DNA of 64,000 bases from an uncultured Anaerolineae bacterium. Its GTDB lineage: Bacteria > Chloroflexota > Anaerolineae > Promineifilales > Promineifilaceae. Positions 1 through 64,000 of this stretch are shown one piece after another; the stretch's first letter is position 1; every line of letters starts with the position of its first letter. The notes beneath the pieces are model-generated. The model worked only from the letters and a program-made list of their open reading frames with translations. It was not told the origin of the DNA and searched no databases. Location of the stretch: assembly GCA_905479495.1 (NCBI GenBank), contig CAJQMR010000004.1:62001-126000 (forward strand). Direction: 5' to 3'. Both the position numbers and the translations under genes were made by a program.

Positions 1-33
1 GCCGATGAGGGCAATCTGGACGGGTGTTTTCAT
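1..33 (-). CDS. N-terminus of a gene running off the left edge
   Basis: An ATG at 33-31 on the minus strand opens a frame that stays open to the window edge and reads MKTPVQIALIG. A short basic start followed by a hydrophobic beta strand ending in Gly is typical of Rossmann-fold proteins, but eleven residues cannot identify a family. No clear ribosome binding site is visible. It would be the next gene downstream of the peroxiredoxin-like gene on the same strand, beyond the 75-127 palindrome. Confidence 0.35.
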   Translation of the reverse strand, partial: MKTPVQIALIG

Positions 34-74
34 GACGCGTAATTATGGCACACTGTTTCACAGAAATCACAAGT

Positions 75-127
75 GTAGCCGCGGTTTCTTACCGCGTAAT
101 AATTGCGCGGTAAGAAACCGCGGCTAC
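75..127. repeat. Perfect 22-bp inverted repeat
   Basis: Arms 75-96 and 106-127 are exact inverted copies (left arm begins GTAGCCGCGGTTTCTTACCG) around a 9-base spacer. The right arm contains the stop codon of the peroxiredoxin-like gene, so the hairpin would form at the end of that transcript. An imperfect relative lies at 11515-11568. Confidence 0.9.
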
Positions 128-666
128 GAAAAATGGACGGCGTGCAGCAGTTGGTCGATGGACGGCCGATCGACCGGATCGCGGCTGGGGTGGGCCAGGA
201 GAAGACGGCCGTTTCCCCCAACCACAAAATCCCCGCCCAATTGGTGCGTATCGCCGCGATTGCCCAATGTTTGCCGCCCTTGCAGCCTGGCTTTGGCATA
301 ATAAAGCAAACTCCGAGGACTCCAGGCCCGCAGGGCAGAATGCTTCAGTCCATACGCATGGTAGGCTGCCAATTCCTGATCAATCAAGAAAGGAAAGGGG
401 GATTGGGTTTCTTGCAGCCAAACCTTGGACCAATACGCCGTGCCAAAAGAAATCGTGGCGATTTGCACGTTGGCTGCCTTGAACTGTTCGTGATGGGCCA
501 CAACCTGGGCCACATGATCGCGACAGGGAAGTCAGGCCAGGTGGCGCAGGAAGATGAGCAGGGCAGGACGGCCGTTTCCCCACAAAGATGCGAGGGGCAG
601 GGAACGGCCGTCTAAACTCTTCAATGTGACATCTGGCGCAGGTTGACCAGGGCGTAATTTCAGCAT
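124..666 (-). CDS. Peroxiredoxin-like (AhpC/TSA) protein, candidate selenoprotein
   Basis: The frame opens with ATG at 666 after AAGGA at good spacing and runs to TAG at 126-124, 180 residues, interrupted only by TGA at 534-532. The start reads MLKLRPGQPAPDV, a typical AhpC/TSA opening. Around the TGA it reads FLRHLA-U-LPCRDHVAQ, so the TGA (codon 45) sits where family members carry the peroxidatic Cys of a CxxC motif, and Cys48 would be the resolving partner. The rest is thioredoxin-fold and intact. Family knowledge: PRXL2/SelL-type and other Prx-like proteins are known with UxxC or UxxU. The product would reduce peroxides in the cytoplasm. A SECIS-like hairpin follows the TGA. The alternative is a gene broken by a nonsense mutation or a sequencing error. 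Selenocysteine synthesis genes are not in the window. Confidence 0.75.
493..515 (-). promoter_or_regulatory. SECIS-like hairpin after the in-frame TGA
   Basis: On the minus strand the mRNA can fold AUG-(bulged U)-GGCC, loop CAGGUUGU, GGCCCAU. It has a seven-pair stem with one bulged U and a GGU in the loop, about 27 bases after the UGA. A bulged U and an apical GGU are the SelB contacts known from Escherichia coli fdhF. The fold was found by eye; its stability was not computed. Confidence 0.6.
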
Positions 667-764
667 GTGATTTCCTTAAAAAAGCGGAACGCAGCGTTTC
701 GCAGAGAAGAAGAGAAAAAATCTGCGCCCGCAATTTGCGCCAATCGGCAAAATCTGCGGATGAT

Positions 765-1367
765 TTAGTTCAAATGGCGAATGGCCCAAAGCAGCCGCTG
801 CAAAATGGTGATGAGAACCAGCAGCCCCATCAAGCCAAACAGCCAGGCCAAAACACCAGGAAAAAAGATGAAAGCAGAGTAAAAAATAATCGTCTCCGTG
901 CCACCAATGAGGCCAGCAGGCATGGTGATGGAGGTCAATCGGTCAGCGCGTCGCTGGCTGCGCTTTTCTAAAATGGCTGCCAGGTACATCCACGAGGCCC
1001 CATTAACGTAGAAAGTGCAGAGTAAAAAAAGCAGGCTGTAGGTAACGGCCGTTTCCATACGCCCCAACGCCAATCCCACGGGAACGGCCGCATACACCAC
1101 AAAATCAAAAATAATGTCCAAGTAACCGCCAAAATCACTTTGGCTATCCGAAATTCGTGCCACTGCGCCATCTAGCCCATCAAAAATGCGGTTAAGCCAC
1201 CAGAGCAGCACCGCGAGCAGGTAGGCTTGCTGCCAGGCAGCCAACGCGGCTCCCACCCCAGCAACCAGCCCCAGTACCGAGAAAAACCAGGGTGGCACCA
1301 TCTGTAAAGGTTGGGCCATCGGGTTAAAGACCGTGTCCTTAACCAGGCGCATTCGTTCATCAAACAT
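765..1367 (-). CDS. CDP-alcohol phosphatidyltransferase family membrane protein
   Basis: A 200-residue integral membrane protein with the family signature DG-x2-AR-x8-G-x3-D-x3-D in about residues 60-85 (DGAVAR ... GGYLDIIFD). These residues bind the metal and CDP. Enzymes of this family join an alcohol such as glycerol-phosphate, inositol or serine to a CDP-activated lipid; the acceptor cannot be told from sequence. About five hydrophobic helices follow. The ATG at 1367 was chosen because it shares one base with the stop of the upstream DUF457 gene (TGATG), which suggests translational coupling. The longer frame from 1472 would overlap that gene. Confidence 0.85.
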   Translation of the reverse strand: MFDERMRLVKDTVFNPMAQPLQMVPPWFFSVLGLVAGVGAALAAWQQAYLLAVLLWWLNRIFDGLDGAVARISDSQSDFGGYLDIIFDFVVYAAVPVGLALGRMETAVTYSLLFLLCTFYVNGASWMYLAAILEKRSQRRADRLTSITMPAGLIGGTETIIFYSAFIFFPGVLAWLFGLMGLLVLITILQRLLWAIRHLN

Positions 1368-1909
1368 CAATTGGCTCCCTTTGTTCGTTTGTAAAGCAAA
1401 AATCCAATCAGCAGCACATCTAGTAAATGCTCCAATAGGCGAAAAGTGCGGCCCCCGTGTGCTTGGTCCCAATAGCTGATGGGCCCTTTGAAGCGATAGC
1501 GCCAGTTGAGCGGAAAAAGTAGTGCCGGACCATCATCAACATGGGTGAAAATATCTACGGCCGTATGCAATCCACAGCCCACAGCAAACCAAAGTAACCA
1601 ACGCTGCCGCAGCAAAAGCCCCAGCAGCGCCAGCACAAACAGCGGCAGCGGCGCGTGAAGGCTGTTATGCACCGCAATCCACCAGGGATTGTTGAAATAG
1701 AGTTGGTTATACGTCGGGCTGCACCGCGTTTTGTCGGGCAGATGAGGACGGACGTAACGTCGATCCACAACGTAGCCCAGGCTGAGCAGCCCCAAGGGAA
1801 TGTCTGGGGCCATGGAACCGGCCAGCAAACCAGAAGACGCTTCCGGGTCATGGGGAGCGAAGGCTTTTTGGAGAACGGCCGTTAACAAAAAGTGTGAATA
1901 TGTTTGCAT
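1367..1909 (-). CDS. Membrane-bound DUF457/YdjM-like putative metal-dependent hydrolase
   Basis: A 180-residue protein with several hydrophobic segments (about 88-100, 104-120, 158-173). His and Asp residues are placed as in the DUF457/YdjM group: His6, Asp36 in APDIP, His81 and His85, and HTAVDIFTH at 115-123. They could form a metal site at the membrane face. No substrate is known for the family. Translation is coupled to the downstream phosphatidyltransferase by a one-base overlap, so a shared role in membrane lipid chemistry is plausible but is inference only. Confidence 0.75.
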   Translation of the reverse strand: MQTYSHFLLTAVLQKAFAPHDPEASSGLLAGSMAPDIPLGLLSLGYVVDRRYVRPHLPDKTRCSPTYNQLYFNNPWWIAVHNSLHAPLPLFVLALLGLLLRQRWLLWFAVGCGLHTAVDIFTHVDDGPALLFPLNWRYRFKGPISYWDQAHGGRTFRLLEHLLDVLLIGFLLYKRTKGAN

Positions 1910-1911
1910 AG

Positions 1912-3609
1912 CTATCGCTTTTGGAACATTTTTTTGTGCTGCCAGTTGAGCGTCGGCCGAGCGTAGCGCAGCTTCTCCTTGGCCCCGTACAGCAGTAAAT
2001 CCCGCATCGTCAGATTGCCAAAAAAGTGGGCTTTGTACGCCCCCGACCGCATAAATCCCTCGCCCGGCTTGAGCAGGCTGAGGCGAATCTTGTTTTTGGG
2101 CAGGTAGGTTTTGCCATCCAGCAAAGCGACAAACGGATCGGCAATCCAGGAAAGGTTGCGGAAAATTTGGTTGATTTCGCGGACGGTGGCGGCAACGGCC
2201 GTTTCATCATGCGGATCAACTTGCTCAATGAGTGTATCCACCTTGTTAGCCACTTCGTCAAATTCTGGATAGCCACCACCCACCAATTTGAGCGTCACCA
2301 GTTGGTCATAATATCCCTGGCGATCCTGACCCGCTTGCATCGCCTGCGCCCGCATCATGTTCAGCTTCAGCAGCTCGGTGTAAGCGCCCAGCAGCCACAT
2401 CACGCTGTACACCTGCCACAATTTGTAGTTGCCAAACGAGCGGTAGCTGTTGGCAATCAGCTGGTCGGCCGAACAAACAAAGTTGTGGGTCACGGTCTGC
2501 AAATCGGCAAAGGCTGTGGCGGAGTAGTCGCCTGTTTTGTCAGCTTTTAGCAGCTGATGGGCCAGGAGGAAAACGGCCGTTAGCGAACTATACAATCCCT
2601 TCGAATACAGCGGATCGATAAAACCGGCCGCATGCCCCAGCAGCGCCCAGCGATCCCCCACCACCTGCCGCGTGTTATATTGCAAGCGATCGGCCCGCAC
2701 CCAGTCACGCACCGCCTGTGCCCCCTCAAACTGCCTGGCAATGTTAGGAAACTGCGTAATGAAGCTGAAAAATTCTTCTTCCGGCGCGAGATCAGGCCGC
2801 GGCGGATGCTGGCGCGGGTCCAGCAGCAGCCCCACGCTGCACAGCGGATTGGTCGATTCGGCGTGGTTATCGAAGGGAATCACCCACAGCCAGCCGCCTT
2901 CAAACAGGTGGTGCAGCGTGCCCTCGGCCATGGGAAACGGTAAATCGTAAGCAGATTGAGCCTGATTGGCGCGGGCGTGGCCGGGCACGTTGATCATGTG
3001 GGTAAACATGCCGCGTGAGTGCGTTTGCAGATTGAAATCCCGCTCGCCAAACTTTTGCGCCAAAATGGAGCGGAAGCCACCGGCATCCACCACAAATTTG
3101 GCAGTGATGGGGTCCCCTTTGGCGGGGAAAACTTTTACATGGTCGGGATGGAGGGTGACGTCCTGCACTGCCGTATTTTGCCGAACCTGTGCGCCGTAGG
3201 AAACGGCCGTGCTCATCATAAAGTAATCTGTGTCCTGTCGGTACAGGTGCAGCTCGTGGCCGTGCGGCTGCTTGGGAATAATCGCCTGGAGCGTGTGCTG
3301 CGGATTGTGCTGCTGCCCTTTTTCGTGGTGCAAAAAGCCAAAATGGCGCTTGATGCCGTGCGTGGTGCCGGCATATGCCAGAAAATTTTCCGTGCTAAAG
3401 TAGGCCAGTTCCGGCACGTCGTAAAAATGGGCCAGCGCCCGCATCATCTCTGAGGTTTCCAGAATGAGCGATTCACCAATGGCAAAGCGCGGGTGGGACC
3501 TGGCCTCGAAGATGACCACCCGCTGCCCCTGCCGCGCCAAAATCGCCCCCAGCGCACTCCCGGCAATGCCAGAGCCAATAATGGCAATGTCAAAATCAGT
3601 TTGTGTCAT
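1912..3609 (-). CDS. FAD-dependent halogenase-type oxidoreductase
   Basis: A 565-residue flavoprotein. GSGIAG at 12-17 is the FAD Rossmann motif. WLWVIP at 240-245 matches the WxWxIP signature of the flavin-dependent (tryptophan) halogenase family. GDR...GHAAGFIDPLYSKG at about 318-338 is the second FAD motif. The catalytic Lys of true halogenases could not be placed with confidence, so this may be a halogenase-fold oxidoreductase or monooxygenase. The start at 3609 has GAGGAAA at proper spacing; the longer frame to 3735 runs through a dispersed repeat and is not the real start. It ends two bases before the start of the DUF457 gene, so the three genes may form one transcript. Confidence 0.8.
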   Translation of the reverse strand: MTQTDFDIAIIGSGIAGSALGAILARQGQRVVIFEARSHPRFAIGESLILETSEMMRALAHFYDVPELAYFSTENFLAYAGTTHGIKRHFGFLHHEKGQQHNPQHTLQAIIPKQPHGHELHLYRQDTDYFMMSTAVSYGAQVRQNTAVQDVTLHPDHVKVFPAKGDPITAKFVVDAGGFRSILAQKFGERDFNLQTHSRGMFTHMINVPGHARANQAQSAYDLPFPMAEGTLHHLFEGGWLWVIPFDNHAESTNPLCSVGLLLDPRQHPPRPDLAPEEEFFSFITQFPNIARQFEGAQAVRDWVRADRLQYNTRQVVGDRWALLGHAAGFIDPLYSKGLYSSLTAVFLLAHQLLKADKTGDYSATAFADLQTVTHNFVCSADQLIANSYRSFGNYKLWQVYSVMWLLGAYTELLKLNMMRAQAMQAGQDRQGYYDQLVTLKLVGGGYPEFDEVANKVDTLIEQVDPHDETAVAATVREINQIFRNLSWIADPFVALLDGKTYLPKNKIRLSLLKPGEGFMRSGAYKAHFFGNLTMRDLLLYGAKEKLRYARPTLNWQHKKMFQKR

Positions 3610-3639
3610 GCAGATTTCCTCTTCAACGTATAACTCTGA

Positions 3640-3747
3640 CTTGTCATGCTGAACGCAGTGAAGCATCCCTCTGGAGACAATCCAGCGAAAACCATGTCCG
3701 CAAAAGATAAAGTCCGCAGGGATGCTTCGTTTCACTCAGCATGACAA
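3640..3747. repeat. Imperfect inverted repeat, dispersed-element type
   Basis: Left arm 3640-3670 and right arm 3718-3747 share CTTGTCATGCTGA and GAAGCATCCCT, with a 7-base mismatched centre in each arm and about 47 bases between. It fills the gap between the two flavoprotein genes. I recall similar CATGCTGA...GAAGCATCC elements in other genomes, but no search was made. Confidence 0.8.
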
Positions 3748-3755
3748 GCGAACGT

Positions 3756-5270
3756 TTACCGTCGCCAGGCCAGCCATTTTTTGAAAAGGTTGGCCACAAA
3801 CGGCGTCAGGCGGGTGCGGTTCCAAGCATCGGCCGTTTTTTTGATCGCTTCCGCCTGGGTGGGGTACGGATGAATCGTTTGGGCCAACGTACCCAACCCT
3901 TTGCCCGACATCATTGCCGTGGTGATTTCGCTAATCATCTCGCCAGCATGCCGCCCAATGATCGTAGCACCTAAAATCTTGTCCGTCCCTTTTTTCACAT
4001 AAATCTTCACAAAGCCGTCGTCGCCATCGGTGCGACCCCGGTCGGTGTCTTGAATTTGGGTGGTGAAGGTGTTCACCGCCATGCCCTGCTCCTCGGCCTC
4101 ATAATCAAAAAGCCCTACATGAGCCACTTCCGGGTCCGTGTACACCGTCCAGGGAATAATCAGATCGCTGTACTTTTTACGGCCAAAAAAGAAGGCATTT
4201 TGCAGCACGATCCGGGCCGAAGCATCGGCCGTGTGGGTAAACATGGCCGGAATGGCCACATCGCCCGCGCCAAAAATGTCTGGATTGGTTGTTTGCAATC
4301 GGTCGTTGACGGTGAGCCCCTTTTTGCTGTAGGCTACCCCGGCCGCTTCCAAATTGAGCCCGTCCACGTTCGGTTGGCGACCCGCCGCCAGCAAAATCTC
4401 ATCCACTGCCAATTTATGGGAGTCACCATCATATTCAAAATGGATGATTTTCTCGTCACCCACCTTTTCAATTTTCCCAGTTCGACTTTCCAGGTAGAAC
4501 TGCACACCGTCGGCTTCCAGCGCGCCGCGCACCAGGGCGATGCCTTCGGGGTCACGCAAGCCGCCAATGGTGGGCATCAGGTCGAACACACTCACCTGGC
4601 TGCCAAAGCGGGCAAATGCCTGGGCCATCTCTGCCCCAATCGGCCCCGCCCCGATGATGGCCAAACGCTGGGGCAGCTTTGTCAGCTCAAAAACGCCCTC
4701 GTTGGTGATGTAGCCCGTCTCAGCCAGGCCAGGGATAGGAATGAAGGCGGCACGGGAGCCAGTGGCAATGACCGCTTTGCTAAATTCGAGGGAACGGCCG
4801 TTCACCACAAACGTATTTTTCCCCGTAAACTGCCCATCACCCAGATACATATCAATTCCCAGGTCGCGGAAGCGCTGGGCCGAATCGTGGTAGCTGATGT
4901 CGGCGCGAATCCGGCGCATTCGTTCCATGACGGCGGCAAAATCAGCTTCTACTTCGCCGCCAACATGCACGCCCAACTCCGCGGCCCGGCGAATGTCACC
5001 AATGGCTTTGGCCGAGCGCAAAATCGTTTTGGAGGGCACACAGCCCGCATTGAGGCAGTCGCCGCCCAGCAGATGCTTCTCTACCAGGGCCACCTTGCCA
5101 CCCAAACCGGCTGCGCCCACCGCAGCCACCAGGCCAGCCGATCCGCCGCCAATGACCAGGAGATTGTAACGGCCGTTTGGCGTGGGGTTCTGCCAATCAG
5201 CCGGATGGGCATTTTTAACTAAAACTTCATTGTATTCATCAAATGGGGCAACTTTAATTTCTGCAACCAT
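3756..5270 (-). CDS. Mercuric-reductase-like FAD pyridine nucleotide-disulfide oxidoreductase
   Basis: A 504-residue class I flavoprotein disulfide reductase. FAD motif GGGSAG is at 41-46, the redox pair C72LNAGC77 (GDCLNAGCVPSK) follows, then the NAD motif GAGPIGAE, the second FAD site FGAGDVA, and a C-terminal HPYPTQAEA catalytic His-Glu motif. The N-terminal mercury-binding domain and C-terminal vicinal Cys pair of true MerA are absent, so mercury reduction is unlikely and the electron acceptor is unknown. ATG at 5270 follows AGGAG. The gene lies just after a TVP38-type membrane protein on the same strand; that pairing recurs in bacteria and suggests a joint membrane redox role. Confidence 0.9.
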   Translation of the reverse strand: MVAEIKVAPFDEYNEVLVKNAHPADWQNPTPNGRYNLLVIGGGSAGLVAAVGAAGLGGKVALVEKHLLGGDCLNAGCVPSKTILRSAKAIGDIRRAAELGVHVGGEVEADFAAVMERMRRIRADISYHDSAQRFRDLGIDMYLGDGQFTGKNTFVVNGRSLEFSKAVIATGSRAAFIPIPGLAETGYITNEGVFELTKLPQRLAIIGAGPIGAEMAQAFARFGSQVSVFDLMPTIGGLRDPEGIALVRGALEADGVQFYLESRTGKIEKVGDEKIIHFEYDGDSHKLAVDEILLAAGRQPNVDGLNLEAAGVAYSKKGLTVNDRLQTTNPDIFGAGDVAIPAMFTHTADASARIVLQNAFFFGRKKYSDLIIPWTVYTDPEVAHVGLFDYEAEEQGMAVNTFTTQIQDTDRGRTDGDDGFVKIYVKKGTDKILGATIIGRHAGEMISEITTAMMSGKGLGTLAQTIHPYPTQAEAIKKTADAWNRTRLTPFVANLFKKWLAWRR

Positions 5271-5291
5271 GTCGGGAACTCCTAAAACGAT

Positions 5292-5319
5292 GTAGGGCAA
5301 TTTTATAAAATTGCCCTAC
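5292..5319. repeat. Perfect 28-bp palindrome
   Basis: A 14+14 base palindrome with no loop (half-site GTAGGGCAATTTTA). It overlaps the TVP38 stop codon and lies before the downstream flavoprotein gene. A relative differing at the G/T in GTAGGG and at the centre lies at 56404-56431. Confidence 0.9.
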
Positions 5320-6047
5320 GAAGTAGCTTCGCGTTTTTTGATAAAGCGGGAAAGGCCAATGCTGACCAGAATGAGGGCTACAGAAGCGATCAGCGTGATG
5401 GGATTCACCTGCACATCGCCAGCCACCAGTTCGTCCAGCGTGCCAAAGGAGCCGCCCAGCAGCACAATGGAAACGGTGCCAGGAATGGAGCCAACGGCCG
5501 TTGCCAAAATAAACGGCTGCCACTTAATCTTCAAAAAGCCAGCGGCGTAGTTGACCAAATCGTACGGCAAAAAGAGCAGCCGCATGATGAGCACCGTCTC
5601 GAAGCTGTTTTGCCGCAGCCGCTGGGTGTATTGTTGAATGAGACCGCTGTTTTCTTCATTGTCCAGCACGTCCTGGCCAAAATAACGACCGACGCTGTAG
5701 GCTAACAGCGCCGACGCGTTGCTGCCCAGTACAGTCCACAAAATACCAATTGGCCCAAAGAGAAAGCCCCCCAGCAAAGTCAGAATGGTGGCGGGGAAGA
5801 AGAGCAACGGCCGTAACGCATAAACCACAATATAAAAAAGCGGGCCATACAAACTGTTGGTCAAAAAATCTACCAGGGTGTTGAGGCTGTCTGCGAGGGT
5901 CAGATTATTGAGATTGGCATAAAAATAATAACCGCCCACCACAACGATCCAAAATAGCAGCGCCACTAACTTTGCACCATGTTTTTGCCAAAACGAGGCG
6001 GGGGGAGCTTCCATTTGCTTCACTTTTCCTAGTAGATTTTCGTTCAT
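5316..6047 (-). CDS. TVP38/TMEM64 family (SNARE-associated/DedA-like) membrane protein
   Basis: A 243-residue integral membrane protein. A first helix at about 28-48 is followed by the family core, with FFPATILTLLGGFLFGP and a GSNASALLAYSVGR segment that forms the re-entrant region of VTT-domain proteins. A second conserved stretch lies near LPYDLVNYAAG, and a basic C-terminus follows (FIKKREATS). Proteins of this family move lipids or act in membrane homeostasis. It probably forms a two-gene unit with the flavoprotein downstream, 45 bases apart. Confidence 0.85.
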   Translation of the reverse strand: MNENLLGKVKQMEAPPASFWQKHGAKLVALLFWIVVVGGYYFYANLNNLTLADSLNTLVDFLTNSLYGPLFYIVVYALRPLLFFPATILTLLGGFLFGPIGILWTVLGSNASALLAYSVGRYFGQDVLDNEENSGLIQQYTQRLRQNSFETVLIMRLLFLPYDLVNYAAGFLKIKWQPFILATAVGSIPGTVSIVLLGGSFGTLDELVAGDVQVNPITLIASVALILVSIGLSRFIKKREATS

Positions 6048-6163
6048 AAAGTCCAGGGTTCCTTTTTCCCAAGGTGTAAGTATCCATGACAGAGAGCCGT
6101 TGACCGTATAAAATCTTACAAATCAAAGATTACAAAAGCCTAACAAAATGGAGAAACCTACAA

Positions 6164-6667
6164 ATGGCACCTGAGAATGACAACGGCCGTTCCCGTACTT
6201 ACACCTGGCAAGACCCCACCCCTGCAGCCAATGCTGCCCGCCAAAAAGCCGGCCAGGAACTGTTTGCAGCGATGATTGGTGGCTTGCTACCCCAGCCCCC
6301 CATTGCCGACACGCTGGACTTTAGATTAACAGAAACATCAGATGGCGGCGCTGTATTCGAGATTAATTGCTCAGAATTCCATTACAATCCGTTGGGTACT
6401 GTCCACGGTGGTGTTATCGCTACGCTGCTGGATTCGGCCATGAGCTGCGCAGTACATACCCAGCTGCCCGCAGGCAGTGGTTACACCACCATTGAGATGA
6501 AGGTGAATTTTATTCGCCCCATCCTGCAAGACACGGGCCCGCTGCGCTGCATTGGCAGCGTTGTTCATGGCGGGCGGCGCATTGCCACTGCCGAAGGCAA
6601 ACTGGTAGACGCCAACGGCAAGCTCTACGCCCACGGCACCACCACCTGTTTCATTTTTTCGGCTTAG
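6164..6667 (+). CDS. PaaI-type hotdog-fold thioesterase
   Basis: A 167-residue single hotdog domain. TVHGGVIATLLDSAM at about 79-93 holds the HGG motif and the Asp90 that in PaaI-like enzymes activates water to split acyl- or aryl-CoA esters. The first 45 residues form a polar lead rich in Ala and Gln. GGAGAAACC before the ATG is the likely ribosome site. It is the only plus-strand gene in the first 13 kb and lies between two minus-strand blocks. Substrate unknown; phenylacetyl-CoA or medium-chain acyl-CoA release would fit the family. Confidence 0.85.
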   Translation: MAPENDNGRSRTYTWQDPTPAANAARQKAGQELFAAMIGGLLPQPPIADTLDFRLTETSDGGAVFEINCSEFHYNPLGTVHGGVIATLLDSAMSCAVHTQLPAGSGYTTIEMKVNFIRPILQDTGPLRCIGSVVHGGRRIATAEGKLVDANGKLYAHGTTTCFIFSA

Positions 6668-6680
6668 ATGGATGAGTTCC

Positions 6681-6741
6681 AGGACTGGCAGTCCTGACTG
6701 TTTTCGTTCCTGGCCCGTTTAGTTTAAGGACTGCCAGTCCT
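6681..6741. repeat. Two AGGACT-n3-AGTCCT palindromes
   Basis: AGGACTGGCAGTCCT at 6681-6695 and AGGACTGCCAGTCCT at 6727-6741 are each palindromic and inverted relative to one another. They sit where the thioesterase and the hydrogenase protease genes converge, so they may end both transcripts. Confidence 0.7.
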
Positions 6742-7201
6742 CAACCCGAGCAAGTTCAGCCTGAATTTGCTGGCAAATTGCGGGGATGGCTTGCTGTACA
6801 GCATCACTCAGCCCAATCTCCCAATCTACCGATTCGGGCTGGATGGCATACAGAATAATTTCCGGGGGCAGAATGTTTAATGCCTCAGCTAAAGCCAATG
6901 CCTCAGCAAAACCGGCATCATGCAAAGTACCGTTCATGTTTGCCTGCTGTGCCAGCGAAACATCAGTCAATGGAAAACGCCGCCAGGTGCCAGGCTTGGC
7001 CCCAATATTGGCTGCGTCAATCACAATGACGCTGTCATAGCCCTGGAGGATCAGAGCGGTTTCCAGGCCGGGTGTGCCGCCATCGATGAGGGTGATGTGG
7101 GAGGGGAATACGGCCGTTTCCTTCAACCGTTCCAACACCGCACTCCCAACCCCATCATCCCCCCGCAGCGAATTACCCAAAGCCAAAACCAAAATCTTCA
7201 T
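6719..7201 (-). CDS. NiFe hydrogenase maturation endopeptidase (HyaD/HycI type)
   Basis: A 160-residue peptidase of the M52 family. It begins MKILVLALGNSLRGDDGVG; the GN and the Asp of GDDG are the nickel-sensing and cleavage site residues. IDGGTPG and VIDAANIG give the other conserved Asp residues, and DAGFAEAL matches the late His/Asp segment. It trims the C-terminal tail of the hydrogenase large subunit after nickel is inserted. The ATG at 7201 is preferred over GTG at 7207. It lies 119 bases after hydA on the same strand, separated by an inverted repeat, and is its likely partner. Confidence 0.9.
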   Translation of the reverse strand: MKILVLALGNSLRGDDGVGSAVLERLKETAVFPSHITLIDGGTPGLETALILQGYDSVIVIDAANIGAKPGTWRRFPLTDVSLAQQANMNGTLHDAGFAEALALAEALNILPPEIILYAIQPESVDWEIGLSDAVQQAIPAICQQIQAELARVEDWQSLN

Positions 7202-7216
7202 AAACACATTTTTTTA

Positions 7217-7310
7217 ACGCAAAGAACGCAAAGAAGCAGAGGACGCAAAGGAGGTTTGTTTATCTTGCTTTTCTTTATACATCTTTGCCTCTTTGCGTCT
7301 TTGCGTCAAA
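7217..7310. repeat. Inverted repeat of AACGCAAAGAACGCAAAG type
   Basis: The left arm (7217-7250) repeats ACGCAAAG and the right arm (about 7282-7310) repeats CTTTGCGTCTTTGCGT. It separates hydA from its protease gene and could reduce read-through or stabilise the hydA end of the message. Confidence 0.75.
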
Positions 7311-7320
7311 GGTTCACAAT

Positions 7321-8610
7321 CTACTCAAACTTCACATCCAACAGATGCGTTGAACACGAGATACACGGATCGTACGCCCGTACCAACATTTCCAGTGAAT
7401 GTGTAATCTGCTCCTGCGTTCTGTCCAGAATCTTTGGCACCATGGCCTTCATATCCAGTTCAATGTTCGCCAGATTTTGCCCAGTGGGAATAATGCAGTT
7501 GGACCCTACCATCACGCCATCCTCGATAATGTAATGATGGAACAACGTCCCGCGCGGCACCTCGCATGCGCCAACACCTTCACCACTCTGGCGCGTCGGC
7601 GCGGCTGGTTCTTCCCAGGCAATTTCCCGCTGCAACAACACATCAATCAGCTGAATCGCTTCTTCCACGCAGTGAGCAATTTCCACCACCTGGGCCACTG
7701 TGATCAGGTAAGGATTGGTTGCTTTTGGCTTCAGGCCCAGCCCATTGGCCACTTGCTGCGCGACAGGATGTAGCAGGTCATGGTTGACGTTAAACCGCGC
7801 CAACGCCCCCACCATGTAAGAATCACGCTGGTTTTGTGTATGCTTTGCCGAAGAGTGTGGCACCAAATATTCATTGGTCACCGACTTATAGGCCGAGGCT
7901 GGCCAGCGGCCACCATCCGTGCTCACAATATCACCATCAATAAAACCGTACACCCCATCATCGCGACGCAGCGCAATGTACTCTGTCTCCCGTTCAAATT
8001 GGGGTAACTTAAGCGTTTGGAATAAATCGGCCGTAGCCACCACGTCAGCACGCATCGCCTCAAATCGTTCGCGCAGTGCATACAGTTCGTTTGCCGTGGG
8101 GAAGTGAGAAAAACCACCCACCACCATAGCAATGGGATGGGTATGCCGCCCAGCGATTACCTGGCATAAGTCGCCTGCCAGCTTTTTCATGCGCAATGCC
8201 CGCAGCACCACATCTGGCGCAGTTGTCGCTAAGGGAATGACGCTAGCTGCACCCAAAAAATCAGGCGCAACCAACATGTAGGCGTGCAAAATATGGCTGT
8301 CGAGCATTTCGCCCAAAAAGTTCAGGCGGCGTAGCAGTTGGGTCTGTTCACTTAGTTCCACACCGAGCGCAGCTTCAGAAGCCCGCAGCGAGGCAGTCGC
8401 ATGGCCCACGGCGCAAATCCCGCAAATCCGCGACGTAATATGGGAAGCATCCTGATAAGATTTGCCGCGCAGCATCGCCTCAAAGAAGCGGGGTGTTTCC
8501 ACAATTTGCAGATCGCACTGTTTCAGCTGGCCATTAACCACATCCACCACGATGTTGCCATGTCCTTCCACGCGTGTCAGATGATGAACATTTACTTTTA
8601 CATTAGACAT
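7321..8610 (-). CDS. hydA: NiFe hydrogenase group 3b, alpha (large) subunit
   Basis: A 429-residue subunit that carries the NiFe centre. R61-I-C63-G-I-C66-AVG-H70 is the N-terminal nickel motif. The C-terminal motif is DPC416ISC419STH, followed by LLDVKFE, which the maturation protease should remove after His422. Both motifs have plain Cys, so it is not a selenoprotein. Length and gene order (beta, gamma, delta, alpha) fit the soluble NADP-linked sulfhydrogenase type that takes up or releases H2 in the cytoplasm. It overlaps the delta gene by 8 bases. No ACGGCCGT copy falls inside it. Confidence 0.95.
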   Translation of the reverse strand: MSNVKVNVHHLTRVEGHGNIVVDVVNGQLKQCDLQIVETPRFFEAMLRGKSYQDASHITSRICGICAVGHATASLRASEAALGVELSEQTQLLRRLNFLGEMLDSHILHAYMLVAPDFLGAASVIPLATTAPDVVLRALRMKKLAGDLCQVIAGRHTHPIAMVVGGFSHFPTANELYALRERFEAMRADVVATADLFQTLKLPQFERETEYIALRRDDGVYGFIDGDIVSTDGGRWPASAYKSVTNEYLVPHSSAKHTQNQRDSYMVGALARFNVNHDLLHPVAQQVANGLGLKPKATNPYLITVAQVVEIAHCVEEAIQLIDVLLQREIAWEEPAAPTRQSGEGVGACEVPRGTLFHHYIIEDGVMVGSNCIIPTGQNLANIELDMKAMVPKILDRTQEQITHSLEMLVRAYDPCISCSTHLLDVKFE

Positions 8611-9382
8611 TAGCCATTTCCTCTTCCAGCTCCAGCACCTTTTGGTTGGTTAAAAAGAGACTCATCTTTTCTTCAATCTCGGTCCGATTTACACCCCGAT
8701 CCGCCAACATTTCCACGAAAGAATCTATATTGGGGGCAGAAACCGTCCCGCGACAGCCTTCACACCCGTAGCCATAAGCCGGACAAACAGCATCACAACC
8801 CGCCCGGGTAATAGGACCAAGGCAAATCTGGCCGCGCTCGTAAACACAAATGGTTTCATGCAGCTTGCATTCAATGCACATTGGGTAGTCGGGCAGCTTG
8901 GGCTGGCGGCCTTGCAGTAAAACGGTAACAACACGCACAAACTCTTCCCGGTCAATGGGACAGCCAGGAATTACGGCATCTACCTGGATAACCTGGTCGA
9001 TGGCTCGCGCCGGATAAGTTTCGTACCATTCCGCCTTATCACCATAGACGTATTCACGCACATCTTGCAGCGGCTGCCTATTGCGAATGGCATTAATCCC
9101 ACCAAGATGGGCACAGGCTCCCAGGGCAATGACGTAAACGGCCGTTTCCCGTATCCGCCTCAATCTTTCTTCATCACTCGGGCGCGTACACGATCCCTCA
9201 ATAATTGCAATCTGGTAATCCTCGCTGCGCGCACTCGTTGCCTCACGAAATTCAACAATGTTAATCACCTTCAGCAGCTCTGGATGGGTTTGCAGCGCAT
9301 CCAAAACGGTCAGCTGGCATCCTTCACAACTGGTAAAATCAAAAAAGGCCACACGCGGCAGGCCATTTGTCGATGCGTTCAC
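8603..9382 (-). CDS. hydD: NiFe hydrogenase group 3b, delta (small) subunit
   Basis: A 259-residue small subunit with iron-sulfur clusters. C19xxC22 in DFTSCEGCQL starts the proximal cluster ligands; EGSCT, LGACAH and IPGCP follow, and the C-terminal half has two more Cys groups (MCIECKLHETIC and CDAVCPAYGYGCEGC). It passes electrons from the NiFe site to the beta and gamma subunits. The GTG at 9382 follows GGAGG and overlaps the gamma stop as GTGA. Longer frames upstream would run far into the gamma gene. Confidence 0.93.
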   Translation of the reverse strand: MNASTNGLPRVAFFDFTSCEGCQLTVLDALQTHPELLKVINIVEFREATSARSEDYQIAIIEGSCTRPSDEERLRRIRETAVYVIALGACAHLGGINAIRNRQPLQDVREYVYGDKAEWYETYPARAIDQVIQVDAVIPGCPIDREEFVRVVTVLLQGRQPKLPDYPMCIECKLHETICVYERGQICLGPITRAGCDAVCPAYGYGCEGCRGTVSAPNIDSFVEMLADRGVNRTEIEEKMSLFLTNQKVLELEEEMANV

Positions 9383-10230
9383 AATGCTTCCTCCAGATTT
9401 TTGATTTCCGTGTAAGAAAGGGAGGGCCCATCCAAACAGGCATAAATATGGTTGATCTGGCAGTGACCACATTTGCCCACACCACATTTCATGTGTCTTT
9501 CAAAGCTCAGCCAAATATCATGTTCAGCAACGCCCAGCCCGATTAAATCATCCAGGATAAATTTGTACATGATCGGTGGTCCACAGACGATGGCCGTTGT
9601 GTTATGCGGATTGAGAGCGACGTTATCGAGCAGGCTGTTTACAAACCCCACGCACCCATGCCAATTTTCATCACCACAATCAACCGTCGTGTACATCTCC
9701 ACATCATCCATCCAGTTGAATGCGTTAACTTCGTCCCGGAAAAGCATTTCCCTTGGGGATCTGGCTCCATACAAAATAATGAGGCGATTATATTTTTCGC
9801 GATGGCTCATCGCTTCGTAAATTACCGAACGAAGCGGGGCCAACCCCAAACCACCCGCAATAAAAAGCACATCTTTGCCTCGGAATCGCTCCATCGGGAA
9901 ACCACGTCCAAACGGGCCACGAATCCCCAACGTGTCGCCAACCTGCAGCGCGTGCATCTTACCGGTCAGATTACCCACATTGCGCACGCAAAGTTCAAAA
10001 CTGCTGCCGCTGCGGCTGGGTGCCGAACAAATGCTGATCGGGGCTTCACCAACGCCAAACAGGGACACCTGCACAAATTGGCCCGGATCGTGATCCAGAG
10101 TAAGTCCATACGGTAATTCAATCGTATACAGTTTTTCTAGCTCAGTGAGAGTGCGTACGGCCGTTATCTTGGCTGGCACCGGCATGTAAATCGACGGCGA
10201 CTCCCGCACTTCCTGCAATAACGTTTTCAT
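9379..10230 (-). CDS. hydG: NiFe hydrogenase group 3b, gamma subunit (FAD/NAD(P) reductase)
   Basis: A 283-residue ferredoxin-NADP reductase-like subunit. The FAD part is in the first 110 residues (ICSAPS, GDTLGIRGPFGRGF), the nucleotide site is at FIAGGLGLAPLRS, and a C-terminal 2Fe-2S binding stretch has MKCGVGKCGHC followed by a last Cys in YACLDGP. It should exchange electrons with NAD(P)H. ATG at 10230 has GGAG at 7 bases, which makes it overlap the beta gene by 89 bases in another frame. It ends in the GTGA overlap with hydD. Confidence 0.92.
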   Translation of the reverse strand: MKTLLQEVRESPSIYMPVPAKITAVRTLTELEKLYTIELPYGLTLDHDPGQFVQVSLFGVGEAPISICSAPSRSGSSFELCVRNVGNLTGKMHALQVGDTLGIRGPFGRGFPMERFRGKDVLFIAGGLGLAPLRSVIYEAMSHREKYNRLIILYGARSPREMLFRDEVNAFNWMDDVEMYTTVDCGDENWHGCVGFVNSLLDNVALNPHNTTAIVCGPPIMYKFILDDLIGLGVAEHDIWLSFERHMKCGVGKCGHCQINHIYACLDGPSLSYTEIKNLEEAL

Positions 10231-11296
10231 GAATCAACTCCAATTCGCTTTCGGGAACAAATTGCTCCACAGCTTGCTCTTGATACAAAGCATTTAAAAC
10301 TTCGATAGGTGTGATATTAACCAAGCACGTTTCGCCACACCGACCACAGCCTACGCAGCCTAGCAGCCCGTAGGCGTCATGCATATATTTTCCCTTACGC
10401 ATAAAACGGTGTCGCTGCCGCGACATCCGCGCTTCACGGAAATTATGCCCACCCGCTACCAGGGCAAACGTTGTTGCCTGGCAAGAATCCCAGTGGCGTG
10501 TTCGCTGCCCTTCTGTTTGCATCAAATTCGCTTCATCGACCACATTGAAGCACACGCAAGTTGGGCAAACCTGGGTACACATACCACAAACCAGACACTT
10601 ATCACCAATCTCTTGCCAAAGTTCACTGTTGTACTGCTCACGCAGCAAATCGTTTAACTCCTCAACAGCAAAATTGAGCCGTTTGCGAAAAACTTCCTGC
10701 TTATCAACGATTGCAGTCTCGTAAATTTGTTGCCAGGCAGGCGAATATTCCTCCACGAACGCATCAGCAATCAAGGATTCGCCCTTTGCTGTATTGACGT
10801 GTACGCCATAGGCATCACCCAAATCCGTTAGATGAAGATCGGCTGCTTCCGGCAAATGGGATGTACCCATATCGTGGCAGTAGGCATGTTCTGAACAGGG
10901 GGACAGGCATTCGATACTGATAAGGTAAATATCTTCCCGGCGGGCACGATAATGCTGATCGGTAAACCCTTGGCTAAAAATTTGGTCAAATAATCGGGTT
11001 GCCTGCACATCACAGGTATGAATACCAAAAATAACGGTTGGCTCTGTCTCAATGACAGCCTGAATGTGACTGCCATCTAAATGATAGTTGAGTAAAGTTT
11101 CCTGCTGAGGAAAAAGATATTTCTTTGGCGGCACACAGGTCGTCGGATAATCCAATGCCATTTGTGCAGCCGTTTCAACTTCCCCAAAAACAAACTTGCC
11201 ATGTTTTGGTTTGGGGCCTACAACACGAAAACGTCTACGCAACCGTTGAACCCATTCGTTCAAGGCGGTTTTGGGAATCGTTTTCATTCCATACAT
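10142..11296 (-). CDS. hydB: NiFe hydrogenase group 3b, beta subunit (4Fe-4S ferredoxin type)
   Basis: A 384-residue protein with a long N-terminal domain and two C-terminal 4Fe-4S motifs: CLVCGMCTQVCPTC and CVGCGRCGETC. Further Cys occur at HTCDVQA and CLSPCSEHAYC, as in other beta subunits of group 3b. It links the delta and gamma subunits in the electron path. ATG at 11296 has GGGAG upstream. It is the first gene of the operon, below two Rex-type operators. Its last about 30 codons overlap the gamma gene; the tail (ASQDNGRTHSH) is not conserved-looking, so a C-terminal extension or a lost upstream stop is possible. Confidence 0.9.
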   Translation of the reverse strand: MYGMKTIPKTALNEWVQRLRRRFRVVGPKPKHGKFVFGEVETAAQMALDYPTTCVPPKKYLFPQQETLLNYHLDGSHIQAVIETEPTVIFGIHTCDVQATRLFDQIFSQGFTDQHYRARREDIYLISIECLSPCSEHAYCHDMGTSHLPEAADLHLTDLGDAYGVHVNTAKGESLIADAFVEEYSPAWQQIYETAIVDKQEVFRKRLNFAVEELNDLLREQYNSELWQEIGDKCLVCGMCTQVCPTCVCFNVVDEANLMQTEGQRTRHWDSCQATTFALVAGGHNFREARMSRQRHRFMRKGKYMHDAYGLLGCVGCGRCGETCLVNITPIEVLNALYQEQAVEQFVPESELELIHENVIAGSAGVAVDLHAGASQDNGRTHSH

Positions 11297-11370
11297 TGAT
11301 AAACTCCCTTCTGTGATAATTCGTAAAGAACAGTAAAAGTGAGCACGAAGTGGGCAGTGCTACCCACCTA

Positions 11371-11416
11371 TTGTGAAATAATGCACAATCCCGCCATATT
11401 GTGCATTATTTCACAA
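11371..11416. promoter_or_regulatory. Two Rex-type operators upstream of hydB
   Basis: TTGTGAAATAATGCACAA (11371-11388) and its inverse TTGTGCATTATTTCACAA (11399-11416) each fit the 18-base Rex pattern TTGTGAA-n4-TTCACAA with one changed position per site. Rex represses at low NADH/NAD+, which suits an NAD(P)-linked hydrogenase. The pair also forms one large inverted repeat, so a terminator-like reading is possible, but no T run follows. Confidence 0.65.
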
Positions 11417-11514
11417 TAAGATTTCAATGATCATCCTCCAAAAAGAAAGTGACCATTGTCATGGCTCAAATTGAACCGTTTTGGTATGGCCAAAGTACAA
11501 ACAAATCGTTGATC

Positions 11515-11568
11515 GTAGCCGCAGTTTCTTGCTGTGCTCCAGATGCGCGATAAGAAATCGCGGCTACC
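11515..11568. repeat. Imperfect copy of the 75-127 inverted repeat
   Basis: GTAGCCGCAGTTTCTTGC... and the arm ending in ...TAAGAAATCGCGGCTAC match the first inverted repeat of the window with several changes. It lies between the hydrogenase control region and the end of the M50 gene. Confidence 0.75.
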
Positions 11569-11595
11569 TATCTGACAAAACTGGCTTGTTTGGAC

Positions 11596-13305
11596 TTAGT
11601 CGGCTGTTTCCAGAATGTGGATTGATTCGAGGGCCAGGAGACGCAGCTCTTCTTCGGGGTCTAAAGCAAGGAGGGTCTGGTAGTCGGCAATGGCCGCAGC
11701 ATAATTGCCTAGCTGTGTGTAAGCGGCGGCTCTATACATGTAAATAGAGGGGAAGGTTTTGGGGTGCATCTCAATCACACGATTGAAATCAGCAACGGCC
11801 GTTTCATACTCACCTAGCGACATCCAGGCATCACCCCGTCCCCAATACGCCTGAGCAAACTGGTTATCCAGGCGAATAGCACGATCGAAATCGGGAATAG
11901 CGGCCTCAAACTCACCAGAGTCTAAATGGACTACCCCCTGTTGATACGCTTCAACCGCCCGATCGGGAAACAATGTTTGCCACCCCAACCCGAGCAGCAA
12001 CCCCACCACAACAATCAACACCAGGCGCACCATCCCGCGAGCAGATGCGGCAAAAAACGGCCGTTTTTGCGTCAATGTTGACTGCATCGACTCTGGTAGT
12101 GCGGGTACCGGGGTGACGTTAATCAGCTCAGCCAATATTTCATTGAGCAGCCGAGTTTCCATGGCCACGCTGCCTAAATCAACTGAACGGTCTAGCAGTT
12201 GCAGACTGTGGACTGCGGCCGTTTTGGCCAGAGCCAATTCGCCCTGTTGCAGCAATATCTGAGACCGAACGCGCAGCAAAACCTGCTCCACTTCGAGGGC
12301 CAACGCATTATACTGCTCTGGTCGGATAAGCTTCAGCCACGCTTCCGCCTGGGGTAAATCATCAGCATAACGAGCCGCAAAATAGGCTGCGCTGGCAAAA
12401 ATAGAAGGAGCTCGTTGAGTTGGGGGGCGCTGTTGCAGTAAGGTAAGGGTCGTGTTTAGAAAAACGGCCGCATCTTCAATCTCTCCCTGGTCCAATGCCT
12501 GCACATGGGCAATGTAATAGCCCACCAAGGCTTCGTTGCTTTCCGGCGGGGCTTCCAGGGCACGCCTGACAAAATCAGGGTCCAAGGCTGCTGGTGATAC
12601 ACCTCGGAGGGAAGCCTCTACGAGATTCGCCAGCGCCAGTTGGTCGGCCAGCCGCTCCCCGCCACGCCAAAGCTGCCAAATGCGAGAAGCATCTGTGTAA
12701 ATGTTGCCAATTTTTTGAGGAACGGCCGTTGCTGGCAACATCATCACCGCTGCCAATAACAGCCAGAGCAGCGCCAAGCCCCAGCCGTATGAAATTGATT
12801 GATCGCGCAAAAAATAATTGACCCCCAACACCAGGCACATCTGGCCCAATGTGGCCAAGGGACCACCCGCCAGTATCCCCATGCGTGCCAACCGGTGGTC
12901 GCCAAAGGTCAGCGGCACAGAGAGCGCCCGCCCCTGCCACTGCACGATGTTGTTGTTAATCAGGCTAAGGTGCAGCCCGTTGGCCTGCCGCGCCACCCGC
13001 AAAGGACCAAAAGTCACCAAAACAAAACGAAAACCAACCAGTTTCCCCGCCAGCAGATGACCCAATTCATGCCAAACAACAGACAAAAACAAGGCCAGGG
13101 GAAATAGCAAAAGCGTGCTCAAGATGAGAACGGCCGTTGATGGCACAACAAAATTAGGTCGCGGCGCACGCAGCACCAGCGGCAACAACAACGCCATACT
13201 GACAATCATGATAACCGAGCCCATGAATTGTTGACCCCGCTGTTGGCGTTTTTGTTGGCTCGTCAGATTGGCGGCAAATTGTTCTGGCAATACCGTTAGC
13301 TTCAT
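11596..13305 (-). CDS. M50-type membrane metalloprotease with C-terminal TPR repeats
   Basis: A 569-residue membrane protein. H79ELGH83 within VVWHELGHLLAG is the zinc motif of site-2 protease-like enzymes. Hydrophobic helices lie at about 28-46, 56-78, 165-205 and 425-445. The last 120 residues hold three TPR units (VEAYQQGVVHLDSGEFEAA, AQAYWGRGDAWMSLGEYETA, YMYRAAAYTQLGNYAAA) after the last helix. M50 enzymes cut within membranes to release regulators; here the TPR part may present partners. ATG at 13305 is preferred to the TTG start at 13356. The usual second NPDG motif was not found, so a non-proteolytic role is possible. Confidence 0.75.
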   Translation of the reverse strand: MKLTVLPEQFAANLTSQQKRQQRGQQFMGSVIMIVSMALLLPLVLRAPRPNFVVPSTAVLILSTLLLFPLALFLSVVWHELGHLLAGKLVGFRFVLVTFGPLRVARQANGLHLSLINNNIVQWQGRALSVPLTFGDHRLARMGILAGGPLATLGQMCLVLGVNYFLRDQSISYGWGLALLWLLLAAVMMLPATAVPQKIGNIYTDASRIWQLWRGGERLADQLALANLVEASLRGVSPAALDPDFVRRALEAPPESNEALVGYYIAHVQALDQGEIEDAAVFLNTTLTLLQQRPPTQRAPSIFASAAYFAARYADDLPQAEAWLKLIRPEQYNALALEVEQVLLRVRSQILLQQGELALAKTAAVHSLQLLDRSVDLGSVAMETRLLNEILAELINVTPVPALPESMQSTLTQKRPFFAASARGMVRLVLIVVVGLLLGLGWQTLFPDRAVEAYQQGVVHLDSGEFEAAIPDFDRAIRLDNQFAQAYWGRGDAWMSLGEYETAVADFNRVIEMHPKTFPSIYMYRAAAYTQLGNYAAAIADYQTLLALDPEEELRLLALESIHILETAD

Positions 13306-13514
13306 AGCGCAGAAGTATAGCGAGGCAATAAAACAGGCACAACACACCTTGACCAATTAGAACATAAGTGCTAAAATCCTGCCGCTTGCTGAGTGAAATA
13401 ATCTCCTTACCCCATTATTAAATTTAGAGAACGGCCGTTGCCCTGTTGGCAACCCAGAATGAAAAATTTCATCCGACGGGTTTTGAAGATTAACCACAGT
13501 TTTGGAGGACTGAT

Positions 13515-13832
13515 ATGCGTGAGCCAAAAGTTGGTATTTATTTAGTTGTGGAATTTGAATGGCCACGGCCGTTTTCACAAGAACATGCCAAAAATGCCCG
13601 AGCACTGCATGATGTGGTGCAAGACAAGGAATGGATCAAGGAAGTGGTCGCAGCCAGTGGTGGATTGGGCGATGGACCTCCTTCGATATGGATTTTTTGG
13701 CTGTCCGATTATGCCGCCTTGGACCGCTTGTTCCGCGACCAGGAAGACCCGGTCAGCCGGGCATACATGGCTTTTTTCAGCCAGATGGCAGTGGTCAAAG
13801 ACAAAATTCGGGAAGAAGTGGCGTTTTTGTAA
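13515..13832 (+). CDS. Conserved-looking hypothetical protein, 105 residues
   Basis: A small soluble acidic protein with no family recognised. It has a beta-strand start (VGIYLVVEFEWP), a helix (EHAKNARALHDVV) and a later WIFWLSDYAALDRLF segment, which resembles the layout of dimeric alpha-beta barrel proteins, but that is a guess. GGAGGACTGAT precedes the ATG. The palindrome ACGGCCGT is read here in the rare Arg-Pro frame (WPRPF). The next gene starts 38 bases later on the same strand. Confidence 0.7.
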   Translation: MREPKVGIYLVVEFEWPRPFSQEHAKNARALHDVVQDKEWIKEVVAASGGLGDGPPSIWIFWLSDYAALDRLFRDQEDPVSRAYMAFFSQMAVVKDKIREEVAFL

Positions 13833-13870
13833 CAACCCAAACGCATAATCACACACAAAGGAAAATTGGG

Positions 13871-14173
13871 ATGGAAATCGATTTGCAACTGGATGCCTAT
13901 CTGAGTCGAACAACGGTTGATGCCGCCGCCGCAGGCTTGCAACTGCTTGATTTTATTACCAGTTTAAGCCAGGGCGTTACCTGGTCATTACAGCGCGGGC
14001 GAATAAATTTTGTGGCCAAACGGCCGTTTTGCACCCTGCATCCTGCCAAAAACCATATCACCTGCCGCATTCCCGACACAAAGACAACCGTTCAGCTCAC
14101 CACACTTTACGATGTAGATGCCACTCTGCAAGAACACATCCGCCAGGCCTACCAGTTGGCCCAACGACACTGA
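13871..14173 (+). CDS. Hypothetical protein, 100 residues
   Basis: Starts at ATG 13871 with AAAGGA upstream; the longer frame from 13631 would run through the preceding gene. The product begins MEIDLQLDAYLSR and has the central stretch SLQRGRINFVAKRPFCTLHP, then TTLYDVDATLQEHIRQAYQLA. The Trp and Phe-rich core with a final helix loosely recalls DUF5655-type domains, but the match is not firm. No signal peptide or membrane segment. Likely co-transcribed with the 105-residue gene before it. Confidence 0.65.
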   Translation: MEIDLQLDAYLSRTTVDAAAAGLQLLDFITSLSQGVTWSLQRGRINFVAKRPFCTLHPAKNHITCRIPDTKTTVQLTTLYDVDATLQEHIRQAYQLAQRH

Positions 14174-14292
14174 CTTTTTCTGGCTTCTGCGGCAAATGAG
14201 TACACATCCAGGCATTTTGGAAACCAATTGTCACAATTTGTGTTACCCTGTAACCAACTCAAATCCAACAGGCAAAATCTCAGGAGGTACCC

Positions 14293-15801
14293 ATGCCTCA
14301 CAACCAGCTATTCTCGGCTGTTCATCAGCTAGCAATTGCCAGCCATGCGTTTTCAGACGTCGATATGGCCCAGCCATTCCATTGGCGCAAGCATGGCGAA
14401 GGCGTACGTCTGGCGCTCATTGGCACCTATCATGAACTGCGTGATCTAGCCGCGACACTGGCCAGCCAGCGCAACCAAGAAGGTCCGCCAAGAACGTTGG
14501 CCCAGCATGTGTTGGGGCAATATCATCTGGGCTACCGTGAACTGCAAGCAACACTGCTAGGCATCAGCGATGAGCAGTTTGAGCAAGAACCAGCGGCGGG
14601 GGAGTGGCCACTGCGCATTATTTTGGAGCACATTGTTGATGCGGAGCGGACTTTTTTCACACTTATTCATTATGGTTTGGCACAGCAACAGGCAGGGACA
14701 GCAGCGCCGTTTCCTTTTCCCCCCGGCGAAGTGGAACGGGTCGCTGGCAGCGAAGAGGATTTCTACGACATCGTAGATAATCAATCGTTGTCAGCCGTGC
14801 AGCAATATTACGATGACTTCCATCAGCGAATTCTCACTGAGCTAACGGCCGTATCGAATGAACATTTTTTAGGCCCCTCGCCCGTTTGGTGGGAGGAAGA
14901 AGTCTATTCTTTGCAGTATCGGGTACATCGTCTGGACGCTCATCTGCGCCAACACCACATCCAAATTGAAAAAACGCTGCTTTGGCTCGACCGCCCAGAA
15001 ACAGAGGCGCGTCGTTTGCTGCGGTTACTGTTCCGCGCTCTGGCCGACGTGGAAAACATCCTTTTAGGCGCGCCAGAATTGGGCAAGGCAGAACGGCAAG
15101 CGCTGGCCCAAACGGTTCAGGAACGAACGGCCGTTATCCAGCAAGTGGTGTCAGATTGTCGTCAATTAGAAACGGCCGTTCACGAAGATGACGTGCAAAC
15201 CATCCAACAGATTATTGCCGCCAAACCAGAGTTAACCACGGCCCTGGGCCAAAATGGCCTGCCGCTGCTGATGAACGCCATGTATCAACGAAAAACGGCC
15301 GTCGTCGAGGCGCTGCTGGCTGCCGGGCCCAAACCAGATATGTTTGCCGCTGCCGCGCTGGGCGATCTGGCTCAACTGCAAGCGCTGGTAGAACGGCATT
15401 CCGGCTACCTCCACATTTTTGCCAAGGATGGTTTCACACCGCTCCAATTGGCTTGTTACTTCAATCAGGAAGCCGCCGCGCTTTGGCTCATTGAGCAAGG
15501 GGCCGACGTGAATGCGGTGGCCAAAAACAAGATAAAAATCGCCCCTATCCACGCCACAGCCACCCACGGGAACCTGACGATTTTGCACGCGCTGCTAGAA
15601 AAAGGGGCAAACGTGAATGCAGCACAGGATGGGGGCTTTACGGCCGTTCACCAAGCCGCCCATCGTAACAATGTGCCTATGGCTCAACTGCTGCTTGAAT
15701 TTGGGGCTGATCCACACCAGCCGGATGCAAAAGGACAATCAGCCCTTCAGCTAGCCCAGGCGGAAGGCAATAATGAGGTTACGGCCGTTCTTGGAGGCTA
15801 A
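14293..15801 (+). CDS. DinB-like domain fused to ankyrin repeats
   Basis: A 502-residue soluble protein. Residues about 75-235 form a DinB-like four-helix bundle: HIVDAERTFFTLI and HRLDAHLRQH provide the usual His residues for a metal. Residues about 290-500 form five or six ankyrin repeats with typical turns such as GADVNAVAKN, GANVNAAQDG and GADPHQPDAKG. DinB-fold enzymes often act on small thiols; ankyrin repeats bind proteins. This pairing in one chain is unusual. GGAGGTACCC precedes the ATG. Four ACGGCCGT copies fall in the ankyrin half, each in the Thr-Ala-Val or a related frame. Confidence 0.8.
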   Translation: MPHNQLFSAVHQLAIASHAFSDVDMAQPFHWRKHGEGVRLALIGTYHELRDLAATLASQRNQEGPPRTLAQHVLGQYHLGYRELQATLLGISDEQFEQEPAAGEWPLRIILEHIVDAERTFFTLIHYGLAQQQAGTAAPFPFPPGEVERVAGSEEDFYDIVDNQSLSAVQQYYDDFHQRILTELTAVSNEHFLGPSPVWWEEEVYSLQYRVHRLDAHLRQHHIQIEKTLLWLDRPETEARRLLRLLFRALADVENILLGAPELGKAERQALAQTVQERTAVIQQVVSDCRQLETAVHEDDVQTIQQIIAAKPELTTALGQNGLPLLMNAMYQRKTAVVEALLAAGPKPDMFAAAALGDLAQLQALVERHSGYLHIFAKDGFTPLQLACYFNQEAAALWLIEQGADVNAVAKNKIKIAPIHATATHGNLTILHALLEKGANVNAAQDGGFTAVHQAAHRNNVPMAQLLLEFGADPHQPDAKGQSALQLAQAEGNNEVTAVLGG

Positions 15802-15805
15802 TAAA

Positions 15806-15886
15806 ATGCAAATTGGACATATCGAACTATTCGTCACCAATCCCGATGGGCATTGGTTTCAACTTGTCAATCCAGAGGTACACTAA
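15806..15886 (+). pseudogene. Remnant of a VOC (glyoxalase-fold) gene, 26 codons
   Basis: ATG at 15806 opens MQIGHIELFVTNPDGHWFQL and ends at VH-stop (15886). The first half looks like the N-terminal strand of a VOC domain, the second like its C-terminal strand (DPDGHWFQL-type), joined without the roughly 100 residues that normally lie between. This points to an internal deletion. Its TAA shares a base with the ATG of the intact VOC gene (TAATG), so it may still be translated as a leader. Confidence 0.6.
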
Positions 15887-16305
15887 TGGAAATAGAACTA
15901 AACACAATTTTTCGCTGGTGCAACGATGTAGCATCGATGCGCCGCTTTTATACAGATTGTTTAGGGCTGGAAGAAACGTATTTTCGTGATGATGTCGATC
16001 ATGGCTGGCTCGCGTACCAGATTGGCCAGGTACAGTTGGTGTTTATCCGCGCGGCTACACCGCAGCCAATGGCAACCGAATTTGCCAGAAATCCTGGCTA
16101 CCAGGGTGGATCGCTTACAACAGAATCATGGGTTTTAAAAATGGACCAGCCCTCTTTTGCAGCCATTGTTAAGCGGCTACAGGCCAGCAGCTATACCCTC
16201 TACGCACCAGAGCCAGAAAAGCCACGCCCCGGCGCACTGCAATTTTTAGCGTTAGACCCAATGGGCTTTACGATTGAAGTTTATACTGAATTTGAAGCTT
16301 CGTAG
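15886..16305 (+). CDS. VOC family (glyoxalase/bleomycin resistance fold) protein
   Basis: A 139-residue protein with the paired beta-alpha-beta units of the vicinal oxygen chelate fold: RWCNDVASMRRFYTDCLGLEE near the start and LQFLALDPMGFTIEVYTEFE at the end. The Glu in IEVY is a usual metal ligand. Substrate cannot be told; the family includes lyases, dioxygenases and drug-binding proteins. ATG at 15886 overlaps the stop of the VOC remnant, so two VOC genes once stood in tandem and one has collapsed. A hairpin follows at 16317. Confidence 0.8.
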   Translation: MEIELNTIFRWCNDVASMRRFYTDCLGLEETYFRDDVDHGWLAYQIGQVQLVFIRAATPQPMATEFARNPGYQGGSLTTESWVLKMDQPSFAAIVKRLQASSYTLYAPEPEKPRPGALQFLALDPMGFTIEVYTEFEAS

Positions 16306-16316
16306 GGTTGCCATAA

Positions 16317-16355
16317 AAAAGCCGACGCACCCTCTGCACAGATACGTCGGCTTTA
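16317..16355. terminator. Bidirectional hairpin terminator
   Basis: AAAGCCGACG and CGTCGGCTTT face each other across about 17 bases. Read on the minus strand the hairpin is followed by six T residues, so it best ends the minus-strand stress-protein gene; on the plus strand it can end the VOC transcript. Confidence 0.8.
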
Positions 16356-16382
16356 TGTGGAGGTGAGTGACCAACGGCCGTT

Positions 16383-16847
16383 TCAAACCAACGGCTGCCA
16401 GCTCTTAGAAAACTTGGCGAAAGCTTCTTTCTGCTTCCCCTCAAATTCTGATAGTTGATTGGCCAGAATAACCACATCGACCCTGTATAAATCGGCATAG
16501 TGGGAGATAGTTTCGTTATTAAAGCCAACGGCCGTATCAATCGTCAATGAAACCTCACCAAACTGCTGCGCATGTGCCCGAAACCCCCGCAGCGCCGAAA
16601 ACAAGAGTTCCCGGTCAAATTCCGTGTCCTCACAAACCACAAGCAGCACCAAATCCATCTTAATCTTGGCAGCAAAATCCAGCACAGACGTTACCACCAT
16701 ATCTGAAAGATGTTCAAATTGAATTGGCAATAAAATACGTTGGACAGCAGTAGGATAACTTCGCGGCCTCTGCCAGAGTGACGTCGTTACTGGTAAATAA
16801 TGCCAGGCAGATTCCGTTGTAGTCGTGGCGGGAAACGATCTAATCAT
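16383..16847 (-). CDS. Universal-stress-protein-like domain protein
   Basis: A 154-residue soluble protein. After a 40-residue polar lead it shows the UspA layout: RILLPIQFEHLSDMVVTSVLDFAAKI, LVLLVVCEDTEF, and near the end YRVDVVILANQ. The Gly-rich ATP-binding loop of many Usp proteins (GxxGxxxxS) is not present, so it is probably a non-ATP-binding member. ATG at 16847 follows GGGAGGTGCCCTG. It lies head-to-head with the polyphosphate kinase gene, sharing a 224-base control region that contains a near-palindrome at 16864-16884. Confidence 0.7.
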   Translation of the reverse strand: MIRSFPATTTTESAWHYLPVTTSLWQRPRSYPTAVQRILLPIQFEHLSDMVVTSVLDFAAKIKMDLVLLVVCEDTEFDRELLFSALRGFRAHAQQFGEVSLTIDTAVGFNNETISHYADLYRVDVVILANQLSEFEGKQKEAFAKFSKSWQPLV

Positions 16848-17071
16848 CAGGGCACCTCCCAAGTTATAAACACACTGTGTTATACTGAATTGGGACACAG
16901 AAGAGTGGAAACCCTTTGTATCTTCCACATACTACTCGGGCGAGTAGTCACTTCATACAATTAATCTTACGAACAACCTTACGATAACATTAAGTCTAAT
17001 CAAATAAAGGCTCTAGCACAAGGGTCATGGGTCAACTGTACTAATTTTTTAATCTATCAAATGAGGAGGCA

Positions 17072-17941
17072 ATGATGGGCACTGATGTGACAGCAAGTGA
17101 AACGGCCGTATCCAATCCCCAAAACAAATCCATTTTGCGCAAAAACGGCAAGCTCAAAAGCAACTTTTATGAACAGGAGCTGGTACGCTTGCAAGAAGAG
17201 CTGATCAAGCTGCAATATTGGGTGCAAGAAAAAGGCTTACGGGTCGTCATTCTGTTCGAAGGGCGAGATGCAGCAGGCAAAGGCGGCGTGATCAAGCGCA
17301 TCACCGAACGAATGAACCCCCGCATTGCTCGCATTGTGGCTTTAGGCACCCCCAGCGACCGAGAAAAAACGCAATGGTGGTTTCAACGCTACGTAGCGCA
17401 ACTGCCTGCTGCTGGAGAAATTGTGCTGTTCGACCGCAGTTGGTACAACCGCGCCCTGGTAGAGCATATCATGGGTTTTTGTACTGATGATCAGTATCGA
17501 GAATTTTTACGCTCTTGCCCTCAATTTGAGCGGATGCTCGTCCGCTCTGGTATCGTCGTGCTCAAATATTGGTTTTCCGTCAGCGATGAAGAACAGGAGC
17601 GCCGCTTTCAATCTCGCCTGACAAATCCTGTCAAACGCTGGAAGCTCAGCCCAATGGATGTGGAATCACGGAATCGCTGGATGGAATATTCTCGCGCCAA
17701 AGACGTGATGTTTGATCACACCGACATCAAACAATGCCCCTGGTTTGTGGTTCCCTCAGATGACAAAAAACGGGCTCGGCTTAACTGCATCAGCCACATC
17801 CTCAGTTCCATCGACTATGAAGACATCGCACCGGAAAAGATTGAATTGCCACCTCGCCAAAAAGAGTCAGGCTACATTCGCCCACCGATGAATGAGCAAA
17901 CTTTTGTGCCGGACCTGTACCCAGTGCTGGCGTCAGATTAA
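17072..17941 (+). CDS. ppk2: Polyphosphate kinase 2 (PPK2 family)
   Basis: A 289-residue kinase. Walker A G64RDAAGKGG72 and the lid/Walker B region LFDRSWYNRA at 119-128 are complete, with the following GFCTDDQYREF and KYWFSVSDEEQERRF segments typical of class I PPK2. The enzyme moves phosphate between polyphosphate and nucleoside di- or monophosphates in the cytoplasm. GAGGAGGC lies just before the ATG. The first 20 residues are a variable lead that includes the ETAV reading of ACGGCCGT. The divergent stress-protein gene suggests stress-linked use of polyphosphate. Confidence 0.93.
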   Translation: MMGTDVTASETAVSNPQNKSILRKNGKLKSNFYEQELVRLQEELIKLQYWVQEKGLRVVILFEGRDAAGKGGVIKRITERMNPRIARIVALGTPSDREKTQWWFQRYVAQLPAAGEIVLFDRSWYNRALVEHIMGFCTDDQYREFLRSCPQFERMLVRSGIVVLKYWFSVSDEEQERRFQSRLTNPVKRWKLSPMDVESRNRWMEYSRAKDVMFDHTDIKQCPWFVVPSDDKKRARLNCISHILSSIDYEDIAPEKIELPPRQKESGYIRPPMNEQTFVPDLYPVLASD

Positions 17942-18019
17942 CGCTTGCTGTAAAAGGTGGAGACCCCTTGCCCCACGCCGTAAACTAAAATACTGATTTA
18001 CGCGTGGAGGTTTTTTTGC

Positions 18020-19189
18020 ATGCAGCGAAAGCGACTGTTGTATGGACTTTTGGGATTGATAGGCATTTGCATGGTAACGGCCGTTGCCATCTATTTTTAC
18101 GCACGCCAACGAATTAATTTTGCCCCACTGATAAGCGATGCTGAAGTGGCCAATATTACCGTGCCCGACGGTTTTGCCGTACAAATTTTTGCCGATGGCT
18201 TAAGGGGACCCCGTTTTATAGCCGTTGGGCCAGACGGTGTTCTTTACGTGGCTGACCGGGGCAATGACCGCATCGTCGCTTTGCCTGATACCAACGGTGA
18301 TGACCAGGCCGATGAAATCCGCGTGTTGGCCGATGGCCTAAACAACCCCCACAACATGATTTACCATGAAGGAGCCTGGTACGTCGCCGTTACCGAAGGA
18401 GTCGTGCGCCTTGTGGATGAGGATGGCGACGGTACGGCCGATTCCCAAACCACGCTCATCGACACCTATCTGCCACCCGGCCAACACAGCAGCCGCACGA
18501 TCGCCTTTTTGCCAAACGGCCGTTTGCTCATCTCTGCCGGATCCACTTGCAACGTCTGCGAAGAAGAAGACCCCCGCCGCGCCGCCATCACCAGCTACGA
18601 CAGCCCTGTGGGGCAAGATCAACTTACCGGCGAGCAAGTTTACGCTACCGGCTTGCGCAACGCCGTCGGCCTGGCCATCCACCCGGAAACTGGCCAGCTG
18701 TGGGTCACGAACAACGGCCGTGATTTACTGGGCGATGACCTCCCGCCAGAAACCGTCTACATTGTGGAGGAAGGCAGTGACTACGGGTGGCCATCATGCC
18801 ACAGCGGCACTGTGTTGGACCCCGAATTTGGCTTTGCAGGTGCCTGTGAGGCTGTTGGACAGCCAATTGTCTCCATGCAAGCCCATTCCGCGCCGCTGGG
18901 ACTCACCTTTTACACGGGCGATGCCTTTCCCCCCGAATACCAGGGCGACTTGTTTATTGCCTTTCACGGCTCATGGAACCGCCGCGTGCCCACAGGTTAC
19001 AAGGTAGTGCGCGTGCCGCTAGACGGCAGTAGTCCCATTGGCCCGGTTGAAGATTTTGCTACAGGCTGGTTAAATAGCGACACGACTTCAAACGGCCGTC
19101 CCGTAGACGTGACCGTTGGAGCAGACGGCGCGCTTTATGTCAGCGATGACAAGGGCGGTTTTATCTATCGAATATATGCGGAACCATAA
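18020..19189 (+). CDS. Membrane-anchored sugar/sorbosone dehydrogenase-like beta-propeller
   Basis: A 389-residue protein with one N-terminal membrane helix (about 6-27) and an extracytoplasmic propeller. Repeats carry the usual blade ends: GPDGVLYVADRGNDRIV, NNPHNMIYHEGAWYVA, HPETGQLWVTNNGRDLLG and LFIAFHGSWNR. This matches the GSDH/sorbosone dehydrogenase group, which uses PQQ in true members, and also NHL-like strictosidine synthase folds. A Cys pair (CNVCEEEDP) near residue 180 may form a disulfide. GGAGG precedes the ATG. PQQ genes are not in the window, so cofactor and substrate are open. Confidence 0.82.
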   Translation: MQRKRLLYGLLGLIGICMVTAVAIYFYARQRINFAPLISDAEVANITVPDGFAVQIFADGLRGPRFIAVGPDGVLYVADRGNDRIVALPDTNGDDQADEIRVLADGLNNPHNMIYHEGAWYVAVTEGVVRLVDEDGDGTADSQTTLIDTYLPPGQHSSRTIAFLPNGRLLISAGSTCNVCEEEDPRRAAITSYDSPVGQDQLTGEQVYATGLRNAVGLAIHPETGQLWVTNNGRDLLGDDLPPETVYIVEEGSDYGWPSCHSGTVLDPEFGFAGACEAVGQPIVSMQAHSAPLGLTFYTGDAFPPEYQGDLFIAFHGSWNRRVPTGYKVVRVPLDGSSPIGPVEDFATGWLNSDTTSNGRPVDVTVGADGALYVSDDKGGFIYRIYAEP

Positions 19190-19252
19190 CCAACATTTTC
19201 TCGGAAACGTTCAGCTTGAAAACGGTTTCCAGGAAAGCTTAAAGATGAAATC

Positions 19253-19834
19253 ATGTCAATCATAACCCTCCTTATTCTCATCCTCATGTTTATCACGCCA
19301 ATCATCTCTGTTATGACGGTGGTGCTCCGTTTTGCCGAAATAAAGCAGTCGGCTAACTGGCCGCAAATCACCGGGGAAGTAACGGATGTGCGTCTTTCGC
19401 AAAGCGGCCGTGAGTATCAACCTTTGCTTGAAATCGCCTACACTGTGGATGGCGAAGCGTACAGCAGTCGTCAATATCCAGTGAGCAAGAGTGGGAAGGC
19501 TAAAGGAAGCAAAAAATGGGCGCGAGAATTTAGCTTGCAGTTTAAGCCAGGAACGGCCGTTTCCCTCTACTACGATCCCCGACGTCCCAAACGGGCCACC
19601 CTCAGCCCCCAACAAATGCGAACCAGCGATTCTCGTTTGCAACTCACCAGCGGCATCATGATTTTGCTCTCCGTAGGCATTCACCTGCTAGGCGCACGAG
19701 GCATTATCGCCAGCTACCTGGACCTTTCCGGCAGCTCCGTTGCCATCACCATGCTCATCACCACCGTGGTCACTCTGCTGTTGGGCGGTGCATTGGGCCT
19801 GCTGGTTCAGGAAATGCGCCAGCCCAAAATCTGA
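19253..19834 (+). CDS. DUF3592 membrane protein
   Basis: A 193-residue protein with one N-terminal helix (about 3-24), a central outer beta domain and two C-terminal helices (about 130-150 and 162-184). The middle part (WPQITGEVTDVRLSQSGREY, then PGTAVSLYYDPRRPKRA) is the DUF3592 pattern. The function of this domain is not known. The ribosome site is weak. It ends 11 bases before the large propeller gene, so the two are probably in one transcript, and it could be part of the same envelope complex. Confidence 0.75.
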   Translation: MSIITLLILILMFITPIISVMTVVLRFAEIKQSANWPQITGEVTDVRLSQSGREYQPLLEIAYTVDGEAYSSRQYPVSKSGKAKGSKKWAREFSLQFKPGTAVSLYYDPRRPKRATLSPQQMRTSDSRLQLTSGIMILLSVGIHLLGARGIIASYLDLSGSSVAITMLITTVVTLLLGGALGLLVQEMRQPKI

Positions 19835-19845
19835 TTCCCCATCTG

Positions 19846-22800
19846 ATGGCCGCTTCATCCCAGACCCAGCGCCGACGTTGGCTGCTGATCGGCAGCATTT
19901 TGCTGCTATTTCTTTGCCTGGGCGGTTTGGCTACCCTCATCACCAGCTACCCCATTTTGGGCAGTACGGCCGTTGCCAATCCCCCCATCACCTGGACCAG
20001 CCTACCCAGCCCAACCATTGCCAAATCGGGATTCATCAGCTTTAGTAACGCCCAAAAAATCAATGATTTAGCCCGGCGCGATGGCTTCATTTGGGCCGCC
20101 AGCGACGGTGGACTGCTGGTCTGGCAGGAAAGCGATCTGAGCCAGGTCGTTAAATTCAGCAGCGAGCACGGTTTGGCCGAAAATCAAATCACCAGCGTAG
20201 CGGTAGGGATTGATGGCGCGATTTGGCTGGGCACTGCTTCAGCAGGCGTCAGCCGGTACGATGGCACAAGCTGGCAAACATTTACCGGCGCCGCTGGCCT
20301 GCCCAGCAGCACCGTGCGCGATCTGGTTGTGAGCGCCGACGGGATGGTGTGGGCCGCCACAGATGGCGGCATTGGCCGTTACGACGGCCGTCGCTGGTTT
20401 AGCTACACGCGCGGCCGCACCCTCTTGCAGCTGCCCAGCAACAATGTGAGCAGCCTGACCCTGGCGGCGGATGGGCTAACCATTTATGCAGGTACCACGG
20501 AAGGCGTGGTGCAGTTCAACGGCCGTTCCTGGGACAGTTTAGCACAGGTGGGCAGCCAGGCCGTCAACACCATTCAAGCTGTGGCCGTAACGCCAGACGG
20601 CCGTCTTTGGGCCGCCACCCAGGCCGGGCTCACCCTGTACGATGGCAGCGGCTGGCAACTCTTTACCACCGCCGACGGCCTGGCCAGCGAAGATATACGC
20701 CGCGTGTCTGCCAACGTGGATGGCTCCGTTTGGGTAAGCTACGGCGAACAAGGGTTAGGGCTGACGCAGGTGGAATTGAGCAATGGATTGCCGTTAGTTA
20801 CGGCCGTTTCCCCACCCAACGATCAAATTTTCGCCATCCTGCCTACCGCCAGCGACTTGTGGCTGGGCAGCGCAGCTGGGTTGCTGCGGCGCGACGGTTC
20901 CGGCAGCTGGCAGACCATCGAGCCACCCAGTGAAATCCCTGCCAATCAGATTGCCAATCTGTTGATTGCCGACGGGCAGCCGTGGCTGGGCACGCCCAAA
21001 GGCGTGAGCCGCTTCAACGGCACAAGTTGGGAGACAGTCGATGGGTTACCGGAAACGGCCGTTTCCAGCCTCAACCTGGACAACAACGGTCAGCTCTGGA
21101 CCACTTTTGGCAGCGTGGGCCAGGGCGCAGCCAGCTACGATTTTGCCAACGACAGATGGCAGGCAGTAAGCTGCCCGGTCAGCGGACCCGCCTCGCCCTA
21201 CGTGCGCCATATCGTGCAGACCAGCGATGGCCTGCTCTGGTTTGCCACCGAAGCCGGATTGGCCACGTTTGACACTAAAACACAGCGCTGGAACCTGCTC
21301 ACAACCGATGATGGCCTGCCGGATAACGCCGTCCAGGCGCTGGCGCTGCATCCAGACGGCCGCTTGTGGGTGGGGACAAATGCCGGGTTGGTGGTGTGGC
21401 AAGACGGCCGTTTCATCAGCCTGAACCAGGATGACGTGCGCGAACTGGCCATCGGGCCAGAGGGCACCGTCTGGTTCATCACCGCCGACGCCGTTTACCG
21501 TTGGCGCGATGGCCAAACGCAAAACATCGTGCCGCCACCAGTGAGCCAGGTATTTGATGTGCTGGCCACCGAAACCGGGTTTTGGCTGGCAGCCGCCGAG
21601 GGCGTGGCTTTTTACGATGGCACCCAGGGGGGAAACGGCCGTTGGCAACGCTTTGGTTCCGAAGATGGTCTGCCCGGTGACCGGGTCACAGCCCTGGACG
21701 CAGCCACCGACGGCACCGTTTGGGCCAGCAGCGAACTGCTGCCAGAAGATTCGGCGCTGAGCAGCGGCCTGTACGGCACCTACACCATTCACCACAATTA
21801 TTTGAGCTTTTTTAACGGCCGTTCCTGGCAACCAACCATCCGACCAGCCCCCATTGGCCTGCTCAACCCCGTCATCACCAGCATCACCACCACGCCCGAT
21901 GGGGCCACCTGGCTGGCCAGTTTGGGCGGCATCAGCCGGTTCGATGGCCAACAGTGGACCCAATTCACGATGCTCAACGGCCTGCCCGCGCACGAAGTGT
22001 ACCAGCTGCTCACCGTGGGTAATACGGTTTGGGCCATCACCAAAGGAGGGCTGGCCCAGTTTAACCCCACCACACAAAGCTGGAAATCTTTTGCGGGCGT
22101 GGGAGCGTGGTCCAACTTCGAGGCGGTGCGCCTGGCCGCTGATGCCAGCGGGACGATTTGGGCTGGCAACGGCACGGAACTGCGCCGCTACGATGGGCAA
22201 AGTTGGCAAATCGTGCCCATTGACCTGCCTAACCCAGCGGTTGAGGTGGATGATTTTGTGGTGGAACCAGACGGCCGTTTCTGGTTGGCGGCACATCTGG
22301 AAACCCCTGAGCAAACCCAACAGCTGCTGGCCACATTTGACGGCCAAACCTGGCAATGGCATGAGGTTCAATTACGGTCAGGCGGAGCTTTTTCTCGCTT
22401 ATGGTTGGGGCCAGACGACCGTCTCTGGGCCAGCAACGACACCAGTTTGTGGCACATGGATCTAACCTCGGGAAACGTCAGCCAGCCCAGCCAATACCCG
22501 GAATTGATCCGAGCCATCACCGATGTGACGTTTTTGCCAGATGGGAGGCCCATCGCCGCCACTCGTTTCGAGGCTACGCCGCTACTGCTGGAGCCAAATG
22601 GGGCCACGCCACTGGATGTGCCACTCATCGCCAGCAATGCCTTCGCGGTGCATGTGGCTGGGAACGGCCGTCTCTGGCTGGGCACCAATCAAGGCGCAGC
22701 ACGGCAGCTGGCCGATGGGAGCTGGCAGCAGTTTCCCCTCACTGAGCCAGAAGTCGTCCAAACCGTCACCGAACTAACCGTGGCGCAGGAAGGCAGCTTG

Positions 22801-23565
22801 CTGCTAGGTAGCAGCAGCGGCAACGTGCTGCGTTGGGCTGACGGGCAAGTTTCAGCATTAACCAATCGGGATGGCCGCAGCGAAGGCTCAATTATCAGTA
22901 CCTTGCTTGAAGCGGCCGATGGCTCGCTGTGGCAAGGCAGCTTTGGCGGCAGCGTCGCTCGGCTAGACGGGGATCGCTGGCGGCCTTTTCCGGCCAGTCC
23001 GGCGATTTATGGGGAACAGGTGTTAGAAGCGGCCGTATCGGACCCCAGCACGCTCTGGTTAACCACCCACGACGGCCTGGTTTCCATCACCACCGTGGGC
23101 GAGCGGACCGTTTGCCAGCGCGTAACGGCGGATTATCCAGAGGCCGCTGGGCTGACTGCTGATTTAACTGGGCAGCTGTGGCTAGTGTCTGAGCGGATGG
23201 TGTACCGGGGGGATGCAGCCGGTTTTGAGCGGATGGGTACGTTGGCTTTGCCAATTACGGCCGTTGCTCCCGATGGGGCTGTGTGGTACGTCACAGAAAG
23301 TGATGTGGTGCGTGTTCAAGGGAATCAACGGCTGCCGGTCGCTCACAATTTAGCGCCAGAAACAATCACTGCGCTGGCCATTGCCCCAGACGGCACCATC
23401 TGGTTGGGGACAACAAACGGTGCGGCCGTTTTTCAAAGCGGCCAATGGCGCAGCCTCACCGCAGCGGATGGGCTGGCCAGCAATCATGTCACACACATTG
23501 CCATCGCCGACGATGGCTCTGTTTGGCTGGGCACGTTGGGTGGGGTGAGTTGGATACGGCCGTAG
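19846..23565 (+). CDS. Very large membrane-anchored Reg_prop beta-propeller protein
   Basis: A 1239-residue protein: a short cytoplasmic start, one membrane helix (about 11-33), and then some two dozen Reg_prop blades recognisable by DGxxWxGT, GLAxxxIxxVAxxxDGxxWxG and similar motifs, enough for about three or four propellers. In hybrid two-component sensors these blades form the sensor part, but here no kinase, GGDEF or DNA-binding domain follows, so it is an orphan ligand- or protein-binding module outside the membrane. About a dozen ACGGCCGT copies lie inside, often coding the N/D-G-R-W/L turn of a blade, so the palindrome has been fitted to the repeat unit. Confidence 0.85.
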   Translation: MAASSQTQRRRWLLIGSILLLFLCLGGLATLITSYPILGSTAVANPPITWTSLPSPTIAKSGFISFSNAQKINDLARRDGFIWAASDGGLLVWQESDLSQVVKFSSEHGLAENQITSVAVGIDGAIWLGTASAGVSRYDGTSWQTFTGAAGLPSSTVRDLVVSADGMVWAATDGGIGRYDGRRWFSYTRGRTLLQLPSNNVSSLTLAADGLTIYAGTTEGVVQFNGRSWDSLAQVGSQAVNTIQAVAVTPDGRLWAATQAGLTLYDGSGWQLFTTADGLASEDIRRVSANVDGSVWVSYGEQGLGLTQVELSNGLPLVTAVSPPNDQIFAILPTASDLWLGSAAGLLRRDGSGSWQTIEPPSEIPANQIANLLIADGQPWLGTPKGVSRFNGTSWETVDGLPETAVSSLNLDNNGQLWTTFGSVGQGAASYDFANDRWQAVSCPVSGPASPYVRHIVQTSDGLLWFATEAGLATFDTKTQRWNLLTTDDGLPDNAVQALALHPDGRLWVGTNAGLVVWQDGRFISLNQDDVRELAIGPEGTVWFITADAVYRWRDGQTQNIVPPPVSQVFDVLATETGFWLAAAEGVAFYDGTQGGNGRWQRFGSEDGLPGDRVTALDAATDGTVWASSELLPEDSALSSGLYGTYTIHHNYLSFFNGRSWQPTIRPAPIGLLNPVITSITTTPDGATWLASLGGISRFDGQQWTQFTMLNGLPAHEVYQLLTVGNTVWAITKGGLAQFNPTTQSWKSFAGVGAWSNFEAVRLAADASGTIWAGNGTELRRYDGQSWQIVPIDLPNPAVEVDDFVVEPDGRFWLAAHLETPEQTQQLLATFDGQTWQWHEVQLRSGGAFSRLWLGPDDRLWASNDTSLWHMDLTSGNVSQPSQYPELIRAITDVTFLPDGRPIAATRFEATPLLLEPNGATPLDVPLIASNAFAVHVAGNGRLWLGTNQGAARQLADGSWQQFPLTEPEVVQTVTELTVAQEGSLLLGSSSGNVLRWADGQVSALTNRDGRSEGSIISTLLEAADGSLWQGSFGGSVARLDGDRWRPFPASPAIYGEQVLEAAVSDPSTLWLTTHDGLVSITTVGERTVCQRVTADYPEAAGLTADLTGQLWLVSERMVYRGDAAGFERMGTLALPITAVAPDGAVWYVTESDVVRVQGNQRLPVAHNLAPETITALAIAPDGTIWLGTTNGAAVFQSGQWRSLTAADGLASNHVTHIAIADDGSVWLGTLGGVSWIRP

Positions 23566-23570
23566 GAAAT

Positions 23571-23649
23571 CACCCCCTCCCTGACCCTCCCCCTAAAAAG
23601 GGGAAGGAACAGGCCCCCTCTCCCTTAAGGGAGAGGGCTAGGGTGAGGG
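23571..23649. repeat. Intergenic palindrome cluster with CCCTCTCCCTTAAGGGAGAG
   Basis: A 22-base palindrome at 23616-23637 and a smaller hairpin at 23587-23606 lie within outer matching arms (about 23571-23580 and 23640-23649). It fills the gap where the propeller gene and the copper operon converge, and may end both transcripts. Confidence 0.75.
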
Positions 23650-23654
23650 TATTT

Positions 23655-25961
23655 TTACTGCGAAGACACCGAACTATCCTCACGCACACTGAGGCGGCGG
23701 ACGTAGTTCACCAGGTGCCAAGCCTGTTCTTCCGTTAACTGGTCGCCAAAAGCGGGCATTGGCGTTTCCTCAATCCCCTGCAAAATCCAGAAGTAGAGAT
23801 CGCCATCGGTGTGGGTAGCGGTATGCCCGGCAGCAAAATCAGCCGGGGGCGGCGTGAGACTTTGGGCAGTGGGGCCATCCCCCCGCCCTTCCGGGCCGTG
23901 ACAGGCAATGCAGTTTTCGTTAAACAGCTCCTGTCCAATAGCGACTGACTCCACATCCGGCAGGATGGGGTTGGTGGCAAACTTGGATGGGGTGTACTCC
24001 TCGGTGAAGAAGGTGAAGAGCTGTGAGCCACCCAGCCAGAAGCAAACCAGACTTATGGCCAGCAGCGCCACCAACTGGCCTTCATTTTTGGCAGCTCGAA
24101 CGCCGACAAAACCCCACAACAGGGCAAAAAGCACAATCCCGACACCCGTAGCGCCTCTGCCGGTGCGGTTCATAAATTTGGCAAATTCCTCCAACGGCCG
24201 TACCCCGCTATCCAGTTCACGAATATTGCCCCCTACGCCTGCTTCCAAACGATACGCAGCAAAGGTATCAAATGTGTTGGGACGACGGATAGAAACTTCT
24301 ACCTGCCAGGTGCCAATCAAACTGATGTAGCTGCCATCCAGGCGATAACGGCCGTTTCCTATTGATTCGGCCGTCCCGTTTGAGGAGCCAATCGACTGCC
24401 CCAAAAACGTGTAGCGCACCGAGACATCTTCGGCATTGGTAACCGGTTCGCCATTCTCATCGGTAATCAAAATGTCGAACGTATTTGCACCTACCAGGGC
24501 AGGCTCGATGGTCATCTCCACCTGCAAATCTTCAGCCGATTGGGTGACAATAGTCTGGCCGGGTGCGTCAGCCAGCAGCGGGGCATCGACACCACGCTGC
24601 AAATCAGTCAGCACACCAGCCGCCGCCAGAATAAGCAGGGCAATGCTCATCTCCAGCCAAACCAGTAAGCTGAAGCGGCGCAAGACACGGGGAGTGCGCT
24701 TGCTCTCTGGCTCCTCGTAGACAGCGCTCAGGCGCGGCTTGACAAACAGCAGATTGATCCCGGCAATCGCGATGGTGACCAGCGCCAGCCCAATTTTGCC
24801 CAGCAGCAGCAGCCCGTACGCCGTGCCAATTAGCTCGGTCCAGCCGCCTACATGTTTAGCGGCCAGGTACCCCCCGCTGGTGAGCAGCAGGCCCACAGCA
24901 ATGGCGGCAATGGCCGAAAAGTTGAGCATCAAGCTAAGGTTAAGCCAGGCACGGGCTTCGTTATTCAGGTGCCGGGCATGCCATAGGGCCAATGCCAAAA
25001 AGAGCAGACCACCGGCCCAAATGGTACCAGCCAACACATGCACCCAATCGATCAGAATTGACTGGATTGTTTCGTCGCTAAGGGCTGCGCTGTGGCTAAT
25101 GAGGGAAACGGTCAGCGAGAGGCCGATGGCCAGGACAAAGCCAAGCCACCATTCCCAACCGCGCAGTTCTTTACGGCCGTTTTTCACATCCACAAACAGG
25201 CTCAAGTTAAAGTGGGAAATGGCCAGCAGCAGAAAGCGTGTTAACCACATGGTGCCAAAGCGCGTGCCAATCCAGGATTGCAAATTGGCCGTTTGCAGCA
25301 AATCATAAACGCGCGTCTGGTCAATAAAGATAAGAACCAGTCCCAAACCAAGCAGCACGATGCCCGTGATGCCAATGCGAATGCCAAGCTGTGCCAGTTT
25401 CAGGTCCAGGGCTTCTTCTTCCGCTTCCAAATCCACATCAGCGACAATAGGATTCCATACCAGCAGGCGGAAGGCAAACAGTCCCATCAGCAAGGCTATA
25501 CCAGTCAGGGTAAGCCAGCGGGCAATAGCACTGAGTGGGGAAAGCTGGGCAGTGATGGTGCTTTCGCTGGTAACGGCCGTTGCCGCCACGCCATAGCCAA
25601 AGGCAAACGTGCCGCTGGTCGTGTGTCCATCCACGGTAGAAAGCACCTGCCAGCTTACGAGATAAGCCCCTTGTTCCAAATCAGGTAAGGAGACAGCAGC
25701 AGTACGGCCGTCGGCATCAATGAGCTGCAAAGGACCTGTTTCTACCGCTTCACCAGCCTGGGTTAACAATTCAATCCGACTCAAATTGGCCACAATAGGT
25801 TCGTTGAATTGAATAATTACGTTGTCAGGCAGCTCATCCAGCAAAGCATTGGGGGCCGGATTGGAAAATTCCGGCACGGCATGGGCAAACACAGGCTGCA
25901 CCCATAGCCACATCAGGCCAGCCAGTAATAAAAGCAACAGAGTACGGCGAAACTTCATCAT
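23655..25961 (-). CDS. CopC-CopD-cytochrome c fusion
   Basis: A 768-residue envelope protein. A signal peptide ends at HAVPEFSNPAPNA, which gives the mature N-terminal His used by CopC for Cu(II). The CopC domain runs to about residue 125, followed by a CopD-type helical region of about eight helices, a non-membrane insert of about 150 residues, two more helices, and a C-terminal class I cytochrome c with NCIACH and a distal Met near TPMPAFGD. CopC/CopD handle copper in the periplasm and across the membrane; the heme suggests coupling to copper redox state or to respiration. ATG at 25961 is followed by a second ATG. It is the last gene of the copper island. Confidence 0.88.
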   Translation of the reverse strand: MMKFRRTLLLLLLAGLMWLWVQPVFAHAVPEFSNPAPNALLDELPDNVIIQFNEPIVANLSRIELLTQAGEAVETGPLQLIDADGRTAAVSLPDLEQGAYLVSWQVLSTVDGHTTSGTFAFGYGVAATAVTSESTITAQLSPLSAIARWLTLTGIALLMGLFAFRLLVWNPIVADVDLEAEEEALDLKLAQLGIRIGITGIVLLGLGLVLIFIDQTRVYDLLQTANLQSWIGTRFGTMWLTRFLLLAISHFNLSLFVDVKNGRKELRGWEWWLGFVLAIGLSLTVSLISHSAALSDETIQSILIDWVHVLAGTIWAGGLLFLALALWHARHLNNEARAWLNLSLMLNFSAIAAIAVGLLLTSGGYLAAKHVGGWTELIGTAYGLLLLGKIGLALVTIAIAGINLLFVKPRLSAVYEEPESKRTPRVLRRFSLLVWLEMSIALLILAAAGVLTDLQRGVDAPLLADAPGQTIVTQSAEDLQVEMTIEPALVGANTFDILITDENGEPVTNAEDVSVRYTFLGQSIGSSNGTAESIGNGRYRLDGSYISLIGTWQVEVSIRRPNTFDTFAAYRLEAGVGGNIRELDSGVRPLEEFAKFMNRTGRGATGVGIVLFALLWGFVGVRAAKNEGQLVALLAISLVCFWLGGSQLFTFFTEEYTPSKFATNPILPDVESVAIGQELFNENCIACHGPEGRGDGPTAQSLTPPPADFAAGHTATHTDGDLYFWILQGIEETPMPAFGDQLTEEQAWHLVNYVRRLSVREDSSVSSQ

Positions 25962-25974
25962 AATGAGGGGGATT

Positions 25975-26037
25975 AGTGAAAAGTAAAAAGTGATAAGTTT
26001 GAAATACTTTATCACTTCCTACTTTTCACTTTTTACT
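25975..26037. repeat. Inverted repeat of AGTGAAAAGTAAAAAGTG type
   Basis: Left arm 25975-25997 and right arm about 26010-26037 pair imperfectly. It lies between the copper lipoprotein gene and the CopC-CopD fusion. A relative stands at 62203-62250. Confidence 0.75.
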
Positions 26038-26043
26038 AAAACT

Positions 26044-26571
26044 TTATTCTTCGACGGTAATGGTTACAGAATCACCATCTTCATACTCTTCATGGGTACC
26101 CAGGGAGAGATAAGCCGAGACTTCATGCTCACCAGGTTCCAGCCCGGCCAGGGCTTGATCGGTATTGCCACCCATCACCATGCCAAAAGAAACCCCATCT
26201 ACATACACATGCCAATGGTCGTCATTTTCGCCAAGCGCAAAGTTTTTCACATCGACTTCAACGATTACCTGGTCCAGAACATTGAAGGTGGCACCATCTT
26301 CTGGTGAAGTTATTGTAATGGTAGCCCCGTTTTCGTTGGGGATGCGATTGTGCTCGTCCTCGTGTTCATGGTCCATGTCTTCCATATCGTCATGGTCCAT
26401 ATTCTCCATATCTTCGTTGTCCATGTTCTCTTCATGGTCCATCTCTTCCATGGTCTCATCGTTAGCAGCAGGTTCTGTACCACCAGAGCTGGAGCAAGCA
26501 GCCAAAAATAAGCCACCTAAAAGCAAAGTTATTACCAACCAAAAACGAAGTTGTTTCTTTAAATTGTTCAT
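26044..26571 (-). CDS. Lipoprotein with Met/His/acidic metal-binding stretch
   Basis: A 175-residue lipoprotein with lipobox LAAC26. Residues about 38-75 are built from Met, His, Asp, Glu and Asn in short repeats (EEMDHEENMD, EDMENMDHDD, EDMDHEHEDEH), a composition typical of periplasmic copper or silver binding. The C-terminal 95 residues form a beta-rich domain (ITITSPEDGATF, HWHVYVDG) like DUF4399-type domains. GGAGTAAAAA precedes the ATG. It lies inside the copper island and probably captures Cu outside the membrane. No ACGGCCGT copy is present. Confidence 0.75.
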   Translation of the reverse strand: MNNLKKQLRFWLVITLLLGGLFLAACSSSGGTEPAANDETMEEMDHEENMDNEDMENMDHDDMEDMDHEHEDEHNRIPNENGATITITSPEDGATFNVLDQVIVEVDVKNFALGENDDHWHVYVDGVSFGMVMGGNTDQALAGLEPGEHEVSAYLSLGTHEEYEDGDSVTITVEE

Positions 26572-26657
26572 TTTTTACTCCTGTTTTGTAACTACATCTT
26601 TTCTGAAGATCATTTTAATGTCTTTCTAGAGAGAATAGCTATTTCGAAAAACAGCTA

Positions 26658-27257
26658 TCAATTAGATTTGCGTCGCAGCAAACCAACCACACCTAACAAA
26701 ATCCCTAAACCAGCCACACCAAGAGCGATAAACGACCATGTTCTGGCAGTTTGTAATTCAGCCTGAAGCTGATCGACTTGCTCTTGCAAAGCGATGGTGT
26801 CGGGCAGCGGTTCGGGAAATTGCAGATTGCTGGCTGGCAGCACTTCTTCCGGGTCTAGCTCAACATCAATATCTGTATCTGCCAGATTACCAAAAATACG
26901 CGTTGTGTAGGTGCCGCGCACGGTGGGGAAGAGAACGGCCGTATACAATCCCGGCGTCTCGGTTGGATTCATATTTACCCGCCAGGTACGCCCCGCATAG
27001 AGTACTTCTACATCCAGGGACACTTCAGCACCGGTTACAGGCTGTTCATCTTCACTGATTTCGATAGTGAGCGCATTTCGTTCGCCAACGATGGGCGGTT
27101 CTTGCAGCCACCCAATCACAATGGCATACGGTCCCACTTCTGTGCGGGTGTGAGCCAGAGCCGTATTCGTAGATTGTGTTAAACCAACGATGGCCAGGAA
27201 AACGGCCGTGCTCCATAAAAAAAGCATTTTGGCATTTCGGGAAAGTTGAATTGTCAT
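26658..27257 (-). CDS. YtkA-like membrane-tethered envelope protein
   Basis: A 199-residue protein with a signal peptide (about 10-35, ending ALAHTRTEVG), a beta-sandwich domain (GERNALTIEI, VTGAEVSLDVEVLYAG, GLYTAVLFPTVRGTYTTRIFG) similar to YtkA/FixH-type domains, a short coiled coil (LQEQVDQLQAELQ) and a C-terminal helix with a basic end (RRKSN). Several His and Met-poor strands make direct copper binding uncertain, but the position in the island and the His right after the signal cleavage site suggest a CopC-like role. ATG at 27257 follows AGGATTCGCTC. Confidence 0.7.
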   Translation of the reverse strand: MTIQLSRNAKMLFLWSTAVFLAIVGLTQSTNTALAHTRTEVGPYAIVIGWLQEPPIVGERNALTIEISEDEQPVTGAEVSLDVEVLYAGRTWRVNMNPTETPGLYTAVLFPTVRGTYTTRIFGNLADTDIDVELDPEEVLPASNLQFPEPLPDTIALQEQVDQLQAELQTARTWSFIALGVAGLGILLGVVGLLRRKSN

Positions 27258-27351
27258 GAGCGAATCCTGTTTATGTAAAGTAATACACAGTGGCCTTCCA
27301 ACAAATAGTGTAAAGGCACATTTGCCATTTGCAATGAAAATAAGGAGAAGC

Positions 27352-27675
27352 TCAGATGAGATGTGGGGGAGGGGTTGGAGGCGGTTGATAAAACCGGTAG
27401 GGTTCCAGCCAAAGAAACTCATGACGACGACGATATTTCCACCGTCTATCTAAGATCAACGCCGCTGCCACAATGAAAGTCATAGAAAAATAGCTCAGCA
27501 AAGTGACAACGGCCGTTGTGTTTGGCAAAGAAGATTGTTCAGCAATTTCGTCTAAGTTCACGTGCTCCAGCGCGGGCTGTACCGGGATGAGGCAGGCACA
27601 GGTGTACATACCTGCCGGAGTGACTCCCAGATACGCTAAAAACAAAGTGATAAAAATTAGACGAGAACGAATCAT
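27352..27675 (-). CDS. Small two-helix membrane protein of the copper island
   Basis: A 107-residue hypothetical protein. The first helix (about 5-21) is followed by a Cys pair (TCACLIPVQPALEH) facing outward, a second helix lies at about 55-75, and a basic/aromatic C-terminus ends in a Pro run. No family is recognised. The Cys-x-Cys pair next to a His gives a possible soft-metal site. It starts 17 bases after the second DUF3105 gene, so it is likely in the same transcript. No strong ribosome site is seen. Confidence 0.6.
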   Translation of the reverse strand: MIRSRLIFITLFLAYLGVTPAGMYTCACLIPVQPALEHVNLDEIAEQSSLPNTTAVVTLLSYFSMTFIVAAALILDRRWKYRRRHEFLWLEPYRFYQPPPTPPPHLI

Positions 27676-27692
27676 AAAAACTAAAAATCGTA

Positions 27693-28235
27693 TCAGGGCA
27701 GCGGGACACCAACACCTTGGGTACAGGCACCACCCAGCTCAGGCGTTTGCGAACCTAGCCGGTAACGCTCGATAAATTGCTCAACACGCGCATCATCGGC
27801 TGACTCAACTTCAAGCTGAATACCCCAGGCTGTAAGGACAATCGGGCTGCGTTGATCCGGATATGGACTCACCAACAAATAGGTCTGCCCGCGCACAATA
27901 TCTTCCAAAGCTGCCACTTCATCTGCGGGCAAATCCGGTTGATAGGTAATCCACAGCGCGCCATGCTCCATCGAATGAATTGCATTGCCAGTCTGGATTG
28001 GTTCCTCATAAATGCCACAATTTTGCCAGATGTTGTAATGCTCGCCCCCGGCCGGTGGCAATTCAGACGTATCAAATACCAATGTATCATCGTGGCCTCG
28101 AGCCGGGCGTGGAAACTGGACAACATTCTCTATTTGTGGTTCAGGACGCACATTCAAATAAAGAATAAATGCCAGACCTGCTAATCCCAAAACGACCATG
28201 CCTAAAATGATTTGATTGCGACGATTGCTCAACAT
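27693..28235 (-). CDS. DUF3105 protein, copy 2
   Basis: A 180-residue membrane-anchored protein with one N-terminal helix and an outer DUF3105 domain: GGEHYNIWQNCGIYEEP, then IHSMEHGALWITY, and a C-terminal Cys in GGACTQGVG. The invariant His residues and two Cys could bind metal. The ATG at 28235 is preferred to the TTG at 28247 because GGAG then lies at the right distance. It shares the copper island with a close paralog upstream; a copper role is inferred only from that setting, as DUF3105 has no known activity. Confidence 0.75.
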   Translation of the reverse strand: MLSNRRNQIILGMVVLGLAGLAFILYLNVRPEPQIENVVQFPRPARGHDDTLVFDTSELPPAGGEHYNIWQNCGIYEEPIQTGNAIHSMEHGALWITYQPDLPADEVAALEDIVRGQTYLLVSPYPDQRSPIVLTAWGIQLEVESADDARVEQFIERYRLGSQTPELGGACTQGVGVPLP

Positions 28236-28271
28236 CTTCTTCTCCAAAACTGTGCTTTGAGGGGCAAATAA

Positions 28272-28874
28272 TTAACCTACAGGTGTGCCAATACCACCGG
28301 AGCAGGCTGATCCAGACTCTGGACCCTGTACTTGTTTATACCGATCAATAAACTCATTAATCCGTGCGTCTTCCGCAGAATCAACTGCTAGTTGACGGTC
28401 CCATACGGTTAATACAATTGGGCTTACCTGGTTGGGATAAGGACTCAGCAGCGTATAACCCTCACCACGCGCCATATCTTCTAAAGCGACGACTTCTTCA
28501 GCAGGCAAATCAGGGTTGTATGTAATCCACACGGCCCCATGCTCCATAGAATGAATGGCATATTGGCCTTCTACCGGCGTTACGTAGATGCCACAATTTT
28601 GCCAAACAGGCGCATGCGGTCCACCCATCGGGGGCGTATCACCAAAAGGAATTTGCAGTTGATCATCGTGCTGGTTTGCCACGGCCGATTCCACAACAAC
28701 CACGCCTTCAACTTCTGGTCGCGTCGCCCGATAGATGAGTAACCCCACCATAGCCAGCGCCACAACCCCAATTGGCACCCAGATGCGTAAAGTACGCATA
28801 CGTTTCTCACGCACCACCTGCTCCCGCCGCACATCCCGCTTGCTCCGCTTTTGGCCTGCTGATCTTTTGCTCAC
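28272..28874 (-). CDS. DUF3105 protein, copy 1
   Basis: A 200-residue paralog of the next gene: basic N-terminus (KRSKRDVRREQVVREKR), one helix at about 30-48, then the DUF3105 domain with GPHAPVWQNCGIYVTP, IHSMEHGAVWITY and a late Cys in SACSGGIG. The GTG at 28874 has CGGAG at 8 bases. The extra basic leader is not in copy 2. It is the first gene after the copA terminator, so this part of the island may have its own promoter. No ACGGCCGT copies occur in either paralog. Confidence 0.75.
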   Translation of the reverse strand: MSKRSAGQKRSKRDVRREQVVREKRMRTLRIWVPIGVVALAMVGLLIYRATRPEVEGVVVVESAVANQHDDQLQIPFGDTPPMGGPHAPVWQNCGIYVTPVEGQYAIHSMEHGAVWITYNPDLPAEEVVALEDMARGEGYTLLSPYPNQVSPIVLTVWDRQLAVDSAEDARINEFIDRYKQVQGPESGSACSGGIGTPVG

Positions 28875-29008
28875 TTGTTGTCTCCGTAGGTGTTTTGTGC
28901 CACTTGCAGACCCTAATGGCTTGCAAATCGCGCCCGCAATTATCCCCAGGAATCCAGATCCATCAATAAATTTTCATACGAAACTCAGACTCGGGTCCGC
29001 TTTTGGCA

Positions 29009-29048
29009 CAAAAAAAGGCCTCAGCCACTAATGAAGTTGGCTGAGGCC
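29009..29048 (-). terminator. Intrinsic terminator after copA
   Basis: An 11-base perfect stem (TGGCTGAGGCC half) at 29017-29048 is followed on the minus strand by about eight T residues (29016-29009). It ends the csoR-copZ-copA transcript and separates it from the DUF3105 genes. Confidence 0.85.
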
Positions 29049-29078
29049 GCAACGCTCAGGGGGAGCAAATCGTTAAAA

Positions 29079-31601
29079 TCACACGTTTAGTCGGCGCAGG
29101 CGCAGGGCGTTTGTTACCACACTGATGCTCGAAAAAGCCATCGCGCCAGCCGCCAAAATGGGGTGAAGCTGCTTAAGAAAGTCTGGTGCCCAGGCAAACG
29201 GGGCCAGAATGCCAGCCGCTACGGGAATAAGAATGGTATTGTAACCAAAGGCCCAGGCCAAATTCTCACGAATGTTGCGCATGGTGGCTTTGGACAAATG
29301 GATTGCTTGCGGCACACTACGCAAGTCACCGCGCATCAAAGTCACATCGGCCGTTTCCATCGCCACATCGGTGCCAGTCCCAATCGCCAGCCCCACATCG
29401 GCCTGTGCTAAGGCAGGCGCATCATTGATGCCATCCCCCACCATGCCGACTGTGTACCCTTCCTCTTGCAATTGCTTGACGTAGCTAGCTTTGTCGCCCG
29501 GTAACACCTCAGCAAAAACACGGTCAATGCCCACTTCGGCAGCGATGGCGTTGGCTGTGGCCTGGTTGTCACCGGTCATCATTACCACGGTAAGGCCACG
29601 GGCTTTCATAGCGGCGACGGCATCTTTGGAGCCTTCTTTGATGGTATCGGCAACGCCAATGACGGCGCTGGCTTGCCCATCAACGGCCAGCCACATGGCG
29701 GTTTTGGCCTCGTCTTGCAATGCTTGCGCTTTAGCCTCCAGCCCATTGAGAGGCACACCTTCCTGTTCCATAAGGCGCAAATTACCGATCAGGACGTTAC
29801 GGCCGTTTACCTCCGCCGACACACCATGACCAGCAATCCCGCTAAAGTTAGTCGGTTCGTCTAAAACCAACCCTTTTTCCCGTGCAGCCCGCACAATCGC
29901 CTCACCCAGCGGATGTTCAGAGCCACGTTCCGCGCTGGCGGCCAGCTGAAGCCAGTAATCAGTGGGGCGGTTATCCGTTATCGGTAATCCGTTAACGGCC
30001 ACTGGTTCACCGATAACCGCTAGCTGTTCGCTCAGTATCACATCTGTCACGGCCGGTTCGCCGCGGGTGATCGTGCCAGTTTTGTCCAACACAATAGCGT
30101 TAAGCTTTTGCACCTGCTCCAGAGCAGTGCTGCTTTTGAATAAGATGCCTTTTTCAGCTCCCTTGCCCATGCCCACCATGATAGAGGTGGGGGTTGCCAA
30201 CCCCATCGCACAAGGGCAGGCAATAACCAGAACGGCCGTTAACCGAATCAACGCTGGAACAAAACCGGCATCGCTAAATAACCAAATCACAAAGGTAAGC
30301 ACCGCCATGCCAATAACAAACGGCACAAAATACGCCGCAACTTGATCCACGACGCGTTGAATGGGGGCTTTGCTGCCCTGTGCCTGCTCCACCAGCTTGA
30401 CGATCTGGGCCAGGGCCGTTTCTTTGCCCACTTTTGTGGCTTCAAATTTGAGCAAGCCCTGTTTGTTGATTGTGGCACCAATTAATTCATCACCGGCTTC
30501 TTTGTTCACCGGCAGCGATTCACCGGTAAGCATGGATTCATCGACGGCGGAACGGCCGTCCAACACCACACCATCCACCGGAATCTTTTCACCAGGTCGA
30601 ACCAGCACCACATCCCCTTTCACCACCTCAGCAATGGGAATGTCCAGTTCCTGACTATTGCGCACCACGCGCGCGGTTTTGGCCTGCAAGCCTATCAGCT
30701 GCTTAATCGCTTCACTGGTGCGCCCTTTGGCCCGCGCTTCCAGCAGCTTACCCAATACAATCAAGGTAATAATCACCGCTGAGGTCTCAAAATAAACATG
30801 ATCTCCCAGGGCAACGCTGCCCCAGAAAGTTCGGGCGAGCAAAACGGCAATGCTGTAGAAATAAGCCACAGACGAGCCCATCGCCACCAACACATCCATA
30901 TTGGCGCTGCCATTACGCAAGCTTTTGTAGGCTCCCACGTAATAATCCCAGCCAACATAAAACTGTACGGGCGTGGCCAGGACCAAAAAGAGCCAGTTCA
31001 CCCAGGTGGCGTGCGCCCAATGGCCAATCAGGCCAAAATCACGGCTCATGCTAAATAAGAAAAGGGGCAAGGAAAAGAGAATACCCACCATCAGGCGGGT
31101 TTTCTGATGTTGGATTTCAGCTTCGCGGGCAGCAGCTTCGGCATCTTCTAACGCTTCGTCGCCTTCGGCTTCTACCACGTCGTAGCCCGCCTTACGCACC
31201 GCCGCAACCATTTCGGAACGGTTAACAGCACCAGGAGCGTAAGACACGGCCGCTTTTTCATTGGCATAGTTCACCGTGGCCGACAGCACGCCATCAACCT
31301 TGTTCAGAGCACGCTCGATGTTGGTGGCACAGTTAGCACAGGTCATCCCCAGCAGCGACAGTTCTAAATCGGCCGTGGGAATTTCGTAACCAGCCCGTTT
31401 GACCTTTTCGATAACGGCCGTTGTCACATCCTGGCTTTTCACAACAGCAGGATCGTAGCTGAACGTCACCTTTTCATTGGCAAAATTGACCGTTGCCCCG
31501 GTGACACCTTCAACTTTTTTAGAATTGCGTTCCACCGCTGCCACGCAGTTGGCACAGGTCATGCCCAACACAGGCAGCGTCACTAGTTTTTCTTCGGACA
31601 T
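29079..31601 (-). CDS. copA: Copper-translocating P1B-type ATPase
   Basis: An 840-residue ATPase with two N-terminal heavy-metal domains (C16ANC19 and C88ANC91), about eight helices, TGES phosphatase motif, C462PC464 transport motif, D506KTGT phosphorylation site, the HP motif ([10 protein letters not shown]) and GDGINDAP. This is the Cu(I)-exporting CopA type. ATG at 31601 follows GAGGAAGG. Residues about 527-549, just before the nucleotide-binding domain core, are encoded by a copy of a dispersed intergenic repeat inserted in frame (see the repeat entry); most CopA proteins lack this stretch. It is downstream of csoR and copZ. Confidence 0.95.
29957..30023. repeat. Dispersed repeat embedded in frame within copA
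   Basis: The bases GGTTATCCGTTATCGGTAAT and, further on, ACCGATAACCG match the palindromic elements at 37808-37872 and 61176-61221. Here the element is inside the coding region and is read through without a stop, adding some 23 residues. Confidence 0.7.
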
Positions 31602-31622
31602 TTTGTCCTTCCTCAAAAAAAT

Positions 31623-31697
31623 TTAGCCACAGCGTTCACAGAGAATTGGAGAGACCAATCAATAACCCCCTTTCTTCTCTTTTCCCACTGTGGCTAA
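31623..31697. repeat. Inverted repeat of TTAGCCACAG...CACAGAG type
   Basis: Left arm 31623-31645 and right arm 31674-31697 end in matching TTAGCCACAG/CTGTGGCTAA. It separates copZ from copA. A relative is at 35930-35992. Confidence 0.8.
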
Positions 31698-31738
31698 TAA
31701 AAATCAAAGATGGGAACCTTTGCAGTCCCCCAAACAGT

Positions 31739-31960
31739 TTAGCTAATCTGAATAAGCCCTTCGGGCGGGTAGTTAATCTCTTGCAGCAGCGCCTGAATTT
31801 TTTCCCAGGAAGCCGGATCGCTCCACTCAACTGTTACTTTTTTGGTTTCTTGCTCAGCCTTTACACTTTGCACACCAGACAAATCGCCTAATTCCATCTC
31901 AATGGTGTGGGTGCAGTGACCGCAGCTAATATTAGGCACTGTAAATGTTTTTGTCGTCAT
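31739..31960 (-). CDS. copZ: Copper chaperone, heavy-metal-associated domain
   Basis: A 73-residue single HMA domain with SC13GHC16 in place of the usual MxCxxC (here IxCxxC). It should carry Cu(I) to CopA. GAGGAG lies six bases before ATG 31960; the ATG at 31966 is too close to the ribosome site. The acidic/Lys pattern (ETKKVTVEW) is normal for the fold. It starts 18 bases after csoR, so regulation is shared. Confidence 0.9.
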   Translation of the reverse strand: MTTKTFTVPNISCGHCTHTIEMELGDLSGVQSVKAEQETKKVTVEWSDPASWEKIQALLQEINYPPEGLIQIS

Positions 31961-31978
31961 GATCATCTCCTCAAAAAA

Positions 31979-32263
31979 TTAAATTTTATTTGACATGGTA
32001 AAAACACTGGTAATCTCTTGCAAAACGCGCTCCCGTTCATCCGGCTCATCGTCACGAATAGCCGTGGTCACGCAAGTGTGTAGATGATTGTCCAGTATGA
32101 TGGAGGTAACTTTATTTAGCGCGGCCTGCACTGCCTGCACCTGCTTAATCACATCAATGCAGTAGGTGTCATCTTCCACCATCCGCTCGATGCCTTTAAT
32201 GTGCCCAGCAGCACTAGCCAATCTTTGTTTCACCGTTTTTTTAGTTACGTCGTCCATATTCAT
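31979..32263 (-). CDS. csoR: CsoR-type copper-sensing repressor
   Basis: A 94-residue all-helical protein of the CsoR/RcnR group. Cys35, His60 and Cys64 (TYCIDV, NHLHTC) match the Cys-His-Cys Cu(I) site of CsoR. Without copper it binds DNA; Cu(I) releases it. ATG at 32263 lies eight bases from a G/C-tract operator, so it probably represses itself together with copZ and copA. The upstream frame to 32329 has no ribosome site and would cover the operator. Confidence 0.93.
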   Translation of the reverse strand: MNMDDVTKKTVKQRLASAAGHIKGIERMVEDDTYCIDVIKQVQAVQAALNKVTSIILDNHLHTCVTTAIRDDEPDERERVLQEITSVFTMSNKI

Positions 32264-32270
32264 CTCGCTT

Positions 32271-32294
32271 ACCCCTCCCCCCAGGGGGTGGGGT
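32271..32294. promoter_or_regulatory. CsoR-type G-tract operator
   Basis: ACCCC-T-CCCCC, CA, GGGGG-T-GGGGT: a near-perfect palindrome with one mismatch, of the kind bound by CsoR proteins. It overlaps the likely ribosome binding site of csoR. Confidence 0.75.
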
Positions 32295-32391
32295 TTCCTA
32301 CATTGTACTCTATTTGTCCCAGCTGTCAACGGCCAAATCTGGGGGAATTTAGGTCAAATGTCATCTGACCTGAGAGCTATTGACAAAGGGA

Positions 32392-32420
32392 TTGACGAGA
32401 TAAACTGATAGTGTTATACT
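32392..32420 (+). promoter_or_regulatory. Strong sigma-70 type promoter
   Basis: TTGACG (32392-32397), 17-base spacer, TATACT (32415-32420). Transcription would begin near 32427, right before a hairpin terminator and about 100 bases before the hydrolase gene. Confidence 0.75.
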
Positions 32421-32440
32421 GTTTACGGCTCCCCCCCCAG

Positions 32441-32484
32441 AGGTGGTCGGACTAACGCCCGTTAGTTCGCCACCTCCTTTTTTT
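32441..32484 (+). terminator. Intrinsic terminator directly behind a promoter
   Basis: AGGTGG...ACTAAC (32441-32456), loop GCCC, GTTAGT...CCACCT (32461-32475), then CC and seven T residues (32478-32484). Lying only about 15 bases past the predicted start site, it would give a transcript of about 58 bases unless read through: an attenuator of the hydrolase gene or a small RNA. Confidence 0.7.
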
Positions 32485-32528
32485 GTCTATTCACCAGCAG
32501 GGATGCCACAGCAAATTAGGACGAAACC

Positions 32529-33206
32529 ATGCAGAATGAAAAACCCTTTCTTGTTGAAGATGAAACGGCCGTTTTACCCCACCGCGTTTTAAAACCAAAC
32601 ACACCTGGCCCTCATCCCACCGTTGTGCTGATCCATGGCCATTTAGGCTCAGAAGATGTGATGTGGATCTTTCGGCAGACGCTGCCGCAGGAGTGGCTAC
32701 TGGTTGCCCCCCGCGCCATTGTAGATGAAGGCAACGGCCGTTACAGTTGGCATCCCCGGCAGCAAGATGAGTGGCCCGCGCTGAGCGCCTTCGATACGGC
32801 CGTTGACGTACTGGAACAATTTATCGACACATTACCAGGGCGATATGATGCCGATCCCAATCAAATTTACCTGATGGGATTCAGCCAAGGCGCAGCGACC
32901 TCTTTTGCCATAGCCATCCGCACGCCAGAGAAAGTGCGGGGCATTGCCAGCCTGGTTGGATTTATGCCGCGAGAAGTGGATGATGCGATTGAAACAGCAC
33001 GACTGACCGACCTGCCTGTATTCATGGCGGTTGGCACAGAGGATGACCGCGTTCCCCTAGAAATTGCCAGAGAATGTGGCAAAGCAGTTCGAGCAGCAGG
33101 GGCCTTTCTGGAATACCGTGAATATGAGACGGGTCACAAGCTAAACGGAGCCGGGATGCGCAAGCTCAAAAGCTGGTGGGCCGAACGTGCCGCAGAAATT
33201 TCTTAG
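32529..33206 (+). CDS. Alpha/beta hydrolase, carboxylesterase/phospholipase type
   Basis: A 225-residue cytoplasmic hydrolase. Oxyanion loop HGHLGSED is near residue 35, nucleophile Ser in GFSQGAATS at about 118-122, acid Asp near VGTEDDRVP, and catalytic His in ETGHKLN near residue 203. This is the abhydrolase_2 pattern. Natural ester substrates are unknown. AGGA lies upstream of the ATG. Expression appears to pass through the promoter-terminator leader at 32392-32484. Three ACGGCCGT copies are read as TAV or NGR. Confidence 0.88.
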   Translation: MQNEKPFLVEDETAVLPHRVLKPNTPGPHPTVVLIHGHLGSEDVMWIFRQTLPQEWLLVAPRAIVDEGNGRYSWHPRQQDEWPALSAFDTAVDVLEQFIDTLPGRYDADPNQIYLMGFSQGAATSFAIAIRTPEKVRGIASLVGFMPREVDDAIETARLTDLPVFMAVGTEDDRVPLEIARECGKAVRAAGAFLEYREYETGHKLNGAGMRKLKSWWAERAAEIS

Positions 33207-33209
33207 CTA

Positions 33210-34037
33210 TCAAACACGGTTGTTTTCCCCCTGAAGCTGCTGCTGCAAAACGGCCGTCACAGCCATAAACGCTTCAGCCTGCGGGGTATCTGGGTGATCG
33301 TGCATGAGGGGATTGGCCTGATTGATGCTTTGGGAAACGGCCGTTGTCAGCGGTATCTGGCCTAAAATGGGCGTCTCGGCCAATGCCGCTGGCCGCCATT
33401 TAGCCGATCGTTGAAAAATCTCGTGCTTCTCATTGCAGTTGGGACAAATGAAATAGCTCATGTTCTCCACGATGCCCAAGATTGGCACATTGGCTTCCTG
33501 AAACATCAACAGCGAACGAGACGCATCCAGCAGGCTCAAATCCTGCGGCGTGGTAACGATGACAACCCCACGCAGCGGCACTCGCTGCAACAACGACGCC
33601 TGCGGCTGTCCGGCCGATGGGGGCAAATCGATCAGCAAATAATCGAGCGGTCCCCAAATCACGTCTTTCAAGGTTTGTACCACCAGTTGCCCCACCGCGT
33701 CCGGGCTGCGCGCCGGATCAATCACTTCGTTTTCGGCCACGAGTAAACCAATTGACATAATGTTTAATCCAAAGCGAGAAAGTGGTTTGATGTACGGCGG
33801 CGCTTCCTTACGGCGTGCAATGGCTGCCATGCCATCGGCTGCCTTATGGCGATGAATCCCGAGCATGATGGGCACATTGGGTCCGTACACATCGGCATCA
33901 AAAATGCCAACTTTGGCTCCCTGCCGCTGGAGCGCTAAAGCGAGGTTAACCGTTACGGTGGTTTTACCCACCCCGCCCTTGCCGCTGGCTACAGCAATGA
34001 TGTTTTTCACGTCTGGCAATATGATTTTTGAGTTCAC
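33210..34037 (-). CDS. mrp: Mrp/NBP35-type iron-sulfur carrier ATPase
   Basis: A 275-residue P-loop ATPase with G19KGGVGKT26, then [11 protein letters not shown] and [13 protein letters not shown], and a CPNC pair near residue 195 that would hold a bridging 4Fe-4S cluster in the dimer. It lacks the N-terminal MIP18 domain of long Mrp proteins. It is thought to load clusters onto target enzymes, which here could include the hydrogenase. GTG at 34037 follows AAGGAG at good spacing. It converges with the hydrolase gene, with 3 bases between stops. Confidence 0.9.
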
Positions 34038-34121
34038 GAACCTGTCTCCTTACCACTGCACGTGTTATCTATCGATATTCAACCGGATTGTGTCAAAGGG
34101 GTCAAGGAATTCATCCTGAAT

Positions 34122-34127
34122 TATAAT
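34122..34127 (+). promoter_or_regulatory. -10 box of a probable leaderless message
   Basis: TATAAT ends eight bases before the ATG at 34135, and no ribosome site fits in between, so transcription probably starts at or next to the start codon. Confidence 0.5.
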
Positions 34128-34134
34128 CATCCAT

Positions 34135-34875
34135 ATGGGGATCTCATTTCTACACCGATTACAGGAACTGGAAACGGCCGTTTCCTATACAGCGTTAGCG
34201 CCAGATGGGGAACCATCATTCACCTACCAACCAGGCGAGGTGCCTATCCTCATCTCTGCACCCCACGCCACGGTCCACCTACGCCGCCAACGGCTCAAGG
34301 GTGAAGAGGAGTTTACCGGCGCGCTGGTCCAATTCCTGGCAGAAAAAACAGGTGTCCATGCCCTTTACAGCCATTACCGCTCTTTAGGCGACCCGAACTG
34401 GGATCGCCAAAGTCCGTACAAGCAGCGCCTGCAAGAGATCGTGCAAAGCAAGGACATTCGGTTTGTGCTGGACCTGCATGGCATGTCTAACAAATACAAA
34501 ATTGGGTTGGCCTTGGGCACCATGAACGGCCGTTCCTGCCCAAACCAAGAATCGCTCATCATGCAAACCGTTGAGAAACAATTTCGCCCAACCAGCCAGA
34601 TGGCCGCCAAGAAATTCTCTGAACTGCGTTGGGACCATTTTGTCCTGAACCATCCGCGTTTTACGGGCGGATTGGCCAATTACACCATTACCCGCTTTGC
34701 ATCACAGCAGCTAGACGTCCCCGCGCTCCAAATTGAGTTGTGTGCCACTGCCCGCGTGGTGGAAAGACGGCCGTTAGACAAATGGCCCAAACCGTTTCGC
34801 GGCCAGCCCGAAGCCATTGCGCAAACGGTAAACTTGCTGCAAGCCTTGGTGAACACACTGCTTGGGACAATGTAA
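34135..34875 (+). CDS. N-formylglutamate amidohydrolase family protein
   Basis: A 246-residue hydrolase. SAPHATVHLR near residue 41 with the following EEEFTG, and DLHGM near 114, carry the His/Glu metal ligands of the FGase family, and ALQIELCATAR near the end matches the conserved Glu strand. The family removes formyl or related groups from amino acids, or acts on carboxypeptidase-like substrates; which one applies here is not clear. Probable leaderless start. It shares its upstream region with mrp, which runs the other way. Confidence 0.75.
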   Translation: MGISFLHRLQELETAVSYTALAPDGEPSFTYQPGEVPILISAPHATVHLRRQRLKGEEEFTGALVQFLAEKTGVHALYSHYRSLGDPNWDRQSPYKQRLQEIVQSKDIRFVLDLHGMSNKYKIGLALGTMNGRSCPNQESLIMQTVEKQFRPTSQMAAKKFSELRWDHFVLNHPRFTGGLANYTITRFASQQLDVPALQIELCATARVVERRPLDKWPKPFRGQPEAIAQTVNLLQALVNTLLGTM

Positions 34876-34949
34876 GAGTTGTGTAAAGAGAAAAGCACAC
34901 TCTGTAACCTGTGCTAAAATTTTGCATCAGAAGAAGAGGAATTTTACCA

Positions 34950-35438
34950 ATGAGAAAACAACCGTGGTGGAAAGGGCCAAATGGCGAATGGTACGTGGTA
35001 ATCCAGGTTATTTTGTTTGGGCTGGTTGCCTTTGGTCCGGCTTCCTTGCCTGGTTGGCCTACCTGGGTTGGCGTGTGGCACACCAGCACCATTGTGGTTG
35101 GGCTGGTTCTGGGTGGACTGGGTGGCCTGTTGGTTTTGGGTGGCCTGGTCAGTTTAGGCAGTAATTTAACGGCCGTTCCCCGTCCCAAAGAAAATGCCCA
35201 CATGGTGGAACACGGTGCCTATCGTTGGGTGCGCCACCCTATTTACAGCGGTATTATTCTGGGTGCATTTGGGCTTGGCCTCCTGCGCGGTGGCTGGCTT
35301 AGCTTGCTTTATGCACTCATTCTATTTTTCTTTTTTGACGTTAAATCCAGACGGGAAGAATTGTGGCTACGCGAAAAATATGACGATTATGCAGCCTATC
35401 AACAACGCGTGCGCAAACTGATTCCTTTTCTGTATTGA
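34950..35438 (+). CDS. Isoprenylcysteine carboxyl methyltransferase-like membrane protein
   Basis: A 162-residue membrane enzyme with four helices and the ICMT/PEMT signature HGAYRWVRHPIYSG at about 87-100, followed by the late motif REELWLREKYDDYAAYQQRV. These residues bind S-adenosylmethionine. Bacterial members methylate isoprenoid or other lipid thiol/acid groups, with the target usually unknown. ATG at 34950 follows GAAGAGGAA. A rhodanese lipoprotein gene follows after 28 bases on the same strand. Confidence 0.82.
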   Translation: MRKQPWWKGPNGEWYVVIQVILFGLVAFGPASLPGWPTWVGVWHTSTIVVGLVLGGLGGLLVLGGLVSLGSNLTAVPRPKENAHMVEHGAYRWVRHPIYSGIILGAFGLGLLRGGWLSLLYALILFFFFDVKSRREELWLREKYDDYAAYQQRVRKLIPFLY

Positions 35439-35466
35439 TCTGATTCATCAACTTGGAGGTTTTACC

Positions 35467-35922
35467 ATGAAAACAATGGACATGAAACGTATTGTGCTGA
35501 TTTTATTTTTACTAACGCTGTTAGGAACGGCCGTTGCCTGTGGGGGCCAAACGGCAGCCACAACTGACCCTGCCCCAGCAGCCGTTGTTGATGCTGGCGA
35601 CACGCTCGATCTGGCTGACACGGTGGATGTGCAAACTGTAGCCAGCGTTAAAGATCGGGCTGACGTACTTCTGCTAGACGTACGGGAACCATTTGAATAT
35701 GACGAAGGGCACATCCCAGGCGTTACCCTTATTCCTATGAATGAAGTCGCTGATCGCCTGGCGGAAATCCCCACCGATAAAGAGGTGATTGTCACCTGCC
35801 GCAGCGGCAATCGCAGCAGCCAAATCACCGACTTTTTGCGCCAGCAAGGGTTTGACAATGTGCACAACATGGATGGTGGCATTCTAGCCTGGGAAGCTGC
35901 CGGCTACGATGTGGAAAAATAA
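35467..35922 (+). CDS. Rhodanese-domain lipoprotein
   Basis: A 151-residue lipoprotein: signal peptide with lipobox VAC25, a 30-residue Ala/Asp-rich spacer, then a rhodanese domain (VLLLDVREPFEYDEGHIPG, VTCRSGNRSSQ). The active-site loop CRSGNRS starts with the catalytic Cys that carries persulfide sulfur. Outside the membrane it may take sulfur from thiosulfate or relay it. GGAGG precedes the ATG. The palindrome ACGGCCGT falls inside the signal peptide and codes TAV right before the lipobox. Confidence 0.88.
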   Translation: MKTMDMKRIVLILFLLTLLGTAVACGGQTAATTDPAPAAVVDAGDTLDLADTVDVQTVASVKDRADVLLLDVREPFEYDEGHIPGVTLIPMNEVADRLAEIPTDKEVIVTCRSGNRSSQITDFLRQQGFDNVHNMDGGILAWEAAGYDVEK

Positions 35923-35929
35923 AAAATTT

Positions 35930-35992
35930 GCCACAGAGGGCACAGAGAAAAAAGAGAATACTTCTCATCAATCTCTGTCTCCTCTGTGGCTA
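35930..35992. repeat. Inverted repeat of GCCACAGAG type
   Basis: Arms 35930-35950 and 35971-35992 pair (GCCACAGAGGGCACAGAGA against TCTCTGTCTCCTCTGTGGC). It lies between the converging rhodanese and MscS genes and is related to 31623-31697. Confidence 0.8.
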
Positions 35993-36002
35993 AAAATAAA
36001 AA

Positions 36003-36860
36003 TTAACTATTTTTCGGAGGATCGCTGACGATCATGACGTCCTGGCGGGGGAAGGCTAGTTCCAGACCTTTTTCAGCAAAGATGATGCGAATTTGGCGGC
36101 GCAAATAGCGCTGCACTTCCCACTGGGCATTGGGCATCGTTTTCACCATGATGCGCAGCCGCACGGCCCAATCCTCTAACCCCTCCACACCAGTGACCAC
36201 GGCAGGCTCTTGCAGCAGCAAGCCCATCATTTTATGTTCGGCCATGGCTTCACCAATTTCTTGCAGGGTTTGTACGGCCGTATCCACATCCTCTTCATAC
36301 GTCACGCTTACATCCACAATCGCCCGCGACCAATCTCGTGATTTATTGGCCACAACACGAATCTCCCCATTGGGAATAATGTGGACCGTGCCATACAGAT
36401 CACGCATTTCCGTAGCCCGCAGTGTCATGTGCTCCACCGTGCCAGTGATGCCACCAATTTCTACCACATCGCCTACCGTGTAATGGTCTTCGATGAGGAT
36501 AAACAGCCCGGCAATCATATCCTTGACCAGCGTTTGCGCGCCAAGGCCAAACGCCAATCCGACAAAGCCCACACTAGCCAACACAGGCGTGATGGCCACG
36601 CCCAATTCGGTCAAAATCATCATGATTGCCGTACTGATGATGACAACCACGCCGGTGCTGTGCACCACGCGGAAAATGGTCTTTGTCCGCCGGTCTAACT
36701 CGCTGTCTTCCACATCATCCAGCGCCTGAATACGGCGGCTGAGCGTGCGAGTCAAGACACCCAGTAAATAATAGGCAAGCACAGACACAACCACGATCAA
36801 CAGAATCGTGAGTCCGTGCTCGCGCAGCCAGGTCAAAGCTTGTTCGTTGAAGTTCGCCAT
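36003..36860 (-). CDS. MscS-family mechanosensitive channel
   Basis: A 285-residue membrane protein: three helices (about 15-37, 62-84, 88-110), the pore helix with AFGLGAQTLVKDMIAG, the MscS beta domain (YTVGDVVEIGGITGTVEHMTLRATEMRDLYGTVHIIPNGEI) and the alpha-beta cytoplasmic vestibule. It releases solutes when membrane tension rises. Length is normal for the compact MscS type. It stands alone, with a repeat on one side and a short spacer to the fatty-acid genes on the other. Confidence 0.92.
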   Translation of the reverse strand: MANFNEQALTWLREHGLTILLIVVVSVLAYYLLGVLTRTLSRRIQALDDVEDSELDRRTKTIFRVVHSTGVVVIISTAIMMILTELGVAITPVLASVGFVGLAFGLGAQTLVKDMIAGLFILIEDHYTVGDVVEIGGITGTVEHMTLRATEMRDLYGTVHIIPNGEIRVVANKSRDWSRAIVDVSVTYEEDVDTAVQTLQEIGEAMAEHKMMGLLLQEPAVVTGVEGLEDWAVRLRIMVKTMPNAQWEVQRYLRRQIRIIFAEKGLELAFPRQDVMIVSDPPKNS

Positions 36861-36941
36861 AGTAAAAGTGTTGTTTGTCTAATTTCCCAGAAAACGACTC
36901 TTGTGAAATGGTTCCATCATAAAAGTTTCCGGGAAAATGGT

Positions 36942-37790
36942 TTATTTGTCGTAATCGTAAAAGCCATGCCCGGTTTTACGGCCTAAACGGCCGCTTTCCA
37001 CCAGGCGCTTTTGGATGGGATGAGGACGATATTTTGGCTCCTGGAAATAAGCATCATAAACAGACTGGGTCACAGCCAGATTCACATCACAGCCAATCAG
37101 GTCAACCAATTCAAACGGCCCCATGCGGAAGCCAATGGAACGCATGAGCTTGTCCAATGTGGCCGGATCGGTGGCGTTTTCGCCAAGCAGCCGAAACGCC
37201 TCGCCGTAAAACGGCCGTGCTACCCGGTTCACAATGAAGGCAGGCGTATCTTTGCAGAGAACGGCCGTTTTCCCCACCTGCGCCACATACCCCTGCACCG
37301 CAGCCACCGTCTCATCACTCGTAAAATCACCGCGAATGATCTCTACCAGCTGCATAATGTGGGCCGGGTTAAAGAAATGAACCCCCACCACCCGGTCGGC
37401 CCGTTTTGTCGCCCCAGCAATGGCACTGATGCTCAAACTGGAGGTATTGCTGCTCAAAATGGTCTCTTGCGGGGCAGCAGCATCCAGGGTGGCAAAAATC
37501 TCTCGCTTCAACTCCAACTTCTCCGGCGCAGCTTCGATGATAAGGTCGGCCTGTGCGGCCGTTTCCAGCGAGGTGGTCAGTTGGATGGCATCTTTAGCAG
37601 TTTCGGCCACAGCCGCTTCCGTTTTGCCCCGCGCCACACCCTTGTCAATCGAGGCCCGAATACCGTCCAGCGACTGCGCCAGCACGTCATCCGCCACATC
37701 GTATAAAACAACCGCATACCCCGCCAACGCCGACACTTGAGCAATGCCCGCCCCCATCGTGCCCGCGCCGATGACTGAAACCTTTTTCAT
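36942..37790 (-). CDS. 3-hydroxyacyl-CoA (3-hydroxybutyryl-CoA) dehydrogenase
   Basis: A 282-residue NAD-dependent enzyme. [12 protein letters not shown] at 7-18 is the NAD site; SSNTSSLSI and the catalytic HFFNPAH (His138 region) with the partner Glu in LVEIIRG follow, and the C-terminal helical domain ends in [10 protein letters not shown]. It oxidises L-3-hydroxyacyl-CoA in beta-oxidation or runs in reverse in butyryl-CoA synthesis. AAGGAAACAGT precedes the ATG. The enoyl-CoA hydratase gene lies upstream on the same strand, with a dispersed repeat in the 83-base gap. Confidence 0.93.
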
Positions 37791-37807
37791 ACTGTTTCCT
37801 TTTCTTG

Positions 37808-37872
37808 GGTAATCTGTAATCAGTGAACGGTAATCAGTAAGAAAGTTACCGATTACGGATAACCGATTACCG
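37808..37872. repeat. Inverted repeat of GGTAATCxGTAATCAG type
   Basis: Repeated GGTAATC/GATTACC units facing each other (left part about 37808-37839, right part 37846-37872). Related to 61176-61221 and to the element inside copA. It lies between the two beta-oxidation genes. Confidence 0.8.
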
Positions 37873-37873
37873 C

Positions 37874-38659
37874 TTACTCGCCTCTAAACTGTGCCTCACG
37901 CTTCTCCAAAAATGCCGTCACGCCCTCTTTATTATCGTGACTGCGCCCGGCAATTTCTTGTAGATGGGCTTCATAGTCCAGCGCACCGAACAGATCGCTG
38001 TCCCACGCCTGGTTCATGGCCCGCTTGGTCAGCCCGTAGGCCAGCGTGGGGCCAGTCGCCAGCGGGCCAGCCCAGGCCGCCACCGTTTCCATCAGTTGCG
38101 CCGCCGGTACGACACGGTTTACCATGCCCCAGGCCAGCGCTTTTTCTGCCGGGATTTTGTCGGCCGTGACGGCCATCTCGTAAGCCCGTGCCTGCCCGAT
38201 GAGCCGAGGCAGCAGCCAGTTTGTGCCGCTGTCTGGCACCAGGCCCACTTTGCTAAAGGCCAGCATGAAGCTGGCGCTGTCCGCAGCTATGCGGATGTCA
38301 GTGGCCAGGGCTACGCCAACGCCCGCCCCGGCAGCAATACCGTTAATCGCCCCGATGATCGGTTTTTCCAGCCGCACCATCTGCTTGATGAGCTTGTGGT
38401 AGCCGTGGCGCAAATGGTCGCCAATGGAAAAGCTGTCGCCCCGCTCCATCACATCGGCCAAATCTTGCCCGCTGGAAAAGGCACGGCCGTTTCCAGTCAG
38501 CACCACGCAGCGAATCTCTTTATCACGACTGGCCTGTTTGAAAGCGGCCGTCGTCTCGTCGATCATTTGGTCATTAAACGCATTTAGCTTGTCTGGCCGG
38601 TTTAGGGTAATGGTCGCCACGCCATTTTCAACCTCAAACAGGATCGTCTCAAACATCAT
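37874..38659 (-). CDS. Enoyl-CoA hydratase/isomerase family protein
   Basis: A 261-residue crotonase-fold enzyme. [10 protein letters not shown] near residue 19, the oxyanion-hole segment [15 protein letters not shown] near 58-72, and [23 protein letters not shown] near 103-125 are complete. The first catalytic Glu of classical hydratases (in the AxxExA region) appears as GVALATD, so isomerase or PaaG-type activity is as likely as hydration. ATG at 38659 follows GAGG. With the dehydrogenase it makes a small beta-oxidation unit. Confidence 0.9.
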
Positions 38660-38678
38660 CACAACCTCAACCTTTGCT

Positions 38679-38738
38679 TGTCACTCCCACGAAGGCGGGA
38701 GTCCAGGCGCTTGGATTCCCACCTTCGCGGGAATGACA
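38679..38738. repeat. Inverted repeat with CCCGCGAAGGTGGGAATCC core
   Basis: TGTCACTCCCACGAAGGCGG... and ...TTCGCGGGAATGACA pair across the site (arms about 38679-38706 and 38713-38738). I recall this type as a common dispersed element in many phyla. Confidence 0.8.
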
Positions 38739-38775
38739 ATTAATAATTCGCTGTTATGCTACCACCGCCCCAGGA

Positions 38776-38812
38776 AAAACAAAAACGCAGTCCGCAAAAG
38801 CAGGCTGCGTTT
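38776..38812 (-). terminator. Hairpin terminator after the acidic hypothetical gene
   Basis: AAACGCAG and CTGCGTTT (38783-38812) pair; on the minus strand a T-rich tract follows (38785-38776). Confidence 0.65.
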
Positions 38813-38849
38813 GTTATTGCCAAAAATCAATTAAATCGTGCCGTAATTT

Positions 38850-39227
38850 CTAGGGGAAGAATGGATCGTCGTCCTCGTCGTTGTCGTCCATCTCTTCCAT
38901 TTCTTCGATGACGTCCAACGGCAAAGCAACCCATAGCATAAGGGCGGGTCCAGCTTCCAACTGTTCCAGACGAATGGAGACGACATCGACTTGCTGCCGC
39001 ATGCGCATTTCATCAGGAAAATCGAGCCGTACAGGACGGCCGTCTTTCCAGGCGTTGCGGCAGCGTTCAATAATGTCCTCGCCATTGCCGGTGCGAAAAT
39101 TACACACCGCCACGAGCTTGTCCGTGGGACCTTCTAACACCGACTGTACCCAATCCACAGGGGTGGGTCGGAATTCAGGCGTTGGGCCTTCGATGATTGT
39201 GATTAATTCAGGTTCAATTGCAGTCAT
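38850..39227 (-). CDS. Hypothetical acidic protein, 125 residues
   Basis: A soluble protein with no family recognised. It has a regular alpha-beta look (LVAVCNFRTGNGEDIIERCRNAW, VDVVSIRLEQLEAGPALMLWVALP) and a strongly acidic end (EEMEEMDDNDEDDD). Two Cys are present but not paired in a motif. No ribosome site is obvious. Its own terminator and the lack of near neighbours on the strand suggest a single-gene unit. The acidic tail could bind metal or a basic partner; this is a guess. Confidence 0.65.
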   Translation of the reverse strand: MTAIEPELITIIEGPTPEFRPTPVDWVQSVLEGPTDKLVAVCNFRTGNGEDIIERCRNAWKDGRPVRLDFPDEMRMRQQVDVVSIRLEQLEAGPALMLWVALPLDVIEEMEEMDDNDEDDDPFFP

Positions 39228-39366
39228 AATGCATCCAAATAGATAATTATGCGGTAAAGTTCCGCAAGTCGTTCACAATAGTACAGATTCACAGGGCGCT
39301 TGGCAACCACTTTTTGTTAATATCTTCTTTGATCTTAGGAAATTGTCAGTTGAAAGCATTATTTTC

Positions 39367-40356
39367 TTAAAGATGTCTCACCGAAATGCCCGTTAATTTT
39401 TCCAATTTGGTAAGTTGTTCACGCGTGCCCACAACAATTAGTTCATCGCCAGCCCTAAGCATTGTGTGGGCTTTGGGAATAGATGAGTGATTTTCGCGCA
39501 GCATGGCGATGATGGAAACACCGGTTTCCTGACGAATGTTGGCCTCGCCGACTGTTCTTCCCACCAGGGTTGAAGTCTGACCAATCACCAACTCTTCCAC
39601 CCACAGTTCGATGCCTCCGTCTAACGTCACCACATCGAAAAAGTCGGTCACATGCGGCCGTATGACAATATTGGCCATGTGCTGCCCCCCAATTCGGTAA
39701 GGGGAGACCACTCGGTTGGCCCCGGCCCGCCGCATTTTGCGGTCATTTTCAGCATCAACAGAGCGTGTAACAATGTATAACTTGCTGTTCAATGCCCGGG
39801 CAGAAAGGACAATGAATAAATTACGCGAATCATCTCCCGTGCAAATCAACAATCCCCAGGCGCGCTCGATGCCTGCCTGCAACAATGCCTCGTCTCGGGT
39901 GGCATCGCCAACCAGATACGTTAAGCCTAGCTGGTCCATTTCGGCCGTTTTTTCCGGGTCTTTTTCAATGACAACCACATTTCTTTTGCTATTAAGCAAA
40001 GAAGCCACGGCGCTTTGGCCAACTCGGCCGTAGCCACTCACAATGACATGGTTCTCCAGGCTTTCTATGGTTTGCATCATGCGTCGTTTTCTCCAAGTGT
40101 TCCCCAGGTTGGCCGTTAACAAATATTCCAAACCGTAGGCCACAAAGGCAACGCCGGCCACTAGCAGGACAACGGTGAAGATACGGCCGTATGTTGTCAG
40201 CGTACGTACTTCACCAAACCCCACCGTGGTTAGCGTGATGGCCGTCATGTAAAAGGCATCGAGCACGTTCCACCCTTCAATGATCATGTAACCCACCGTG
40301 CCAAAGGCAAACAGCAGGAAGGGGATCAATATCAAGGCCACAACGCGTCGATTCAT
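39367..40356 (-). CDS. Single-pore potassium channel with RCK (TrkA-N/TrkA-C) domains
   Basis: A 329-residue protein: two helices flank the selectivity filter T44VGFG48, then a TrkA-N Rossmann domain (HVIVSGYGRVGQS near 103, with the acidic end of strand 2 in VVVIEKD) and a C-terminal TrkA-C domain. This is the MthK-like layout, gated by a cytoplasmic ligand such as NAD(H), Ca2+ or nucleotides. ATG at 40356 is chosen because the longer frame runs into the NUDIX gene. It begins 11 bases after the NUDIX stop, so both are probably one transcript. Confidence 0.92.
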   Translation of the reverse strand: MNRRVVALILIPFLLFAFGTVGYMIIEGWNVLDAFYMTAITLTTVGFGEVRTLTTYGRIFTVVLLVAGVAFVAYGLEYLLTANLGNTWRKRRMMQTIESLENHVIVSGYGRVGQSAVASLLNSKRNVVVIEKDPEKTAEMDQLGLTYLVGDATRDEALLQAGIERAWGLLICTGDDSRNLFIVLSARALNSKLYIVTRSVDAENDRKMRRAGANRVVSPYRIGGQHMANIVIRPHVTDFFDVVTLDGGIELWVEELVIGQTSTLVGRTVGEANIRQETGVSIIAMLRENHSSIPKAHTMLRAGDELIVVGTREQLTKLEKLTGISVRHL

Positions 40357-40366
40357 AATGGCGAAT

Positions 40367-41326
40367 TTAGCAAACAAAACTGCCCCTGTCCAGATGTTGC
40401 AGGATGGTGGTAACAAACGGCCGTCGGCTTATCCAAGATCCGCTCAACATCTGCTCCGGCGTTGCCCAGCGCAAAGCAGCCACTTCTGTTTCCGCCCGCT
40501 TGAGTTCACCGCCCACGATCCGCGCCAAAAAAACGGCCCCCACATCCTGAACCCGATCGCCATTGGCGTGTATATGATTAAAGGTCGGGCCACTGTACAC
40601 GCCCAACAGTCGCTCCACCGCCACATGCAAACCGGTCTCTTCAAACGTCTCGCGAACGGCCGTTTGCGCCACATTTTCGCCCAGATCGCAATAGCCAGCC
40701 GGGAACGCCCACGCTTTGTTGTCCTGCCGCTGAATGGTCAAGATACGGCCGTCACCATCCATTACAATCACGTTGGCTCCTACAGCAATCAAGGGATCAT
40801 GGCCGATGAACGGCCGTACCCGCTTAATCTGGTCTGCTGTTTTGACAGCGGCAAACGGAGGGGCAAATACCGGAGCGCCGCCAGCCAGCGTGTCGCGCAC
40901 CATGTCAGCGTACCACAGCGGTAGATCCATCTGGGCCACGGCTTCTGGAGTAAAAAATGCCTGCTCGCTGGTTTCATGGCCGTCGGGCTGCATGGTGCCG
41001 CCAGCCCTCTGCCCCGTCAGGCAAACGGTAAACTGCTGCACCTGGTCGCCGTTGGGATACGTCACGTCATATTTGGGATCGGTGTAAATGCCCACCAGCC
41101 GCAGCGGCCCGGCCGTCAGACCCGTTTCTTCCAGCAGTTCACGGCGGGCGCACGTTGCCACGTCTTCCCCCGGTTCCATTACCCCGCCAGGCAAGCCCCA
41201 AAAGGTAAAATCGGTGCGGCGTTGTAGGAGGATACGGCCGTCTTCATCCCGCAAAACCACCGTACCAAATACTAAAAACACCTTGCGCTGACCAACGCGC
41301 TCACGCAGCCATTCAATGTAAGACAT
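40367..41326 (-). CDS. Tandem NUDIX hydrolase (two NUDIX domains in one chain)
   Basis: A 319-residue cytoplasmic protein with two full NUDIX boxes: residues 48-70 (GVMEPGE...RRELLEETGL) and 212-234 (GYCDLGE...RETFEETGL). Each has the Gly-x5-Glu-x7-Arg-Glu-x2-Glu-Glu pattern and so should bind Mg2+ and split a nucleoside diphosphate linked to another group. About 60 residues join the domains. Both sites look active, which argues for a fusion rather than a decayed copy. GGAGGATAG precedes the ATG. If the K+ channel is gated by a nucleotide, this enzyme could tune its ligand; that is inference. Confidence 0.88.
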   Translation of the reverse strand: MSYIEWLRERVGQRKVFLVFGTVVLRDEDGRILLQRRTDFTFWGLPGGVMEPGEDVATCARRELLEETGLTAGPLRLVGIYTDPKYDVTYPNGDQVQQFTVCLTGQRAGGTMQPDGHETSEQAFFTPEAVAQMDLPLWYADMVRDTLAGGAPVFAPPFAAVKTADQIKRVRPFIGHDPLIAVGANVIVMDGDGRILTIQRQDNKAWAFPAGYCDLGENVAQTAVRETFEETGLHVAVERLLGVYSGPTFNHIHANGDRVQDVGAVFLARIVGGELKRAETEVAALRWATPEQMLSGSWISRRPFVTTILQHLDRGSFVC

Positions 41327-41448
41327 CTATCCTCCAAAACAACAAATTTCCCCACCCCCCTACCGGAGAAAAATCCCTCTAACCAAAAGTACTATTTTTC
41401 ACGTCACCTTAACCCGTGCCCTCTGGTAAATCCTATACCATACACTGG

Positions 41449-43710
41449 ATGAAGTATCAAAATTTACCCTCACGGCTCACTGCCACCGGTACCAGGTTCG
41501 GACTGAGCATTGGTACAAAAATTATACTGCCGTACTTTTTACTGACACTGGTCGTGGCCAGCGTCGGCGCTTTTGTAGTGACCAACCTCGTTGCCAGCTC
41601 ATTGGAAGAACGGATTACGAATCAACTGCTAGATGCTGGCCAGATTGTCGCTGAAGGAATGGTACGCCACGAGGATCAAAGGCTGCAAACTTTACGTACC
41701 GTGATTGGTACCGCTGGCATTCCTGAGGCCGTTGCCGCAGATGATCCAACCACACTGGGCGAACTTGCTCCCCAAATTGTAATTAACAGCAACACAGACG
41801 CCGTTTTACTGCTGAACATGAACGGTGTGGAAATGTATGGCTGGCGGCGCGTCAGCTCCTCAACCGATACCCAGGGCATGACCAGCAGTGGTGCCAATTT
41901 TTCTGACGTGGAAGCAGTGCAAAAAGCACTGCGCAACGAAGAGGATGCTGCGGGTAACCGACACGTTTTTATGACCGAAACCGACAACGGTTTGATGATC
42001 TTCACCGTCACGCCGATGTTTTTCCGAGGCGAACAAGTTGGCGTGGCGATGGTGGGCACCTATAGCCGCCGCATGATGCTGGAGCTAACGCTCACCGCCG
42101 TCGCCCGAGTCACACTTTATGATACTGAAGGCCATGTGCTGGACACGTCATTAGGCGGTGGCGAAATTGGCATCAATGCACTCTACCAGGACGATCCAGA
42201 AAAGTTTAGCGGGGTTATTGCTGAATTGACGGAAACGCCAGAACAGTACACGCTGGTAAGCAGCACGGCCAACAGCCAGGTCCCCATTCGTCGTTTGGCC
42301 GTATTGGATCAAGTGTATGTGCTGGCCTACGGAGATTGGCGGCTGCGTGGACAGTCGTTTGGCATGTACAGCGTGGCGCTGCCAAGCAACTTCATTGTCA
42401 GCACCGTCGCAGTCAGTCGGCAGCAGTTTACCGCCATTTTTACATTGGCCATGGTGGCTGTCTTTATCGGCGGCTTCCTGATTGCCCGGCGCATTACAGA
42501 CCCTATTCATTATTTGGTGGATACGGCCGTTGCCGTCACCAAAGGAGATCTCAACCGTCGCTCTAACCTGCAAGGCAGCGATGAAATCGGTCTACTTTCC
42601 CGCTCTTTCGATACCATGACGGCCACCCTGGCCGAGCAAAACCAGACACTTGACGAACAGCGCAGCCAGCTGAAAGCTATCCTGGACAGCATTGTTGATG
42701 GCATCATTGTGCTAGATACACATGACAATATTTTAAGCGTCAATCCGGCGGCAGAAAAACTACTGGCCGATCTTGCTCAAGATTTCTTTTCTGGGCCTGT
42801 GCGAGAGTTAAATCCTATGGTAAACGGCCAGGCAAAAAGCGAGATTACCAACATGAGCGATCTGCTTAAGCTGCCAAACAGTACACTGCGTCCACGACGC
42901 TACCAGTTGGGCAACCGCGTCCTCAGCGCCCTCTCTGCGCCAGTGATTGGCAAAAGTGACGAGCAGATCGGTAATGTGATTGTGATGCGCGACATCACCC
43001 GTGAGGTAGAAGCAGACAATCTCAAATCAGCCTTTATCACGACTATCTCCCATGAGCTGCGCACCCCGCTGACGGTCATTAAAGCGTACACCAACCTGAT
43101 GCAAACCAAAGCCAACGGGCACATGGATGAGCATCAGAAGCAATTTATTCAATACATCAACAAGGGCAGCGCCGAGTTGGAACATCATATTGACCAGCTC
43201 ATTAAGATTTCAGAGATTGAAGCAGGCACCATCTCTATGCACATGAAGCCGATAAATATACAAAGCCTGGTGGATAGTGCAGTTACGCGCTGGCACGAGC
43301 GTTTTGAACAAAAAGAGATTGCCCTGGATGTTACTATGCCAGATGAAGCGCTTTGGCTGGAAGCAGATGCCGAACACCTTAGCCGCGCCATTGAGAATCT
43401 ATTGAGCAATGCGCTGACCTACACAACAGAAGGCGGTCATGTGGAAGTGTGCATCCACAAGCATCATGACACCATGCGTCTGGATGTACTGGACAATGGC
43501 ATTGGCATTGCCGTAGCCGATCATCCACATTTGTTCAATCGCTTTTTCCGGGCCAATAACAATGTCAATTTTGCGGCACGCGGGGTTGGGCTGGGATTGT
43601 ACATTACGCGCACGGTTGTGGAGCTGCATGGGGGCAAAGTGAGTGTGGATAGTGAATTAGGGGTTGGCAGCACATTTTCTATCGAGCTGCCGTTGATGGA
43701 GCCAGCCTGA
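41449..43710 (+). CDS. Membrane sensor histidine kinase (sensor, HAMP, PAS, HisKA, HATPase)
   Basis: A 753-residue kinase. Helix 1 is at about 25-48, an extracytoplasmic sensor of about 270 residues follows, helix 2 is at about 325-345, then HAMP (ARRITDPIHYLVDTA), a PAS domain (LKAILDSIVDGIIVLD), HisKA with His535 in SHELRTP, and the ATPase core with NLLSNALTYT, LDNGIGIA and GVGLGLYI. Ligand unknown. No response regulator is next to it. ATG at 41449 has no clear ribosome site and an upstream in-frame start at 41416 is possible. The stop overlaps the next ATG (TGATG). Confidence 0.92.
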   Translation: MKYQNLPSRLTATGTRFGLSIGTKIILPYFLLTLVVASVGAFVVTNLVASSLEERITNQLLDAGQIVAEGMVRHEDQRLQTLRTVIGTAGIPEAVAADDPTTLGELAPQIVINSNTDAVLLLNMNGVEMYGWRRVSSSTDTQGMTSSGANFSDVEAVQKALRNEEDAAGNRHVFMTETDNGLMIFTVTPMFFRGEQVGVAMVGTYSRRMMLELTLTAVARVTLYDTEGHVLDTSLGGGEIGINALYQDDPEKFSGVIAELTETPEQYTLVSSTANSQVPIRRLAVLDQVYVLAYGDWRLRGQSFGMYSVALPSNFIVSTVAVSRQQFTAIFTLAMVAVFIGGFLIARRITDPIHYLVDTAVAVTKGDLNRRSNLQGSDEIGLLSRSFDTMTATLAEQNQTLDEQRSQLKAILDSIVDGIIVLDTHDNILSVNPAAEKLLADLAQDFFSGPVRELNPMVNGQAKSEITNMSDLLKLPNSTLRPRRYQLGNRVLSALSAPVIGKSDEQIGNVIVMRDITREVEADNLKSAFITTISHELRTPLTVIKAYTNLMQTKANGHMDEHQKQFIQYINKGSAELEHHIDQLIKISEIEAGTISMHMKPINIQSLVDSAVTRWHERFEQKEIALDVTMPDEALWLEADAEHLSRAIENLLSNALTYTTEGGHVEVCIHKHHDTMRLDVLDNGIGIAVADHPHLFNRFFRANNNVNFAARGVGLGLYITRTVVELHGGKVSVDSELGVGSTFSIELPLMEPA

Positions 43711-44540
43711 TGCGCGTTTCCCCCATGATTCCACCCACCGATTTAATCAATTCGGCAGAAACACAAACGACCCGGAGTTCGCGGCGGAATATGTATGCGG
43801 TGCTGCTGCTGGCTTTGCTGGTTAATTTTGCATGTATATTTTTGGCGATGTGGTTGGGGCTTAATTTACGGCCGTTACACTCTCTAGAAACCAGCATGTT
43901 GGCTCAATCCGAGGCCGATTATGGAGATAATTATGACTTTGAGTTTGCGCCTTTGGACCCTACCATTGCGGCCGCTTCTGAAAAAGATGGGGCCCAACTG
44001 CGAGAAACCGTAACGGCCGTTCCTGAAACGCCTGTCCCATTCCCGCCAACCGTCACGCCATCTATAACCACCTCACCAACTAAAGAAACGGACACGCCAC
44101 CCGCCACATCGACCCGAACACCATCCACAACGCCAAGCAAAACAACAACGGCCGTTCCCACCACAGCTTCCCCCACAGCAACCAGTTCCTCCACGCCAAC
44201 ACGGTTTACAACGGCCGTTCCTACCATGACGCCTACTTCGGCTCAACCTGGCAGCACCGCAACCCAACCATCATCCACACAAACAAATACGCCGCAGCCA
44301 CCAACCAGTACCAACACCCCAATCCCTAGCAACACGCCAAACAGCACCCCACTGCCCAGCCCTACGCCACCGCCCAGCGCCACACCCACCGTGGCACCAA
44401 CCAGTACCAACACCCCAATCCCCAGCAACACACCAAACAGCACCCCGCTGCCCAGCCCTACGCCACCGCCCAGCGCCACCCCCACAAATATCTACACGCC
44501 GTCGCCCATTCCTACCTTCACGTCTACCCCAGGCCCATAA
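43710..44540 (+). CDS. Thr/Pro-rich single-pass membrane protein coupled to the kinase
   Basis: A 276-residue protein with one helix at about 28-50 and an outer part of which the last 170 residues are Thr, Pro and Ser with almost no charge. This is a mucin-like stalk likely to be extended and glycosylated. Within it a 32-residue unit (TSTNTPIPSNTPNSTPLPSP...) is repeated twice. No catalytic domain is present. Its ATG shares a base with the kinase stop, so both are made together, and it may be a surface partner or wall-spanning sensor for that kinase. Confidence 0.75.
   Translation: MRVSPMIPPTDLINSAETQTTRSSRRNMYAVLLLALLVNFACIFLAMWLGLNLRPLHSLETSMLAQSEADYGDNYDFEFAPLDPTIAAASEKDGAQLRETVTAVPETPVPFPPTVTPSITTSPTKETDTPPATSTRTPSTTPSKTTTAVPTTASPTATSSSTPTRFTTAVPTMTPTSAQPGSTATQPSSTQTNTPQPPTSTNTPIPSNTPNSTPLPSPTPPPSATPTVAPTSTNTPIPSNTPNSTPLPSPTPPPSATPTNIYTPSPIPTFTSTPGP
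44301..44484 (+). repeat. 96-bp tandem repeat in the Thr/Pro-rich gene
   Basis: Bases 44301-44388 recur at 44397-44484 with a few changes, period 96 (32 codons, in frame). Copy number could change by slippage and alter stalk length. Confidence 0.9.
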
Positions 44541-44580
44541 ACTACTGCCATTTTATTGGAGCCACCTAAAGTTTATCTGA

Positions 44581-44615
44581 CGCGTGAAACAGGCTTTTGG
44601 GTCACGTTTCACGCG
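44581..44615. terminator. Convergent hairpin CGCGTGAAAC/GTTTCACGCG
   Basis: Ten-base arms at 44581-44590 and 44606-44615 sit between the converging Thr/Pro-rich gene and the APC permease gene. No strong T run is present on either side. Confidence 0.6.
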
Positions 44616-44644
44616 CCATCAATATCTAAAATTCCTCAAGCGCT

Positions 44645-46951
44645 TTATTTTTTCAACTTATTTGATGTATGAATTGGCGGTAAGACCGTCTCTCGCAGCA
44701 CAGATTTCAAAATAGTGCTGCGACGTTTCACCAAAACAACCGGACAATTCGCCTGCTCGGCGACCTGCTGCGAGACATTCCCCAGCAGCAAATTGCGGAA
44801 GAGCGTCTCACGAGTTGCCCCAATCACGATCAGGTCGGCATCTTTTCCCGCCTCCAAAATGCCATCAACAGGCGATTCTGCTTTGATTATCTGCTGAGTT
44901 AGCTGATCGTAAATGACACCAGTCGCTGCCCGGCGGAAGGTGTTATGGGCACGCGCCTCCACATCAACCTGAGCCAGACCATTCACGGCCACATGTACCA
45001 TCACCACATCAGCTGGTTCAGGCAAATTACGCGCCAGGCTAACGGCCGTATTCACAGCCAGATACGAATTGGGCCCACCAGCTACCGGCACCACAATTTT
45101 GCGAATCTTATCATAGGGACGAGAGCGTACAATCGCCACGTCGGCTGGGGGATTGGCCACGATACGGTCAATCACCGACCCAAACAGGGACGTGTTGGTA
45201 CCCGATGTGCCCGGCCACCCAAACAAAATCATGTCGCTGGCATTTTCTGAAACAGTTTTCAGCAGCGCCTCGCCTACATTTCGACCCAACCGAATCATGG
45301 TATGTACTGGCACATCATGTTCACGCGCCTGCTCAATCACTTTTTCCAGAGGGGCACGACCTTCTTTTAGAAATAAACGGCCGTCCGACAAACCCAACGA
45401 AGGCGGCACCTTAATGACATGCAGCGCCAGCACCTCGCCATTTTGCTCCTTGGCCAGCAAACTACCCAATCGCCCCAGCTCTTGGGCATGCTGCACATCG
45501 GCCACCGGGACCAAAACCGAGTAATCCACTGAGACCAAAGCCTCTTTAAGTAGAATTTCATTCGGCCGTTCCATCTCTTCCCGGCCTCGGAAATATCCCA
45601 TATACAGCAGCATTCCCCCCGCAATCCAAACAATCGTCAAAATGCCAACGCGACCCGTTTCAAATGCCAAAAAACCAGCCAGTGCCATATTCGTCACAAT
45701 ACCAATTACTGCAGGCCAGGGGAAAAATGGAACAAAGTAACCCCGATCCAGATCTGGCCGCCGCCGCCGCAGCGTCATCAACGCAACGTTAACCTGGGCA
45801 AACATGAACAGAAACATCACATCCGCTGCCTTGGCAACTTCATCAATGGGCAGTGCCAGCGCCATGACAATAATCAAAACGGCCGAAATCGCCACAGCAT
45901 AATAAGGTGTATGCATCTTTGGATGAATACGGCCGAAAATGGGAGGCAAATTATTGTCCCGCCCCATAGCAAACGACACGCGAGAAGACGAGTAAATCGT
46001 CGCGTTTAAAGCTGACATCGTAGAAGCCAGGCCGCTAATCAAAATAAGAATACCACCCCAGCGACCCATAAATTGTTCCGCTGCCCGCACAATAGCCACC
46101 TCTTTGGCCTCAGCTAGATAATCCCAAACCGGGATATTGCCCGCACTTGCTGGAACCGTAACCGCACCAATGGCCACAATAGCCACTAACGCATAAATAA
46201 TGACCACAATGACAATTGAAATAAAGATGGCTCTAGGAATATTGCGTTTGGGGTTTTTCACCTCTTCACCGCTCTGGGCAATAATTTCATACCCCTCAAA
46301 AGCAATAAACGTCAACCCCATTGCCACAAACACGCCTGACAAGCCATTCGCCAAAAAATTATCGGTAAATACATCTAAATTGGGTTGTAAGGCAACCGCC
46401 CGAAAGCCAATTACAATAAAGATGCCAAGGATAATAACTTTGGCAATTGTCACTATGTTGCCAACCAAACCAGTTTCGCTGGCACCACGAAAGTTAATAT
46501 AGGCAAACAGCACCACAATAAACGCCATAATGCCTAGCGTCAAAGGATGCGCAATTTCATGAACGGCCGGATACCATAAAGAAATGATTTCTACGGCAAA
46601 ACGGCCGAATCCCAATCCATACAAAGAACAGGCCACCGCATGGGCAAACCAACTCATCCATCCAGCCAAAAAACCCTGTGTACCGCCCAGCCCTTCTTTG
46701 ACCCACAGATAGCCGCCACCAGCCTCTGGAAAACAGGACCCCAATTCAGCGTAAGAAAGTGCTGTAAAGGTTGTCACAATACCATTCAGTATAAATGCCA
46801 ATACCAAAGCGGGGCCTGCTTCACCAGCAGCAATGCCGGTCAAAACAAAGATACCGGCACCAATCATTGCCCCCACACCAATCATGGTAATATCCAACAA
46901 ACCCAAAGTCCGACTAAGGGTAATTTCCTCTTTACCTACGTGACTATGCAA
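44645..46951 (-). CDS. APC-family amino acid permease with two C-terminal Usp domains
   Basis: A 768-residue protein. The first 430 residues form twelve helices of the amino acid/polyamine/organocation group, with GVGAMIGAGIFVLTG near the start as the substrate-binding helix. Two universal-stress-like domains follow: about 480-615 (SVDYSVLVPVADVQHAQELG) and about 625-745 (KIRKIVVPVAGGPNSYLAV, LIVIGATRETLFRNLLLGNVSQQV), the second with a Gly-x2-Gly-like ATP loop. The Usp tail probably gates transport by ATP or stress state. The start codon is TTG at 46951, supported by GGAGG six bases upstream. It diverges from another transporter gene. Confidence 0.92.
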   Translation of the reverse strand: MHSHVGKEEITLSRTLGLLDITMIGVGAMIGAGIFVLTGIAAGEAGPALVLAFILNGIVTTFTALSYAELGSCFPEAGGGYLWVKEGLGGTQGFLAGWMSWFAHAVACSLYGLGFGRFAVEIISLWYPAVHEIAHPLTLGIMAFIVVLFAYINFRGASETGLVGNIVTIAKVIILGIFIVIGFRAVALQPNLDVFTDNFLANGLSGVFVAMGLTFIAFEGYEIIAQSGEEVKNPKRNIPRAIFISIVIVVIIYALVAIVAIGAVTVPASAGNIPVWDYLAEAKEVAIVRAAEQFMGRWGGILILISGLASTMSALNATIYSSSRVSFAMGRDNNLPPIFGRIHPKMHTPYYAVAISAVLIIVMALALPIDEVAKAADVMFLFMFAQVNVALMTLRRRRPDLDRGYFVPFFPWPAVIGIVTNMALAGFLAFETGRVGILTIVWIAGGMLLYMGYFRGREEMERPNEILLKEALVSVDYSVLVPVADVQHAQELGRLGSLLAKEQNGEVLALHVIKVPPSLGLSDGRLFLKEGRAPLEKVIEQAREHDVPVHTMIRLGRNVGEALLKTVSENASDMILFGWPGTSGTNTSLFGSVIDRIVANPPADVAIVRSRPYDKIRKIVVPVAGGPNSYLAVNTAVSLARNLPEPADVVMVHVAVNGLAQVDVEARAHNTFRRAATGVIYDQLTQQIIKAESPVDGILEAGKDADLIVIGATRETLFRNLLLGNVSQQVAEQANCPVVLVKRRSTILKSVLRETVLPPIHTSNKLKK

Positions 46952-47059
46952 AATCCGCCTCCTACTATGAAGTTAGTAACATCGAACAAAAAAGTCGCTA
47001 AGTTTCTTCCGCGCTGCGCATCATTATTGGCGCGCCATGCACCATCAACTATAATCCTA

Positions 47060-47117
47060 CTAATGCCTAATCATCAAATACAAATGGTCTTATCTTTTTG
47101 GCATGGCTAGGCATTAG
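47060..47117. promoter_or_regulatory. Inverted repeat in the divergent transporter control region
   Basis: CTAATGCCTA (47060-47069) and TAGGCATTAG (47108-47117) are exact inverses 38 bases apart in the 272-base gap between the divergent transporter genes. They could be paired operator half-sites that loop; no repressor is identified. Confidence 0.4.
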
Positions 47118-47223
47118 CCCTTGTTTGAGGCAAACTCACTCCCCACTTCTGCAATCCAAACAAGCTAAGTATGCGCCCCAGCGTCAGCAAACTATGCAAC
47201 GTAGATTTTTCGGAGAAGAAAAG

Positions 47224-49689
47224 ATGTTTAAAAGTTATGTAAATCCAACAGAAAACAAAGAAGCAAAGCGACAGTTACCCAAATTGTTGGTCGAGGGATT
47301 GCTGTTGGGTGGCACTGGCCTGGGCGTTTTAGCCCTGATCTTTGAGATTGCCGCCGATGCCTTTAGCGTCGCCGCCTACCAAACGCTACTTGCCATCCAT
47401 GGAGCAGAAGGACATCATGAAATTGCCATCCTGGCTTTTATTGTCCTTTCTGCCTTATTGCTTTTGGGCATTGTACCTGCCTACAAAGCAGGTGCCTATT
47501 TACGGCCGAATGCTGGGGGGAGCGGCCCGTTAGTTGAAGCCATCGGCCCACCTAAAATGCGCTGGCTTTCCTGGATTGGCACCAGTCTCTTTTTCCTGGA
47601 TGCTATCCTAACCATCATCATTAGTTCAATTTCTGCTTCAGATGTCACCATGCTGATTTTGCCGGAATTGGCATCCTACCGCATCGCGTTGGCAGAACTG
47701 TTCGCTTTTTTCATCATGGTGGTTTTGGTTGCGCTAGGCCCCAAAAGAGCTGTCCCCATCTTCCTCATTGGAGGGGGCGCTTTTACCTTGTTCACCATTG
47801 CCGCCCTGGCTATTGTGGGCGCAACGGCTGCGGGCAATCCCGAATGGGCCTTCTTGACTGAGGGCATCGTAAGGCGACTAGAAATCAATGGCGTTGTTGA
47901 ACATGTCGTACGAGCACAACAAGATATTTCAGCCCTTGGCACGGTGCTGTTTTTCCAGCTCTTTTTCCGTTCTATGTCCAGCGCCATGCTGGGCTTTTCT
48001 GGTTATGAAGTGATACCCGCCAGCGGCAAACATGCTGCCCGCCCCAAATGGAAAGTCATCAACACCTCATTGTCATTGGCCGCTTTCTTCTTAATTGGTA
48101 CCGGCGTTGTGCAGCTATTTGCCGCCCAACAGTGGAAAATTCCAGCCACAGAAGGGTACAGCACGCTGCTGATTGAGTACGAAATAATTGCCGCCCAAAC
48201 CTTCGGTCGCGGGATTTCTGAAGCAGATATTGCTGTTACTGAACAAGATCGGGAAGGGGCTGGCGAACTGTACGATATACGCTTTGCGCTGCAAGCAGAA
48301 GAGGAGTTGGTAGGCCAAGACTCAGAAGAACCAGAATTTTTGGCAGGACTCAGCCGCGGGGAATACATCGACGAAGTAGCTTCCGATATTGCGATTAGCC
48401 GCCAACTTAACAGTGCAACAAAGGACACAACCGGCCAGGTTTTTCTTGTCGTCGCCGGAACGCTCCTGGCGATCATTTTGCTACTGGCCCAAGGGGGTGG
48501 CTACGTGGGCGGAGCGGCCGTTGCCGCCAATGCTGCCCGACTCGGCCGTCTCCCTGGGATATTCTCTGATGATCGCATTGGCATTGCCGTTATTTGGGTC
48601 ATGTCCGCTATCCTCATCCCCATCATCCGTGAAGTGGTCGTTGTAGAAGCTTATTATGCGTTTGGCTTTGTCAGTGCTTTTGTCATTACCAGCACAACCG
48701 TCTTTTTTGTGCGCAATGAAGCTATGATTGAACGCGGAATTGAGCCAGGTTCAGGCGAGGCAAAATCGCTTAGATTTGCCGGCCTTCGGGGTATGATTGC
48801 CAGTTATCTGATGATGATTGTGCTTGTGACGCAAAAAACAGAAGCGCTTGGGGTTATTGTTGCCTTTGGCGTCATCATCACCATCATTCAGATTGTGAAC
48901 GCCAATGGCGGTCTAAAGAAACTGTCGCATTTGGCCATCAAGCCCGCCACCCCCTTGCTTCCCAAAGAGGTAGCATACCAACTAGGCTTACAGCGTGCGC
49001 ATGATCAGGCCCGCCAACGGGGTATTGTGGACGCGGTAGACGATATGATTCATGAAGGAGCCTTCGCTAAATTTAACGTAGGGCCAGATCGTATCAGGCA
49101 ATTGATCTGTTACCTCTATAAGCTGGATCCTGCATCGTTTACGCATGAAGATGATCATCATGAACGCATTGAGGAGCCTAGTGTGGAACTTCAAGAAACG
49201 TACCAGGCTGCCTTTGAACAACGCAAGCGGATTTTGCGCGATGTTGAGGATTATTCTCACTTTGGCATTTTTACCTTCATCCATAATTATCATATTAATT
49301 GGGTATCGGACGATCACGGCAGAGATGCCTCTGTTGTGCAAAGAGCCATGCTAAGTATCTTGTTCCCCCAAACCGATTCAAAGGAAATATGGGAGGAATA
49401 TTGTGCTTACGAACCCAAGTATCAGCCGGAACCCATTTGGCAATTCAGCCGTCGCCGCTACCTGTGGGCCAAAGATCAATGGCCCAATCTAAGCGACCGC
49501 ATCACCACAATCTGGACTTTGCAGGATTTTGGCCTGATTTCTAAGGACATTAATGTGGAGACGATTATTGCTGTCGCCGATGGCAAAAAGCAGATGCTGG
49601 TTAAGATCCCATCCAACCCAAAGGGCGACACCAGTGAAACGAGCAAGGAAACCATTGAAGAAAAGGATGAAACAAAGGATAAGGAGTAA
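47224..49689 (+). CDS. Large APC-like amino acid transporter of unrecognised subtype
   Basis: An 821-residue membrane protein with about twelve helices up to residue 580, resembling APC-superfamily permeases, and a polar C-terminal tail of about 240 residues with no Usp signature. A loop of about 75 residues between helices (about 330-405: EADIAVTEQDREGAGEL...) is unusual in the group. The tail has a His/Asp cluster (HEDDHHERIEEP) and ends in a Lys/Glu run. GGAGAAGAAAAG precedes the ATG. It runs head-to-head with the APC-Usp gene and is followed after 7 bases by an ALDH7-type gene, which suggests uptake of lysine or a related amino acid. It holds no ACGGCCGT. Confidence 0.75.
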   Translation: MFKSYVNPTENKEAKRQLPKLLVEGLLLGGTGLGVLALIFEIAADAFSVAAYQTLLAIHGAEGHHEIAILAFIVLSALLLLGIVPAYKAGAYLRPNAGGSGPLVEAIGPPKMRWLSWIGTSLFFLDAILTIIISSISASDVTMLILPELASYRIALAELFAFFIMVVLVALGPKRAVPIFLIGGGAFTLFTIAALAIVGATAAGNPEWAFLTEGIVRRLEINGVVEHVVRAQQDISALGTVLFFQLFFRSMSSAMLGFSGYEVIPASGKHAARPKWKVINTSLSLAAFFLIGTGVVQLFAAQQWKIPATEGYSTLLIEYEIIAAQTFGRGISEADIAVTEQDREGAGELYDIRFALQAEEELVGQDSEEPEFLAGLSRGEYIDEVASDIAISRQLNSATKDTTGQVFLVVAGTLLAIILLLAQGGGYVGGAAVAANAARLGRLPGIFSDDRIGIAVIWVMSAILIPIIREVVVVEAYYAFGFVSAFVITSTTVFFVRNEAMIERGIEPGSGEAKSLRFAGLRGMIASYLMMIVLVTQKTEALGVIVAFGVIITIIQIVNANGGLKKLSHLAIKPATPLLPKEVAYQLGLQRAHDQARQRGIVDAVDDMIHEGAFAKFNVGPDRIRQLICYLYKLDPASFTHEDDHHERIEEPSVELQETYQAAFEQRKRILRDVEDYSHFGIFTFIHNYHINWVSDDHGRDASVVQRAMLSILFPQTDSKEIWEEYCAYEPKYQPEPIWQFSRRRYLWAKDQWPNLSDRITTIWTLQDFGLISKDINVETIIAVADGKKQMLVKIPSNPKGDTSETSKETIEEKDETKDKE

Positions 49690-49696
49690 CTGGGCT

Positions 49697-51214
49697 ATGA
49701 AAGCAATTCTGGAAAAATTACAGATTAAATCGATAAACCGTGGGGCTTGTACAGGATTAGATAATTGGCTGGAGTCAGATGCCAAGCCAATTGTATCTTT
49801 AAACCCGACAACAGGTGAGCCGATTGCCAGCGTATTGCCCGCTACGGCCGTTTCCTACAACACCACCGTAGACGCCGCCAAAGATGCCTTCCAAACCTGG
49901 CGCAGCACCCCGGCTCCCCAGCGCGGCCAGCTCGTGCGCGACCTGGGCAACGCCCTGCGCGACAATCTTGAACCGCTGGGTGAACTGGTCAGCCTGGAAA
50001 TGGGCAAAATTCGGGCCGAGGGCATTGGTGAAGTGCAAGAAATGATTGACATTTGCGACTTTGCCGTGGGGCTGTCACGCCAGCTGTATGGTCTGACCAT
50101 GCATTCGGAACGGCCCGGCCACCGCATGTACGAGCAGTGGCATCCGCTAGGGCCGATCGGCATCATCACCGCCTTTAACTTTCCAGCGGCCGTTTGGGCC
50201 TGGAATGCGGCCTTGGCAGCCGTTTGTGGCGATACGGTGGTGTGGAAGCCGTCAGAACTGGTACCGTTAACGGCCGTTGCCATCCAGCACATCGCCAACC
50301 AGGTGATGGCCGATCATGGCGTCAGCGGCGTGTTCAACCTTACCGTCGGCGACCGCGCCGTAGGCGAGCTGATGACCAATGACCCGCGCCTGCCGCTCGT
50401 CTCTTTCACCGGCTCCATTCGCACTGGCCGCATCGTCAGCGAGACGGTGGCCCGCCGCTTTGGCCGCACCATTTTGGAGCTGGGCGGCAACAACGCCATC
50501 ATTGTAGCCAAAGACGCCGATCTAGATTTGGCGACACGGGCCATTTTGTTTGGCGCGGTGGGCACCGCCGGACAGCGTTGCACCAGCACCCGCCGCATCA
50601 TCGCCCACAAAGATATTGCCGCCGATCTCACCAATCGGCTGGCCAAGGCTTACAAGCAGGTGAAGATTGGCGATCCGCTGGATGAAGGCACGCTGATGGG
50701 ACCGCTTTCGACGGAAACGGCCGTATCCGCCATGCAGCGCGCCCTGGAACAGGCCAAAAAGGAAGGGGGAGAAATTGTTGTGGGTGGCAACACCTTGCCC
50801 GACGTCGGCCCGCAGTTTGTGGAACCCACCATCGTCAAGATGCCCGGCCAGACCGACATCGTGCGCGAAGAAACATTTGCGCCTATCCTGTACATTCTGG
50901 AATTTGATACGGTGGAAGAAGCCCTGCAAATACACAACGGTGTGCCCCAGGGACTTTCCAGCGCCATCTTCACCGACTCGATTCGCACGGCCGAAGCCTT
51001 CCTCTCTGTGGGCGGCTCCGACTGCGGCATCGCCAACGTCAACATCGGCACCTCTGGCGCGGAGATTGGCGGGGCCTTTGGCGGTGAAAAAGAAACCGGT
51101 GGCGGCCGCGAATCTGGCTCTGACGCCTGGAAAGGGTACATGCGCCGCCAGACCAACACCATCAACTGGTCCAAGGATTTGCCTTTGGCACAGGGCATCA
51201 GCTTCGGGGAATAA
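49697..51214 (+). CDS. Aldehyde dehydrogenase, ALDH7/alpha-aminoadipate semialdehyde type
   Basis: A 505-residue NAD(P)-dependent enzyme with FTGSIRTGR and LELGGNNAI (catalytic Glu), and catalytic Cys295 in GTAGQRCTSTRR. The GGEKETGGGRESGSDAWKGYMRRQTNTIN end is a hallmark of ALDH7, which oxidises alpha-aminoadipate semialdehyde in lysine breakdown or betaine aldehyde. AAGGAG overlaps the end of the transporter gene, and ATG 49697 follows its stop by 7 bases, so translation is likely linked. Frames starting earlier would overlap the transporter. Confidence 0.92.
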   Translation: MKAILEKLQIKSINRGACTGLDNWLESDAKPIVSLNPTTGEPIASVLPATAVSYNTTVDAAKDAFQTWRSTPAPQRGQLVRDLGNALRDNLEPLGELVSLEMGKIRAEGIGEVQEMIDICDFAVGLSRQLYGLTMHSERPGHRMYEQWHPLGPIGIITAFNFPAAVWAWNAALAAVCGDTVVWKPSELVPLTAVAIQHIANQVMADHGVSGVFNLTVGDRAVGELMTNDPRLPLVSFTGSIRTGRIVSETVARRFGRTILELGGNNAIIVAKDADLDLATRAILFGAVGTAGQRCTSTRRIIAHKDIAADLTNRLAKAYKQVKIGDPLDEGTLMGPLSTETAVSAMQRALEQAKKEGGEIVVGGNTLPDVGPQFVEPTIVKMPGQTDIVREETFAPILYILEFDTVEEALQIHNGVPQGLSSAIFTDSIRTAEAFLSVGGSDCGIANVNIGTSGAEIGGAFGGEKETGGGRESGSDAWKGYMRRQTNTINWSKDLPLAQGISFGE

Positions 51215-51220
51215 AACTTA

Positions 51221-51254
51221 AGGTGCGACGCACTTTTGGAAGTGCGTCGCACCT
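51221..51254. terminator. Perfect hairpin AGGTGCGACGCACTT
   Basis: Fifteen-base exact arms (51221-51235, 51240-51254) with a 4-base loop between the converging ALDH and GNAT genes. It works as a stop for both and is also of the dispersed-palindrome type. Confidence 0.8.
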
Positions 51255-51258
51255 GTAA

Positions 51259-52302
51259 CTACTTCGTCAGGTAGTTCCGCACCTTTTCCGTTTCAACTTG
51301 CCAAATTGTTTGCGACTGATACGGTTTAAAACCCAGTTCGCGATTGATTTTTAGCATGGCGGCGTTGGAATCGGCGTTACCGGTACGGACGAAGTGGACA
51401 GACGGCCGTTCTGCCAAAACCTTCTCCAGCATCGCCGCCTTTAACCAACGGCCTAGCCCCTTCCCACGAAACTCAGGAAACACACCTGTGTCTCCCTGGC
51501 TGGCCACGGCTGGCCGGTCTGGCACAAACGCCAGTTCCGTATAGCCTGCTAGTTTGCCTGTAGTCCTTTCCTGCACATAAAACGTCCAACGTTCAATGCC
51601 CTGCGCTTCCAGATTTGCCTCAATTTGGCGCAGCTGCTCCCCTGTAACATGAAAATCTTCTACCTCCAGATCATCGTACGGCTGCTGATTCATCACCTCA
51701 TGCAGAGCGACAATTTCGTCCAGCTGTGCTTCCGGGTAGGCACCTCGCCATAGGCCCAATTCAAATTCCACCGATTGCTTCTGGCCACTTTGCAGCCAGC
51801 GGTTCATTAAGTCCTGGTCCAAATCAGCCAAAGCCAGCTGATTAATATGCGTGGCCATGCCCCGGCTGCCACCCAATCGCTCCATGAACTCGTCACCAGC
51901 GGGCACACGGCCGTTTGTATTCCCCACCAACAAGCGACGCCCCTGCGCTTCAGCCACAGGCACAATCAGGGACAACAACTGGCGGGCAATGCCTTGCTGC
52001 CGGTAAGCAGGCAGCACGTCAACAACCACCTGGGCCAGGTGTTGGTTATCGTCACTTTCTGTGTAGGCGATGAGACCTTTGGCGAGTACGGCCGTTTCGG
52101 CCGCATCCCACACCAGCCACATCCGCATCTTTAAAAACGGCGGAATGGTCTGCCAATCCGCCTTCACCGACGCCAACGATTTAGGCGGGTCTTCCGGCAG
52201 CCGTTCGGCCCGCATTTCATTCTCATACTGGTGCAGGGCAACAAACTCTGCTTCCGTTGCTGTACCCGGATCAAATTCTCGAATTTTATAAGCCATACTC
52301 AT
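51259..52302 (-). CDS. Double GNAT-domain acetyltransferase
   Basis: A 347-residue protein with two GNAT folds. The first (about 1-165) has [19 protein letters not shown], the acetyl-CoA loop (Q/R-x2-G-x-A pattern); the second (about 180-330) has [21 protein letters not shown] and ends with [15 protein letters not shown]. Tandem GNATs such as mycothiol synthase often keep one active half; here the loop is present in both. The acceptor is unknown. GAGG lies nine bases before the ATG at 52302. Confidence 0.87.
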
Positions 52303-52463
52303 TGTTCATTACCTCACTGACACCCTTGCGATCCGCATGGCGTACACAACATCTTCCAATGCTAGTGAACCAGCAACACCGTGCTGATCAATCAACAGGG
52401 ACAAAAGCCAATTTCGTGACCTAGTTTGGACAATGATCAATCGAGTCGCCCAAACAAAATGAA

Positions 52464-54134
52464 TTATTCGGCCGTCACCATTGGCAAATAAACAAAATTG
52501 GACAAGAAAAGTGAATTTCCCTCACTTAAATACAGTTCCTGCATTCCATCTGTCTCTTGATCTGCCAGATATGCTATCCAGGTCCCATTTGGACTGATTT
52601 TGTTATTTAACTCCGACACATTACCGCCAGCAACCAACGCCGGGTTGATTTTGATGCTTTTGGTAGCTGGTCCCGCTACAGGCACAGCATAAAGATCGAG
52701 TGTGCCTGCACTTTCCACTTCGGCCGTGTACATTAGCCATTGACTGTTGGGGCTTGCGGTGATCCACGCAGTAACGTTTCCACCGCTTGCCAGAGGCAAA
52801 TTCAATTTTGTTTCAGCCCCAAGTGGACCTTCAATTGGGATACTGTACATTTCATACGCTTCGCCTATGTCCGGGCGAATAACAAAAACGACATTCGCTC
52901 CATCAGGTGTTGTCGTGTAAACCGCCAAATCCGCCCCAGCGGTAGACTGCGCTTCTAACAAAAGCTTGTTATCACTTTGCGTACCAGAAATAGGCACGCG
53001 ATACAAACGCTTAAAATCAGAAAATTCATAAAGAGCATAAACCAGATTCGCGCCATCTTCAGTAATATGCCAATGAAAGTCGCTCATATCTTGATTCACA
53101 GCTAAATCAACGCTTAGCCGAACACTACCAGAAGCAGGACCAGCAATCGACACACTGTAAAACTCTTTTTCATCACGTCCAACTAATTGAGCAAAATATA
53201 CAACTTTGCTGCTATCTGAACTGATAAAATATTTGCTATCCAGAGCATTAAACGGCTCCAAAGTTTCATTCAGTTTGACCCCAACATTGGCTGGCCCATT
53301 TATTGGAACACTGAAGAGCTCATCTCTATCGATAACTTCCGCATCCGCTTTATAAACAACGTGTGTACTATCAGGACTGATTGTGAAGGCATCGATCAGG
53401 GCAAACTCTATCAAGGGATCCGTTAAGGCCACTGTACTGGCAACAGGTCCCAATAAAGGCACAGAAAAAAATTGATGTCGATAGCCGCTCACGGTTGATT
53501 TAAATGCAGAATAAACAACCGTTTCACCATTGGCGCTAATGTCAAATTGAAAGACCTCTTCAAACTCTGCCGCAGATTCAAATAGTTTTTCACTAGCAGT
53601 AGCTGGACCAGCAATTGGCACCCTGTACAACTCATCAAAATTAACTCTCTCCAAATCGCCTTGGTAAATAACATAGTCACTGTCTGGACTAATTCTAAAA
53701 GTTGAGACATTGCCAAATTGCACAGGTGTCTCATTTAACTGCACACTCGCAGTTGAGGGACCAGTAATGGGAACACTAAATAATTCCGTAACACCTATTG
53801 CGTTTTGCTCGGCCTTGTAAACGACTCGTTGGCTATCTGGACTTATGAGGAATGAAAAAATATCTATTCCATCCGGTAAATCCTTGTTGAGTCGTACTGG
53901 TGTTCCGCCTGTTACTGGAACACTGTACAACTCAAATGATTCATCATTTTCCTGATCCGCTACGTAGACAATGTAATTTTCGTCTGGGCTGAACCTTGCC
54001 TGGACAACGTTCCCCATCGACTGTAGAGGACCGTTTAGCTTTGTTGATCCGGCATTAGCTGTAGTTGCAGCTTGGATGATCAACCCAAATAGAACAGCAG
54101 CACAAAGTAACCCAAAAGTTTTATAATGTTTCAT
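52464..54134 (-). CDS. Secreted TolB-like beta-propeller protein
   Basis: A 556-residue exported protein: signal peptide about 1-28, then about ten PD40/WD40-like units of the form D-x-VVYxAD...ELFSVPIxGPA. The repeats are unusually regular and fit one or two propellers. It ends SNFVYLPMVTAE; a final YLP hydrophobic patch is common in secreted Chloroflexota proteins as I recall, perhaps for surface retention. GGAGGAAAA precedes the ATG. Base composition is more A/T-rich than its neighbours and it has no full ACGGCCGT, only two TCGGCCGT near its 3' end, which suggests recent arrival. Confidence 0.78.
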   Translation of the reverse strand: MKHYKTFGLLCAAVLFGLIIQAATTANAGSTKLNGPLQSMGNVVQARFSPDENYIVYVADQENDESFELYSVPVTGGTPVRLNKDLPDGIDIFSFLISPDSQRVVYKAEQNAIGVTELFSVPITGPSTASVQLNETPVQFGNVSTFRISPDSDYVIYQGDLERVNFDELYRVPIAGPATASEKLFESAAEFEEVFQFDISANGETVVYSAFKSTVSGYRHQFFSVPLLGPVASTVALTDPLIEFALIDAFTISPDSTHVVYKADAEVIDRDELFSVPINGPANVGVKLNETLEPFNALDSKYFISSDSSKVVYFAQLVGRDEKEFYSVSIAGPASGSVRLSVDLAVNQDMSDFHWHITEDGANLVYALYEFSDFKRLYRVPISGTQSDNKLLLEAQSTAGADLAVYTTTPDGANVVFVIRPDIGEAYEMYSIPIEGPLGAETKLNLPLASGGNVTAWITASPNSQWLMYTAEVESAGTLDLYAVPVAGPATKSIKINPALVAGGNVSELNNKISPNGTWIAYLADQETDGMQELYLSEGNSLFLSNFVYLPMVTAE

Positions 54135-54205
54135 TTTTCCTCCGATGAATTAGGGTTTTGGCACTCCAAAGCAGGAAAAATTATAACATTCAACTTTTAC
54201 TTTTC

Positions 54206-54592
54206 CTATTGAATTCGGTCGGCCAAAGCGTCTTTCATGGCTTTATTTGCCTTAAGGACGCCATACACTTTGATCGACTCGAAGGTATCCAGGGCCAGCT
54301 CGGCCGACACATCGTCGGCGATAACCAGACTGCCCACGACCCAGGCGGAGATCTTTTCCCCGGCTGCCTGGCGCTTTTCCAGGGATTTACGGCCGTATGT
54401 CACCACCCCCACCACCATCGTCTTGCGGGTAACCGTTTGCTTCACCTCTTCCGTATGCTTATCCAGCTGGTTGCGAATGCCGGTGCGAATAAAATCGGTT
54501 CGATTAGAATAAAACCCTTCTTCTACCAGCAAATCAATCTTGCCTAAATCCACCACACTTACATTGATAGTCATTTTTTCACTGTCTGCCAT
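54206..54592 (-). CDS. Ribbon-helix-helix (CopG-like) regulator
   Basis: A 128-residue protein. The first 50 residues are an RHH DNA-binding domain (MTINVSVVDLGKIDLLVEEGFYSNRTDFIRTGIRNQLDK). The rest (VVGVVTYGRKSLEKRQ, SLVIADDVSAELALDTFESIKVYGVLKANKAMKDAL) is a second domain of unknown fold. ATG at 54592 follows GGAGGTAAAA. A 20-base palindrome lies 23 bases upstream and is the likely self-operator. No toxin gene is adjacent, so this is a stand-alone regulator rather than an antitoxin. Confidence 0.82.
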   Translation of the reverse strand: MADSEKMTINVSVVDLGKIDLLVEEGFYSNRTDFIRTGIRNQLDKHTEEVKQTVTRKTMVVGVVTYGRKSLEKRQAAGEKISAWVVGSLVIADDVSAELALDTFESIKVYGVLKANKAMKDALADRIQ

Positions 54593-54614
54593 TTTTACCT
54601 CCAAGCCATCTATT

Positions 54615-54634
54615 TACCATCCATATGGATGGTA
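54615..54634. promoter_or_regulatory. 20-bp palindromic operator for the RHH regulator
   Basis: TACCATCCATATGGATGGTA is a perfect palindrome. A spaced second copy of the halves (CATCCAT and GGATGGTA) lies at about 54680-54708. The arrangement suits a dimer-of-dimers RHH protein repressing its own gene. Confidence 0.7.
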
Positions 54635-54748
54635 TGCGGCATATATTACAGAAAACCAAGCTTCGTGTCAAGCGTTTTTCATCCATAAACCTTCCGCACG
54701 GATGGTAAATTGTCATTCATTTAAAAATAAAGGGTTCCTTCACTCATC

Positions 54749-54777
54749 TTGACACCTCACATGACCCTTTGTAAAAT
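54749..54777 (+). promoter_or_regulatory. Sigma-70 type promoter of the P450 gene
   Basis: TTGACA (54749-54754), 17-base spacer, TAAAAT (54772-54777). Transcription would begin near 54784, inside the Rex-type operator. Confidence 0.75.
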
Positions 54778-54781
54778 CTTT

Positions 54782-54799
54782 TTGTGAACTATTTCACAA
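54782..54799. promoter_or_regulatory. Perfect Rex-type operator over the P450 start site
   Basis: TTGTGAACTATTTCACAA fits TTGTGAA-n4-TTCACAA exactly. Its place over the predicted transcription start means binding would block the promoter. Rex senses the NADH/NAD+ ratio. Confidence 0.7.
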
Positions 54800-54876
54800 C
54801 TCGCTAATTTATTTGTACCGCTGCGGCAAACCAAACGAACTTGGCCAAGACTGCCGCCGCGTGCTTGGAGAAAATC

Positions 54877-56268
54877 ATGACAACTGCAACTGCGCCAACT
54901 AGGCAAAATCGCCCATCTCATCCCCCTGGCCCCATGGGCACCTGGCCTTGGGGCGTGCTCAAACGGTTTCAAGAAGAACCTTTGGGGGCCATGATGGACA
55001 TGTTTCATCAATACGGCGATGCCATTCGCTTCCGTGCTGCATTTAACTTTTACGGCTATCTCTTTTTCCATCCAGACCATTACAAACAGATTTTGCAGGA
55101 CAACAACCGTAATTACACCAAAATGCCTCATCCTTCACTGGCGCTGCTGCGGCCGGTAATCGGCAACGGCTTGCTTACCAGCGACGGTGAGTTTTGGCGG
55201 CGGCAGCGGCGGCTGGCGGCACCCGCCTTCCACCGCAAGCGCATTGCCTCTTTTGCCGGCACAATGACGGCCGCAGCCGACACAATGCTGGAAAATTGGC
55301 AGGCTCTGGCGAAAGACGGCCGTCCCCTCGACGTGAATGAAGCGATGATGCACCTGACGCTGGAAATTGTGGGCAAGACGCTCTTTAGCATCGATCTGAC
55401 CCGTGAGGCAGACACGGTTGGTGAGGCATTTTCGGTCGTTAATGAAGAAGTCGCCCGACTAACTGGCATTCCTTTTGCAGACATTGGCCTGAAGCTGCCT
55501 TTTTTGCCCAGTACGCGGACGATTAATAAGAACACGGCCGTTCTCACCAAGGTCGTCAATGGCATCATTCAGGAACGGCGGCAGTCTGGCCTGGAAACGG
55601 AGGATTTACTGGGCATGTTGATGGCCGCCCGCGACGAAGAAACGGGCGAAGGTATGAGCGATCAGCAGCTGCATGACGAAGTGATGACCATTATGCTGGC
55701 CGGGCATGAGACAACGGCCGTTTCCCTGGCCTGGACCTTTTACCTGCTCTCCGAACACCCAACCGTGCGCGAAGAATTGGAAGCGGAGGTAGATCAGGTG
55801 CTAAACGGCCGTCTCCCCACCATCGAAGACGTGCCCAACCTGCCCTACACCACGATGGTGCTGGAAGAAAGTATGCGGCTTTACCCACCCGCTTACGCCA
55901 TTGCCCGTTGGGGCAACGAGCCAGATGAAGTGGGCGGTTACGCCACCCCGGCCAACGCCGTCATCACCATGAGTCCTTACGTCACCCACCGCCATCCTGA
56001 CTTTTGGGACGATCCAGAACGGTTCGACCCGCAGCGATTTACCCCTGAGCGCAAAGCGGAACGGCCGCGCTACGCTTACCTGCCTTTTGGCGGCGGGCCG
56101 CGCCAGTGCATCGGCAATAACTTTGCCATGACGGAAGCCATCTTGCTGCTGGCCAGCATCGTGCAGCGCTACCGGCTGACGCTGGTCCCTGGCACAACAG
56201 TAGAACTAGAGCCACTCATCACCCTGCGCCCCAAGGGCCATTTGCTGATGACGTTGGCCAAAAGATAG
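54877..56268 (+). CDS. Cytochrome P450
   Basis: A 463-residue P450. I-helix AGHETTAVSL carries the oxygen-activating Thr, EESMR is the ExxR motif, and FGGGPRQC411IG holds the heme Cys. It resembles the CYP102/CYP4-like soluble bacterial class without a fused reductase, so a separate ferredoxin or flavodoxin is needed and is not nearby. Substrate unknown; fatty acids or terpenoids are likely. ATG 54877 follows GGAGAAAATC; the longer frame from 54841 would include the 5' leader. Control by a Rex-type site ties it to NADH supply. Confidence 0.93.
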   Translation: MTTATAPTRQNRPSHPPGPMGTWPWGVLKRFQEEPLGAMMDMFHQYGDAIRFRAAFNFYGYLFFHPDHYKQILQDNNRNYTKMPHPSLALLRPVIGNGLLTSDGEFWRRQRRLAAPAFHRKRIASFAGTMTAAADTMLENWQALAKDGRPLDVNEAMMHLTLEIVGKTLFSIDLTREADTVGEAFSVVNEEVARLTGIPFADIGLKLPFLPSTRTINKNTAVLTKVVNGIIQERRQSGLETEDLLGMLMAARDEETGEGMSDQQLHDEVMTIMLAGHETTAVSLAWTFYLLSEHPTVREELEAEVDQVLNGRLPTIEDVPNLPYTTMVLEESMRLYPPAYAIARWGNEPDEVGGYATPANAVITMSPYVTHRHPDFWDDPERFDPQRFTPERKAERPRYAYLPFGGGPRQCIGNNFAMTEAILLLASIVQRYRLTLVPGTTVELEPLITLRPKGHLLMTLAKR

Positions 56269-56279
56269 TTGCAAACCCG

Positions 56280-56311
56280 CAGTAGAGACGTTGCGTGCAA
56301 TGTCTCTACTG
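56280..56311. repeat. Hairpin CAGTAGAGACGTTGC type
   Basis: Arms 56280-56294 and 56297-56311 pair with one or two mismatches right after the P450 stop. I recall GTAGAGACGTTGC elements as common in cyanobacteria and other filamentous bacteria. It may end the P450 message. Confidence 0.75.
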
Positions 56312-56403
56312 CCGTACATAAGAAATCCATAACGCCATAGTCCTATCTGCTTCATTGTTTCCACTTTCCCCTTTATAATCGGCAAAGCAAATACACCATA
56401 TCC

Positions 56404-56431
56404 GTAGGTCAATTTTTAAAAATTGACCTAC
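56404..56431. repeat. 28-bp palindrome, second copy of the 5292 family
   Basis: Half-site GTAGGTCAATTTTT and its inverse with no loop, just before the ribosome site of the metalloprotease lipoprotein. Confidence 0.9.
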
Positions 56432-56448
56432 TCCTTAAGGAGAGCTTC

Positions 56449-58578
56449 ATGCACAATTGGAAACGCTGGATGTCCCTCACACTCTTTTTGCTGCTGCTGG
56501 CAGCCTGCACCCAAGACATCGAACCCACCCCAACCACCGCGCCGGAGGAGCCAGCAGAGCCAACGGCCGTTCCCACCGAAACATTAGAACCACCCACTTC
56601 GGAACCTGAACCAACAGCGACGCAGTCGTCGGTACCGGCTGAGGAAACGGCCGTGCCCACAGAAGAACCAGCACCGACGGAAGAACCAGCACCGGTCGGC
56701 TTTGAATGGCCTGCCCCAGCCATCGCCTACGAGGAGCTCAGCCGCGCGGCCGTAACGGAGGCAGAACAAACCACCTTTACCGATCTGGAAACCAACTACC
56801 CACCAGAACGGGATGACTTGGGTCTAGCCATCGCCTATCGTGGCCTCACCGAACTGCCGTCAGACCCGCCCGTGCCGCGAGAATATACCGTCGGTATTCG
56901 CGAACCCATATTTGTGCTAAACACCGATATCAACACGCTCTCGTCGCCGGATTTTGAGCTGCTGCACATCAGCGACCACGCCTACTTCTGGTTTGACACC
57001 ACGCCAGGTCTTTCCGAACCTGACAGCGATGAGTTGGAAGCAACCGGAGCCGCCTTCGACCAGATTTATGAAGAGGATACGGCCGTTTTTGGCTCAGAAG
57101 ACAATCCCGGCATCGATGGTGATCCCCGCGTTCATATCGTCAACGCCTCGCCCCTTTCCGTGTGTGATGTGGACGAAAGCACATCCCATTTGTGCGGTCT
57201 GGGTGGCTACTTTGGCTCCAGCGACATTTTGCCCAACGCCGTAGACCCCAGCTCCAACGAGCGCGAGATGTTTGTCATGAACGGCAGCTTCTTCGGCTCC
57301 AGCACCTACCTGGACATCCTGGCCCACGAATTCCGCCACATGATCGAATCCAACTACGACGCCAATGATTGGGATTGGGAAGTGGAAGGCTCCGCTATGC
57401 TGGCCGAAGATTTGCTCGGTTTTCCCACCGATCCCATCGCTCGGGGCAACATGTTCCTGGGCAACCCGGACCAGCAGCTCAACCGCTGGGTCGATGGCAA
57501 CACGCTGCCGTATTATGGTCAAGGCTACGTCATCAACCGCTACCTGTACAATCGCCTGGGACCAGAACTGTATCAGACGTTTGCCACCCACCCGGAACCA
57601 GGTTTTGCTGCTCTAGACGCCATCGCTGCCGAAAATGGTCTGGACTTTACCGGCATGTCAATCTTCCTGGATTGGTTAGCGGCGCTGGCCATTCACAGCG
57701 ATGAAAACGCACCTGAAATTTACCAGCTGCGCGACGGATTAGATACGGCCGCAACCACCGGCATCAACAACTTCCCCACCGCCATAGACAGCACCGTCAG
57801 CCAATACGCTGCCGACTACTACCGGCTCTTTGGCGACGGTCCCGTTACCCTGAACTTTACAGGCAGTAATCACACCCAGCTCATCAAACTGCTGCCGCTC
57901 TCTGGCGAGCACATGTGGCTGGCCAACCGGGCCAACTACAGCAACATGCGCCTCACCCAAGAATTTGATTTGAGTGGTGTAGACAGCGCCACCCTGGAAT
58001 ATGCCGTCTTCCATGAAATTGAACTGGGCTACGACTTTGCCTACGTTTCTGTCTCCACCGATGGCGGGCAAACGTGGCAAGGGTTGGTCGGCAGCCAGAT
58101 GCAGGGCGAATCTGTCAGCGACGATCCTTCGGATGTGGCTTACACAGACCGGTTCTACACGGGACGCAGTCGTGAATGGGTACAGGAATCTGTAGACCTC
58201 ACGCCTTACGCGGGACAGGTAGTACAGATTCGCTTTGAATATGTCACCGATCCGATTTTGACCTTTGGCGGCATTGCTGTTGACAACATCGCCATCCCCG
58301 AAATTGAATTTTACGACGATGCTGAAGGCGACAATGGTTGGACGGCCGAGGGCTTTGTCCGGGCGACTGGCTACGTGCCACAGCGCTGGCACCTCCTGCT
58401 GATCACCTACGAAAACGGTGCGCCTGTGGTCACGCCTATCGAACTGGCGGAAGACAACACAGCAACGGCCGAATTTTCCTTAAACAGTGATGGCGGTGGA
58501 CGGCCGTATCTCATCATCACCGCTACCGCCCCCATGACCCTGGAACCTGCTCACTACCAGTTTGAACTAACGCAGTAA
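56449..58578 (+). CDS. Lipoprotein zinc metalloprotease with immune-inhibitor-A-like C-terminus
   Basis: A 709-residue lipoprotein, lipobox AAC20, then a Pro/Glu/Thr spacer to about residue 85. The catalytic part has H293EFRH297 (LAHEFRHMIESNYDAND) and a downstream Glu in WEVEGSAMLAED, a zincin layout similar to the M30/M6 peptidases. Residues about 475-640 form a jelly-roll like that of immune inhibitor A (YVSVSTDGGQTWQGL, TPYAGQVVQIRFEYVTDP), probably binding sugar or matrix. It would digest proteins at the cell surface. AAGGAGAGCTTC precedes the ATG. An S41 peptidase lipoprotein follows. Confidence 0.83.
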   Translation: MHNWKRWMSLTLFLLLLAACTQDIEPTPTTAPEEPAEPTAVPTETLEPPTSEPEPTATQSSVPAEETAVPTEEPAPTEEPAPVGFEWPAPAIAYEELSRAAVTEAEQTTFTDLETNYPPERDDLGLAIAYRGLTELPSDPPVPREYTVGIREPIFVLNTDINTLSSPDFELLHISDHAYFWFDTTPGLSEPDSDELEATGAAFDQIYEEDTAVFGSEDNPGIDGDPRVHIVNASPLSVCDVDESTSHLCGLGGYFGSSDILPNAVDPSSNEREMFVMNGSFFGSSTYLDILAHEFRHMIESNYDANDWDWEVEGSAMLAEDLLGFPTDPIARGNMFLGNPDQQLNRWVDGNTLPYYGQGYVINRYLYNRLGPELYQTFATHPEPGFAALDAIAAENGLDFTGMSIFLDWLAALAIHSDENAPEIYQLRDGLDTAATTGINNFPTAIDSTVSQYAADYYRLFGDGPVTLNFTGSNHTQLIKLLPLSGEHMWLANRANYSNMRLTQEFDLSGVDSATLEYAVFHEIELGYDFAYVSVSTDGGQTWQGLVGSQMQGESVSDDPSDVAYTDRFYTGRSREWVQESVDLTPYAGQVVQIRFEYVTDPILTFGGIAVDNIAIPEIEFYDDAEGDNGWTAEGFVRATGYVPQRWHLLLITYENGAPVVTPIELAEDNTATAEFSLNSDGGGRPYLIITATAPMTLEPAHYQFELTQ

Positions 58579-58596
58579 AAACATAAATGAGGAGAA

Positions 58597-58644
58597 AGCA
58601 TCCTCAGATGCGGCCCGATTGAGCCGTTCGCATCTGAGGATGCT
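58597..58644. terminator. Hairpin AGCATCCTCAGATGCG
   Basis: Sixteen-base exact arms (58597-58612 and 58629-58644) lie between the two peptidase genes. No T run follows, so it may only reduce read-through, or belong to the dispersed-palindrome set. Confidence 0.7.
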
Positions 58645-58677
58645 CACTCCTCAATCTCAATTGTTGGAGAAGACATT

Positions 58678-61161
58678 ATGAAAAAGTTGCGTCACCTCTT
58701 GCTCTTGCTCATCAGCCTGGGCCTGTTGGCCGTTGCCTGTGGCCAGGACCCCACACCCACCCCGCGTCCTAATAACGAGAATGACAATGAACAACCCACC
58801 GCCGAGGTTATAGAAGTCACCGTGGTCGTTACGGCCACACCGGATGCCGACGCCCCCAGCGAAGCAACTCCAACGGCCACGCCCGCCGCTGCCGACGAAG
58901 AACCAACTGTCGATCTGGCCGATTTGCCCGGCCCGCCCGCCACCATCACCAACGACGAAGGTGGCGCAGTAGGCATTACGGGTGAAGTGGCCTATACCAA
59001 CCCCTTCTTCAACGAGGGTGTGGCCGCACCCGTTGTCATTTTGGAAGATCAGGCTGGCTTTGTAGACCGAAACGAAGAGTATCTGATGCCTGTGGAATCC
59101 CAGACGTTGGGCCAGATCACCAGCGATTTCTACACCTCGCCGTTTAACTACTCTATTGCCCTGCCCATCGAACCAAAAGGGGCCTTCCGCGATGTGGACA
59201 ACGACGGCGAAGAGGACACTGGTATACAGGTGTTTGCCATCGCCTACTGGAACAACACCTTTGGCGATCCCTTCCTGGAAGAACGTGACTTGGGCGGCGG
59301 TGGCTGGTCCACTGCCTACGCCTCCACCATTGTGAGCGATGACCCTGATTTAGAACGGGAAATTGTGGGCGGCAAGTTCCTGGTGTATGCCCAGGATGGG
59401 CAGCAAGGCTTCCCCAGTGGTTTTGGCGATGATGGGCTGCTTTTCACCGAAGACGATCCCATCGTCACCCTGCCACAAGGGTACACGATTGTGGATATGG
59501 ACAGCGAGCCATTTACCTTCGACCGCTCGCGCAATCCGGTGATTGACCTCATCGAGCCAGAAGGGGCTGCGCTGGTTGATTATTCCGACCTCAGCTACAC
59601 CGAGGCGTTTGATGCATTGGTGGATCAGCTGAAAAATGAGTACGCCTTCACTGAGTACAAAGGCATCGACTGGGAAGCGCTGCGGGATGTGTTCCACGGC
59701 CGTTTTGAGGACGCCGACGCCAACAACGATGAGTTGGAATATCTGCGGGCGCTGCGTGACTTCTCCTGGCAAATTCCTGATGGGCACATCTCTGGCCCGT
59801 TTATTGGCGATGATTTTCGCGCGGCGGCCATTGGTGGCATTGGCATTGCCATTCGTGAACTGGAAGACGGCCGTATCCTGGTCAATTTCTTACTGGAAGA
59901 TGGCCCCGCCGCTGAGGCAGGCATGGAACTCCGCGCCGAAATTCTGGAGATCAACGGCCAGCCCATCGCCGACTACATCAGCAACACCGTGAGCTATTTT
60001 GCCCCGTACAGCACACCGCACAGCCAGCGGCTAGACCAACTGCTCTTTGCCACCCGCTTCCCCGTCGGCACAGAGGTGGACGTGACTTTCCAGAATCCTG
60101 GTGGTTCGCCGGAAACAGTGACGCTGGAGGCCGTAGGCGAAGTAGACAGCTTCAACTTCTGGCTGGAAGATGAAACCCGCGACGGCTTTGAGCTGCCGCT
60201 GGAGTATGAATACCTGGCAGATGAAGGGGTCGGCTACGTGCAGATTTTCAGCTTCCTGGACAACGATCTGCTTACCATCCAGCTGTGGGAACGCATGATT
60301 CAGAATATGAATGAAAACGACGTCCCCGCGATTATCATCGACATGCGCAAGAATGGCGGCGGGCGCGGCTTTTTAGCCGACCAAATGGCCGCTTACTTCT
60401 TCGATGAGCCGTTAGTGACAGGCAACACAGGCTTTTATGATGAAGAGCGCGGCGAATTCTACACCGATCCGGATGCCGAAGACGCCTTCTTCCTGCCCAG
60501 CGAGGAGTTTCGCTACAGTGGTGACATTGTGGTGCTGATTGGTCCTGACTGCGCTTCGGCCTGTGAGTTCTTCAGCTACGACATGACGCTGCAAGACCGG
60601 GCCACCATCGTGGGTATCTATCCCACAGCCGGGCTGGGCGGCAGCGTTGATGACGTCGCCATGCCCGCCGACGAGACGTTCCGCTTCACCCAAGGTCGCG
60701 CCGTTGACCCTGACGGCAATATCCACATTGAGGGCATTGGTGTGGTGCCAGATATTGTTGTGCCCTTAACTGAAGAAGCGCTGTTTGGCGAAGGCGATCT
60801 GGTTTTGGAAGCCGCGCTGGCCTACCTTAATGGCGAGAGTGCTGATGTGACCGATGGGGGTGAGTTGGTGTTGGGTGATTCGGTTACGGCCGTACTCAAT
60901 CCCGGCGAACGCACCCGCTACACGGTTAACTTGCTCAGCGGCGAAGTGGCCGGACTCCTCCTGGAAAGCAGCGACGATCAGCCGTTCATTCTTAGCGTCT
61001 ACGACGAAGATGGCGAACTCCTGGCCGCCACCGATCCGGACACCATCACTGGCTTTGAAGGCCTGGAAGTGTCCTCAGATGTCACCTTCATTTTGGAAGT
61101 CTCTACGGAAGATGATGCAGCGGGTGGAGAGTATACGCTGACGATTGAAGATCAGAGTTGA
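58678..61161 (+). CDS. S41-family peptidase lipoprotein with PDZ and PPC domains
   Basis: An 827-residue lipoprotein, lipobox VAC21, with a Thr/Pro/Asp spacer to about 80, a leading beta domain, a helical stretch near 300-360, a PDZ-like domain at about 390-470 (GPAAEAGMELRAEILEINGQP), the S41 core with nucleophile Ser627 in DCASACEFF, and a C-terminal PPC domain at about 735-820. The Lys of CtpA-type S41 enzymes (GKG motif) is not seen; the stretch reads GLGGSVDD, as in tricorn-type members with a Ser-His-Glu set. Probable surface protein processing. GGAGAAGACATT precedes the ATG. Confidence 0.87.
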   Translation: MKKLRHLLLLLISLGLLAVACGQDPTPTPRPNNENDNEQPTAEVIEVTVVVTATPDADAPSEATPTATPAAADEEPTVDLADLPGPPATITNDEGGAVGITGEVAYTNPFFNEGVAAPVVILEDQAGFVDRNEEYLMPVESQTLGQITSDFYTSPFNYSIALPIEPKGAFRDVDNDGEEDTGIQVFAIAYWNNTFGDPFLEERDLGGGGWSTAYASTIVSDDPDLEREIVGGKFLVYAQDGQQGFPSGFGDDGLLFTEDDPIVTLPQGYTIVDMDSEPFTFDRSRNPVIDLIEPEGAALVDYSDLSYTEAFDALVDQLKNEYAFTEYKGIDWEALRDVFHGRFEDADANNDELEYLRALRDFSWQIPDGHISGPFIGDDFRAAAIGGIGIAIRELEDGRILVNFLLEDGPAAEAGMELRAEILEINGQPIADYISNTVSYFAPYSTPHSQRLDQLLFATRFPVGTEVDVTFQNPGGSPETVTLEAVGEVDSFNFWLEDETRDGFELPLEYEYLADEGVGYVQIFSFLDNDLLTIQLWERMIQNMNENDVPAIIIDMRKNGGGRGFLADQMAAYFFDEPLVTGNTGFYDEERGEFYTDPDAEDAFFLPSEEFRYSGDIVVLIGPDCASACEFFSYDMTLQDRATIVGIYPTAGLGGSVDDVAMPADETFRFTQGRAVDPDGNIHIEGIGVVPDIVVPLTEEALFGEGDLVLEAALAYLNGESADVTDGGELVLGDSVTAVLNPGERTRYTVNLLSGEVAGLLLESSDDQPFILSVYDEDGELLAATDPDTITGFEGLEVSSDVTFILEVSTEDDAAGGEYTLTIEDQS

Positions 61162-61175
61162 TCGCTAAACCGAAT

Positions 61176-61221
61176 CGGTTATCGGTAATCGGTGGACTAG
61201 CTCCCGATTACCGATAACCGG
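61176..61221. repeat. Inverted repeat CGGTTATCGGTAATCGG
   Basis: Arms 61176-61192 and 61204-61221 are almost exact inverses, placed where the S41 and CorA genes converge. Family also at 37808-37872 and inside copA. Confidence 0.85.
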
Positions 61222-62139
61222 TCAAATCCAGTTGCGGCGATGCAAGTACCAAATAACGCCTGCTGTCAGCACAATGCCCACAATATTAATGAGATAAAAA
61301 GGCAAGGGGTGATTGCCATATGGCAGCGCAACATTCATGCCAAAAATGGTGGAAAGCACCGTTAGCGGCACAGTCAAGATGGTGATGAGCGTCAGCAGGC
61401 GCACCACGCCATCGATGTGATGTGAAGCCAGGGTGTCAATTGTGTCCGACAGGCCGCTAATCACCTCTACATGCTCATTCAGCATCCCCAGCAGCCGGGT
61501 CAGGTGATCGCTCAAGTCGTCCCAGTACAAATCCAAATGGCCCTGGATAAAAGGCCAATCTCCCTGCTCCAACTCCTGCATCACATCTAGCTGCGGCCGT
61601 AAAATATGCCGAATGGCAATGACGCCGCGCCGCGCCACGGCCATCTCGTACAAAAGCGCTTCCGTTTCTTCTTTGAACAGGTTCAACTCGATATGGCGAA
61701 TTTGCTGATTCACCTTTTTCAGAATCGGATCGCAGTAATCGATCAAGGTTTTGATCACTTCGTAAAGCAGCGGGCTGGCCCCGCTGCCCAACAGTCGCTC
61801 GCGTTCGGCTGCATTTGTTTGGGCAGTTTCAAACAAGTGATTGAGCGGCTTAATGTTGCCCACATGAACCGTCACCAAGGTGCCCTTGGCGACAAAAATA
61901 TCAATTTCGCTGGGGTAACAAATGCGCTCATCACCATCCCAGCGCGGCAGTTGGGCTACCAGGAAGATATAGCCATCCGTAGCATCCAACTTGGGAAATT
62001 CCAATTCGGTAAGGCAGTCGCCTAAATGCAGGGGATGGAAGTTGGGGTACCGTTCAGTGAGGGTTTGCATATCCTCGTCGGTGGGGTGAATAATGTTTGT
62101 CCAAGTGACACGGCCGTGTTGTAAGATTTCAGTGCTCAT
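61222..62139 (-). CDS. corA: CorA-family magnesium/cobalt channel
   Basis: A 305-residue protein: a cytoplasmic alpha-beta domain to about 180, a long stalk helix, then two C-terminal helices with the FGMN motif in between (IFGMNVALPYG), and a basic tail (HRRNWI). CorA pentamers carry Mg2+ inward, and some members export Zn2+ or other metals. ATG 62139 fits the usual start (MSTEILQHG); the frame from 62346 would cover a dispersed repeat and part of the next gene. No M-box riboswitch is visible upstream. Confidence 0.92.
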   Translation of the reverse strand: MSTEILQHGRVTWTNIIHPTDEDMQTLTERYPNFHPLHLGDCLTELEFPKLDATDGYIFLVAQLPRWDGDERICYPSEIDIFVAKGTLVTVHVGNIKPLNHLFETAQTNAAERERLLGSGASPLLYEVIKTLIDYCDPILKKVNQQIRHIELNLFKEETEALLYEMAVARRGVIAIRHILRPQLDVMQELEQGDWPFIQGHLDLYWDDLSDHLTRLLGMLNEHVEVISGLSDTIDTLASHHIDGVVRLLTLITILTVPLTVLSTIFGMNVALPYGNHPLPFYLINIVGIVLTAGVIWYLHRRNWI

Positions 62140-62202
62140 AGAGGAATATATTAGGGGAAAATACGGCCGTTGTCCATAACTTTCGCCCGGAAAAGCGAGT
62201 GG

Positions 62203-62250
62203 GTGAGTAAAAAGTGAAAAGTAACAAGAAACCCACTTTTCACTTATCAC
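62203..62250. repeat. Inverted repeat GAGTAAAAAGTGAAAAGT
   Basis: Left arm 62203-62222, right arm 62235-62250. Second copy of the 25975 family, in the gap between corA and the nSTAND/WD40 gene and overlapping the 3' end of the latter. Confidence 0.75.
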
Positions 62251-64000
62251 TGAAGTTCTTCCACCGGCACAGACGGATGCGGCGGCAAATTGGGGCAGGT
62301 TTGGCGGTACGGTTCCCCCGGTAAATACCGCTGCCACTCCGCCCAACTTAAATTGCGCCGCACCTTCTGGCAGCCAATATCAACCAGCTCTTCCAGGAAA
62401 ACCCACAGCCGCACCGTTTGGTCAGCACTCCCACTGGCCAGCGTCTGCCCGTCCGGACTGAACGCCACCGATAAGACACTCGCCTCATGCCCGCGCAGCA
62501 CCACCGGCTCCGCTTCTGGCTCGCGCAAATCCCACAGCTGCACCGTTTGGTCATCACTCCCACTGGCCAGCGTCTGCCCGTCCGGACTGAACGCCACCGA
62601 CCTGACCCAATCCTCATGCCCGCGCAAGGTATTGTTGAAAAAATGGGCAGTCAAACGGGTCCGCAAGGCATCATCCAGCAGCCACTCAATATTTCCGGCA
62701 GCCTCCGCATTGAGTTTAACCCCTTCAAGTGCCAACAAAGCCGCCAACTCTGTATCAACAGCCTGCTGTTCAACAACCACACTCGAAAGTGACGCCAAAG
62801 ATTGTGCCAGAGCAATTCTTCGCTGTCGGTCTGCTTCAATTTGGGCAACTAACGCTTCTGCTTCTCGGGTTGTCGCCAAACTTGCATTTTCCACCGCATC
62901 AGCTTCAGCCGTACTCGCCGCTGCTTCAGCGCTCTCGGCCTCAGCCGCCCTCGCTTCAGCCAAATTTTCATTTCGAACAGCCTGTGCTTCGGCAGTAGTT
63001 CGGGCCACATTTTCTGCTTGCGTTGTGGCTTCGGCACTGCGGGCATCGCTGGCACTGCGATTAGCGTTACCAAAGAGTAAAAAAGCAACCACCGCCAACG
63101 TCGCCGCCAAAATCAATGCCCCGCGCAAATAAAGGGCGCGCTGGCGCAGTTTTTGGGCCGCATCCGCTTCCCGTTCGGCCCGGGCATTGGCTTCCGCCAG
63201 TTCATCCCGCTGCCGTTGCTGGCTGGACCGTAAGAAGTCAGCTTCCAGCTGGTTTAGGTGGAGGTCGCCTGTCTCTACCCAGTCACGGGTTTGGCTCAGT
63301 CGCCCCCCTCGGTAAAGGTAGCTGTCGTCCCGGTCATTGGCCTGCCACGCTTGCGCCGCTTCAGTCAACTGGCGGTGCAGGCGAAGACCTTCGCGATCTT
63401 CGCCCAACCAGCTTTGCAGGGTGGGCCATTCCCGTATCAGCGCTTCATGGGCCACTTCCGCCCCATTATTATCAGTGGTTAACAGGCGGGCATCGGCCAG
63501 GGTTTTTAGCACCTGCTCTACCGCAATGCGCTCATCGTTTTGGGGCAGCAGTTCAGCTAGCTCGGCGCGTCGGCGGGTGTCCTGGGTGCCTTCGCCCAGC
63601 TCCGTCAGCCGCAAAAAGATGCTGCGGGCTATTTTTTGCTGGTCGGCGGGTAGGCGCTGGTAGGTACTTTCGGCGGTTTTGGCAATCGCGCCCTGCACGC
63701 CGCCCGCTGCGGTGTAGCCCACCAGCGTCAGGCGGTTTTCGCCGGGGTCGCGCCGCTGCCACGTTTCCAGCAGGGCGTGGCTCAGCAGGGGCAGCGCGCC
63801 CGGTTCCGGGGTCTGGTTGTCCGCCGCGCCCACGTCGCGCAGCAAAATATCCACCAGGCCACCCTCAAACGTCAGGTTCGCTTTTTGGGCAGGCAGTTCA
63901 ATCGCCGCCCGCAGCTCAGCCCCACTCATGGCCGGCACAATTTTTTGCTGCTGCTCCAGCAGGTGGTGCAGCGGTTGGTATTGCAGGCAGTGATGGTAAA
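62247..64000 (-). CDS. nSTAND-type NTPase with WD40 repeats, 5' part outside the window
   Basis: The frame is open to the right edge, so the start and the P-loop are missing. Visible parts, in order: the winged-helix end of a STAND NTPase (LPLLSHALLETWQRRD, AHEALIREWPTLQSWL), a membrane helix (LYLRGALILAATLAVVAFLLFG), an Ala/Glu-rich coiled coil of about 120 residues, and two WD40 repeats (RGHEDWVRSVAFSPDGQTLA, then GHEASVLSVAFSPDG), ending in a short tail typical of such proteins. Relatives usually have seven or fourteen WD repeats, so two points to repeat loss. The two repeats are nearly identical in DNA. Role: signalling, or possibly phage defence. No full ACGGCCGT was found. Confidence 0.85.
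   Translation of the reverse strand, partial: YHHCLQYQPLHHLLEQQQKIVPAMSGAELRAAIELPAQKANLTFEGGLVDILLRDVGAADNQTPEPGALPLLSHALLETWQRRDPGENRLTLVGYTAAGGVQGAIAKTAESTYQRLPADQQKIARSIFLRLTELGEGTQDTRRRAELAELLPQNDERIAVEQVLKTLADARLLTTDNNGAEVAHEALIREWPTLQSWLGEDREGLRLHRQLTEAAQAWQANDRDDSYLYRGGRLSQTRDWVETGDLHLNQLEADFLRSSQQRQRDELAEANARAEREADAAQKLRQRALYLRGALILAATLAVVAFLLFGNANRSASDARSAEATTQAENVARTTAEAQAVRNENLAEARAAEAESAEAAASTAEADAVENASLATTREAEALVAQIEADRQRRIALAQSLASLSSVVVEQQAVDTELAALLALEGVKLNAEAAGNIEWLLDDALRTRLTAHFFNNTLRGHEDWVRSVAFSPDGQTLASGSDDQTVQLWDLREPEAEPVVLRGHEASVLSVAFSPDGQTLASGSADQTVRLWVFLEELVDIGCQKVRRNLSWAEWQRYLPGEPYRQTCPNLPPHPSVPVEELQ
62411..62600 (-). repeat. Two nearly identical WD40 repeat units
   Basis: About 60 bases at 62411-62471 recur at 62541-62600 with very few changes, period about 129-130 (43 codons). 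Recent duplication or gene conversion between blades is likely. Confidence 0.85.

Follow-up and report, generated by a model that had tools for sequence, protein, structure and literature searches.

A Chloroflexota gene that almost certainly encodes a full-length SelL-related redox protein with selenocysteine at an in-frame UGA

Peroxiredoxin-like (Prx-like) selenoproteins with UxxC or UxxU motifs were described in 2008 as abundant in ocean metagenomes, and the same study names SelL among the families found in both prokaryotes and eukaryotes (PMC2398784). Prx-like UxxC/UxxU selenoproteins are high-confidence predictions in a 2026 review (PMC13188914), and an 'ULPU-containing selenoprotein' named in PMC5029168 was considered as a candidate UxxU form of the SelL-related family. 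Among the papers searched, none was found that had reported the SelL-related subfamily in the Chloroflexota order to which the present locus belongs. The locus lies in a window of 64,000 nucleotides, the whole stretch of DNA analysed, from an uncultured Anaerolineae bacterium. Its product shares with the bacterial Prx-like (thiol:disulfide) UxxC/UxxU selenoproteins the PF00578 domain, the UxxC motif and a bacterial SECIS element behind the UGA, and the UxxU variant of that group is matched by relatives of the window protein in one genus. Because the family already has an NCBIfam name and published Prx-like UxxC/UxxU members, the description of a new selenoprotein in an earlier note on this DNA applies to the gene, as a new and unannotated member, and not to the family.

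The earlier note had described a minus-strand frame broken only by one TGA, and this was confirmed. The frame at 666-124 specifies 180 residues, and the TGA at codon 45, in the context FLRHLA-U-LPC, is its sole interruption (Table 1). As the note had expected of a gene caller, the translation table 11 gene list retains only a 129-residue remnant at 124-513 with a GTG start. Full-length translation into a redox protein, with selenocysteine (Sec) at the UGA, is almost certain. Sequence comparison makes it very highly probable that the product is a SelL-related selenoprotein of 180 residues, in which Sec is predicted to be inserted at codon 45 through SelB and the downstream SECIS. The window gene is probably misannotated.

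Table 1. Coordinates of features at the locus, in positions of the window.
Feature	Positions	Strand	Basis or remark
Predicted SelL-related (Prx-like, AhpC/TSA-fold) selenoprotein CDS	124..666	-	ATG 666-664 to TAG 126-124; Sec45
In-frame UGA, codon 45, U of ULPC	532..534	-	TGA in all orthologs recovered in the order; TGC or TGT in the Cys forms
Cys48, predicted resolving Cys in UxxC	523..525	-	Counterpart of the canonical peroxidatic Cys in peroxiredoxin alignments
Bacterial SECIS hairpin in the CDS: stem with a bulged U at 500 and GGU at the apex (505-503)	493..515	-	Folding and comparison
AAGGA, likely ribosome binding site, 6 bases 5' of the ATG	673..677	-	Sequence
Inverted repeat, two perfectly matching arms of 18 bp, immediately 3' of the stop codon	79..123		Sequence; function predicted

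The read-through protein matched AhpC-TSA (PF00578; 9.7e-18) and AhpC-TSA_2 in Pfam, and the AhpC/TSA fold combined with UxxC is the signature of a Prx-like UxxC selenoprotein. The NCBIfam model NF040769 (SelL_rel_redox) was matched at 147.6 bits over model positions 1-172 of 173, above its curated cut-off of 120 bits, and the window protein has the same RHLxUxxC core as this SelL-related redox protein with no substantial difference from it. Sec and Cys forms of the SelL-related redox protein exist side by side in Chloroflexota. AlphaFold with a 40-sequence alignment gave a confident peroxiredoxin fold (mean pLDDT 94.8), and the best match among solved folds was the C44S/C47S mutant of human prostamide/PGF synthase (PRXL2B/FAM213B; TM 0.75/0.83). 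The cysteines of this enzyme are C44 and C47, so its CxxC spacing corresponds to U45xxC48. The eukaryotic PRXL2 family (PRXL2B/FAM213B, SelL) was also matched by profile (1.4e-15) and shares the fold at about 22% identity to the window protein. The NF040769 and PRXL2B matches support the earlier assignment to the PRXL2/SelL type of UxxC protein. The SECIS of eukaryotic selenoproteins lies in the 3'UTR, whereas the bacterial SECIS of the window protein is inside the coding region. PrxU (TxxU) and the canonical peroxiredoxins have the fold in common with the window protein, which scored 17.8 bits against the PrxU model, far below the cut-off of 270. A plasmid search returned only homologs of about 31% identity, mostly from Thermus.

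Profile alignments with solved peroxiredoxins paired FFPAAFSPVC and its equivalents with FLRHLGClpC, which places the Thr/Ser of the peroxiredoxin PxxxTxxC motif on U45 and the peroxidatic Cys on C48. The canonical motif PxxxT/SxxC with a peroxidatic Cys or Sec is therefore absent from the window protein, where RHLAULPC has Arg for Pro and Sec for Thr; the canonical PxxxTxxC contrasts with RxxxUxxC here, with Cys48 in the peroxidatic place. The earlier note had put the TGA at the peroxidatic Cys, which these alignments contradict; its other placement, on the first Cys of CxxC, holds in the form of UxxC. Residues F39, R41, U/C45, C48 and Q54 were invariant in the 40-row alignment, in which U was entered as C and codons were read from the raw sequence. 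Judged by its sequence, the window protein is a UxxC Prx-like thiol oxidoreductase rather than a canonical Prx whose peroxidatic residue is Sec. Its mechanism would be more like that of a thioredoxin-type UxxC inside a peroxiredoxin fold, with RHLAULPC as the predicted thioredoxin-like active site. UxxC chemistry and the PRXL2 relatives suggest that Sec45 is probably the attacking selenolate, that Cys48 would then capture Sec45 as a Se-S bond, and that thioredoxin or a similar reductant would reset this bond. The candidate substrate is a peroxide or a disulfide.

Orthologs with 48-79% identity were recovered from at least 18 genomes, including the window's own, in a survey of 56 genomes of the order. 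Codon 45 was TGA in every ortholog recovered from the order, down to 48-50% identity, with frames otherwise open, and no Cys ortholog was found among them. The nearest named relative, from an Anaerolineaceae MAG (L021), keeps the TGA, and its similarity also places the host in the Chloroflexota. Three orthologs of one genus (L037, L038, L039) have TGA at codon 48 as well, giving UxxU (AUIPU/AULPU). Both TGA-bearing and uninterrupted copies occur in the wider phylum, and the codon was TGC or TGT in the 6 uninterrupted copies that were read. The resulting homolog set held 39 distinct Sec and 6 Cys (TGC/TGT) forms, and the alignment of the in-frame UGA with the Cys of homologs is that of a bacterial selenoprotein. 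Alignment with Cys homologs had been proposed earlier as a check, and TGC in close relatives with random stops in the gene as grounds for rejection; the relatives in the order keep the TGA and lack random stops.

Folding reproduced the hairpin that had been noted behind the TGA, with its bulged U and apical GGU. The apical loop starts 26 nt behind the TGA and has G in the first two positions; in most bacterial SECIS elements the loop lies 16-37 nt behind the UGA (PMC13188914). The free energy of the window hairpin was unremarkable alone (z = -0.70 versus synonymous recodings), a single-sequence comparison that is too weak to decide, and an Rfam scan of the window gave no match. The case for a SECIS therefore draws its force from comparison, in which the 39 distinct Sec homologs had a hairpin equally far behind the TGA. 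On a fixed-position hairpin score that was devised after the pattern was seen, and over sequences that are related and not independent, Sec forms averaged 16.4 versus 6.1 when their peptides were synonymously recoded, their summed score was 640 versus 320 for the largest of 2000 recodings, and the 6 Cys forms averaged 5.0 versus 4.8 when recoded. Since the score is post hoc, the contrast between Sec and Cys forms outweighs the absolute numbers, and what is added is a clear Sec/Cys comparison in which Sec forms retain the hairpin and Cys forms lack it. The 14 more distantly related homologs had 93.9% of their cells paired and 21 both-side changes, a number reached by 0 of 500 shuffles. Covariation was modest in 16 close orthologs, in which the sequence is nearly fixed (score reached by 19 of 500 shuffles; a slide of +2 scored higher), and several close orthologs, the window included, need the bulged U to pair. 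The comparative evidence suggests that the hairpin recruits SelB, and SelB with Sec-tRNA(UCA) would read the UGA of codon 45 as selenocysteine. A separate scan for other TGA/hairpin pairs in the window raised three candidates, which were dropped for want of homology support.

The codons of the stem and loop are fixed in close orthologs as Val(GTG) in 17 of 17, Gln(CAG) in 17 of 17 and Val(GTT) in 16 of 16, and mean excess codon homozygosity was 0.46 in the stem and loop versus 0.04 downstream. The same fixation could be taken as a sign that translation starts at GTG 513 and yields the 129-residue protein, since this GTG is kept in all 17 close orthologs and the frame is open. Such a product would miss the first strands and the entire UxxC active site, however, and the codons upstream of GTG 513, which have an ATG and a ribosome binding site to themselves, show in-frame conservation. 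GTG 513 belongs to the SECIS stem, which accounts for its fixation in close orthologs, and Sec homologs at greater distance do not retain it. A start at GTG 513 as the source of the product is thus very improbable, and reading the gene as a full-length selenoprotein corrects an annotation error, the cutting of the gene to its C-terminal part, that would recur across the whole Chloroflexota order.

The host assembly (7.28 Mb in a 52-contig bin, 95% complete, 7.4% estimated contamination) contains selA (577 bits), selB (345 bits), selD (377 bits) and a tRNA-Sec with a UCA anticodon. All of selA, selB, selC and selD, which the earlier note had proposed to look for, are therefore in the host genome, as in a selenoprotein-producing bacterium. 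A suppressor tRNA or an altered genetic code that put Trp or Cys at the UGA would agree with the Cys at the codon 45 position of other homologs. This reading has next to no probability against a bona fide tRNA-Sec with selA, selB and selD, a SECIS-like hairpin restricted to TGA forms, and the normal C-terminal stop of several of the same orthologs, which is TGA and shows that TGA can also end translation there. It is of negligible probability that the TGA arose by nonsense mutation, or is a sequencing error, in a Cys-type gene that has decayed, although a fresh pseudogene would also show one in-frame stop. This reading is ruled out by the conservation of the TGA across genera: 18 genomes of the order have it, down to about 50% identity, and neither a Cys ortholog nor any other stop was found among them. 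The sequence on both sides of the TGA is conserved too, with 79% whole-length identity to the nearest relative. The sel machinery, the conserved TGA, the Cys homologs and the conserved SECIS support the reading of the TGA as selenocysteine that had been proposed from the sequence.

Within the order, selA was present in 45 of 56 genomes, so co-occurrence at this level is uninformative. Among 62 phylum genomes with good matches, selA was over its cut-off in 28 of the 30 that bear the TGA, the other two being 77% and 86% complete, and was absent from 9 of the 32 with only uninterrupted copies. The 11 genomes without selA over the cut-off thus comprise 9 with only uninterrupted copies and the 2 incomplete ones, a weakly significant association (Fisher p = 0.04).

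The UxxC-to-UxxU series within one order offers a natural test of the contribution of Sec in SelL/PRXL2-type enzymes. We consider it unlikely, though worth stating, that Sec is fixed order-wide in the SelL-related protein with the UxxU form of one genus acting as a diselenide enzyme, a function not common to the Cys relatives. Three points are mildly notable: Sec is fixed throughout the order, one genus has shifted to UxxU, and the host genome has at least three Prx-like paralogs that contain Sec (C4, C33 and C9). General knowledge of selenocysteine use is unchanged by the window gene.

In two other Prx-like genes of the host a TGA occupies the corresponding place in the active site: FLRHFGUVFC at L084 (G000:C33, about 21160-21670) and FNRGFMUPFC at L085 (G000:C9, about 8900-9200). 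A similar hairpin-forming stretch is located behind each TGA: CTCAGTTGGAG (L084) and GGCGCAGTTGCGTC (L085). The selD gene (L086 1231-2274, G000:C16) has its own in-frame TGA in the N-terminal motif ASCAGUAS, and its product is probably a Sec-containing selenophosphate synthetase.

The inverted repeat behind the stop codon of the window gene is a probable transcription terminator or palindromic element, and its exact sequence occurs once in the genome. Half of it recurs, with two mismatches, at window positions 11546-11563.

Follow-up and report, generated by a model that had tools for sequence, protein, structure and literature searches.

A conserved, predicted small RNA with C-rich single strands in one family of uncultured Anaerolineae

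Small RNAs with C-rich unpaired motifs are already known, and a C-rich motif is present in the CcsR, or cuckoo, RNAs of alphaproteobacteria. The part of PMC10253847 that deals with them describes small RNAs carried on one transcript with a protein gene, a common precursor from which RNase E cuts them. For the LhrC family of Listeria, with its multiple sibling copies, the relevant section of PMC4132741 describes how UCCC motifs, some looped and some single-stranded, bind a GGGAG-containing site. In mycobacteria, the 6C or B11 RNA has C-rich unpaired stretches; according to an excerpt of PMC10470900, the two C-rich loops of B11 could bind a six-G tract in the 5′ UTR of a target, and one of the papers in its reference list names a chaperone-free mode of 6C in its title. 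Terminator-type leaders, or attenuators, consist of a promoter, a hairpin and a T-run placed before a gene.

We compared with these systems a locus from a stretch of 64,000 nucleotides, hereafter the window. Like LhrC, the element has sibling copies and carries a C-rich motif both in a single strand and in the terminator loop, and its CUCCC core is complementary to GGGAG, the sequence given for the LhrC-bound site in that section of PMC4132741; unlike LhrC, it has one hairpin, a length of about 58 nt and a C-run of mostly 7–9, and it belongs to a different phylum. It shares C-rich unpaired stretches with 6C/B11, but a free C-rich 5′ tail and one terminator hairpin take the place of the two C-rich loops in the excerpt on B11, and unlike 6C it has no Rfam family match at threshold. 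As outlined for the CcsR RNAs, the transcript would be shared with a protein gene, whereas here the RNA comes first and has its own promoter and terminator. The order of promoter, hairpin and T-run before a gene recalls the terminator-type leaders, from which the element differs in that many copies have no sense downstream gene and that no alternative anti-terminator was seen. In terms of how they work, the LhrC-type multicopy sRNAs and the C-loop RNA B11/6C would be its nearest counterparts, by likeness of features rather than by demonstrated homology. We propose with moderate confidence that the locus is a stand-alone small-RNA gene, most likely acting in trans through its C-rich single strands without Hfq, with read-through into a hydrolase gene at the type of locus found in the window.

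Anatomy of the element

The element lies on the plus strand in the intergenic stretch between two divergent genes, and its terminator therefore serves no upstream gene. On one side, outside the RNA gene, is a csoR-family copper repressor gene (31979–32263, minus strand; PF02583, 5.3e-26); on the other, an alpha/beta hydrolase gene (Abhydrolase_2, carboxylesterase-like) occupies 32529–33206 on the plus strand (Pfam PF02230, 5.9e-16). The promoter, of the sigma-70 type (TTGACG-n17-TATACT, with the TG of an extended −10), covers 32392–32420, with the −35 hexamer at 32392–32397 and, after the 17-base spacer, the −10 hexamer at 32415–32420. The predicted +1 is the G at 32427, 7 bases beyond the −10. 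The putative small RNA, of about 58 nt, would run from there to 32484 on the same strand, its start being placed by the −10 and its end by the T-run. Between the predicted start and the hairpin, GGCTCCCCCCCCA occupies 32427–32439 and corresponds to a conserved C-rich 5′ tail predicted to be single-stranded, GGCUCCCCCCCCA. The terminator hairpin (32440–32476) has 16 pairs and a bulged T at 32447; its left arm (32440–32456) and right arm (32461–32476) enclose the loop GCCC (32457–32460), and the conserved apical loop with its closing pair, C[GCCC]G, covers 32456–32461. After a C at 32477, seven T form the terminator T-run (32478–32484). The fold of 32427–32528 has a z of −3.97, and none of 200 shuffles was equally stable.

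The preliminary description had placed the promoter, hairpin, T-run and hydrolase start where we read them in the bases. It had counted a stem of 15 bases where we find 16 pairs, and had put the hairpin about 15 bases past the start, where the onset is 13 bases past the predicted start; its product size of about 58 nt agrees with ours, as does its distance of about 45 bases to the hydrolase, whose ATG at 32529 is 44 bases past the T-run.

The promoter by itself proves nothing, for the local count is at chance level: a scan of the 9 kb from 28000 to 37000 gave 7 sites, against 7.4 ± 2.1 in shuffles, with no excess. This hairpin, with its bulged stem, was not in the output of a terminator scan either. 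It is the conservation across genomes that sets the element far beyond chance.

Conservation and distribution

A search with the 265 intergenic bases gave matches in 31 of 59 related genomes, and outside the own genus these matches mostly span the region from about the −10 through the T-run. Twenty-nine of 30 oriented DNA matches (L083 was left out) were aligned by plain MAFFT (alignment A1), and a covariance model, R1, was built from these copies. Within the family, R1 had matches in 46 of 52 genomes, with 108 copies altogether, and reached 22 of 22 genera and all 17 good-quality genomes; the match in the window covers 32427–32488 at 84.0 bits, and the own genome has two RNA copies. Most genomes hold one or two copies, at recurrent loci, and in two genera there are up to seven. 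We examined 107 of the 108 copies, leaving out one at a contig end. At one locus (L204 2365–2479), two RNA copies stand in direct tandem, as adjoining model matches.

In A1, which was not fitted to a structure, 9 of the 16 pairs had changed on both sides, and the covariation score was 0.470 against 0.169 for shuffled and at most 0.076 for slid alignments. Alignment A3, with 101 copies and 94 distinct sequences, was fitted to R1 and leans to the structure; there, 13 of the 16 pairs show both-side changes, in 362 cells, the paired share of the alignment is 96.1%, and the score is 0.633, compared with 0.185 for shuffles and no more than 0.091 for slid controls, with none of 500 shuffles as high. 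Conservation of the hairpin across relatives, which the preliminary description had named among its criteria together with that of the promoter, is found in 46 of 52 genomes, with compensatory stem changes, and a promoter-like sequence stands 6–7 bases upstream of most copies. The reading as a short regulatory RNA has strong support where the existence of a real RNA gene is concerned, conserved and under a promoter of its own; the predicted product looks regulatory.

The order of elements in the copies is promoter, 6–7 bases, tail, hairpin and T-run. Of the 107 copies, 106 have the tail core NRCTCCC (CUCCC in the RNA). The loop reads CGCCCG in 89 of 107, the remaining 18 being C-rich variants; it contains CCC, and UCCC is absent from CGCCCG. 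Both the loop and the 5′ tail, which reads GGCUCCC(C)n, are fixed, and the stem varies with compensation. Such a pattern of invariant single strands on a drifting stem suggests that the single strands may be the parts that do the work. The stem and T-run of the RNA's own terminator are conserved, with a low T content in some copies.

Conservation is confined to the promoter and the RNA. Among the hydrolase-linked copies (35 of 38 in the profile; the T-run of one more, L193, was misread), the mean ungapped pairwise identity was 0.27 in the flank from −100 to −46, 0.49 in the promoter, 0.84 in the 5′ part of the RNA and 0.30 in the 40 nt after the T-run, and thus near chance on either side. All 36 scored hydrolase-linked copies reached a promoter score of at least 9/12, against 6% of shuffled upstream sequences; the same score was reached by 37 of 58 other copies, leaving 21 below it, and by 8 of 11 copies of a genus with an extended leader (shuffles 6–9%). 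Two copies with short upstream sequence were skipped in this scoring. The hydrolase-linked promoters share the consensus TTGAC-n17-TATAcT, with a TG preceding the −10; in the non-hydrolase copies the −35 is, by eye, often of a TTTGC type. In the extended-leader genus (L217–L225, L227 and L228; 4–7 copies per genome), the leader is longer by about 6 bases and ends in GTGCATA or TGTGTA, and in several copies CUCCCUCU replaces the C-run. Several copies in one genus read GGCUCCCUCU.

Two alternatives bear on this pattern. The element could be without RNA function, either a small mobile element or a dispersed palindromic repeat, as the two genera with up to seven copies per genome and the one tandem pair might suggest; this seems extremely improbable, since most genomes have one or two copies at recurrent loci and the promoter and tail are conserved while the stem drifts by compensation. 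The C-run itself might sense nucleotides. In pyrG leaders, CTP-dependent initiation or slippage occurs at a C-run, and here many copies have a C-run at predicted +5 to +12, which could likewise make initiation or slippage dependent on CTP. We hold this to be very unlikely, because just two G precede the C-run, several copies of one genus have it reduced and farther from the −10, and no CTP-related gene was seen downstream.

Beyond the family, a search of 298 genomes of the class matched 17, namely 16 family members and one weak outsider, and a search of 400 genomes of the phylum matched three, all family members; none of four genomes of the order outside the family matched. The filters of these searches were strict, so that weak matches would be lost. 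The outsider (L129 1501–1554, 33.6 bits) has a hairpin without C-run and, by eye, no promoter; it is probably an ordinary terminator, and we excluded it from all counts. A scan with an exact pattern, strict enough to miss diverged copies, of a collection of named genomes, described as holding 84,980 species, gave 26 contigs, and the titles of all 26 name Chloroflexi/Chloroflexota, Anaerolineae, Anaerolineales, Anaerolineaceae, Ardenticatenia or Ardenticatenaceae; the names given to deposited family genomes include Ardenticatenaceae and Anaerolineae. Viral contigs gave no match to the RNA. Rfam cmscan of the whole window at gathering scores gave no match, including to the 6C RNA model, and 32380–32530 searched up to E 10 gave a single, unrelated match at chance level. 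Literature searches, some of them naming Chloroflexi-type taxa, brought up no title or abstract opening that describes such an RNA from these bacteria. As judged from the sequences, this appears to be a real conserved RNA family, undescribed so far as Rfam and the literature searched go. It is near-universal in one uncultured bacterial family, whose members in many cases have large genomes, and offers a compact and testable entry point to RNA regulation in Chloroflexota.

Hydrolase linkage and mode of action

We then asked whether the RNA serves the gene behind it. A hydrolase gene lies downstream of 38 of the 107 copies, always in sense, and in 37 of these its projected start is within 103 nt of the element end. 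This is the arrangement expected of a cis-acting transcription attenuator of the hydrolase, with a terminator opened by some signal. For the other 69 copies, which have no downstream hydrolase, the nearest downstream ORF, by mechanical ORF calls, is convergent in 42, sense in 26 and absent in one; a sense gene is therefore not common to all members. In three genomes (G013, G014 and G023) the RNA is present but no hydrolase was matched, although G013 is just 62% complete. At a second recurrent locus, which includes the second copy of the own genome, the convergent genes belong to shared protein clusters of about 160 aa and about 735 aa, by eye DinB-like (172 aa in the own genome) and ClpB-like. 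The own-genome copy there (L169 3963–4023; G000:C17:47762–47822) faces the convergent 172-aa gene, and its −35 region is TTGCC, not TTGAC.

The convergent neighbours and the genomes without hydrolase match indicate that the RNA is not tied to a downstream gene; it can be present, and is presumably able to act, where no gene follows. Moreover, no sequence is kept after the T-run, and fold energies are similar in linked (−25.7) and unlinked (−26.6) copies. We consequently judge an attenuator to be improbable. The preliminary description had also considered a leader whose read-through controls the hydrolase: as a general function this is excluded by the 69 of 107 copies unlinked to a hydrolase, and at the window locus read-through may be an additional output. 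Since there is little room for another promoter, read-through would be the simplest source of hydrolase mRNA, and the hydrolase is probably a secondary, read-through output of the RNA promoter.

In the scenario that we favour, that of a stand-alone gene, the sigma-70-type promoter would start an RNA of about 58 nt at GGCUCCCC..., which would end at its own intrinsic-terminator hairpin and leave two C-rich stretches unpaired, the 5′ tail and the CGCCCG loop. These stretches would pair in trans, without Hfq, with a small number of mRNAs at G-rich sites. The siblings located elsewhere would add to the dose or respond to other inputs, and at loci of the window type the polymerases that pass the terminator would also transcribe the hydrolase. 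A search for Hfq found none above the cut-off in 35 genomes, and such pairing would thus need a chaperone-free mode. More tentatively, we suggest a family-wide, Hfq-free regulon in which the sibling RNAs of about 58 nt, with their fixed C-rich tail and loop, would be a shared trans-acting regulator or protein sponge, the locus-specific promoters would be separate inputs and the hydrolase would be a built-in read-through partner.

Four approaches to targets gave no convincing pairing partner. The exact 10-nt complement GGGGGGAGCC was found in 11 genomes at 56 non-RNA sites against 61 for the reversed control, and was not enriched (78 matches, of which 22, two per genome, were counted as RNA copies); the sites are mostly inside genes. 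At 326 translation starts, crudely predicted as the first ATG of ORFs of at least 150 aa, GGGG was scarcer (19) than in two controls (41 and 35), and predicted duplexes of the tail were energetically no better with start regions than with controls. GGGAG was slightly commoner at these starts (20 against 12 and 12), as for any Shine-Dalgarno-like word. The best candidate in the window is at 1367–1386 on the minus strand, where GGGAGCC, complementary to the tail, stands just before the ATG of a gene for a 200-aa protein, by eye CDP-alcohol phosphatidyltransferase-like. We rejected it, as the word occurs in one of 11 readable orthologue starts, that of the own genome; a twelfth locus has no readable start. 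If pairing is the mechanism, these results imply that targets are few and specific or that the pairing is short.

Alternatively, the fixed tail and loop might bind a protein, for instance one that recognises C-rich RNA and for which the element would be a sponge or scaffold, with no pairing to mRNA. The stem that drifts around fixed single strands, the several copies per genome (up to seven) and the lack of enrichment of complementary sites would suit such a role; no partner protein was found, Hfq being the sole candidate looked for, and we consider this reading unlikely, although less so than an attenuator. An anti-Shine-Dalgarno mimic was rejected as well: the 3′ arm reads CCACCTCC here and resembles what we take to be the 16S tail, but other copies read CATCTCA or CACCTCA, so the likeness is not shared.

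Copper genes beside the element

Beyond csoR, the minus strand encodes an HMA copper-chaperone-like protein (31739–31966) and a copper P-type ATPase (29079–31616). Of the 30 csoR loci read, 7 have the RNA upstream of csoR at a distance of up to 500 nt, a proximity that may be synteny only. One could imagine control at the DNA level, with the C-run as a CsoR operator at the RNA promoter, since csoR adjoins here and at those 7 loci and csoR promoters have an operator-like C-run/G-run site similarly placed past the −10. We nevertheless rejected this idea and give it next to no likelihood: a profile built from 28 csoR-promoter sites picks out csoR promoters (its best 60 matches elsewhere, at about 9–25 bits, are nearly all of this type) and not the RNA copies, none of which scores above 4.0 bits (E 82 or worse). 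At the minus-strand csoR promoter itself, a C-run/G-run near-palindrome (32270–32295) stands just past the −10; it is kept in relatives, in 28 of 30 csoR loci by pattern, and is likely a CsoR operator.
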